Assembly: GCA_944326905.1 (NCBI GenBank)
Contig: CALVFU010000004.1
Coordinates: 80,619 to 115,948 of the forward strand
From: Candidatus Gastranaerophilales bacterium
Lineage (GTDB): Bacteria; Cyanobacteriota; Vampirovibrionia; Gastranaerophilales; Gastranaerophilaceae
Length of the DNA: 35,330 nucleotides
Reading direction: 5' to 3'
The notes under the pieces were generated by a model that was not told where the DNA came from, did not search any database, and was given only the letters and a program-made list of their open reading frames with translations. The translations under genes were made by a program, and so were the position numbers. Below, in pieces: positions 1 to 35,330 of the stretch (positions are counted from its first letter, which is position 1; the number at the start of each line of letters is the position of its first letter).

Positions 1-1086
1 TATCTTGATGATAAAACTATTGAAATTATATCGGATGGGCAATTAAAAGCCCCGGTCTCGGAACTTAATTGCGGCAATTCAGGTACTACTATGCGGCTTA
101 TGAGCGGGATACTTGCCGGACAGAATTTTAAATCTATATTAACCGGGGATGAAAGTCTTTCAAAGCGACCTATGAGAAGAGTTATAGAACCTCTTGAACT
201 TATGGGTGCTAATATATTATCCAAAGATAATAAAGCTCCGTTAGAGATTACAGGCAGGCATTTGTGTGGAATTGATTACGTTTCAAAACTTGCAAGTGCT
301 CAAGTAAAGTCTTGCATTCTCCTTGCCGGCTTATTTGCAGATGGAATGACCTCTTTTACTGAACCTTCTAAATCGCGTGATCATACAGAAAAAATGCTTC
401 AATCTATGGGGGCTGATATTAAAGTTAATGAAAATACGGTTTATATAAAAAAATCAAAACTTAATCCTGTTAATTTTTCTATCCCTGGAGATATTTCATC
501 TGCGGCATTTTTTATAGCAGCAGCACTTATTTACCCAGACTCTGAAATAGTTATTAAAAACACGGGCATTAATCAAGCTAGAACAGGTATTATAGATGTT
601 ATAAAACGTATGGGCGGGCAGATTGAACTTTTAAATATGCGTGAAGAAAACGGAGAACCGTCAGCGGATATAAAAGTGAGTTATAGTAATTTAAAAGGGT
701 GTGAAATTTCAGGAATAGATATTCCTCGTCTTATTGATGAACTTCCTGTTATAGCAGTGCTGGCGACTCAAGCGGAAGGACAGACTGTTGTAAAGAATGC
801 GGAAGATTTACGGAATAAAGAGGCGGATAGAATTACTACAGTAGTAAATGCTCTTAAATTACTAGGTGCAGATATTGAAGAGTTAAAAGACGGGTTTGTT
901 ATATCCGGCAAGACAAAATTAAAAGGCGGCTGCGAACTTGAAACGTATCACGATCACCGGCTTGCGATGAGCTATTATATTGCCGGGCTTGTGTGTGAGC
1001 AGCCTATTGTTATTAATGGCTTTGAGTGGTCTAAAATTTCTTTCCCTGAATTTGAGGCACTTATGGAGCATTTGAAAGTTGGTTAA
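1..1086 (+). CDS. aroA: 3-phosphoshikimate 1-carboxyvinyltransferase (EPSP synthase), 5' truncated
   Basis: Shikimate pathway enzyme joining shikimate-3-phosphate and PEP to give EPSP in the cytoplasm. The reading frame is open from base 1, so the gene begins upstream of the window; about 361 residues are visible, and by comparison with the usual ~430 roughly 65-70 N-terminal residues are missing. Family signatures seen in order: GNSGTTMRLMSG (PEP loop, bases about 73-108), SKRPMRR, SAQVKSCILLAGL, SRDHTEKML, GDISSAAFF, DELPVIAVLA, NKEADRI and DHRLAMSYYIAGL near the C-terminus. The ATG at 91 is internal to the GNSGTT motif and is not the real start. The stop (1084-1086) overlaps the proposed TTG start of the next gene, suggesting translational coupling. 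Identification is secure. Confidence 0.96.
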   Translation, partial: YLDDKTIEIISDGQLKAPVSELNCGNSGTTMRLMSGILAGQNFKSILTGDESLSKRPMRRVIEPLELMGANILSKDNKAPLEITGRHLCGIDYVSKLASAQVKSCILLAGLFADGMTSFTEPSKSRDHTEKMLQSMGADIKVNENTVYIKKSKLNPVNFSIPGDISSAAFFIAAALIYPDSEIVIKNTGINQARTGIIDVIKRMGGQIELLNMREENGEPSADIKVSYSNLKGCEISGIDIPRLIDELPVIAVLATQAEGQTVVKNAEDLRNKEADRITTVVNALKLLGADIEELKDGFVISGKTKLKGGCELETYHDHRLAMSYYIAGLVCEQPIVINGFEWSKISFPEFEALMEHLKVG

Positions 1087-1756
1087 ATTCTTACCATTAA
1101 AATATTATTCAGGCTCCCAAAACATGAAAATTGATGGTGAACTTTTAGAGTGGGCTGTTTGTAATAGATTTTGCGAGCCGATATTTAGATTATACGGATG
1201 GACGCCAGCATGTGTTTCTCTTGGAAGAAACCAGAAGGAAAATTTTCTGAATAAAGAATTTTTATCTAAACAAGGTATTGATATTGTGAGACGCTTAACC
1301 GGCGGGCGGGCGTTGTTGCATGATAAAGAAATTACTTATAGCATAGTTCTGCCTTGTGATTATTTTAAAACTGATATGAGTGTTACAGACTCTTATAAAG
1401 AGATTTGTAATATACTAATAAAAACTTTTGAAAAATTAGGGGTTGATTTAACGCTTGGAGGAAGTTCAGTTAATACAAAGTATGATTATTGTATGCTCGT
1501 ATCTACAGGGGCTGATTTGAATTATCAGGGTAAAAAACTTATCGGCTCCGCCCAGTATCGTTCTAAAGGATATATTTTACAGCATGGTTCCATTCTTTAT
1601 TCTTATGATATTGAGCTTCTTTCTAAAATCTTTCAAACAGCACAAATGGATACTTCACATATTACTTCTATAAAAGAAATTATTCCGGGCATATCTATGG
1701 AAGAGTTTGGTAATCTTTTTCAAGATACCGTTCGGGGTGTGCTTTTAGGTATATAG
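1079..1756 (+). CDS. Lipoate-protein ligase A family protein, probable LipM-type octanoyltransferase
   Basis: Biotin/lipoate ligase-fold protein of 225 residues that probably loads octanoyl or lipoyl groups onto carrier domains such as GcvH or E2. Visible motifs: SGSQNMKIDGELL at the N-terminus, RRLTGGRALLHDKEITYS (about residues 71-88) forming the acyl pocket, and GKKLIGSAQ with the conserved lysine near 153, followed by YILQHGSIL. A cysteine at about 138 (YDYCMLVST) sits where LipM octanoyltransferases carry their catalytic Cys, which favours LipM over an ATP-dependent ligase. The start is TTG at 1079, overlapping aroA by 8 nt. The next in-frame ATG (1124) would delete the conserved N-terminal strand. 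A GGAG lies about 11 nt upstream of the TTG. The 3' end overlaps the convergent panE-like gene by 62 bp. Confidence 0.85.
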   Translation: MVKFLPLKYYSGSQNMKIDGELLEWAVCNRFCEPIFRLYGWTPACVSLGRNQKENFLNKEFLSKQGIDIVRRLTGGRALLHDKEITYSIVLPCDYFKTDMSVTDSYKEICNILIKTFEKLGVDLTLGGSSVNTKYDYCMLVSTGADLNYQGKKLIGSAQYRSKGYILQHGSILYSYDIELLSKIFQTAQMDTSHITSIKEIIPGISMEEFGNLFQDTVRGVLLGI

Positions 1757-2657
1757 TGTCAATCATTTGTTTAATTATTTTATTATATGGGGTTGGAATG
1801 TTATATTTTTTACCCAGCGTAATAATTGTACCTGCAAAGTTTTCTACTTCGGTTTCCCTTCCTGCTTCGATGTCTTGAAGCATAGATGTTTTACCATCAG
1901 GTATCATTGTTTGCATATGCTGGATAACTTCGTCTATCATTGTGTCTGCAGCTTGTATTCCTTCTGCTTTTGCGCAAAGTTCTACTTCTTTCATAACATT
2001 TTTTGCAAGTTCCATAAATTCATTATTAACAAGCATTTCTCCAAAGGTCATGCCTAATATTGCCGAAAGTTGGTTGCAGGCGGTATTTAACATAAACTTT
2101 AGCCATAGTGCTCTGTTCATATCTTGGGGATTTTGATAATTAATATTCACAGAAGCAAGGTATGTTTTTACCAGGTTGATATTGTTTTGTGATATAGCAT
2201 TATGCTCTTTAGCCCCAAAAACAATAGTAGCTATTCCGTCATGTGTGATGTTATTTCCTGATCGCATTGAACTGTGTCCTATAAAATAGGATAATAGTAA
2301 TTTATCCCATCCGTAATTTTGTGCTATTTTGCATTCGCTGGTTACACCGTTAAGCAGTGATAATATAATTGTATCTGATTTTACAAAGTTTTTTATATTA
2401 TAAATTGCTTCATCAAGTGTTTTATATTTTACTGCAAGTAAAATTAAATCTGCTTTGTAGTCTAACTTATCAGGGGTTATGTACTGAAAATTAAGTGCTT
2501 TTCCATTAAATATCCGCGGCTCAGCCTTATAACGTTCCAATCTTGCTTCATCAACTAAAATTTTTAAGGTTTCAGGACGTGTATTGAGTATTTTTACCGC
2601 GAAAGCTGTTCCTACTGCTCCAAGCCCGCATATAATTACATTCTTAACTTCTTTCAT
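1695..2657 (-). CDS. panE: 2-dehydropantoate 2-reductase (ketopantoate reductase family)
   Basis: NADPH-dependent reduction of ketopantoate to pantoate for pantothenate/CoA synthesis, cytoplasmic. The 320-residue protein opens with a Rossmann fold, IICGLGAVGTAFAVKIL (GxGxxG), then AVKYKTLDEA and SLLNGVTSE, as in the ApbA/PanE N-domain. The helical C-domain holds ALWLKFMLNTACNQLSAIL with the catalytic-type lysine and asparagine. The family is broad and some members act on other 2-oxo acids, so the substrate is inferred. The C-terminus runs about 15-20 residues past the usual end and overlaps the convergent lipoyl gene by 62 bp. No promoter was identified in the short gap to copA (2658-2718), so it may be read through from copA. 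Confidence 0.87.
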   Translation of the reverse strand: MKEVKNVIICGLGAVGTAFAVKILNTRPETLKILVDEARLERYKAEPRIFNGKALNFQYITPDKLDYKADLILLAVKYKTLDEAIYNIKNFVKSDTIILSLLNGVTSECKIAQNYGWDKLLLSYFIGHSSMRSGNNITHDGIATIVFGAKEHNAISQNNINLVKTYLASVNINYQNPQDMNRALWLKFMLNTACNQLSAILGMTFGEMLVNNEFMELAKNVMKEVELCAKAEGIQAADTMIDEVIQHMQTMIPDGKTSMLQDIEAGRETEVENFAGTIITLGKKYNIPTPYNKIIKQMIDTIYLKAHPERYLEKDYQTLP

Positions 2658-2718
2658 ATTTGAATTGTAGCACTATATTATTTTAAAAAAAATAAGTAAA
2701 TTGGTTAGAGCGAAAAAA

Positions 2719-2937
2719 TTATATAAGCTTGTATGATACTGTGTTATAACCGTCTTTTTTTATGGCTTCTGTTAATATTGTTGGATTAATATTATCATTA
2801 CAGGTTACTGTTGCGGTTTTGTCTTCCAGGTTTACGGTAACATTTTCTACACCAGAAATACTTTCTAAAGTTTTTTGTACGCGGTTTTGACAGTGAGCGC
2901 ACATCATACCTTCAATAGTTAATTCAATTACTTTCAT
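2719..2937 (-). CDS. Possible separate CopZ-like copper chaperone from an internal start within copA
   Basis: The last 72 codons of copA form a complete HMA domain starting at an in-frame ATG (2935-2937). That ATG is preceded by a good Shine-Dalgarno, GGAGA at 2945-2949, with 7 nt spacing. The polypeptide begins MKVIELTIEGMMCAHC and is the normal size for CopZ (about 70 residues). Seen directly: the site, the spacing and the reading frame. Inferred: ribosomes may initiate here and make free chaperone from the copA message, in addition to the fused domain. The alternative is a recent fusion of adjacent copA and copZ with a vestigial ribosome binding site. Confidence 0.45.
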   Translation of the reverse strand: MKVIELTIEGMMCAHCQNRVQKTLESISGVENVTVNLEDKTATVTCNDNINPTILTEAIKKDGYNTVSYKLI

Positions 2938-5238
2938 TTTAGTTTCTCCAAGATCTATATTTTTAATTGGTTTTATGTTCTTTTTTCTATTTAATCTATT
3001 ATTAAAAAATTTTAGTCTTAAAGCGTTAAGTACAACTGATACGGAGCTGAAACTCATAGCTGCAGCTGCAACCATCGGTGTCAGAACTATCCCAAAGAGA
3101 GGAAATAGTACACCGGCAGCAATGGGGATACCTAAAATATTATAGAAAAATGCCCAGAAAAGATTTTCTTTGATATTTTTTATAACGGCATGACTTAGAT
3201 TTATAGAAAAAACTGCGTCTTCAAGCGAGTTTTTAATAAGAATAATGTCTGCAGCGTCTATTGCTATATCCGTCCCGCTGCCTATTGCTGCTCCAATATC
3301 GGCAGTTGCAAGCGCCGGAGCATCGTTAATTCCATCGCCAATCATCATTACATTGCAGCCTGCTTTTTGTAAGTCTTTTATAATTTTATTTTTATCCTGA
3401 GGTAAAAGCTCTGAAAAGAATTTATCGATTCCTGTTTCTTTAGATACAGTTTCAGCTGTGAATTTATTATCACCTGTTAAAAGAATTATATTAAGTCCAA
3501 GTTTTTTTAGCTTTAATATGGCAGCTTTAGCTGAGGTTCTAATTGTATCAGTTATAGTTATAACTCCAAGTAAATTGTTATTATCTGAAATAAAAACTTG
3601 TGTTTTGTTTTTCGGATTAATAATATTAGGAACATTACAACAGTTTTTATATATAAATTCTTTATTCCCTGCAAAATATTTTATATTATTAATAATTGTA
3701 GAAACGCCCATTCCGGGTATTACTTCAATTGTTGAAGGAGTAGTAAATTCTATGCCTTTTTCTTTTGCATAATTAACTATAGCTGCAGCTATAGGGTGTT
3801 CGCTGTTAGCTTCAATCGAGGCAGCTATTGAAATTAAGGAATTTTTATTCAAGTTCTCAGAATACACCTGGGTATCAGAAACCTCAGGAGTTCCATTTGT
3901 GACGGTACCAGTTTTGTCTAGAGCGATAGTATCTATACTATGTAGTTTTTCAAGAGTTTCAGCGGATTTTATAAGTACTCCGTGTTCTGCAGCTTTTCCT
4001 ATACCTACGGTTATAGCGGCAGGAGTTGCAAGTCCAAGTGCACAGGGACAGGAGATTACAAGAACAGAAATTGCACAATTAAGTGCAAATTCAAAACTCT
4101 CTCCGGCTATTAACCATGCTATTATTGTTACAAATGTGATTAGTAATACAATAGGTACAAATACCCCGCTTACTCTGTCTGCAATTCTTGCTATAGGGGC
4201 TTTTGTGCTTTCTGCTTCGTCAACCAGCTTGATAATTTGTGCAAAAGTAGTGTTGTTGCCGACTTTAACTGCCCTGAATTTGAAGCTTCCGTTTTTATTT
4301 ACTGCAGGTGAGATTACTTTATCACCAGGATTTTTTTCAACAGGCATGCTCTCCCCTGTAATGGCTGCTTGGTCAACAAATCCTCTTCCTTCAATAACAA
4401 TACCGTCTGCCGGGATTATTTGTCCAGGTTTTATTAATACAATATCATTAACTGATATTTCTTCAGCCGGTATTGATAGTTCTTTGCCGTTTCTTTCTAC
4501 GATTGCGGTTTGTGGGGTTAAATTAACAAGACGGCTGAGTACATCAGATGTTTTATTTTTTGAGACTGTTTCAAGGTATTTCCCTACGGTTACAAGTGTA
4601 AGAATAGTTGCAGCCGATTCAAGATACAACATGTGTGAGTATTTTGTTATTGCTTGTAAATCTCCGATTTGGGCTGATGCAAAGATTTTTATACAAATCC
4701 AGAGCCCGTATAAAAATGCAGATAATGAGCCTATTGAGACGAGAGTGTCCATATTAGGGCTCTTTTGATATAGTGCTCGGAAGCCTGAAATATAGAAGTG
4801 CTTATTTATAAACACAATACAAGAGGTTAATATAACTTGTATAGTTACAGATAGTAAAGTGTTTCCTCCTAAATCTGAATAAGGAAGATTTAGCATTCCG
4901 CCCATTGAAATATATAATAATGGTGCAAGAAGAATTAAAGAAGAGATAAGTCTGTATTGCATTGTTTTTAAATTATTGGTTATTTTATTTTCTCTTATAT
5001 TCCATTCTTCTTTGAAGTTATTATTGGGGGCTCTTAATTCAGCTCCATACCCTGCCTTTTTAACAGCATTAATAATCTTTTTTGGGGTAACATTATCACT
5101 GTGTTCAATTTTCATAATCCCGGAAATAATACTTATATTTATTTTTTTTATACCATTAATTTTTGAAACTGCGTCTCTAACGTGTTTTTCGCAAGCCGTA
5201 CATGTCATCCCATTTATTAAAAATTCACTTTCTTTCAT
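2719..5238 (-). CDS. copA: Copper-translocating P-type ATPase with N-terminal and C-terminal heavy-metal (HMA) domains
   Basis: P1B-1 ATPase exporting Cu(I) across the inner membrane. Numbered from the ATG at 5238: HMA domain 1 with the metal site GMTCTAC (Cys13, Cys16), TM helices, TGES, the CPC ion-binding motif (397-399), phosphorylated DKTGT (Asp441), SEHP (His471), GDGINDAP (634-641), FYN in TM7 and MSFSS in TM8. The Tyr-Asn and Met-Ser pair marks Cu(I) specificity. After TM8 a short basic linker joins a second HMA domain with GMMCAHC (Cys780, Cys783), which looks like a CopZ chaperone fused in frame. A GTG at 5262 would add eight residues. The ATG is preferred because the likely promoter (-10 at 5266-5271) predicts transcription starting near 5259. 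A dyad overlapping that promoter suggests metal-dependent repression. Confidence 0.95.
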   Translation of the reverse strand: MKESEFLINGMTCTACEKHVRDAVSKINGIKKINISIISGIMKIEHSDNVTPKKIINAVKKAGYGAELRAPNNNFKEEWNIRENKITNNLKTMQYRLISSLILLAPLLYISMGGMLNLPYSDLGGNTLLSVTIQVILTSCIVFINKHFYISGFRALYQKSPNMDTLVSIGSLSAFLYGLWICIKIFASAQIGDLQAITKYSHMLYLESAATILTLVTVGKYLETVSKNKTSDVLSRLVNLTPQTAIVERNGKELSIPAEEISVNDIVLIKPGQIIPADGIVIEGRGFVDQAAITGESMPVEKNPGDKVISPAVNKNGSFKFRAVKVGNNTTFAQIIKLVDEAESTKAPIARIADRVSGVFVPIVLLITFVTIIAWLIAGESFEFALNCAISVLVISCPCALGLATPAAITVGIGKAAEHGVLIKSAETLEKLHSIDTIALDKTGTVTNGTPEVSDTQVYSENLNKNSLISIAASIEANSEHPIAAAIVNYAKEKGIEFTTPSTIEVIPGMGVSTIINNIKYFAGNKEFIYKNCCNVPNIINPKNKTQVFISDNNNLLGVITITDTIRTSAKAAILKLKKLGLNIILLTGDNKFTAETVSKETGIDKFFSELLPQDKNKIIKDLQKAGCNVMMIGDGINDAPALATADIGAAIGSGTDIAIDAADIILIKNSLEDAVFSINLSHAVIKNIKENLFWAFFYNILGIPIAAGVLFPLFGIVLTPMVAAAAMSFSSVSVVLNALRLKFFNNRLNRKKNIKPIKNIDLGETKMKVIELTIEGMMCAHCQNRVQKTLESISGVENVTVNLEDKTATVTCNDNINPTILTEAIKKDGYNTVSYKLI

Positions 5239-5265
5239 ACTGCAATTATCTTTCAATAACACTTC

Positions 5266-5305
5266 ATTATCAAGTGTAATGAATATTCTCCAAATGAATA
5301 TTCAT
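5266..5305 (-). promoter_or_regulatory. copA promoter with overlapping 27-bp operator-like dyad
   Basis: A perfect 10-bp inverted repeat, ATGAATATTC (5279-5288) and GAATATTCAT (5296-5305), is separated by 7 nt. On the minus strand a -35-like TTGGAG (5288-5293) falls at the dyad centre. A -10-like GATAAT (5266-5271) follows after a 16-nt spacer, so a protein on the dyad would block RNA polymerase. The TGAA/TTCA core resembles ArsR/SmtB-type operators, but the regulator is not in the window. The dyad also lies just upstream of the divergent autotransporter gene. Confidence 0.55.
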
Positions 5306-5348
5306 TCGGGTAATGGTTATAAATTTTTTAAAAAATATTATTATTTTT

Positions 5349-7943
5349 ATGAAAAATATAAAATTTATTTTAATAATATCGGTTGTTTTATTCGGATTAA
5401 AGGGAAATTGTAATGATATAATTGTTGGGAATTTTGATTCTCTTGTTAATACACAATATCAAGATGGGGATGTTGTAACCTTTACTAGCGGATTTACCAG
5501 TGAAGGAAATATTGGAAATATATTTCCTAATATTAATAATATAACTTTCTATGGAAATAACTATATAATAAATGGTGATAATATATATAGCGGTTTTATA
5601 GTCAATAGTCAAGCAGATTTTAATAGTGTTGATATGAGTCATTGCAAAGGACAGACTTTAAATAATTCAAGTTATGCCGGCGCGGTGTTAAATAACGGAG
5701 GAAATGTTCATATTAATTATGCTGCTTTTAGTAATAACTTTGCTGATGCTTCTGGTTTAAATTTTAGCTATGGAGGGGCGATATATAATACCAATGGCGG
5801 TATTACGGATATTGATACGGTATTATTTGAAAATAATTATGTATATGGCGGACTGGCTACAGGCGGAGCAGTCTCTAATGGCGCTTATAATAATAACAGA
5901 GCGGATATGTCAATAAACAATTCTATATTTAGGAACAATTACGCTCATGGCTCTGTTAATGCAGAGGGCGGAGCGCTCTATAACAGCGGACGTTTGAATA
6001 TTACTGCTTCAACTTTTAGTGATAATACGGTAAGCGGGGATTCTGGTACATTTTTATCCGGCGGTGCAATTTATAATACAGGCGAAATTACTATTGATGA
6101 TGTTCGTTTACTCAATAATAAAGTTAATAATGATGAAGAAGCTTTTGGCGATGGAGGGGCTTTACATAATGCTGGTACTATATCTATAAATAATTCTACA
6201 ATCAGCGGAAATAGCGTTTCTTCTGATGGATTAAGCGAAGGCGGTGCTATATATAACAGTGCTGGCGGTACTTTGAGAATTGCTAATTCTACTATAGAGA
6301 ATAATTCTGCTATTGGAACACAAGTTGCAGAAGGTGGTGCCGTTTATAATGAGAGTAATTTGATAATAGAAAATACTACTTTCAAAAATAATTATGTGAA
6401 TAGTAGCGAAAAAAATGATATTTATAATGCGAGTAATCTAACCTTTACAGGCAGCGGAACAACAAATATTTTAAGCGGGATAAGCGGCAGCGGTAATATA
6501 ACAAAAACAGAAAGCGGGGTATTAAACCTTGGAGGGGATAATAATACATACAACGGAAATTTTATTTTATCTGGCGGAACTCTTAATCTGCTGGCGGATA
6601 GTACTTATTTTAATGCTGCTAATACTATACTCGGCTCGGATGCTTTATTTAATATGCAAAATAATGAGATTAATAATATAAACTTTGGAAATCTGTCTTT
6701 GAATGGAACAATAAAGCTTGCTGCCGATATGGATTTAAATACAAATATAATGGATACTATAAGCGCAAATTCATTAAGCGGTTCAGGCGATATATTAGTA
6801 AGTGCAGTTGGTGTTGAAGGAATACCTAAAAGCCAATATATATCAATTCCATTTGCAGATTCGGTGCTGAAAGATGAAGTATCATATACTCCAAGTGTTT
6901 TAAATACTCCAATATACCAATATAATGTAAGCTACAACAGTATGGATGGACATTTTGAATTGTCACGCCGTGGTTTTAATTCAGGTATTTTGTCATTTCA
7001 GATTGCATCACAGCTTGCGGGTTATCTTGCTATGATTGATACATACAGGAATGTTTTTTCAAATCTTGATATGGTAATGATTATCCCGCCGGATAAAGAT
7101 AAATTTTCCTATAATAATAAAATAGCTTCAATATCCCCAAATTATACTTTCTCTCCTCTTCAATTTCCTGAACAGCGTGCAGGAATTTGGTTTAAACCTT
7201 ATACAACATTTGAATCCGTAAAATTAAAAAATTCTCCTAAAATATCTAATGTAAGTTATGGCAGTTTATTGGGTATAGAAAGCGGGCTTACAAAAATAAA
7301 AAACGGATGGTATGGAATGTATGGTTTGTATGCCGGATATAATGGTTCACATCAAGCGTTTGAAGGAAATGATATTTATAATAACGGCGGACTTTTAGGT
7401 GTAGATGCTGTATTTTACAAGGATAACTTTTTTACGGCGTGGACTGTTAATGCCGGTGGAAATGCCTCTGAGGCTAATACAAACCTTGGCAGGGAAAATT
7501 TTGCAATGGTAATGGCGGGTATTGCGCAGAAAACAGGATATAATATCGAAACTTTAGATCGGAAACTGGTTATTCAGCCAAGTATTCTTACTTCGTATAC
7601 CTTTGTTAATACCTTTAATCACAATGGCGTGCAAAATGTAAAAATCAATACTCGTCCATTGAATGCTTTGCAAGTGGAGCCCGGGATTAAATTAATTGCT
7701 AATTGCAAAAATTATTTGCAACCATATATTCAGGTGTCTATGGTCTGGAACTTGATTGACAGTGCAAAATATAGAGCAGATGACGTTTTCCTGCCTAATC
7801 TTACTGTAAAACCTTTTGTTCAATATGGGATTGGTGTTCAAAAAAGATATGGTGAGAGATTAACAGGATTTTTAGAAGCAATGATTAGAAATGGCGGTCG
7901 TCAAGGTGTTGCTCTCCAATTTGGTTTAAGGGTAAGTATTTAA
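5349..7943 (+). CDS. Pmp-like autotransporter: beta-helix passenger with GGA(I/L/V)xN / FxxN repeats and C-terminal beta-barrel
   Basis: Predicted surface protein of about 864 residues. An N-terminal signal peptide (basic start, hydrophobic core, then NCND) precedes about eight repeats of roughly 28-35 residues. Each pairs a GGA[ILV]xN-type motif (GGAIYN, GGALYN, GGAVYN, GGALHN) with an FxNN-type motif (FENNYV, FRNNYA, FSDNTV, IENNSA), over residues about 110-350. This is the repeat logic of chlamydial polymorphic membrane proteins. A segment near 380-415 (TKTESGVLNLGG, then LSGGTLNL) matches autotransporter-associated repeats. The last ~250 residues are strand-rich, begin near GIWFKPY and look like an autotransporter barrel. 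An ATG at 5313 would add 12 residues; 5349 is preferred because it begins a normal signal peptide and leaves room for a leader beside the dyad ending at 5305. Neither start has a clear ribosome binding site. Likely an adhesin or host-contact protein (inference). Confidence 0.85.
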   Translation: MKNIKFILIISVVLFGLKGNCNDIIVGNFDSLVNTQYQDGDVVTFTSGFTSEGNIGNIFPNINNITFYGNNYIINGDNIYSGFIVNSQADFNSVDMSHCKGQTLNNSSYAGAVLNNGGNVHINYAAFSNNFADASGLNFSYGGAIYNTNGGITDIDTVLFENNYVYGGLATGGAVSNGAYNNNRADMSINNSIFRNNYAHGSVNAEGGALYNSGRLNITASTFSDNTVSGDSGTFLSGGAIYNTGEITIDDVRLLNNKVNNDEEAFGDGGALHNAGTISINNSTISGNSVSSDGLSEGGAIYNSAGGTLRIANSTIENNSAIGTQVAEGGAVYNESNLIIENTTFKNNYVNSSEKNDIYNASNLTFTGSGTTNILSGISGSGNITKTESGVLNLGGDNNTYNGNFILSGGTLNLLADSTYFNAANTILGSDALFNMQNNEINNINFGNLSLNGTIKLAADMDLNTNIMDTISANSLSGSGDILVSAVGVEGIPKSQYISIPFADSVLKDEVSYTPSVLNTPIYQYNVSYNSMDGHFELSRRGFNSGILSFQIASQLAGYLAMIDTYRNVFSNLDMVMIIPPDKDKFSYNNKIASISPNYTFSPLQFPEQRAGIWFKPYTTFESVKLKNSPKISNVSYGSLLGIESGLTKIKNGWYGMYGLYAGYNGSHQAFEGNDIYNNGGLLGVDAVFYKDNFFTAWTVNAGGNASEANTNLGRENFAMVMAGIAQKTGYNIETLDRKLVIQPSILTSYTFVNTFNHNGVQNVKINTRPLNALQVEPGIKLIANCKNYLQPYIQVSMVWNLIDSAKYRADDVFLPNLTVKPFVQYGIGVQKRYGERLTGFLEAMIRNGGRQGVALQFGLRVSI

Positions 7944-7950
7944 TTTTTGC

Positions 7951-7979
7951 TTTACCGGGTATTTCATTTATTTTATAAT
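7951..7979 (+). promoter_or_regulatory. Putative promoter of the PHP gene
   Basis: TTTACC (7951-7956) and a perfect TATAAT (7974-7979) are separated by exactly 17 nt. The expected transcription start, about 7 nt past the -10, is at or within a few bases of the ATG at 7989, so the message may be leaderless. No Shine-Dalgarno precedes the ATG. Confidence 0.6.
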
Positions 7980-7988
7980 ACTGTTTGT

Positions 7989-8843
7989 ATGACAAAAGCA
8001 GATTTACATATTCATAGCAGTTACTCTGATGGAAGTGACAATTTAAAAGAACTCGTTGAAAATATTAAAAGTGCCGATTTGGATATTGTAGCTCTTACAG
8101 ATCACGATACCGTTGATGGCGTTTTAGAGTTGGAAAAACTTTTGCCTGGTAATATTAAATTCATTTATGGTGTTGAATTAACTTGTATTACCCGGGGAAT
8201 AAAGTGTCATATTCTAGGGTATAACTATAACCCTGAATCTGAGCGAATTCATTCTCTTATAGAAAAAGGTAAACTTTTAAGGAGAAAAAAGCTTGAAACA
8301 AGAATAAGTTATCTTAAAGAGGTTTGGAATATAAAGCTTACAGAACATGAAAAAGACTGGCTTTATTCAAGAAGAAGTGTTGTAAAGACACACTTGGCGA
8401 ATATTCTTGTAAACAGAGGTATGGCAGAAGACAATGTAAGTGCTATGAAAAAATATTTAGACGGCTGTAAAACTGGAAATATGCGTTTTGATGGTGAAGA
8501 AGGTATTTCAGTTATAAAAGAAGCTGGTGGCGTTCCTGTCTGGGCTCATCCGCTTGGAGGTGAAGGTGAATTTCATTTATCTGAAAAAGACTTTATTCCA
8601 AAGCTAAAAACTATGATGGAATGTGGAATCCAAGGTTTAGAATGTTATTATTCGCGATATACAAAAATGGAAATTGAGTTTCTTGTAAAATGTGCAGTTG
8701 AGAACAACCTTTTAATAACCGGCGGCAGTGATTACCACGGAACTAATAAAGAAAATATTTCTTTAGGTAAATTAAATATAGATAATTCTCCCGTTAATGC
8801 TGAAAAACTAACGATTTTGAAAAGCCTATTCTGCAGAACCTAA
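7989..8843 (+). CDS. PHP-domain phosphoesterase (TrpH / 3',5'-nucleoside bisphosphate phosphatase-like)
   Basis: Metal-dependent phosphoesterase of the PHP superfamily, 284 residues, cytoplasmic. Metal-ligand motifs in order: DLHIHSSYSDG (residues about 5-15), LTDHDTVDG, a GVELTC glutamate, WAHPLG and GGSDYHG near the C-terminus. This order and length match the TrpH/RNase AM group, which dephosphorylates 3',5'-bisphosphonucleotides (pAp) and trims short RNA; the substrate is inferred. A TTG at 7947 would add 14 unconserved residues. The ATG at 7989 is chosen because it directly precedes the first metal motif. The gene overlaps the convergent ispF by 18 bp at the 3' end. Confidence 0.85.
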   Translation: MTKADLHIHSSYSDGSDNLKELVENIKSADLDIVALTDHDTVDGVLELEKLLPGNIKFIYGVELTCITRGIKCHILGYNYNPESERIHSLIEKGKLLRRKKLETRISYLKEVWNIKLTEHEKDWLYSRRSVVKTHLANILVNRGMAEDNVSAMKKYLDGCKTGNMRFDGEEGISVIKEAGGVPVWAHPLGGEGEFHLSEKDFIPKLKTMMECGIQGLECYYSRYTKMEIEFLVKCAVENNLLITGGSDYHGTNKENISLGKLNIDNSPVNAEKLTILKSLFCRT

Positions 8844-9305
8844 TAAAACAACAGCGTTTGCTTCTATTGCAAGCCCTTCTCCAACTGCATCAAGCTTTTC
8901 CTTCGTTTTAGCTTTAATAGAAATTTGATTAGGTAATATCCCAATAACTTTAGCAAGTACGACCTTCATCTTTGGAATATAAGGCATCATCTTGGGGGTT
9001 TGGGCTATGATGTTACTGTCAATATTTTCTATTTTGTATCCCAGATTTTGTATTTCTTTAATTACCTGTTCAAGCAATTTTGTACTGTCTGCATTTTTAT
9101 ACTTCGGGTCTGTATCTGGAAAAATTGTTCCAATATCATCAAGTCCAGCGGCGCCTAAAATTGCATCAATAACAGCATGTACAAGAACATCTGCATCAGA
9201 GTGTCCAAGCAGACCTTTTTCATTAGTAATTTTTACACCGCCGATAATTAAGTCTCGTCCTTTTGTTAATCTGTGAATATCATAGCCAATACCGACTCTA
9301 TACAT
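8826..9305 (-). CDS. ispF: 2-C-methyl-D-erythritol 2,4-cyclodiphosphate synthase
   Basis: Fifth enzyme of the MEP isoprenoid pathway; cyclises CDP-methylerythritol phosphate to MEcPP with release of CMP. From the ATG at 9305 it has 159 residues, normal for this trimeric family. Motifs: VGIGYDIHRL (metal Asp and His), LLGHSDADVLVHAVIDAILGAA (third metal His), DIGTIFPDTDPKYK, and KAKTKEKLDAVGEG near the C-terminus. An ATG at 9314 would abut the Shine-Dalgarno GGAGGG directly, whereas 9305 gives about 9 nt spacing and matches the family start. The gene follows the HAD gene by 2 nt and is last in the tolC-dxr-HAD-ispF run, so two MEP-pathway genes are co-transcribed. Confidence 0.96.
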   Translation of the reverse strand: MYRVGIGYDIHRLTKGRDLIIGGVKITNEKGLLGHSDADVLVHAVIDAILGAAGLDDIGTIFPDTDPKYKNADSTKLLEQVIKEIQNLGYKIENIDSNIIAQTPKMMPYIPKMKVVLAKVIGILPNQISIKAKTKEKLDAVGEGLAIEANAVVLLGSAE

Positions 9306-9307
9306 TG

Positions 9308-10102
9308 CTAACATCCCTCCAACACAAATATTTCCATTGCTTTTGCAAAGCCATCATTGTCTACAGTATCTGTAATATAGTCAGCAACAGCTTTAACTCC
9401 GTCTGTTCCGTTCCCCATTGCAACTTTTGTTCCTCCGGCTTCAAGGAGTTTTATATCGTTATCTTGATCTCCTATGGTCAATATTTCTTCGTCTCTTAGC
9501 CCCCAATATTCCTGTAAAAATTTAACAGCACAGTATTTAGAGGCTTCAAGATTTGAAAACTCGCAAAAGAACGGTGTGGATTTTACAATGTACAGTTCAG
9601 GATATCGTTCAGCCATTTCCTGCTGCCATTTTGTAACGATATCAGGATTCTCAAAATTGATGGCAAGTAATTTGTGGATTCCTTTAAGCGGAATTTCGTC
9701 AAAGGGTTTTACTTGATATGTTGTATAACGTTCTCCTGCGTAGCGTTTTGCAATATAATCATCACTCTCAACGTACAATTTATCATCAGAATAAAGATTT
9801 AGGTGTACATTATTTTCTTTTGCCCAGCAAATAATCTCATGTGCATAATTAGGTGCCAGGCACCTTTCGTATAAAATATCATGCCCGTCAATAATTAGCC
9901 CCCCTTGGTACGAAACAATTGGTGTATTTAAGCCCAAGTCAATTGCTATGTGTTTTGCGGCAGAATGCATTCTGCCTGTAACTAAAACAACTTTAATTCC
10001 TTCTTTTGTCATGCGCATTATTGAAGCTTTAACCCGCTCTGAAAAAGTGAAATCTTCTTTTAAAATGGTTCCGTCTATATCGGTGCAAACTAGCTTTATC
10101 AT
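9308..10102 (-). CDS. Cof-type HAD-superfamily (IIB) sugar-phosphatase-like hydrolase
   Basis: Haloacid dehalogenase-fold phosphatase of 264 residues, cytoplasmic. Motif I is CTDIDGTIL (nucleophile Asp8, general acid Asp10); motif II is VVLVTGRM; motif III lysine lies after the C2B cap; motif IV is TIGDQDNDIKLLEAGG. The cap and length match Cof/YidA-type enzymes that hydrolyse sugar phosphates and similar small phosphates; no substrate can be assigned. Its ATG overlaps the dxr TGA (ATGA), and ispF starts 2 nt after its stop, so it is embedded between two MEP-pathway genes. A role in removing or salvaging phosphorylated intermediates is possible but speculative. Confidence 0.87.
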   Translation of the reverse strand: MIKLVCTDIDGTILKEDFTFSERVKASIMRMTKEGIKVVLVTGRMHSAAKHIAIDLGLNTPIVSYQGGLIIDGHDILYERCLAPNYAHEIICWAKENNVHLNLYSDDKLYVESDDYIAKRYAGERYTTYQVKPFDEIPLKGIHKLLAINFENPDIVTKWQQEMAERYPELYIVKSTPFFCEFSNLEASKYCAVKFLQEYWGLRDEEILTIGDQDNDIKLLEAGGTKVAMGNGTDGVKAVADYITDTVDNDGFAKAMEIFVLEGC

Positions 10103-11241
10103 ATGATTTTAGCTCCTTGAAGCAGCTCTTTTGTTTTGATTCTGACTTCTTTATCAAGTTCAAAAATATCATCAAGAGTGTTTATTTTTTGTTCAGGGTA
10201 TGTTTTAAAAATTTTTTCTACTGTAGGATAAATATCATTGTAGCTGATTATACCGCTCAGAAAGGCATAGACTGTTTCTTCGTTTGATGCGTTCATAATT
10301 ACAGGTGAACAGCCGCCTCTTTTTCCTGCCTCAATAGCAAGTTTTAAACACGGAAATTTATCAAAATCCGGCTTTGAAAAATCCAGTCTTGCAATTTCTG
10401 AAAAACTAAAGCTTTTTGACTTTATACCTTCTATCCTCTCAGGGTAAGTAAGTGCGTACTGGATTGGAATATGCATGCTGGGAAGTCCTAATTGTGCAAT
10501 TACACTTCCATCTTTATATTCTACAGCTGAATGTACAATACTTTGCGGGTGAATTACTACTTCTATATTATCATAATCAATGTCAAATAAATGGTGCGCT
10601 TCAATTACTTCTAAACCTTTGTTCATAAGCGTTGCGCTGTCTACTGTGATTTTTTTACCCATCTTCCATCTTGGGTGGTTTAAAACTTGTTTTATATCTG
10701 AGTGAGCCATATCGTAAGAAGATTTGTTTAAAAAAGGTCCGCCGGAGGCTGTAATAATTAGTTTTGATATATCCGAAATATTTTTTATACATTGATGTAT
10801 TGCGCTGTGTTCGCTGTCAACAGGCAGGAGCTTTACATTATATTTTTTTACTTCCTGCATGATAATATCTCCTGCCATAACAAGAGTCTCTTTGTTTGCA
10901 AGTGCAATATCAATACCATTTCTGATAGCGGCTATTGTAGGCTTTAATCCGTAATGCCCGGAAACGGCCATTAATATAATGTCATTTTCTTTGTCAGACG
11001 CCAGCTCTGTGAGACCTTCATCTCCTGATAATACATTATTAAAATCCACATTGGTTATATTTCTTGAAGCGTAAACTCTTTTAGGTTTAAATTTTTTGAT
11101 TTGTGTATTTAATAGTTCAGTATTTCCTCCTGCCGCAAGCCCGTATATTTCAAATTTGTCTTGCCCTAATTCTTCTATAACCTCCAGAGCCTGTGTCCCT
11201 ATTGACCCGGTACTCCCTATTATACTTATTTTCCTCTTCAT
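10099..11241 (-). CDS. dxr: 1-deoxy-D-xylulose 5-phosphate reductoisomerase
   Basis: Second MEP-pathway enzyme, converting DXP to 2-C-methylerythritol 4-phosphate with NADPH and a divalent metal; the fosmidomycin target. From the ATG at 11241 it has 380 residues. Motifs: IIGSTGSIGTQAL at the N-terminus (NADPH), ALANKETLVMAG, PVDSEHSAIHQC (metal ligands Asp and Glu), TASGGPF, HPRWKMGKKITVDSATLMN, GLEVIEAHHLF (third ligand Glu) and HPQSIVHSAVEY. A TTG at 11277 would add 12 unconserved residues, and the family normally begins right at this Rossmann strand. The stop overlaps the HAD start by 4 nt. The gene sits 36 nt after the tolC-like gene. Confidence 0.97.
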   Translation of the reverse strand: MKRKISIIGSTGSIGTQALEVIEELGQDKFEIYGLAAGGNTELLNTQIKKFKPKRVYASRNITNVDFNNVLSGDEGLTELASDKENDIILMAVSGHYGLKPTIAAIRNGIDIALANKETLVMAGDIIMQEVKKYNVKLLPVDSEHSAIHQCIKNISDISKLIITASGGPFLNKSSYDMAHSDIKQVLNHPRWKMGKKITVDSATLMNKGLEVIEAHHLFDIDYDNIEVVIHPQSIVHSAVEYKDGSVIAQLGLPSMHIPIQYALTYPERIEGIKSKSFSFSEIARLDFSKPDFDKFPCLKLAIEAGKRGGCSPVIMNASNEETVYAFLSGIISYNDIYPTVEKIFKTYPEQKINTLDDIFELDKEVRIKTKELLQGAKII

Positions 11242-11277
11242 AAACTTATTATATCCCGCAAATGATAATTTGTACAA

Positions 11278-12561
11278 TTATAACAGCTCTGTTTTGGCTA
11301 AATCTTCAACATCTAAAACTCTTAAAAGCGCTGTCCAGCATTTACAGTAATCAACAAGAGCATGTGTGTAGCCTATGATTATATTTTTGTAGCTGTTTTC
11401 CATTACTATGAGGGATATTAAATCAGATTTATCTTTCTTATAACTTTCTTTAGCGTAGCTCATAAGAATAAAAGAATCTCCGATTATTTTGGTATTATAA
11501 TAGTTTAAATTGGTTTTTGCAGTATTAAAACTTTCATAGGCAGCCGCTATATCTTTAATAAGTTCATCGACAACTGAATTGTATTTTAAATTTGCTTGCT
11601 CTAATTGTATTTTTGCATTTCTTATCTCTGGGGCAAAGGTATAAAATATAGGAATATTAACAAGATTAACCCCTACGTATGCTCCGCCGTAAAATGAGCC
11701 GGTCGGATTTCTGTAAGCTTCGTTGTATGACCACCCGGCGGTTAATTCCATATCGGGGACACGCTGTCTTATTGTATTTGTAAGATTTTTTTCTGCCGCA
11801 TCAATTTCTTGTCGTGCTATTTTGACTGAAAAACAATTACTTAAGTACTTTGTAAGAATTTCATCTAAAGACGGCAGGATGGTGTCAGGCGGCGGAACCA
11901 AAAGCGCAGAGTAATTGTCTGAATATATCCCTTCTACAGAATCAAAATCTTGTTCTTTACAATAAATGATACTGTTTAACTCATTTATTGCATTATTTAC
12001 ATTCACTTTCGCTGAATTTTTTTGTATTTTTAATTGATTAATAGCAAGTTCGGTTTGGAAAATATCCATTTGATTAGCTAGTCCTGCACTGTATTTTCCT
12101 TTTGCTAAATCGCATAACTCGGATAAAAGCTCATACTGCTCTTCTATTTGTTTTAATATTGTTTTTGCTCCTACAAGCTCTACATATGCATCTCTTACAT
12201 CCATACCGAGTTCGAATCTTGTCTGGTTAAAGTTTTCTTTTGAAAGCTTATATTCACTTTCTGCAAGCTTTTTTCTAGGATGCCGTTTTGCAAGTTCTAT
12301 TAATTGTGTGACCCCAAGATATTGCGGGTCATTTTCACCTGCTTTTCCCATATTAAAAAAAGCGCCTATTGTTGGATTTTTAAGCTGATTTGCTTGTTCA
12401 ATACGGTTTTTTGCAGCCTCTACATCCATTTCTTTTATCTTTAAGCGCTGGCTGTATGTCTGAGCATATTCAATAGCTGCCGGCAGGGTGATTTCTGTAT
12501 ATTCTGCCGCATAAACGCTTGGTGTAATTATAAGTATAAAAAATAAAACCAGCTTTCTCAT
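11278..12561 (-). CDS. TolC-family outer membrane efflux protein
   Basis: Outer-membrane channel component of a tripartite efflux or type I secretion system, 427 residues. It begins with a signal peptide (positive start, hydrophobic core, cleavage near YAAEY). Two outer-membrane-efflux repeats follow: the first includes PAAIEYAQTYS and long helices with KNRIEQANQLKNPTIGAFF, the second starts near LDEILTKYL with MELTAGWSYNEAYRNPTGSF. The heptad-like helical stretches (about residues 160-215 and 310-390) are the periplasmic coiled-coil barrel. No membrane-fusion or inner-membrane pump partner is adjacent. A MATE transporter lies 4 kb away but does not normally use TolC. It is the first gene of the tolC-dxr-HAD-ispF run, following a terminator. 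Confidence 0.92.
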   Translation of the reverse strand: MRKLVLFFILIITPSVYAAEYTEITLPAAIEYAQTYSQRLKIKEMDVEAAKNRIEQANQLKNPTIGAFFNMGKAGENDPQYLGVTQLIELAKRHPRKKLAESEYKLSKENFNQTRFELGMDVRDAYVELVGAKTILKQIEEQYELLSELCDLAKGKYSAGLANQMDIFQTELAINQLKIQKNSAKVNVNNAINELNSIIYCKEQDFDSVEGIYSDNYSALLVPPPDTILPSLDEILTKYLSNCFSVKIARQEIDAAEKNLTNTIRQRVPDMELTAGWSYNEAYRNPTGSFYGGAYVGVNLVNIPIFYTFAPEIRNAKIQLEQANLKYNSVVDELIKDIAAAYESFNTAKTNLNYYNTKIIGDSFILMSYAKESYKKDKSDLISLIVMENSYKNIIIGYTHALVDYCKCWTALLRVLDVEDLAKTELL

Positions 12562-12604
12562 TCTAAAACCTAATATAACATAAAATATTATATTGGAAAA
12601 ATTC

Positions 12605-12642
12605 GTATAAAAGACACCCGGGCTATTTATAGCCCGGGCGTC
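12605..12642 (-). terminator. Intrinsic terminator after the GH13-like gene
   Basis: GACACCCGGGCTA (12613-12625) and TAGCCCGGGCGTC (12630-12642) form a strong hairpin with a TTTA loop (plus strand). On the minus strand it is followed by a TTTTAT tract. It lies just past the stop at 12658 and separates that gene from the tolC operon. Confidence 0.85.
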
Positions 12643-12657
12643 AATGTCTGATAAAGG

Positions 12658-14949
12658 TTAATTAATTTGTTCTACCGTGTAGAATTTAAATTCAGCAGGC
12701 ATGATTTTACTGAACATTAATTTGTCTGTCGGAGTTTGAAACTTTTCTTCAACATAGTTCTCTCCATCAAAGACATACTGACCTGTTATCTGATAATCGC
12801 AAGAGAGTTCAATATTTTTATCAAAGACTTCGCGACCTTCTCTGAGTTCTACATGCTGCTCACACCCCTCCCATACCCAGAATTTTTCTGATGGGTTATG
12901 GTAGTTTGCGGCAACAAGGATTGAGTTCTTAAGTCCTTCTTTTGATATCTGCCATAAAACAAATCCGTCGTCATCTTGTCTTATAATATGAGCTTCTCCT
13001 CCAGATATAATTGGGGAGTTTTTAACAAAACGATCTATGGCATCAAATTTTGCATAAAACTCGTAATCTTTTTCTCTGGGCATTGAAATTTCAGCGCCAA
13101 TAACGCTTTCTATTCCCTTTGTTGTAAAGGATTCATCTCCGTCAATATATAAAATCGGTCGTTGGGCAAATTTTCCGCCGGGCAGAAATTTGTACTTAAA
13201 CCATTTAAACAGCGCACCTTGTTCTCCAAGCTGTCCAGGGTATCGGTCTATTGCTGAAAACTCACCGTCTTGGTTGTTGTATGTCTTAAGAATTGATAAA
13301 CAATTCTTTTCATTTCCTGAAGTATTGTAATTAGTGAGCTCTAGATTGTCATTTGCAATTCTTTCCGGGGTTTTGTCACTTTGAGCAACAATATCGCTAC
13401 CCCAGAGAATATCAAAGTTCATATCTTCATGGTATTCTTTTAGATAATTATCCCAAAGCATATACTCTGCAAGAGTTCCAAAGTATGGGATTTTATTCTT
13501 TAGAGCAGTATTTAACTTGCCTAATACTTTTCTTGGAGCTCTGTAACTTATTGGAATGCCGTCTTTTTCGGAAACGTCATCGACTATGTGGTCAATATGG
13601 TCAACTCGGTATCCGTCAAAATTAAATTCCGACTGCAAATCTTTCATATAGTTAATAAAGAAATCTATTACATTGTTATTGTATTCCCCGCTTTCAAGAT
13701 TTACAAAATAATATGGTGTTTGACAGTCAAGATTTGCAAATTTTGTTACGTCTTCACCTTTGTAGTTGTAATGCTTAAAAGTCGGATAAGAACCGCAGTC
13801 ACTCATTTTGTCAAATACAGGCACTCCGGCTGAACACCAAGCGCCGCCGGGAGCTGGCCACATTGCTTCTGCTATAAGTTTATTAATTACTTCACTTTGA
13901 TTAGTGATATCGGATTCTTTTAATTTTTTTGAGTGGTTATTGATTACTGAAGATATTATATTCCTTGCTTTTCTGTGAAGTTTGACTTGAATATCTTTTT
14001 CCAGCATTGCATTTGAAAGATATTTCTTCTTATCAATTAATGCTTTATCAATTTCATCATAAATGACTTTGTAATTTTCTGCTAAATCTCCTATCCCTGA
14101 ACGGAGAGATTTTTTATACAAATCTTTCACTATGTTAATATCTTCTGTGTTGTATTTGTTTTTTATTTCATCATATTCATTACAAACTTTATCAACATTT
14201 TTTTCTATTTCGGATATAAGTGCATTAATATCAAACCATCTTGCACACTCAGGATTTGCAAGAACTATTTTGGAGTACCTTGCAGTCTGTGGAAGAATAT
14301 CATATATTACCGGGTGTCCTGCAAGCTGTGCCATTTCTATAAATAATTTAACTTGCCCGTTTTCATCAAATCCTGTTTTCTCAGTTATATTTTTATCTTC
14401 TAAGTTGGGGCTTACTGCTGATGAAGTAGGAAGATATGCACATCCGAATTCTCTCGGGTGGAAAGGGATTAAATAAACAGTTGTTGAGAAAATATTGTTT
14501 TCTAAATTCCCGGTAGGAAGTATTGCAAGCTGTTTAATCCAGTCTGCAAGTTTCCCTGTATCAGATTTTTCGTTTCCGTTTCCCAACCCTGCGAGGTTGA
14601 TAAGTTTTATGTTATGTCCTTCTTTTTTTATCCAATCGGAATTTTGTACATTATTTCTTGCAAGTACAGACGGATTGTCAAAATGAAATGTATAAAGTTC
14701 ATCATAAATACCATTTTGTTTCCACTTGTATTCAAGACAATATAAGCCTTCTGCATCACTTAACTCTTCTAGTGCGCGAATATGCGGATATGGAAGGTAT
14801 CCATAATTTTCTAATAACGAACTTAAATAATTTTTCCGCTCCTCAGAGATTGAGTTGTAGGAGTAAATTTCTTTTAATTTATTTACGAACTCTGTTAATT
14901 GGGCGGATTTGTCTACTTTTGTTTCTTTTTTGAATAAAAAATTCAGCAT
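12658..14949 (-). CDS. GH13-type alpha-amylase-family protein, divergent active-site region
   Basis: Cytoplasmic protein of 763 residues with no signal peptide. The (beta/alpha)8 barrel signatures are FDGYRVDHIDH with the nucleophile Asp450, FGTLAEYML with acid/base Glu495, and a region IV-like NNQDGE with Asp561, so the three carboxylates of family GH13 are present. An upstream region I-like segment is VIYDILPQTARYSK (Asp217), followed by ANPECARWF as in maltosyltransferase-type enzymes. Two histidines usual in GH13 are absent: region IV has NQD instead of NHD, and region I lacks the NH pair. Residues 250-355 are a long charged helical insertion. It probably rearranges or hydrolyses storage alpha-glucan; the reaction cannot be named. 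The ribosome binding site AAGGAGCT precedes the ATG by 9 nt. It appears monocistronic with a strong terminator. Confidence 0.72.
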   Translation of the reverse strand: MLNFLFKKETKVDKSAQLTEFVNKLKEIYSYNSISEERKNYLSSLLENYGYLPYPHIRALEELSDAEGLYCLEYKWKQNGIYDELYTFHFDNPSVLARNNVQNSDWIKKEGHNIKLINLAGLGNGNEKSDTGKLADWIKQLAILPTGNLENNIFSTTVYLIPFHPREFGCAYLPTSSAVSPNLEDKNITEKTGFDENGQVKLFIEMAQLAGHPVIYDILPQTARYSKIVLANPECARWFDINALISEIEKNVDKVCNEYDEIKNKYNTEDINIVKDLYKKSLRSGIGDLAENYKVIYDEIDKALIDKKKYLSNAMLEKDIQVKLHRKARNIISSVINNHSKKLKESDITNQSEVINKLIAEAMWPAPGGAWCSAGVPVFDKMSDCGSYPTFKHYNYKGEDVTKFANLDCQTPYYFVNLESGEYNNNVIDFFINYMKDLQSEFNFDGYRVDHIDHIVDDVSEKDGIPISYRAPRKVLGKLNTALKNKIPYFGTLAEYMLWDNYLKEYHEDMNFDILWGSDIVAQSDKTPERIANDNLELTNYNTSGNEKNCLSILKTYNNQDGEFSAIDRYPGQLGEQGALFKWFKYKFLPGGKFAQRPILYIDGDESFTTKGIESVIGAEISMPREKDYEFYAKFDAIDRFVKNSPIISGGEAHIIRQDDDGFVLWQISKEGLKNSILVAANYHNPSEKFWVWEGCEQHVELREGREVFDKNIELSCDYQITGQYVFDGENYVEEKFQTPTDKLMFSKIMPAEFKFYTVEQIN

Positions 14950-15215
14950 TTGCGACAGCTCCTTAATATATCTTATTTATATGATAGTCGTAACTTATAC
15001 TAGCATGGCTGAAAATATTTTACAAGAAAATTATCGGATTAAGATTGGTTGGCTAACTTTTTGTAATGGTTGTGATTATTGAATTAACGACGTATAAAAG
15101 ATATAAAAAAGATAAAATAATTGTTAAGTTTTGTAACAAATATTTCCGTTATTGAAATTTAAATAAATCTATATACTTTATATATATAAGATGTAAGATA
15201 TATGAGGATAAAGTT
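14950..15215. other. Divergent intergenic region with promoters for the GH13-like gene and the coiled-coil gene
   Basis: AT-rich, no ORF. The left end carries the GH13-like leader. The right half carries the two-box element described separately for the gene at 15216. No RNA gene is recognised. Confidence 0.6.
15124..15188 (+). promoter_or_regulatory. Two-box upstream element (copy 1)
   Basis: Box 1 TTAAGTTTTGTAACAA (15124-15139) and box 2 TATACTTTATATATATA (15172-15188) are separated by 32 nt, with box 2 ending 27 nt before the ATG at 15216. Both boxes recur without mismatch, in the same order and orientation, upstream of the minus-strand gene starting at 27168, also 27 nt from its ATG. Probably a promoter and activator site for an alternative sigma factor or dedicated regulator (inference). 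Confidence 0.65.
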
Positions 15216-16220
15216 ATGAATCCCTTAATGTTTTTAATGAGCGGTTGCTTTGGCGGATATAATACTTGCGGAATGTCGCCGGGAACAATGAGTACCTTAA
15301 GTAATATCTGGGGGATTGCCGGAATGCAATCAGCAATGCAATGCGGACTGCCATTTGGCGGAATAGGTACTGTTGGCGGTTTAAGTACTGCAACACCTCC
15401 CTATAAGGCTGCACAAAACAGTAAAACAAATGAAGAGGCTTTTACATCTGCTGAATTGAAAGTTCAAATGGAAGAAGCTGAAGCTGATTTTAATAAATTA
15501 AACTCACTTTGTCAAAAAGTTAATGAGTATAAAAACGACACAGAAACAAAAAGAGCAGATTTAGAGACAAACGTAGCAAATGCATATAAAAGTATACAGA
15601 CTGCAAATGAAAATCTTAAAAATACACAGGAGCAATTAGCGGTATTAAATAAGCAGCAGCCGCTGGATAAAGCTGCAATACAAGATTTACAAGCAAAAGT
15701 TAAAGCATATGAGACAGAGAAAAAACAAGCAGAAGAAGCACTGGATAAAGCAAGGACTGAATTGGACGCGTTTACTATGGCGCAAGAGGAAAATGAGGAA
15801 GAATATAATAAACTTCTTGAAAAAAGAGAAGCTGCTTACAGTAAGTATAAAGAATTATCTGACGCATACTTAAACGCGCTTACAAAAGAAAATAACGCTC
15901 AAAATGTTATTAATGACAGAGCTGACGATAAAGATCAATCAGGCAAATGGTGGAATCGTACAGTATTAAATCCTGAAAACTGGTTTAATAAAAAAGTTGG
16001 ACTCTGGGGTGATGATAAGAGTACACCGGATGCAAATATTGCAAAATGTTTAAGATTGCTCAATAAAAAAGGTCGCTCAGAAGCTTTAGCTTACGCCCAA
16101 GAACAAGGTTTGATAACAGTTTCAAACGGTCAAGCTAAAACAGAGTATTCAGAGCTTCAAGGGCTGGTTAATTTGTATAACGGCAGAGACCCTGTAGCGC
16201 AAGATCCGCTGGAACAATAA
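15216..16220 (+). CDS. Hypothetical coiled-coil protein
   Basis: Not recognised. 334 residues without a signal peptide or membrane helix. The first ~60 residues are rich in Gly, Met and Cys (MSGCFGGYNTCGMSPG, then CGLPFGGIG). Residues about 75-235 are highly charged and heptad-like (for example LEKREAAYSKYKELSDAY), predicting a long coiled coil. The remainder contains the aromatic stretch WWNRTVLNPENWFNKK and a small helical C-terminus ending DPLEQ. Ribosome binding site GAGGA precedes the ATG. The shared two-box upstream element links it in regulation to the genes at 27168 (minus), 19690 and 18187. A structural or scaffold role is plausible but unproven. A terminator follows 8 nt after the stop. 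Confidence 0.8.
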   Translation: MNPLMFLMSGCFGGYNTCGMSPGTMSTLSNIWGIAGMQSAMQCGLPFGGIGTVGGLSTATPPYKAAQNSKTNEEAFTSAELKVQMEEAEADFNKLNSLCQKVNEYKNDTETKRADLETNVANAYKSIQTANENLKNTQEQLAVLNKQQPLDKAAIQDLQAKVKAYETEKKQAEEALDKARTELDAFTMAQEENEEEYNKLLEKREAAYSKYKELSDAYLNALTKENNAQNVINDRADDKDQSGKWWNRTVLNPENWFNKKVGLWGDDKSTPDANIAKCLRLLNKKGRSEALAYAQEQGLITVSNGQAKTEYSELQGLVNLYNGRDPVAQDPLEQ

Positions 16221-16228
16221 TTTATTAA

Positions 16229-16258
16229 GAGGCAGGCAAAAGCCTGCTTCTTTATTTG
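16229..16258 (+). terminator. Intrinsic terminator after the coiled-coil gene
   Basis: GAGGCAGGC (16229-16237) pairs with GCCTGCTTC (16242-16250), one G-U pair, AAAA loop, followed by the T-rich tract TTTATTT. It directly follows the stop at 16220. Confidence 0.85.
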
Positions 16259-16293
16259 TCGACAAAAATATATCTTTATTTTAAAATTTTTTT

Positions 16294-17619
16294 ATGAAGT
16301 TTACACGATATATTAAAGAGATAGCTGAAATATCTGCCCCAATTATTATGGGGAATCTTGGTTTTATTTTTATTGGAGTGGGAGATGTTATTGTAGCAGG
16401 AAGACATTCTACACAAACACTTGCGGCGGTAAGTATTGCAACGGCTATTTTAAACTGCATAATGATGATAGGGATAGGGATTCTTTCTGCTGTAGCTCCG
16501 ATTGTATCGAATATGCGGGGAGAAGGCAAATCTCCTGAAAAATACTTTTATCCTACTGTTAAATTTGCTCTTATAATGGGGCTGTTTATATCATTATGTA
16601 TTATGGCAACGGTTCCTGTTATTGATTTCTTAGGTTATGATAAGGAATTAGCGGAATTAATAAAAGTGTATTCTATTATAACTGCATTTTCAACATTTGG
16701 TGTCCTTTTACACAGCTCAATAAAAGATTTTCTTCAATCGTTTGAAATTGTTCTGTTTCCTAATATTTTAACGGTTATTGCTGTATTTCTAAACCTTGGT
16801 TTAAATATAATTTTTGTATTCGGTCACTTAGGATTGCCGGAGATGGGAGTTGCAGGGCTTGCTTGGGCAAGTTTGATTACCAGGTATATAATGGGGTTTG
16901 GATTGTATTTTTATGCACTGCATAGACTCTCTATATCTATGTATAGCGACCATTCATATTATAAAAATTTATTAATAGTAGGAACACCGATAGCGTTTGC
17001 TATACTTATTGAATTTGTTGCATTTAATCTTGTAACTATTATCATGGGAAGGGTTTCAGGGGTGTACGCGGCTGCGCAGAATATAGTTTGTACTCTAACA
17101 ACAATCTCTTTTATGGTTCCGCTTGCGATAGCAAACGGGCTTGCTGTTAAAGTCGGGTATTCAAACGGAGCAAAAGACTATCTGGGAGTAAGGCGTTTTG
17201 CCTTATCTGGCATTTTTATGTCTGAGGCGTTTATGTTATGCAGTGCGTTAACTGTGGTTTCATTTCCTCATTTTTGGATTGGATTGTTTACAACTGATAA
17301 AGAATTGATTGCAGTTACTGTACCGATAGTATATTTGCTTGCTCTTTTTCAGCTATTTGACGGGATGCAGGTGACACTTGCCGGTATATTTAAAGGGTTG
17401 AAAGATACTAATATTGTTATGATTGCTAATTTGGTCAGTTATTGGATTGTATCAATACCTCTCGGTACCCTTTTAGCGTTTAAATTCAATATGAACATAA
17501 TGGGCTACTGGTATTCAATAGGAGCTGCAGCAGTACTTCTTTGCGCTATAATGCTTACAAAGCTGTTTATTAAATATCGAGATTGGCAGAAGCTTGCTCC
17601 TGCAAGTGATAAAAAATAA
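16294..17619 (+). CDS. MATE-family multidrug/cation efflux transporter
   Basis: Inner-membrane antiporter of 441 residues expelling drugs or cationic metabolites against H+ or Na+. About twelve hydrophobic segments in two homologous halves are seen. Family features include the N-terminal EIAEISAPIIMGNLGFIFIG, VGDVIVAGRHSTQTLAA after TM1, GIGILSAVAPIVSNMRGEG around TM2-loop, and PLAIANGLAVKVGYSNGAKD in the second half, matching the MatE repeats. The substrate cannot be assigned. It has no partner genes; the preceding gene ends in a terminator, and its stop abuts the 3' end of the convergent rnpB. A short AT-rich gap (16259-16293) must hold the promoter. No ribosome binding site is obvious. Confidence 0.92.
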   Translation: MKFTRYIKEIAEISAPIIMGNLGFIFIGVGDVIVAGRHSTQTLAAVSIATAILNCIMMIGIGILSAVAPIVSNMRGEGKSPEKYFYPTVKFALIMGLFISLCIMATVPVIDFLGYDKELAELIKVYSIITAFSTFGVLLHSSIKDFLQSFEIVLFPNILTVIAVFLNLGLNIIFVFGHLGLPEMGVAGLAWASLITRYIMGFGLYFYALHRLSISMYSDHSYYKNLLIVGTPIAFAILIEFVAFNLVTIIMGRVSGVYAAAQNIVCTLTTISFMVPLAIANGLAVKVGYSNGAKDYLGVRRFALSGIFMSEAFMLCSALTVVSFPHFWIGLFTTDKELIAVTVPIVYLLALFQLFDGMQVTLAGIFKGLKDTNIVMIANLVSYWIVSIPLGTLLAFKFNMNIMGYWYSIGAAAVLLCAIMLTKLFIKYRDWQKLAPASDKK

Positions 17620-17976
17620 AAGAATAAAGCAGCTCATAAGCCGTGTTCTGTTTTAATGTAATCATCTGTCTGGTATTACAATTGCTTGTAATCTCTAGCG
17701 ATTAGCCGGAAGTTGGCGGACACCTTTAAAGCCTTCCTGTCAATCTTGCATTCGTCCGGGGTTTACCTGGCGGATATTTTTCAATATCCCCGGTGAAGCT
17801 CTTAACTCACCGTTGCACCATCACCTGTGAAATAATATTTCCATCGGCAGTCTACATTTCTGTGGCACTTTCCACCGGCTTGCGCCGTCCGGAATTTCTC
17901 CGGCGGACTGTCCTTGAATGCACGGACTTTCCTCACTTTATTTTAATAAAGCGCGATTACCCGGCTGCTTTATTCT
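17620..17976 (-). ncRNA. rnpB: RNase P RNA, bacterial type A
   Basis: Catalytic RNA that matures tRNA 5' ends. On the minus strand it starts near AAAGCAGCCGGGTAATCGC and reaches the universal P4 5' strand GAGGAAAGTCCG (about 17923-17934). It continues through GGTGATGGTGCAACGGTGAG and the CAGACAGATGATTA region, and ends with ACAGAACACGGCTTATGAG before the P1 3' strand GCTGCTTTATTC. P1 is unusually long: GCTGCTTTATTCTTTT and its complement (17964-17979 and 17618-17633) frame the gene and, with the following T tract, probably form the terminator. Boundaries are good to a few bases. The 3' end abuts the MATE stop codon with no gap. The small ORFs overlapping it are not genes. Confidence 0.93.
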
Positions 17977-18100
17977 TTTATAAGTATATCAGAAATATAT
18001 TTAAAGTGCCGGCAGCAAAAGTTATTTACAATTGTTTACAAATTGTAGAAAACTTTTATACTATCTCATCCCTTGGTAGGATTGGTGTGTAACTAAAGTA

Positions 18101-18161
18101 TAAACTTTTGTAAAAAAAACTAAAGTTTTTCAAAATTGTGCCGTAATACTAAATATAAGTA
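18101..18161 (+). promoter_or_regulatory. Two-box upstream element (degenerate copy)
   Basis: TAAACTTTTGTAAAAA (18101-18116) matches 13 of 16 bases of box 1, and AATACTAAATATAAGTA (18145-18161) resembles box 2, with 28 nt between them. Box 2 ends 25 nt before the ATG at 18187. Similar layout to the copies at 15124 and 27196 but with weaker sequence identity. Confidence 0.4.
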
Positions 18162-18186
18162 GAGATTATTATGGAAGGATAGTAAT

Positions 18187-19566
18187 ATGCCTGAAGACCA
18201 AAACGGAGTATCATTATTTGGCAGAACTCTTGATCTAATGGAAGGCGATCCGATGGAGGAAATTTTTGCCCTAAACCTCGGTGACTTCATTTCAGAATAT
18301 TTTATATCAGATGAATTGGCAAATAAAATTGGTAAAGACCTTCGCTCTAAATCCGAAAAACTATCATCACAATTAAAAGAGCTAATATCAATATATTCTT
18401 TGGATAATACGCTTAGAGTACTTGGATTTAACTCTAGAGAAGAGTATGTGATTTATAATGCTATAGCAAAAACCATGACTCAAATTCTAGATACAGACCT
18501 TTGCCACATATATTTAACAAAGGAGTTTGCGAGAGAATTTCAAAATTCTGATAAAGATTTGCCTCTTGTTGGTACTTCTTTGGATTTTGACTATAATATT
18601 TACGATAAGGATTTAGGATACAAATTAACACGACGTAATGTTGTAGTGTCGGCGTATAAAACTATTAAACCGATAGAAATTGAAAATATAAATAACTGTA
18701 CCTCTTTTAAGCCGATAAAAGAATTAAATGAAGAAAAAATAAAGTCATTATTGGCTGTTCCTATGCATAATAATGCAAATCTTGTAGGTGTGGTAGTTAT
18801 AGAGAATTATAAACCTAAAAGGATAAAAAGGGCTTATCTAAAATTGCTAGAGGCGATTGCTGGTTTATTTGGAACATCTTTATCACTACAAAAGGCAATT
18901 GATTCGACACAAGAGCTTTTGGATGATGAGGGGGCATCTGTACCTGAACTTCAGCATAAGCGTGCAGAATTAACTGCATTGATAGGTGACTTAGGTGATC
19001 ACCAGCAGTCATTTGTTGAAAAACTGGTTAAGGCGGTAGATGAGAAAGGGCAGTATAAGGTTGCGCACTCTCAAAATGTTGCAAAACTAGCGCGTAAGAT
19101 ATGCAATCAGCTTCACTTAAATGAAAAGACAACGGATTTAATCTATTATGCAGGCTTACTCCAAAATATAGGAAGAATTACGCTGCCTGAATCTTTATTT
19201 GCATCTGATAAAAAGCTCACTAAAGAAGAGTGGGAAAAACTCCAAAACCATCCGAATGTTGGTGTTAATTTATTGATGAACATAAACTTCTTATCAGAAG
19301 TTATTCCATATATTCATTATCATAAGGAACGCTGGGATGGCAGAGGAGAGCCGGAAGGTTTAAAAGGTAATTCTATACCTCTAGGGTCAAGAATTATAGC
19401 TGTTGCTGATGCGTATTCAGCGATGATATCTGACAGAGCATACAGAGCGGCTCTCCCTAAAGAAAAGGCTATTTCTATTATAAAGGAAGAAGCTGGTGTT
19501 AAGTGGGATCCGATAGTTGTAGATGCGTTGCTGGATGTTTTAAAGCGGGGACCCCATAAACACTAA
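18187..19566 (+). CDS. GAF domain protein with a degenerate HD-GYP-type C-terminal domain
   Basis: Signalling-type protein of 459 residues, soluble, no transmembrane segment. Residues about 80-235 look like a GAF domain (ending SLLAVPMHNNANLVGVVVIENY). Residues about 265-455 align with HD-GYP domains: AHSQNVAKLAR (His294), LQNHPNVGVNLL (His355), YIHYHKERWDGRGEPEGLKG and IIAVADAYSAMISDRAYR (Asp408). The diagnostic HD metal pair, normally in LLHDIGK, is Gln326-Asn327 (LLQNIGR), and GYP is GEP. It is therefore probably not an active cyclic-di-GMP phosphodiesterase and may act as a sensor or scaffold. The ribosome binding site GGAAGGA precedes the ATG. A strong terminator follows. It shares upstream boxes and a similar N-terminal decapeptide (MPEDQNGVSLFG) with the next gene. 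Confidence 0.87.
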   Translation: MPEDQNGVSLFGRTLDLMEGDPMEEIFALNLGDFISEYFISDELANKIGKDLRSKSEKLSSQLKELISIYSLDNTLRVLGFNSREEYVIYNAIAKTMTQILDTDLCHIYLTKEFAREFQNSDKDLPLVGTSLDFDYNIYDKDLGYKLTRRNVVVSAYKTIKPIEIENINNCTSFKPIKELNEEKIKSLLAVPMHNNANLVGVVVIENYKPKRIKRAYLKLLEAIAGLFGTSLSLQKAIDSTQELLDDEGASVPELQHKRAELTALIGDLGDHQQSFVEKLVKAVDEKGQYKVAHSQNVAKLARKICNQLHLNEKTTDLIYYAGLLQNIGRITLPESLFASDKKLTKEEWEKLQNHPNVGVNLLMNINFLSEVIPYIHYHKERWDGRGEPEGLKGNSIPLGSRIIAVADAYSAMISDRAYRAALPKEKAISIIKEEAGVKWDPIVVDALLDVLKRGPHKH

Positions 19567-19586
19567 ATCTTAATTTATTTTAATAA

Positions 19587-19637
19587 AATGGGCGGAGAAA
19601 TTTTAAATTTTCCGCCCATATAATAGGCAATTTTTAA
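19587..19637 (+). terminator. Intrinsic terminator after the GAF/HD-GYP gene
   Basis: ATGGGCGGA (19588-19596) and TCCGCCCAT (19611-19619) close a hairpin extended by GAAATTT/AAATTT pairing. A T-rich stretch (ATTTTTAAT) follows about 12 nt further on. Confidence 0.7.
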
Positions 19638-19644
19638 TCTGAAA

Positions 19645-19661
19645 AATACTTTATATATATG
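19645..19661 (+). promoter_or_regulatory. Box 2 of the shared upstream element
   Basis: AATACTTTATATATATG shares 15 consecutive bases with box 2 of the copies at 15172 and 27196, and ends 28 nt before the ATG at 19690. Ten bases upstream, GCAATTTTTA also occurs at the same distance in the 27196 copy. A clear box 1 is not seen here; the preceding gene's terminator occupies that place. Confidence 0.5.
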
Positions 19662-19689
19662 TAAGTATTGGGAATTAAGGGAAGCAGAC

Positions 19690-20238
19690 ATGCCGGACGA
19701 GAAAAATGATATCAAAACATTTGGGACTCTTCAGAATTTTATCAATTTTGACGGGACAGGAACAGCGTTATCAACTTTCGGGGTAAAGGTCTCCGAGGGA
19801 ATTACTGTTGAGCAGTCTGTCGGCAATGATTGGGATAAAAATGGTAATATTTCAAATTTTAGAGGTATTACAGACTTTAAAACGTCAAATAAAATTGCTG
19901 ATTTAGGAAGAGCTGGTCTAAATTTTTCTTCACGTTCAAGAGTTTCGTATAATAATAATTCTGCCTCATTAGCAGAAAGATTTGCTCTAGGTCTAGATAT
20001 ACCTGTATCCGATAAACTTTCTTTTTATTTTACGCCGAACTCAACTACTACATATAATTTTAGAACAGGCAAGCTGTCTGAACCGACACTAAGCGTATAC
20101 AGCGGAGTAAATCTAAAATTTCAATTTATGAAAAATGATTGTACATTAACAGCTGAAGGTCAGGCTTATGATTTAATAAGAAAGCCGACAGCTCCTTCTA
20201 AGACAGGATTTAATTTAATGTTTAAAATGAATTTTTAG
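19690..20238 (+). CDS. Hypothetical small beta-rich protein
   Basis: Not recognised. 182 residues, predicted mostly beta strand with alternating hydrophobic residues and turns rich in Asn, Ser and Gly. It ends GFNLMFKMNF, an alternating pattern with terminal Phe as in outer-membrane barrels. No signal peptide exists: upstream the frame meets a stop at 19624 with no alternative start, so Sec export is not evident. The N-terminus MPDEKNDIKTFG resembles that of the preceding GAF/HD-GYP protein (MPEDQNGVSLFG). Ribosome binding site AAGGGAAG. It has its own upstream box and terminator, so is probably monocistronic but co-regulated with its neighbour. Confidence 0.75.
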   Translation: MPDEKNDIKTFGTLQNFINFDGTGTALSTFGVKVSEGITVEQSVGNDWDKNGNISNFRGITDFKTSNKIADLGRAGLNFSSRSRVSYNNNSASLAERFALGLDIPVSDKLSFYFTPNSTTTYNFRTGKLSEPTLSVYSGVNLKFQFMKNDCTLTAEGQAYDLIRKPTAPSKTGFNLMFKMNF

Positions 20239-20264
20239 GTTAGTTAGTTGTATGTAGGGTTTGT

Positions 20265-20302
20265 ACGCCGGAATTTTAGGAGTTAATTCCGGCGTTATTT
20301 TA
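20265..20302 (+). terminator. Intrinsic terminator after the small beta-rich gene
   Basis: ACGCCGGAATT (20265-20275) and AATTCCGGCGT (20285-20295) form a perfect 11-bp stem with a 9-nt loop, followed by TATTTT. Confidence 0.9.
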
Positions 20303-20532
20303 TAGTTACCCTCTTCATTCTAAAGTATTAATTTAAAAGAATTAACATAGTTGAAAAAATTAATTCTTTTGGGGATGAAAAAAGCCCTAAAAACAGGTTA
20401 ATATATTACTGTAAGTCGGTCACACCAAATGACAGATTTCGGGGTTACGAAAGATTTATAAAAATTTTGCATTCTTGATGGGTCGGCTTACGTCTTATAA
20501 TTTTTTATTATATATTTAAATTAGTTTTGTTT
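20303..20532 (+). other. Non-coding stretch with several inverted repeats, possible structured RNA
   Basis: No ORF. An 11-bp perfect inverted repeat, AAAAGAATTAA (20335-20345) and TTAATTCTTTT (20360-20370), is followed by a small GGG/CCC hairpin (20371-20388). Next comes an 11-bp helix, GTAAGTCGGTC (20411-20421) with GGTCGGCTTAC (20481-20491), which encloses TTTCG/CGAAA (about 20436-20451). Three pairs of the long helix are G-U on the plus strand and would be A-C mismatches on the minus strand, so any RNA is probably plus-strand. A T-rich tract follows (20493-20512). No known RNA class fits. Confidence 0.35.
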
Positions 20533-20564
20533 CGACAAAAACGCCCGCAAGGGCGTTTTTGTCG
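20533..20564 (-). terminator. Strong, symmetric intrinsic terminator
   Basis: CGACAAAAACGCCC (20533-20546), GCAA loop, GGGCGTTTTTGTCG (20551-20564): a perfect 14-bp stem with the T run inside the stem on both strands. It lies 25 nt past the stop of the minus-strand hydrogenase gene and could also end any plus-strand RNA from the preceding region. Confidence 0.88.
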
Positions 20565-20589
20565 TTATTTATTCAGTTTATATTTTAGT

Positions 20590-22050
20590 TTATTCTGTGC
20601 GTTCCAGATTTTCACTTTTGTCAAGTAACGTTTTGAGTTCTTTTTTTGCGGCGCGCGGAATATTGATTGTAGCGTTTCCTCCGATACATCCGCCTTCACA
20701 GCACATTACTTCAACTAAGTTACAGCCCGGGCAGGATTTATCTTTTGCAAATTTTTTCAAGTCTTTTGCTGTATCTTTTGTTAAACCGCTTACTATATAA
20801 GGTTTAACTTCCTCCGAATTTTTGCATACGGATTTTACAGCTTCTGCAACACCTGTTGTTACACCAAAATTCCGTCCTTGTTTTGAGCTTTCAACTGCAA
20901 ACTTATCTTCTTCGCATTCAGCGATTTCAATATGTTTTGCAATAAATAAGGCGCCAAGTTCTTCGTACGTCATTACATAATCAACATTAGGATTATCCAT
21001 AGATTCTTTTCTTTTGGCGACACATGGGCTTATAAACACTGTAATAGAATCAGGGTGTTCTTTTTTTACTATTTCTGCAGTATAGTAAAGCGGAGTTTGA
21101 GTTGTTGAACGAAATTCATTAATCTCTGGCAAGTGCTTTTTTACAAACTGGTTGTAGCCGGCGCAGCAGGAGGTTGTCATAAACGGAGCTCCGTTTTCCA
21201 TTCTTTCTTCAAACTCTTTTGCTTCATTTAGTGTTGTGACATCTGCACCTTGAGCGACTTCATAGACATCATAAAATCCTGCTTTTTTCATTGCGCTTTT
21301 TAATTGGTAAAGGTTACCCGGCAGCTGCCCGATTATAGATGGGGCAGCCATTGCTATGACTTTTTTAGAACCGTTTTTGATGTATTTAAGTATATCAATA
21401 ATTTGGCTTTTTTCATGTATTGCGCCAAATGGGCAGGCAGCTACGCATTTACCGCAGGAAATACACTGTTCAAAATCGATTCTTGTAATTCCGTTTTCAT
21501 CTTTTTGAATTGCACCGACGGGGCATGCATCTTCGCAAGGTACGGCAAGTTTAACTATAGCGTTGTATGGACAGGCGTTCATACACATTTTACAGCTTTT
21601 GCACTTGCTTCCGTCAATTTTAGACTTGCCGTTTACCATTTCAATAGCTCCGAATTTACAAGCTGATTGGCATGGGCGGGCTACACACCCTTGGCAAAGG
21701 TCTGTAACATAAATTCGGCTTGGTACACAGCCTGCACAAGCAGCGTCTAAGACTGTAAGTGGATTTTCATCAAGCTTATCTCTGTTAAGAGCTTCTTTTG
21801 CGTACTCTGATAAAAGTTTTGTTTCATCATCTTCTTCTAATGAAAATCCTAAACCTGCTTTAACTCTTTCCTTTAAAATTGCTCTTTCTTTGTAAATACA
21901 GCATCTATAAGGAACATCAGCGCCTTTAGGTCTCATATCGTAGGGGATAAGTCTTGTATTTTCTTCAAAATTATCAGAGAAAAAGGCTTCAATTATTCTT
22001 GCAAGAATTTCTTTTTTTAAATGTATTGATTGACTGTTATTATTTCCCAT
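20590..22050 (-). CDS. [FeFe] hydrogenase, putative group B (B1/B3) type
   Basis: Iron-only hydrogenase of 486 residues, probably a soluble enzyme disposing of electrons as H2 from ferredoxin. An N-terminal region with RCCIYKERAI and CAGC is followed by cysteine-rich ferredoxin segments: CQGCVARPCQSAC, CKSCKMCMNACPYNA and CISCGKCVAACPFGA (residues about 115-215), suggesting three or more 4Fe-4S clusters. H-cluster signatures are L1 TTSCCAGYNQF, L2 ISPCVAKRKES and L3 VMCCEGGCIGG, so all four H-cluster cysteines are present. L1 lacks the PAW of classical group A enzymes, as is typical for group B. No maturases (HydE, F, G) are in the window. A NuoE-like gene lies 51 nt upstream in the same operon. 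Physiological direction is inferred. Confidence 0.9.
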   Translation of the reverse strand: MGNNNSQSIHLKKEILARIIEAFFSDNFEENTRLIPYDMRPKGADVPYRCCIYKERAILKERVKAGLGFSLEEDDETKLLSEYAKEALNRDKLDENPLTVLDAACAGCVPSRIYVTDLCQGCVARPCQSACKFGAIEMVNGKSKIDGSKCKSCKMCMNACPYNAIVKLAVPCEDACPVGAIQKDENGITRIDFEQCISCGKCVAACPFGAIHEKSQIIDILKYIKNGSKKVIAMAAPSIIGQLPGNLYQLKSAMKKAGFYDVYEVAQGADVTTLNEAKEFEERMENGAPFMTTSCCAGYNQFVKKHLPEINEFRSTTQTPLYYTAEIVKKEHPDSITVFISPCVAKRKESMDNPNVDYVMTYEELGALFIAKHIEIAECEEDKFAVESSKQGRNFGVTTGVAEAVKSVCKNSEEVKPYIVSGLTKDTAKDLKKFAKDKSCPGCNLVEVMCCEGGCIGGNATINIPRAAKKELKTLLDKSENLERTE

Positions 22051-22101
22051 CTTATTTTCAACTTCCTATCTGTTCTAGTGTAACTAATTTAACAAGGTAA
22101 A

Positions 22102-22365
22102 TTACCCTTGTTGTTTTAAACATTTGTCTATTTCTTGTAAAACTTTATCAATTGTAGCTTCTTGAATAACAATATCGTTTACTTTAACGTAAGGAGCTTT
22201 AGAGTATTCAGAAGTATCAGTGCAGTAATTAAGACAAGTACTGCCTGTTATTGCGACATCTTCACCATATTTTTTATTTACGATATCAACTAAGTCGTGA
22301 AGCTGGGAGGAGCCCATAACAAAACAAGTAGTACCCATACAAATTTTTACATTAACTTTTGCCAT
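22102..22365 (-). CDS. Thioredoxin-like [2Fe-2S] ferredoxin (NuoE-type domain)
   Basis: Small electron carrier of 87 residues with the NuoE/HydA-gamma ferredoxin fold. The four cluster ligands are visible as CMGTTC (Cys9, Cys14) and CLNYC (Cys44, Cys48), the C-x4-C / C-x3-C spacing of this family. It lacks the helical N-terminal part of full NuoE, so it is a stand-alone domain. It is immediately upstream of the hydrogenase gene (51 nt) and probably shuttles electrons to or from it, or forms a complex with it. An extended -10 promoter lies upstream, and AAAGGAA precedes the ATG by about 8 nt. Confidence 0.88.
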   Translation of the reverse strand: MAKVNVKICMGTTCFVMGSSQLHDLVDIVNKKYGEDVAITGSTCLNYCTDTSEYSKAPYVKVNDIVIQEATIDKVLQEIDKCLKQQG

Positions 22366-22400
22366 CTTAAAAATTCCTTTACTAATTAGTGTGTAAGGAT

Positions 22401-22409
22401 ATTATACCA
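22401..22409 (-). promoter_or_regulatory. Extended -10 promoter of the ferredoxin-hydrogenase operon
   Basis: On the minus strand TGGTATAAT (22401-22409) is a perfect -10 with the upstream TG extension; no convincing -35 is seen. It gives a leader of about 30 nt before the ATG at 22365. Confidence 0.6.
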
Positions 22410-22431
22410 TAATCAGAAAAATTTTTGAGAA

Positions 22432-23511
22432 TTAAAATTTAACAATTTTTTTAAGTCCGCGCGGCTTATCCGGGTTTCTGTGCTTTTTTATAGCAATTTC
22501 GAGGGCTAGAAGCTGGCATATAACAACATTTGCAAACATATATTGGAGTTCGTTTTCACATTCAATGTTAATAGTCATATTTGCGTGAATATCTGGGTTT
22601 GGTTTGCCGATTATGTATAGAGCCGGGTTGTAATCTTTTTTGATATTTTGTAAATATTTTGCGGAAGTGTAAGAGATATTTCTTAGTGAAAGATATAATA
22701 AAACACTTTTGTTATTTAGAACGGCAACATGCCCGTGCATAAACTCGCCGAGAATAGCCGCATTAACATTTAAGTAAGAGGTTTCTTTTATTTTTAAAGC
22801 GGCTTCTTTTGCTAAAGAGTATGCGATACCATCTGCAGCAATAACGATATTTTTAGATTTAGCGATAAGTGCAGCAAGCTGCCGGACTTTTTTTCTTATA
22901 TTAAGGGCTTGGGTGATTATATCAGGGATACAATTAAGAGATGTTCGATAAGCTTTTACATATTCGTTTGTTTCATCGTGTTTTTTAGCAAGAGTAAGGG
23001 CGATAATAAGGAGGGTAAGCATTTGCGCTGTAAAGGATTTAGTAGCGGCGATACCAAGCTCTTTTCCTGCTGAGCAGCAGACTCTGTAATCACACAAATC
23101 CCATATTGTGGAGTTTTCTTTATTAGTAATACAGAGAGTGGGGAGGTGACCGAATTCTTTTACACGTCTTACAGCGCCAATTGTGTCGCTGGTTTCGCCT
23201 GATTGTGTAATAAAGATGTATAAAAGCCCTTCATCATGCGGAATTACGCTTTTTAGTAAAAACTCGCTGGAATAGATGGAGCGGGTTTCTATACCTGAAA
23301 TCCGCTCCAATAAATCAACTGCAAAACGTGCACAATGGTATGAAGACCCGCTAGCAACGATTATTACTCTGTTTACATTTTCTGGAATAGAAATATTTTC
23401 TGCTCCTTCTGTGTAGGCATGAATAATATCAGCCAGTACCATAGGCTGCTGGTATATTTCGCTTTCCATCCAATATTTAAATTTAGAGTTTTTCAGTTTT
23501 TTATCGCGCAT
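22432..23511 (-). CDS. SIS-domain sugar isomerase/deaminase (GlmS isomerase half without glutaminase domain)
   Basis: 359-residue cytoplasmic protein with two SIS domains, equivalent to the C-terminal isomerase part of glucosamine-6-phosphate synthase. Evidence: SEIYQQPMVL at the start, VASGSSYHCARFA and FITQSGETSDTI (sugar-phosphate binding), ELGIAATKSFTAQM, ALKIKETSYLN (catalytic Lys and Glu), GEFMHGHVAVL (catalytic His) and the C-terminal NPDKPRGLKK with the active-site lysine. The glutamine amidotransferase domain (about 240 residues) is missing, so it cannot channel ammonia from glutamine. It may be an ammonia-dependent synthase or a GlmD/NagB-II-type GlcN6P deaminase. It starts in a TAATG overlap with the gatB stop, so the two are translationally coupled. 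Confidence 0.87.
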   Translation of the reverse strand: MRDKKLKNSKFKYWMESEIYQQPMVLADIIHAYTEGAENISIPENVNRVIIVASGSSYHCARFAVDLLERISGIETRSIYSSEFLLKSVIPHDEGLLYIFITQSGETSDTIGAVRRVKEFGHLPTLCITNKENSTIWDLCDYRVCCSAGKELGIAATKSFTAQMLTLLIIALTLAKKHDETNEYVKAYRTSLNCIPDIITQALNIRKKVRQLAALIAKSKNIVIAADGIAYSLAKEAALKIKETSYLNVNAAILGEFMHGHVAVLNNKSVLLYLSLRNISYTSAKYLQNIKKDYNPALYIIGKPNPDIHANMTINIECENELQYMFANVVICQLLALEIAIKKHRNPDKPRGLKKIVKF

Positions 23512-24953
23512 TATCCGAGAATTTCTTTTAGGAGAGCATTAACAGTCTGCGGATTCGCCCTTCCTTTTGTTTCTTTCATGACTTGACCGACGAAAAATCC
23601 AAACAGTTGAGTTTTTCCGTTCTTGTAAGCTTCAACCTGCTGGGCATTTGTATCAATAACTTTTTGTACAATTGCTTTAATAGCACTTTCATCGGTTATT
23701 TGTGAAAGTCCTTTCTTTTCAACAATTGTACTTGCCTTTTCGCCGTCTTTCATCATATCTATAATAATTTGTTTGCCGATGTTGTTAGAAATAACAGCCT
23801 TTTCTATTAATTGAATTAATTCGACAAGGTTTTCAGGTGTCAGCTTTGTTTCTGTTATTTCAATTTTTTCTTCCTTAAGGTATGCGGCAATTTCACCCAT
23901 AATAAAATTTACTGCGATTTTAGGGGGCGCGCCGAGCTCAAGGACTTTATCAAAGAACATAGCAAGCGGCATTTGTTCAACGATAACTGAGGCATCGTAT
24001 TCACTCAGACCTAATTCCATATATCTTTGCCGCTTTTGTGCAGGTAATTCAGGCATGGTTTTTCTAATGTTTTCTACCCATTCGCGTGAGATTTCAAGCG
24101 GCATTAAGTCTGGCTCAGGAAAATATCTGTAATCGTGTGCGTCTTCCTTGCCTCTCATTGATCGGGTTTCGCGGGCGTTATCATCCCAGAGCCTTGTTTC
24201 TTGAACGACTTTTCCGCCTTCTTCCACAATTTCAATCTGCCGGTCAATTTCGTATTCGATAGCACGCTGGAGAGCGGAAAAGCTGTTTACATTTTTAATT
24301 TCTGCTCTTGTGCCGAACTCTTTTGAGCCTTTTGGCATTATTGATATATTGGCGTCACATCTCATGGAGCCTTCTTCAAGGTTCCCGTCACAAACACCTA
24401 TATAACGTACGATGTTCCTGAGTTCTTCCATATACATTCTTGCTTCTTCGCTTGAACGCATATCAGGCTCCGATACAATTTCTAATAACGGAGTTCCTGC
24501 ACGGTTGAGGTCAACAAGAGAATATGATGATCCTGCAAGCCCTGCTGCGCCTGCGTGGACAAGCTTGCCGGCATCTTCTTCCAGGTGGGCTCTTGTAATA
24601 CCAATTCTTTTCCCCTTGATTTCGAGATAGCCGTTTACACAGATTGGTTCATCATACTGTGAAATTTGGTATCCTTTTGGTAAATCCGGATAGAAGTATT
24701 GCTTGCGGTCGAACTTGCAGCGCGGAGGAATTGTACAGTTTAGTGCAAGCCCTGTTAAAATCCCCATATTAACAGCTTCTTTATTTAATACCGGCAAAAC
24801 TCCAGGCATACCTAGTGTGATTGCGCTGATATGAGTATTTTGCTCGCTGCCAAATTCTGTACTGTCCGGGGCAAATATTTTTGATTTCGTTTTTAACTGC
24901 GCGTGTACTTCAAGACCGATTACAACTTCATACTTATCTCTTAAACTTTCCAT
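23511..24953 (-). CDS. gatB: Aspartyl/glutamyl-tRNA(Asn/Gln) amidotransferase subunit B
   Basis: Subunit of the GatCAB complex that converts mischarged Glu-tRNA(Gln) or Asp-tRNA(Asn) to the correct amide. 480 residues, the normal length. Motifs: EVVIGLEVHAQLKTKSKIF at the N-terminus, LGMPGVLPVLN, FDRKQYFYPDLPKGYQISQ, LEEDAGKL, DLNRAGTPLLEIVSEPD, GNLEEGSMRCDANIS, EIKNVNSF, DAHDYRYFPEPDL, and a C-terminal YqeY-like tRNA-binding domain ending in NPQTVNALLKEIL. The ribosome binding site GAGGT precedes the ATG. It is followed by the overlapping SIS gene. gatC is 6.6 kb away on the other strand and gatA is not in the window. Confidence 0.97.
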   Translation of the reverse strand: MESLRDKYEVVIGLEVHAQLKTKSKIFAPDSTEFGSEQNTHISAITLGMPGVLPVLNKEAVNMGILTGLALNCTIPPRCKFDRKQYFYPDLPKGYQISQYDEPICVNGYLEIKGKRIGITRAHLEEDAGKLVHAGAAGLAGSSYSLVDLNRAGTPLLEIVSEPDMRSSEEARMYMEELRNIVRYIGVCDGNLEEGSMRCDANISIMPKGSKEFGTRAEIKNVNSFSALQRAIEYEIDRQIEIVEEGGKVVQETRLWDDNARETRSMRGKEDAHDYRYFPEPDLMPLEISREWVENIRKTMPELPAQKRQRYMELGLSEYDASVIVEQMPLAMFFDKVLELGAPPKIAVNFIMGEIAAYLKEEKIEITETKLTPENLVELIQLIEKAVISNNIGKQIIIDMMKDGEKASTIVEKKGLSQITDESAIKAIVQKVIDTNAQQVEAYKNGKTQLFGFFVGQVMKETKGRANPQTVNALLKEILG

Positions 24954-25071
24954 TTTTACCTCATAAAATAACTATTGTTAATAATAAAAGTTTATCACAA
25001 AAAAAAATATAAGAGTGTAATGGAAAATTGCGGGAGTTATATACACGTTTACACAAAATATTACTAAGAGA
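24954..25071 (-). other. gatB leader region
   Basis: AT-rich gap between the T tract of the upstream candidate RNA and the gatB ATG. It must hold the gatB promoter, but no convincing -35/-10 pair stands out. GAGGTAAAA before the ATG is the ribosome binding site. Confidence 0.4.
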
Positions 25072-25341
25072 TAAAAAAGTGTCGTCTTGAATTTATTTCC
25101 AAAACCAGTTGGTTGGTGATATTTGCCCAGCAAAATCACCACACAGGTATGATGCTGTAACAAGTTAAGCAGGACTGCACGCTTGTAGTTTATTTGCCGG
25201 CGCCCTGCCCAAAATCCGCTCTCTTGGATTATTTGGGTGTCGGGAAATTCAACATTTACCGACTCCTTACGGACTTTGCTTTGCTTTAACCTGCAGAAAA
25301 TCCGCATGATACACGAAATTAGGCAGGTATGCAAAAACGAC
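25072..25341 (-). ncRNA. Candidate structured non-coding RNA of about 270 nt, class unknown
   Basis: On the minus strand GTCGTTTTTG (25332-25341) pairs with CAAGACGAC (25081-25089), closing the whole element. The second strand is followed by AC and a run of six T (25073-25078), like a terminator. Inside are stable hairpins at 25115-25140 (GGTGAT/ATCACC extended by GCAAA pairing), 25208-25237 (CCCAA...TTGGG with AATCC/GGATT) and 25240-25262 (TCGG...CCGA with AAAT/ATTT). The closing helix has a G-U pair only in the minus orientation. The region is more GC-rich than its flanks, as RNA genes are in AT-rich genomes. A -10-like TATATT lies upstream. It lacks the conserved motifs of SRP RNA, tmRNA, 6S RNA and T-box leaders. 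The overlapping 118-codon ORF has no gene-like features. Confidence 0.5.
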
Positions 25342-25530
25342 TTGACCTGTTTAGTTTAATTTGCAATATAAGCTCCAAAATTGCTTATGTATAATTTACT
25401 CGTGTATTTGTATGATTTTAAGCAGAAAAATTTAAGTTTTTTTTGAATTATACGTATAATGTATTGACTAATTGTAAAACTTTATTAAATATTATACAGA
25501 GTTTAACAAACAAAGAAAGGCAAAATAAAA

Positions 25531-25791
25531 ATGGCAGGATTAGTAAGTATATTGGCACAGGCTCTTATAAAGCCAAAGATGTATGAAATCCAGGCAGCAA
25601 GGCAGGTTGAACGTAAAACTTCATCAAATCCGTTTGCAGGTGATTTCTCAAATCCGTTTGTATCCTCCGCTTCAGCCAATAATCCTTTCCGCTCATACGG
25701 GCAGAACCGCCCTGTACAAGGCGGTTATTTTGCCGGTTATTATAATAATAAACCTAACATCGTTGGACAAAGATTGTTTATTGAAGTGTAA
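25531..25791 (+). CDS. Hypothetical small protein with three NPF repeats
   Basis: Not recognised. 86 residues beginning MAGLVSILAQALIKPK, a short amphipathic or hydrophobic N-terminus without a clear cleavage site. A low-complexity middle follows with Asn-Pro-Phe at residues 33-35, 41-43 and 51-53, then a Gly/Tyr/Asn-rich segment (GGYFAGYYNNK). AGAAAGG precedes the ATG at about 11 nt, which supports translation. It converges with the next gene with a 12-nt gap and no terminator. The upstream 190 nt hold a TTGACT (25464-25469) and TATTAT-like sequence that may be its promoter. Function unknown. Confidence 0.65.
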   Translation: MAGLVSILAQALIKPKMYEIQAARQVERKTSSNPFAGDFSNPFVSSASANNPFRSYGQNRPVQGGYFAGYYNNKPNIVGQRLFIEV

Positions 25792-25803
25792 TTTAAGCGC
25801 ATA

Positions 25804-27168
25804 TTATCCCCATACACGTTCCATATACTCATTATTCATATTCATAAACTTATTCCAGCCATTTTTTATTCTTTGCCATAAATTTAGCTTTTCACCATTT
25901 TCATTAGATGCAGGAGTTTTCTCTTCATTGTCATTCTCATCATCTTCTTCAGACGAGCCGGAAGAGGTGATTTTCATGGTTTTCAAGTCTTCTTTAACTT
26001 TATTTTCATTGATTTTATATTCAGGTTTCAGTTCTCCTTTTTCGTCAAGATATCTGCTTCTTAATTCTTGCGGCATGTCGTTAATTTTTTCTTTGTTTTC
26101 GCTATCTTTCTTTCTAGCTTGTTCAAGTTTGATTTCTTTATAGAGCGTGATGAATGCCTTATCAAGTGCATCTTTAGTAGCGTCAGTACATTTTTCATCT
26201 TCTTTGTATACTTTTAATTTATCGGCAAGGTCTGAACGTGCTTCAATTACTTTGCTGCCTTCTTTTACATCTTCTTGGTTAGCTCTGTCAATAAGTGTTT
26301 CTGTTATTATAGTAACGCTTTGTTTTATGCATTGTACAGCTTCTTTTTCAGAATCTTTTCTATCCATCAGTACTCTAATTGGAGTAGTTTTCTTCTTAAT
26401 GGCTTGGTTTTCAATTTCTGCCATAATATTTGAAGCGGTAATACAGCTAGCTTCTTCGCCATTTAAGTTATTCAATATTTTTTCAGCTGTTGCTGTTTGA
26501 TCATAAATGATGTTTGCCTTCATATCTCTTTCTGCGGAGCTTGCAGGAAGTTTGTCTAAGATTTTATGCAGCTTGTCATTTGGAATTTCAGTAATTGCTT
26601 TTTTGAGATTTTCAAGGCAGGTTTTCATTGATGCAGGTGTAGTATTTCCATCATCGTCAAACTCTTCTTTTGCAGCTTTTAATATAGCATTTAGTCCGAG
26701 TTCTTCTTTTATTTTGCTGTCAAGATCATTTAGTCCGTCATATAACTTTTTAAACTCATTTTGCGCGGTCTTAAATTCGTTCTTTTCTTCATCTGTTAAT
26801 TCTTCACCAGGTTTCTTTTTGCCTACAACAGGACTTGTAGACGGTGTGGTGCCAAGAGTCGGCATTATTCCCGGCATTGGCGGCATTTCAAGTTTGAATC
26901 CCGGCATGTTAGTCATCATATTAAACATGTTGTTTGCTGAGTTATATGCATTCTTTGCTGCTATATCCCAAAATTTGGTTAATAATGTTTGGGAATCAAA
27001 TTCAGGCATTGTGAATGAACTATAGCGTATGTTGTGCAGACCGCTTAGTTCCATTCCTAGTGCTGCATTTTGCATCTTAAGATTCATATCAGAAAAAAAC
27101 GTTCTGTCTTTAATCCAGTAATTGTCTACATATGAAGCACATATTCCTAAATTAAGCGGTAATCCCAT
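25804..27168 (-). CDS. Hypothetical charged, helical protein
   Basis: Not recognised. 454 residues, no signal peptide. The first ~95 residues are mixed, and are followed by a Met/Pro-rich linker (MPGFKLEMPPMPGIMP, about 99-114) and a Ser/Thr/Pro stretch. Residues about 125-395 are charged and mostly helical, with cysteines at about 184, 241, 278 and 327. A strongly acidic run (SSEEDDENDNEE) precedes a basic, aromatic tail (LWQRIKNGWNKFMN) that could contact a membrane or partner. GAGGA precedes the ATG. The upstream two-box element is identical to that of the coiled-coil gene at 15216, indicating common control. No homology can be claimed between the two proteins beyond their charged helical character. 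Confidence 0.78.
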   Translation of the reverse strand: MGLPLNLGICASYVDNYWIKDRTFFSDMNLKMQNAALGMELSGLHNIRYSSFTMPEFDSQTLLTKFWDIAAKNAYNSANNMFNMMTNMPGFKLEMPPMPGIMPTLGTTPSTSPVVGKKKPGEELTDEEKNEFKTAQNEFKKLYDGLNDLDSKIKEELGLNAILKAAKEEFDDDGNTTPASMKTCLENLKKAITEIPNDKLHKILDKLPASSAERDMKANIIYDQTATAEKILNNLNGEEASCITASNIMAEIENQAIKKKTTPIRVLMDRKDSEKEAVQCIKQSVTIITETLIDRANQEDVKEGSKVIEARSDLADKLKVYKEDEKCTDATKDALDKAFITLYKEIKLEQARKKDSENKEKINDMPQELRSRYLDEKGELKPEYKINENKVKEDLKTMKITSSGSSEEDDENDNEEKTPASNENGEKLNLWQRIKNGWNKFMNMNNEYMERVWG

Positions 27169-27195
27169 ATAGTTGTCCTCTTTATATAATATCCG

Positions 27196-27263
27196 TATAT
27201 ATATAAAGTATATCTAAGCCTAAAAATTGCTTTTTTTATGATTTTTATTGTTACAAAACTTAA
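27196..27263 (-). promoter_or_regulatory. Two-box upstream element (copy 2)
   Basis: On the minus strand box 1 TTAAGTTTTGTAACAA (27248-27263) and box 2 TATACTTTATATATATA (27196-27212) are separated by 35 nt. Box 2 ends 27 nt before the ATG at 27168. Both are base-for-base identical to the pair at 15124-15188 on the other strand, 12 kb away, while the sequence between and around them differs. Confidence 0.65.
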
Positions 27264-27312
27264 TAATCTTTTGATGGTTAAAAATCATTATTTTTCGTAC
27301 TAAAAACAAATC

Positions 27313-27341
27313 TTGACTTGTGCCGGTTAAAAAATTATAAA
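27313..27341 (+). promoter_or_regulatory. dapL promoter
   Basis: TTGACT (27313-27318) and TATAAA (27336-27341) with a 17-nt spacer, a good housekeeping-type promoter. It is followed by GGAGG (27364-27368) just before the ATG at 27373. Confidence 0.7.
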
Positions 27342-27372
27342 TTATGTTACAATAATACGATACGGAGGCGGT

Positions 27373-28548
27373 ATGAATTTAAATAAGAATTATTTTGAAC
27401 TAAAAGAAAGTTATTTGTTCTCAACAATTGCCAAAAAAGTAAATGAATTTACATTGAAAAACCCTGATAAGAAAATTATAAGACTTGGAATAGGTGATGT
27501 TACCCTGCCGCTGTGTAAAGCTGTAATAGATGCTATGCACAAGGCTGTTGATGAAATGAGTGTTCAAACAACCTTCCGCGGGTACGGCCCGGAACAGGGG
27601 TACGAGTTCTTAAAACATGCTGTAAAAAATTATTACGCAGAGAAAAGTGTTGCTCTTGAAGATGATGAAATTTTTATTTCAGACGGGGCAAAAAGTGACT
27701 TAGGAAATATTCTTGACTTGTTTGACAAAAATAATACAGTTCTTGTACCAGATCCAGTGTATCCTGTTTATGTTGATACAAATGTAATGGACGGAAGAAA
27801 AATAGTTTATATAAACGCAAATGAAGAGAACAATTTCTTACCGCTGCCGGATAACAGTATAAACGCGGATATTATATATATTTGTTCTCCTAATAATCCG
27901 ACTGGTGCTGTTTATGCAAAAGAGGGTTTAAAATCCTGGGTTGATTACGCGCTCAGGAATAACGCAATAATTCTGTTTGATGCTGCCTATGAAGCGTTTA
28001 TAACAGCCGAAGAGCTTCCTCGTTCAATATATCAAATAGACGGGGCAAAGAATTGTGCAATAGAATTCTGCTCATTCTCAAAAACAGCAGGGTTTACAGG
28101 TACACGCTGCGGATATACGGTTGTTCCCAAAAATTTAGGAAAGCTGAACAAAATGTGGCTAAGGCGTCAAACTACAAAATTCAACGGTGTTCCATACATT
28201 GTACAGCGCGGGGCGGAAGCTGTTTTCTCTAAGGAAGGAAGAAAAGAAATTCAGGAAAACTTAAGCTACTACAGAGAAAATGCAAAAATTATTGCATCAA
28301 CGCTTAACGAATGCGGAATAAAATTCTTTGGCGGAGAATTTTCACCCTATATATGGCTTAAATGCCCAAATTGCATGTCCTCATGGGAGTTTTTTGATTA
28401 CCTGTTATCAAATATACAGGTAGTTGGAACACCTGGTGAAGGTTTTGGTAAAAACGGCGAAGGTTTTTTCCGCTTAACTTCTTTTGGCAGCAAAGAAAAT
28501 ACGCAGGAAGCAATGCGGCGTTTAAAAAATCTGATTTCTGGTTCATGA
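27373..28548 (+). CDS. dapL: LL-diaminopimelate aminotransferase
   Basis: PLP-dependent class I aminotransferase making LL-diaminopimelate directly from tetrahydrodipicolinate, for lysine and peptidoglycan. 391 residues. Visible: NYFELKESYLFSTIAKKV at the N-terminus as in DapL, IRLGIGDVTLPL, TTFRGYGPEQGYEFL, FISDGAKSDLGNI, VPDPVYPVYVDTNVMDGR, YICSPNNPTGAVY (Asn for PLP), LFDAAYEAFI, SFSKTAGFTGTRCGY with the Schiff-base lysine, and the late FFRLTSFGSKENTQEA. This pathway variant is typical of Cyanobacteria, their non-photosynthetic relatives, plants and Chlamydiae. It has its own promoter; infC follows after 82 nt. Confidence 0.95.
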   Translation: MNLNKNYFELKESYLFSTIAKKVNEFTLKNPDKKIIRLGIGDVTLPLCKAVIDAMHKAVDEMSVQTTFRGYGPEQGYEFLKHAVKNYYAEKSVALEDDEIFISDGAKSDLGNILDLFDKNNTVLVPDPVYPVYVDTNVMDGRKIVYINANEENNFLPLPDNSINADIIYICSPNNPTGAVYAKEGLKSWVDYALRNNAIILFDAAYEAFITAEELPRSIYQIDGAKNCAIEFCSFSKTAGFTGTRCGYTVVPKNLGKLNKMWLRRQTTKFNGVPYIVQRGAEAVFSKEGRKEIQENLSYYRENAKIIASTLNECGIKFFGGEFSPYIWLKCPNCMSSWEFFDYLLSNIQVVGTPGEGFGKNGEGFFRLTSFGSKENTQEAMRRLKNLISGS

Positions 28549-28562
28549 ACTTATGAAAACTA

Positions 28563-28593
28563 TTGAAAAAACCAGTGTATGTGGTATTATAAT
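28563..28593 (+). promoter_or_regulatory. Putative infC promoter
   Basis: TTGAAA (28563-28568) and TATAAT (28588-28593) with a 19-nt spacer, slightly long. It lies between the dapL stop and the infC ribosome binding site. Confidence 0.5.
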
Positions 28594-28630
28594 GTTTGTA
28601 ATGTAATATAAATAGTAAAGGAGACATATC

Positions 28631-29170
28631 ATAGCAACTGATGACAAGGGCGGGAAGAACGCCAAAGATAAAGTTATTTTTAACGAAAAAATTCGTTCAA
28701 GAGAAGTAAGATTAATTGACCACAATGGAAAAAATCATGGGATTATATCAACAAGAGACGCATTAAGGATGGCTGAAGAGGCTAATTTGGACTTAGTGCT
28801 TGTAAGCCCAAATCAAGAACCGCCTGTCGCTAAAATTCTTGATTACGGCAAGTATAAGTATGAACTAGATAAACGTGCTAAAGAAGCAAAGAAAAAACAA
28901 CACACAATTGAAATAAAAGAAATTAAAGTCCGCTACAAAATTGATACACATGATTACGAAGTGCGGCTTAAAAATATAAGAAAGTTTATATCACAAGGTA
29001 ACAAGGTAAAAATTGTTGTAATGCTGCGCGGACGTGAAATGCAGCACTCAAAACTCGCATTTGATTTGGCGCAAAGGTTTATCACGGATTTGGAAAACGA
29101 CGTTGCAGTCGAAAAAGCCCCGGCTCTTGAAGGCAGAAATGTTACCTTCTGGGTGATTGCTAAAAGCTAG
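28631..29170 (+). CDS. infC: Translation initiation factor IF-3, AUA start codon
   Basis: Binds the 30S subunit, blocks premature 50S joining and proofreads start codon and initiator tRNA. 179 residues from an ATA codon at 28631. A near-ideal ribosome binding site, AAAGGAGA (GGAG at 28620-28623), lies 7 nt upstream. No in-frame ATG, GTG or TTG precedes residue 47. The ATG at 28769 would delete most of the conserved N-domain: FNEKIRSREVRLID, GIISTRDALRMAEEA. The rest is canonical: VSPNQEPPVAKILDYGKYKYE, the basic linker, and the C-domain KEIKVRYKIDTHDYEVRLKN. IF-3 rejects non-canonical starts on its own message, giving autoregulation in E. coli (AUU). The same logic is likely here. rpmI and rplT do not follow. 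Confidence 0.95.
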   Translation: MATDDKGGKNAKDKVIFNEKIRSREVRLIDHNGKNHGIISTRDALRMAEEANLDLVLVSPNQEPPVAKILDYGKYKYELDKRAKEAKKKQHTIEIKEIKVRYKIDTHDYEVRLKNIRKFISQGNKVKIVVMLRGREMQHSKLAFDLAQRFITDLENDVAVEKAPALEGRNVTFWVIAKS

Positions 29171-29697
29171 ATTGTATGCGATAACTTAAGAATTAATCCG
29201 ATAAGACCTGTTATTCCAAGATAAAATAACGGGTCTTTTTTCGTCAAAAAACTAATAATAAGAAATACTATAAATATAACCATTGTATAAATGTCAGCGG
29301 CTTTGGAAATAATCATTTGCAGAGCAACCGATGCAAGAAGGGCGCAGCTTGCCGGTTTTAATCCGTAAATGATTGCTTTGACATAAAAATTTTCTTTGAA
29401 TTTTTTTAATATTTTAGAAATTATCACAATAAGGATTAGAGACGGAATTGTAATTGCGGTTGTTGCGATAAGCGAGCCGATAATTCCGCCGGAGGTTAAG
29501 CCTGTATATGTTGCCATATTAACACCTACAGGACCCGGTGTAACAGAGGCAATAGCAATCATACGTTCTAGATCAGCAGCAGAAAACCACCCGTAAACTT
29601 CTCCGATGTGATATAGAAACGGGATTGTCGCATAGCCTCCACCAAATGAAAATAAGCCGATTTTAAAAAATTCATAGAACAGGTGGACAAATATCAT
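29167..29697 (-). CDS. Chromate transporter family protein (half-length, second of pair)
   Basis: Inner-membrane protein of the CHR family, 176 residues, one of two short subunits that together equal a full-length ChrA. Signatures: FFKIGLFSFGGGYATIPFL, then SVTPGPVGVNMATYTGL, followed by five or so hydrophobic helices. Transport of chromate or another oxyanion is the family function; the true substrate in an anaerobe is uncertain. It starts in an ATGA overlap with its partner. Its stop and the convergent infC stop share the palindrome CTAG at 29167-29170. Confidence 0.88.
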   Translation of the reverse strand: MIFVHLFYEFFKIGLFSFGGGYATIPFLYHIGEVYGWFSAADLERMIAIASVTPGPVGVNMATYTGLTSGGIIGSLIATTAITIPSLILIVIISKILKKFKENFYVKAIIYGLKPASCALLASVALQMIISKAADIYTMVIFIVFLIISFLTKKDPLFYLGITGLIGLILKLSHTI

Positions 29698-30239
29698 TCT
29701 TTAGCCCTCCCGCTGACAAGTTTTTTATAAAGCACTCCTAAAGCAGCAGATGAGATTACAACAATTACTGGTGATAAATTAGTAAACAGCATAATCCCAA
29801 GCCCTGCTGCAAATATAAGATATGCAAATTTATCTTCAAACGCTTTTGCCCACATTTCTCTTGTTGCAGAGACCATAAGCACCATAACACCAATTCCTAC
29901 GCCCCAGAAAATTCCCTGCATAATGTCTGTATGAAGATATTTACTGATAATTGATGCTAACAGTACAATACTCCAGAACGGAGCAAAAGTAACTCCGATA
30001 ACAGCAGCTATCGCGCCAATTGTTCTTCTTAATTTATATCCCACAAAGATAGAAATGTTTGCAGCAATAATGCCTGGCAGCGACTGGCTTATTGCAAAAT
30101 AATTAATCAAGTCGTCTTCTGATATCAGCTTGTGTTTTTCAACAAACTCTGATTTCATAACCGGCAGAATAACGTATCCTCCGCCAAGAAGAATTGCTCC
30201 TATTTTTACAAATAATAAGAATAGCCTGAACAATGACAT
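29694..30239 (-). CDS. Chromate transporter family protein (half-length, first of pair)
   Basis: 181-residue CHR-family membrane protein. It shows LFVKIGAILLGGGYVILPVM, FAISQSLPGIIAANISIFVGY and several further hydrophobic helices. Short paired CHR proteins of opposite membrane topology are known to work as a heterodimer; the 4-nt overlap with the following gene fits that. It begins shortly after a terminator that closes the SLH gene, so it is presumably transcribed from a promoter in or near the 60-nt gap. Confidence 0.88.
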   Translation of the reverse strand: MSLFRLFLLFVKIGAILLGGGYVILPVMKSEFVEKHKLISEDDLINYFAISQSLPGIIAANISIFVGYKLRRTIGAIAAVIGVTFAPFWSIVLLASIISKYLHTDIMQGIFWGVGIGVMVLMVSATREMWAKAFEDKFAYLIFAAGLGIMLFTNLSPVIVVISSAALGVLYKKLVSGRAKE

Positions 30240-30254
30240 TTTTAACTATTACCT

Positions 30255-30290
30255 TTAAAAAATAAGGAATGCAATGAATGGCATTCCTTG
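30255..30290 (-). terminator. Intrinsic terminator after the SLH gene
   Basis: AAGGAATGC (30264-30272) pairs with GCATTCCTT (30281-30289), 8-nt loop; on the minus strand it is followed by ATTTTTT. The run of eight A at 30293-30300 gives a U-run on either side of the stem. Confidence 0.85.
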
Positions 30291-30302
30291 TTAAAAAAAA
30301 TT

Positions 30303-31451
30303 CTATTTTTCGTAGATCCAGCCGTTGGTTAAGTCTATCCTAAGAGGCTGGAGCAGTCTTACATAAATAATATTTCCAGGTATAACAGTTACTTTATCGC
30401 CTTTAAATATTTTACGTATAAATTCCATAAATTTTGATTTTTCGTTTTCAACATTGCTTACGCCCTTAAACATAACTGCCTGATCATTAGGCGTTACAAG
30501 GATATTACTGTCAAGAATAAGAACTCCATTTTTGAAGAACAGTCTGCCTGGTTCAACAATTCGGACTTGACCTTTTATATCGCTGTCTTTGTATATAAGG
30601 ATAAATTTATCTTTTGTAACATAATTTTGAGGAGCTTTAGCTATAAACAAATCTCCATTTGCGGAAATCTGTGAGCCAAGAACTGTACCTATTTTGACAG
30701 GAACAACAGACCCTGCTGGTATAACCCCGGTTGAACCCTGAACATAAGCTTTATCAATTATAAACCCGTTTCCTGTTTTCTTTCTCATTGCTTCTGCAAG
30801 TTTTGCATTTGGATTAAGTTTCGCCTGCTCTGTCATATTATATAAAATTGCAGCAACTTCTGCCCTTGTAGCAGGTCTTGAAGCGTCAAGGTAACCTTTC
30901 CTTTTGGGTTCAATTGTTATCATATTTAAAATTTCGGCTTTTCCTGCTGTTATTATAAAGCCTGATGGAATATCTGCAAAATCTTTATACGATTTAAGTA
31001 TATCTTTTGCTTTTTGTTCGCTGATTTGTTCTGTTGTCAATGCGTTTACTGCAATAGTAATTGTTTCTGCTCTTGATACTGAATCTTCAGGTCTAAAGGT
31101 ATCTGTATCTTTTTCGTTAGAAATTAAATCAAAATAAACAGCTTTTTGGATAGCGTCATACGCCCAAAATGACGAATCAATATCAGTAAAGCTTACCGGC
31201 TGTGCTATGTTTGTATGTTCTTGTCCGAGCGCTTTTATTGCCATTGATGCAAATTCTGCCCTTGTAACATTTTCATCAGGCTTAAATGTTCCGTCAGGAT
31301 ATCCTACAAGAACCCCGGAATCTGATAACGTCTTGATTTGCTTATAAGCCCAGTGTGTTTCCTCCATGTCTGAATAAAATGCGTATGCCGATTGTACACA
31401 AACAGATGTTGCAACAAGAAGCAGGAGCCCCTTTATCATATTTTTGAGCAT
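30303..31451 (-). CDS. SLH-domain envelope protein
   Basis: Exported protein of 382 residues. A signal peptide (hydrophobic GLLLLVATSVCV, cleavage near AYAF) is followed by three S-layer homology repeats: residues about 27-72 (THWAYKQIKTLSDSGVLVGY, DGTFKPDENVTRAEFA), about 88-135 (SSFWAYDAIQKAV, FRPEDSVSRAETI) and about 155-205 (ending SRPATRAEVAAILYN). The C-terminal half is strand-rich with no recognised domain. SLH domains bind pyruvylated or polyamine-modified wall polymers. In didermic cyanobacterial relatives they tether the outer membrane to peptidoglycan, but here no C-terminal porin barrel of usual size is evident, so it may be a periplasmic linker. Ribosome binding site AGGAGG. Confidence 0.9.
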   Translation of the reverse strand: MLKNMIKGLLLLVATSVCVQSAYAFYSDMEETHWAYKQIKTLSDSGVLVGYPDGTFKPDENVTRAEFASMAIKALGQEHTNIAQPVSFTDIDSSFWAYDAIQKAVYFDLISNEKDTDTFRPEDSVSRAETITIAVNALTTEQISEQKAKDILKSYKDFADIPSGFIITAGKAEILNMITIEPKRKGYLDASRPATRAEVAAILYNMTEQAKLNPNAKLAEAMRKKTGNGFIIDKAYVQGSTGVIPAGSVVPVKIGTVLGSQISANGDLFIAKAPQNYVTKDKFILIYKDSDIKGQVRIVEPGRLFFKNGVLILDSNILVTPNDQAVMFKGVSNVENEKSKFMEFIRKIFKGDKVTVIPGNIIYVRLLQPLRIDLTNGWIYEK

Positions 31452-31478
31452 ATTCTTATCCTCCTTTTCTTTATATAA

Positions 31479-31507
31479 ATAATATATTAAATCAATTCTT
31501 CTTTCAA
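31479..31507 (-). promoter_or_regulatory. SLH gene promoter
   Basis: On the minus strand TTGAAA (31502-31507), 17-nt spacer, TATTAT (31479-31484), followed by AGGAGG before the ATG at 31451. Confidence 0.6.
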
Positions 31508-31597
31508 TTTATATAAACAATCTGTAACATTTACTTCATAATCTCTGGGTATATAAAATTATTTTGTGCTAATATTATCATGTACGGAGATATAATT

Positions 31598-31879
31598 ATG
31601 ATTACAATAAAAGATGTAGAACATGTTGCAAAACTTGCAAGATTGGAATTGACAGAAGAAGAGAAGGAAAAATTTACCGGGCAATTAGGTGCAGTGCTTG
31701 AATATGTTAATCAGATGAACGAAGTTGATACTTCAAATGTCGAGCCAATGGCACACGCAATTGATTTTTCAAATGTAATGCGGGAAGATGAAGTTTATTA
31801 TGAACAGACAAAAGAGGAGTTGATGGCAAATGCTCCCTATGAGGAAAACGGATTTTTCAGAGTTCCCAAAATTAATTAA
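31598..31879 (+). CDS. gatC: Aspartyl/glutamyl-tRNA(Asn/Gln) amidotransferase subunit C
   Basis: Small GatCAB subunit that stabilises GatA, 93 residues. Family hallmarks are ITIKDVEHVAKLARLELTEE at the N-terminus, FTGQLGAVLEYVNQMNEVDT, VEPMAHAID and a C-terminal NGFFRVPKI. The ATG at 31598 has GGAGA (31586-31590) at 7 nt. An ATG at 31580 lies upstream of that ribosome binding site and would add six unconserved residues. A TTTACT (31530-31535), 16-nt spacer, TATAAA (31552-31557) is a likely promoter. It is separated from gatB and from gatA, and is closed by its own terminator before pyrG. Confidence 0.95.
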   Translation: MITIKDVEHVAKLARLELTEEEKEKFTGQLGAVLEYVNQMNEVDTSNVEPMAHAIDFSNVMREDEVYYEQTKEELMANAPYEENGFFRVPKIN

Positions 31880-31891
31880 ATAAATCTCAGG

Positions 31892-31923
31892 TTTCCCATC
31901 CCAAAAAGATGGGAAATCTTTTA
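31892..31923 (+). terminator. Intrinsic terminator between gatC and pyrG
   Basis: TTTCCCATC (31892-31900) and GATGGGAAA (31908-31916) form a 9-bp stem with a 7-nt loop, followed by TCTTTTA. Confidence 0.85.
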
Positions 31924-31954
31924 TGAAGGTGTATCACAAATCAGGAAGGGATAA

Positions 31955-34589
<2,635 letters not shown>

Positions 34590-34596
34590 TTATAGT

Positions 34597-34624
34597 AAAA
34601 TCCCAGCCCTAAATTAGGGCTGGG
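34597..34624 (-). terminator. Intrinsic terminator for the downstream minus-strand gene
   Basis: CCCAGCCCTAA (34602-34612) and TTAGGGCTGGG (34614-34624) form a perfect 11-bp stem. On the minus strand it is followed by ATTTTA. On the plus strand, after ilvC, no T tract follows, so termination of ilvC here is less certain. Confidence 0.8.
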
Positions 34625-34641
34625 AGAAAGAGAGGTCAAAT

Positions 34642-35330
34642 TTATTTGTAAATAATCATATCTTTGATATGCTGAGGCAGGTTTAAAGCTTCCTCTGGCG
34701 TGGGGTAAAAGGCGTATCCATTTGCACCAGGTATAATCATTTGACCAGATTTGACAATTTCCCCTTCAGGAGTAACGATATAAGTGCTATCATCAAAATT
34801 TCCCTGGGCTCGCGTCGTATTTTCTCCTCTATCAACTGTATAGAGATTACCTCCGTTAAAGAATACGTACATTTTAGCATTACCTAACCAATCATAATCA
34901 GGACATTCTTTTCTATTCCTCCTATCACCATTTTCCAAGTAATAATTATAACCGCTCTCATAGTCATTTGGCCACCAAACTTCACTGCCTTTAGTTCCAA
35001 CATTTAAGTAGCACCCACCAAATTTATCTATCTCAGAAATTATTTGTTCTTTAGACACATACGCAGACACACAATGATGCTGACCATTTGGCAGTGTTAC
35101 ATCTATAATGAACTGAAGGTCTGTAAAACACGGGTTATTTTTATCAGTTTTATCAGTATAGAAGTGCCAACTACCTTGAACAGCATAATTTTTACCACTT
35201 TTAACCAATTCTAATCTTGTTCCAGAAAGGCGAAGATCAGAAAGCCCCGGGATTGGAGGTGTAACGCAATATCCGTGCTCAGCTAGTTGTCCGTTTTCGC
35301 ATTCGTTACCGTTAGCATCTTGGAACACGC
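34642..35330 (-). CDS. Hypothetical protein, 5' end outside the window
   Basis: Not recognised. The frame is open to the window edge; a GTG at 35328 is in frame but has no visible context, so the true start is probably beyond it. About 229 residues are visible. They are rich in Gly, Asn, Asp, Tyr and Trp, with several cysteines (NECENGQLAEHGYC, NPCFTD, GGCYLN, KECPDYDW) and strand-like segments such as FIIDVTLPNGQHHCV and KMYVFFNGGNLYTVDRGE. The composition, paired cysteines and lack of enzyme motifs suggest an extracytoplasmic protein, possibly the C-terminal part of a pilin-like or surface protein; this is a guess. A strong terminator follows the stop. Confidence 0.75.
   Translation of the reverse strand, partial: VFQDANGNECENGQLAEHGYCVTPPIPGLSDLRLSGTRLELVKSGKNYAVQGSWHFYTDKTDKNNPCFTDLQFIIDVTLPNGQHHCVSAYVSKEQIISEIDKFGGCYLNVGTKGSEVWWPNDYESGYNYYLENGDRRNRKECPDYDWLGNAKMYVFFNGGNLYTVDRGENTTRAQGNFDDSTYIVTPEGEIVKSGQMIIPGANGYAFYPTPEEALNLPQHIKDMIIYK

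Follow-up and report, generated by a model that had tools for sequence, protein, structure and literature searches.

A candidate RpaB-activated, order-specific composite promoter upstream of putative surface or export genes in a Gastranaerophilales genome

Within the window (by which we mean the whole stretch of DNA analysed, 35,330 nt), two genes lying on opposite strands and encoding proteins of 334 and 454 amino acids (Table 1) are preceded by the same pair of short sequence boxes. Box 1 (TTAAGTTTTGTAACAA) is matched exactly at 15124-15139 (plus strand) and 27248-27263 (minus strand), and box 2 (TATACTTTATATATATA) is likewise found without a mismatch at both loci, the distance from box 2 to the ATG being 27 nt in each case and the gap between the boxes amounting to 32 nt for the gene at 15216 versus 35 nt for the minus-strand gene at 27168. 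The original prediction had described both boxes as identical base for base at the two loci, with 32 and 35 nt between them and 27 nt from box 2 to the ATG; we recovered the exact coordinates and measured the same values. When up to 3 mismatches were tolerated, box 2 had 5 matches in the window (0.91 expected; 0 of 100 shuffles got to 5) and box 1 had 4 (1.97 expected), the latter count being not striking by itself since 20 of 100 shuffles gave as many; two of these four matches are exact, and each is paired with an exact box 2.

Neither of the two proteins has a Pfam match above cut-off, in agreement with the earlier view that the genes are not recognisable, and with 12 (334 aa) and 5 (454 aa) database proteins, themselves included, both are lineage-restricted. 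The structural model of the 334-aa protein (mean pLDDT 65.6, 124 residues below 50) is confident only in its middle helices. Another copy of the downstream part of the element (hereafter the core), which brings the cores in the window to three in total and was overlooked in the original prediction, precedes a gene for a 182-aa protein and has a best HLR1 match (the recognition sequence considered below) of 10/16 on the strand scored. The window also holds a repetitive 876-aa ORF (5313-7943, plus strand) with an outer-membrane or autotransporter-type look, as judged by eye only, and an 86-aa ORF without a Pfam match (25531-25791, plus strand) that is convergent with the 454-aa orphan gene.

Table 1. 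Coordinates of the genes and of the predicted promoter features in the window.
Feature	Position	Strand	Remarks
Orphan gene encoding 334 aa (coiled-coil-rich); putative target of the element	15216..16220	+	no Pfam match over cut-off
Orphan gene encoding 454 aa; putative target of the element	25804..27168	-	no Pfam match over cut-off
Gene, 182 aa, ATG 28 nt downstream of the end of the third core	19690..20238	+	no Pfam match
HLR1-like site, predicted RpaB site	15120..15137	-	GTTACAAA-AC-TTAACAAT; 15/16 consensus positions; contains most of box 1
Middle element GAAATT	15154..15159	+	18 nt upstream of box 2; from the 40-site alignment
Box 2, TATACTTTATATATATA	15172..15188	+	with the middle element forms the core 15154-15188
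HLR1-like site of the minus-strand gene	27250..27267	+	GTTACAAA-AC-TTAATAAT; 14/16 consensus positions; contains most of box 1
Middle element GCAATT	27225..27230	-	18 nt upstream of box 2; from the 40-site alignment
Box 2, TATACTTTATATATATA	27196..27212	-	with the middle element forms the core 27196-27230
Third core, GCAATT...AATACTTTATATATATG	19627..19661	+	0 core mismatches; without box 1 or HLR1-like site

In the genome that harbors the window (1.78 Mb, 60 contigs), box 1 was matched 52 times with up to 2 mismatches, versus 7 times for the reversed pattern, and box 2 was matched 130 times with up to 3 mismatches, versus 102 for its reversal, so that a loosely defined box 2 is by itself unspecific. 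A weight-matrix scan of 384 kb (the window plus own-genome stretches picked around box hits, and not a random sample) returned 16 paired sites and 0 in the reversed sequence. Thirteen of 59 relatives, among them all 7 of the genus, contained the exact combined pattern (46 sites in total), with 0 reversed hits. A comparison that covered 21 of 30 loci showed orthologous genes to retain the combined pattern from one species to another. Furthermore, the alignment of 40 sites on box 2 brought out a third conserved element, GMAATT, overlooked in the original prediction and situated 18 nt upstream of box 2, in which A and T are invariant (40/40) at two positions absent from every search pattern. Where box 1 was recognisable (in a set that includes sites found via box 1), GAAATT was paired with the 32-nt gap in 29 of 30 sites, and the gap of GCAATT sites ranged from 22 to 43. 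Judged by sequence and spacing, the two boxes are the ends of a single composite promoter-like element, of which the core (GMAATT plus box 2, searched for as GMAATT-N11-AWATACTTTATATATAYR with up to 2 mismatches) appears to be the order-specific part.

At this threshold the core has 29 copies in the own genome and was found in 58 of the 59 relatives (the reversed pattern giving 2 hits in all), the single relative without it being a member of another order; the 22 order members from other families had 2 to 13 copies each. A class-wide sample placed the core in 98/98 members of the order (5 to 65 copies each, 97 of the 98 genomes coming from one family) versus 0/96 genomes from other orders, the reversed pattern giving a single hit. 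Among the genomes sampled, the core is thus restricted to one order, most likely the Gastranaerophilales. Boxes that are frequent and show no bias to gene starts, which the original prediction had named as evidence against itself, are not what we observed, since 19 of the 24 cores in 451 kb of own sequence (stretches picked around hits, and not a random sample of the genome) lie 10-46 nt before an ATG-started ORF of at least 50 codons, as compared to 12-17% of control positions (478 of 4000 random and 172 of 998 TATATA positions). We also noted a full element near position 10910 of L074 (minus strand) and in L120 (relative G006) that is followed by conserved sequence with no clear ORF within 150 nt, and that may possibly serve a distant start or a small RNA. 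The copies near 8972 in L068 and near 9210 in L071 (minus strand) are almost identical and have both a long leader and the start of a short ORF in common; this pair is apparently a real duplication.

The -35 and -10 hexamers of a sigma-70 promoter are usually about 17 nt apart. The core does not match this housekeeping layout in the 40-site alignment, in which GMAATT and TATACT are separated by 12 nt and no further conserved hexamer lies between them, and it appears unlike a standard -35/-10 pair. The genome has 8 sigma factor candidates over Pfam cut-off, two of which were assigned by family (one FliA/WhiG-like and over cut-off, one SigB/SigF/SigG-like and below it), and none of the 8 could be tied to the core.

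RpaB is the response regulator through which photosynthetic cyanobacteria react to light and redox conditions. As for the upstream box, the RpaB of these cyanobacteria is described in PMC13421787 as recognising KTTACAWW-N2-KTTACAWW (HLR1) and as activating from about -45 to -66; the consensus and its use are also given in PMC6331805 and PMC11633204. Read on the opposite strand, box 1 is a near-match to HLR1 at both window sites (15/16 for the plus-strand gene and 14/16 for the minus-strand gene, with an exact HLR1 at neither), the site of the minus-strand gene being 3 nt farther out. An unbiased test was offered by 40 sites chosen, among the matches listed, by the core alone (0-1 mismatches), a choice that avoids selection for box 1, in five other genomes of two families (9 sites from G046, 7 from G049 and 8 each from G028, G228 and G210). 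An HLR1 of at least 14/16 was found at 27 of the 40 sites versus 2.6% of shuffles, and an exact one at 10 of the 40 versus 0/4000 shuffles. Fifteen of the 27 good HLR1 matches start at -52 or -53 from box 2, on the opposite strand. Compared with the own genus, G046 and G049 show other bases at the free and W positions and retain the TTACA halves. In the other sets a match of at least 14/16 was reached by 17/27 own-genome sites (a biased set), by 39/53 sites of relatives (which share few sites with the core-picked 40) and by 22/42 sites on named contigs, as compared to 2.0-3.5% of shuffles. The 33/40 obtained for the box 2 alignment is a biased rate, because these sites were partly found by box 1, and its null was made of single-base shuffles (two-base-block shuffles having been used for the other HLR1 sets).

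The half-sites repeat with a period of 10, at which 45 of 121 sites reach 11/12, as against at most 6 for any other period. Overall, an HLR1-like site is present on half to three quarters of the core sites, a quarter to half being without a good one. Of the 21 genes with a core, 11 had HLR1 at the matching distance, versus 20 of the 385 counted as without; at least one of these 20 (L072:4362) does carry the two boxes, the middle element being displaced by one base. If TATACT is taken as the -10, an HLR1 starting at -52 falls at about -64 to -47, which fits the RpaB-activated range of -66 to -45; if the later TATATA is taken instead, it falls at about -73 to -56. Beyond the core-bearing promoters, two flagellin-like genes (L087:11130-11993 and 12387-13232) have HLR1-like sites upstream together with a different core (GGAATATATA), and RpaB may therefore control more than one promoter class; such sites before other cores suggest a wider RpaB regulon. 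Exact (16/16) HLR1 sequences at promoter distance and without the described core were also observed at L066:13753, L064:9451, L076:12348, L085:2017 and L085:15947.

The genome encodes an RpaB that scores over the curated cut-off (NF045944, 358.7 versus 330 bits) and is 68% identical to the RpaB of Nostoc, the two proteins being identical in DTRVVDVHISRLRSKLE, which we take to be the DNA-recognition helix. RpaB over cut-off was detected in 52 of 59 relatives and in 1 of 14 control genomes, the sole cyanobacterium among the latter being Synechococcus elongatus. Five of the seven relatives below the cut-off are 66-89% complete; the remaining two, G009 (93%) and G040 (99%), possess core sites although they have no RpaB over cut-off, and they count against a strict dependence on RpaB unless the gene falls into assembly gaps. 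In G005, also one of the seven, the exact combined pattern, box 1 included, was matched at 7 sites. Two other OmpR-type regulators of the own genome (L090 and L094) have RpaB as their best NCBIfam model, with 203.9 and 191.6 versus 330 bits. According to a 2013 study (PMC3787301), RpaA, RpaB and NblS occur in non-photosynthetic Melainabacteria and may have another function there; PMC5877343 reports rpaA and rpaB, and PMC4040986 reports three orders with orthologs of rpaA, rpaB and nblS.

As far as profile matches tell, the genes downstream of the element are mostly orphans, which agrees with the earlier claim that lineage-specific genes are controlled: only three of the 8 other own-genome targets scanned had Pfam matches over cut-off (MgtE_N; a transglutaminase/peptidase-like pair, the site of which has 3 core mismatches; ribbon-helix-helix). 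A further link is to flagellar-type (type III) export genes. In the own genome, a cluster (L085:9696-15631) that is separate from the flagellar FlhA cluster in L084 has FliE, FliF and FliH over Pfam cut-off beside a divergent FHIPEP (FlhA/SctV-like) gene that scores below both NCBIfam family cut-offs, and a gene beside this cluster is preceded by a core with 3 mismatches and an HLR1 of 15/16. Among the 98 sampled order members, 74 have only divergent-strength FHIPEP copies, one has only a weaker match and 23, according to a count made by eye, encode an FlhA of flagellar strength (best E below 1e-250). Among the 69 loci of named genomes with enough sequence, 16 have the core at most 450 nt behind the FlhA/SctV-like gene (versus 9 of 1600 control windows), the other 53 export-gene neighbourhoods being without it. 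In 13 of the 16 core-bearing export loci the first ORF listed encodes the same 80-81-aa protein, which has 526 database matches (itself included), three own-genome paralogs that also have cores (one with 3 mismatches), no Pfam match, and a two-helix model (mean pLDDT 70, pTM 0.32) without a PDB match below E 9. Its assignment as a SctF-type needle subunit is unsupported, neither the sequence (Pfam) nor the fold (PDB) giving a match. A strict co-distribution of the core with FHIPEP genes was rejected because 42 of 96 genomes outside the order carry FHIPEP genes without the core, and a flagellar promoter is not favoured because flagellar-strength FlhA is found in 23/98 order members and the core in 98/98. 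The position of the core behind the FlhA/SctV-like gene would tie a part of the regulon to the export system, and some of the products may be exported.

Taken together, these observations lead us to consider an RpaB-activated, order-specific composite promoter of surface or export genes as the probable explanation, in which we infer the binding of RpaB from the HLR1 match. The HLR1-like upstream box would be bound by the response regulator RpaB just upstream of the polymerase, and transcription would be activated from there; RNA polymerase would contact the core formed by the downstream part (GMAATT-N11-AWATACTTTATATATAYR), which a special sigma factor would read, with transcription starting near box 2, and the target genes would have roles at the cell surface or in a flagellar-type (type III) export system. 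Such an arrangement would set a known regulator-site pair on a core that matches none familiar to us, and would direct it at non-photosynthetic targets. The original prediction had called for a dedicated sigma factor or activator; through the HLR1 match RpaB becomes a candidate for the activator, and the attribute 'dedicated' does not suit it, since RpaB is a general regulator. A bolder version, in which a surface and type III export regulon spanning the order has RpaB as its master switch, along with its own promoter class and a dedicated sigma factor, is conceivable, and we rather doubt it; if it were true, RpaB-HLR1 control would be older than, or independent of, photosynthesis.

GMAATT and box 2 could also be the site of a second lineage-specific DNA-binding protein, with an ordinary sigma factor reading a weak promoter nearby, a view that leaves room for RpaB at box 1. 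In its favour are the length of the conserved core, which exceeds that of the usual -35/-10 contacts, the 12 nt from GMAATT to TATACT, which depart from the 17-nt sigma-70 spacer, and the third core of the window, which stands without an HLR1; since the core keeps a near-constant distance to the start codons, there is little room for a separate downstream promoter, and we consider this alternative unlikely, if deserving of attention. Sites of OmpR-family regulators are often direct repeats of similar half-sites, and box 1 might belong to a member of this family other than RpaB, with the same architecture and activation logic. The genome has at least two more OmpR-type regulators (L090 and L094), and two fairly complete relatives have cores but no RpaB over cut-off; on the other hand, the repeat period is 10, as in HLR1 (a period of 11 was seen in 6 of 121 sites), and RpaB and its Nostoc counterpart share the same presumed recognition helix, so that we regard such a substitution as rather improbable.

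According to PMC13421787, RpaB represses where HLR1 overlaps -38 to +23, and as the start sites are here predicted, one may imagine that HLR1 serves repression, as at high-light genes, and that activation comes from something else. The sites are, however, upstream of the core, at about -64 to -47 or farther with either reading of the -10, which makes a repressive role very improbable. That the boxes represent a duplicated segment, a mobile-element end or a chance A/T similarity might be suggested by the shared long leader of L068 and L071, which look truly duplicated, and by the lack of specificity of a loose box 2 (130 versus 102 reversed). For the set as a whole this has a negligible probability: the full patterns hardly occur in the reversed controls, which rejects chance similarity, unrelated spacers and genes reject a duplicated segment, orthologous genes retain the element across species, and the distribution of the core (58/59; 98/98 versus 0/96) together with the gene-start bias refutes all three. 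The earlier dismissal of a duplicated segment is borne out by the many unlinked loci, their fixed geometry, and the unrelated spacers and downstream genes. The composite promoter activated by RpaB is the reading that we retain.

With it, the RpaB of a non-photosynthetic lineage would gain a concrete predicted site, predicted target promoters (29 cores in one genome, more than half of those examined having an HLR1-like site) and predicted targets without a visible tie to light, and it is likely that RpaB would control surface or secretion genes in these non-photosynthetic bacteria. A role of RpaB without photosynthesis thereby becomes testable in vitro, with no need for culturing, and the core motif can guide the search for orphan proteins, at the surface or possibly exported, in a widespread gut lineage. 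In the literature outside subscription papers and preprints, we found no report of HLR1 sites or of a promoter motif in this lineage.

The closest parallels are the RpaB-activated promoters of Synechocystis and Synechococcus, which have in common with the present element an 18-bp HLR1-like direct repeat (period 10) that precedes the core promoter, as well as an RpaB (here over the curated cut-off) encoded in the genome; they differ in that their targets are photosynthesis genes, whereas the predicted ones here are orphan or export-linked, and in that the core promoter is here fixed and order-specific and the RpaB site a predicted one. The HLR1 variants listed for Synechocystis in PMC6331805 (e.g. 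TTAAGATATATTACAA) resemble the TTAAG forms found here. Host, genes and core promoter are different in that case. The PhoP and WalR boxes of Bacillus, to which OmpR-family regulators bind, likewise consist of related half-sites in direct repeat, with a period of 11 instead of the 10 observed here. In type III secretion regulons, the hrp box is a single promoter motif placed before scattered effector genes. The present element is alike in that one motif precedes many scattered, mostly orphan genes and stands, in some species, directly behind an export gene; the motif itself is unrelated to the hrp box, and the products are here putative export substrates.
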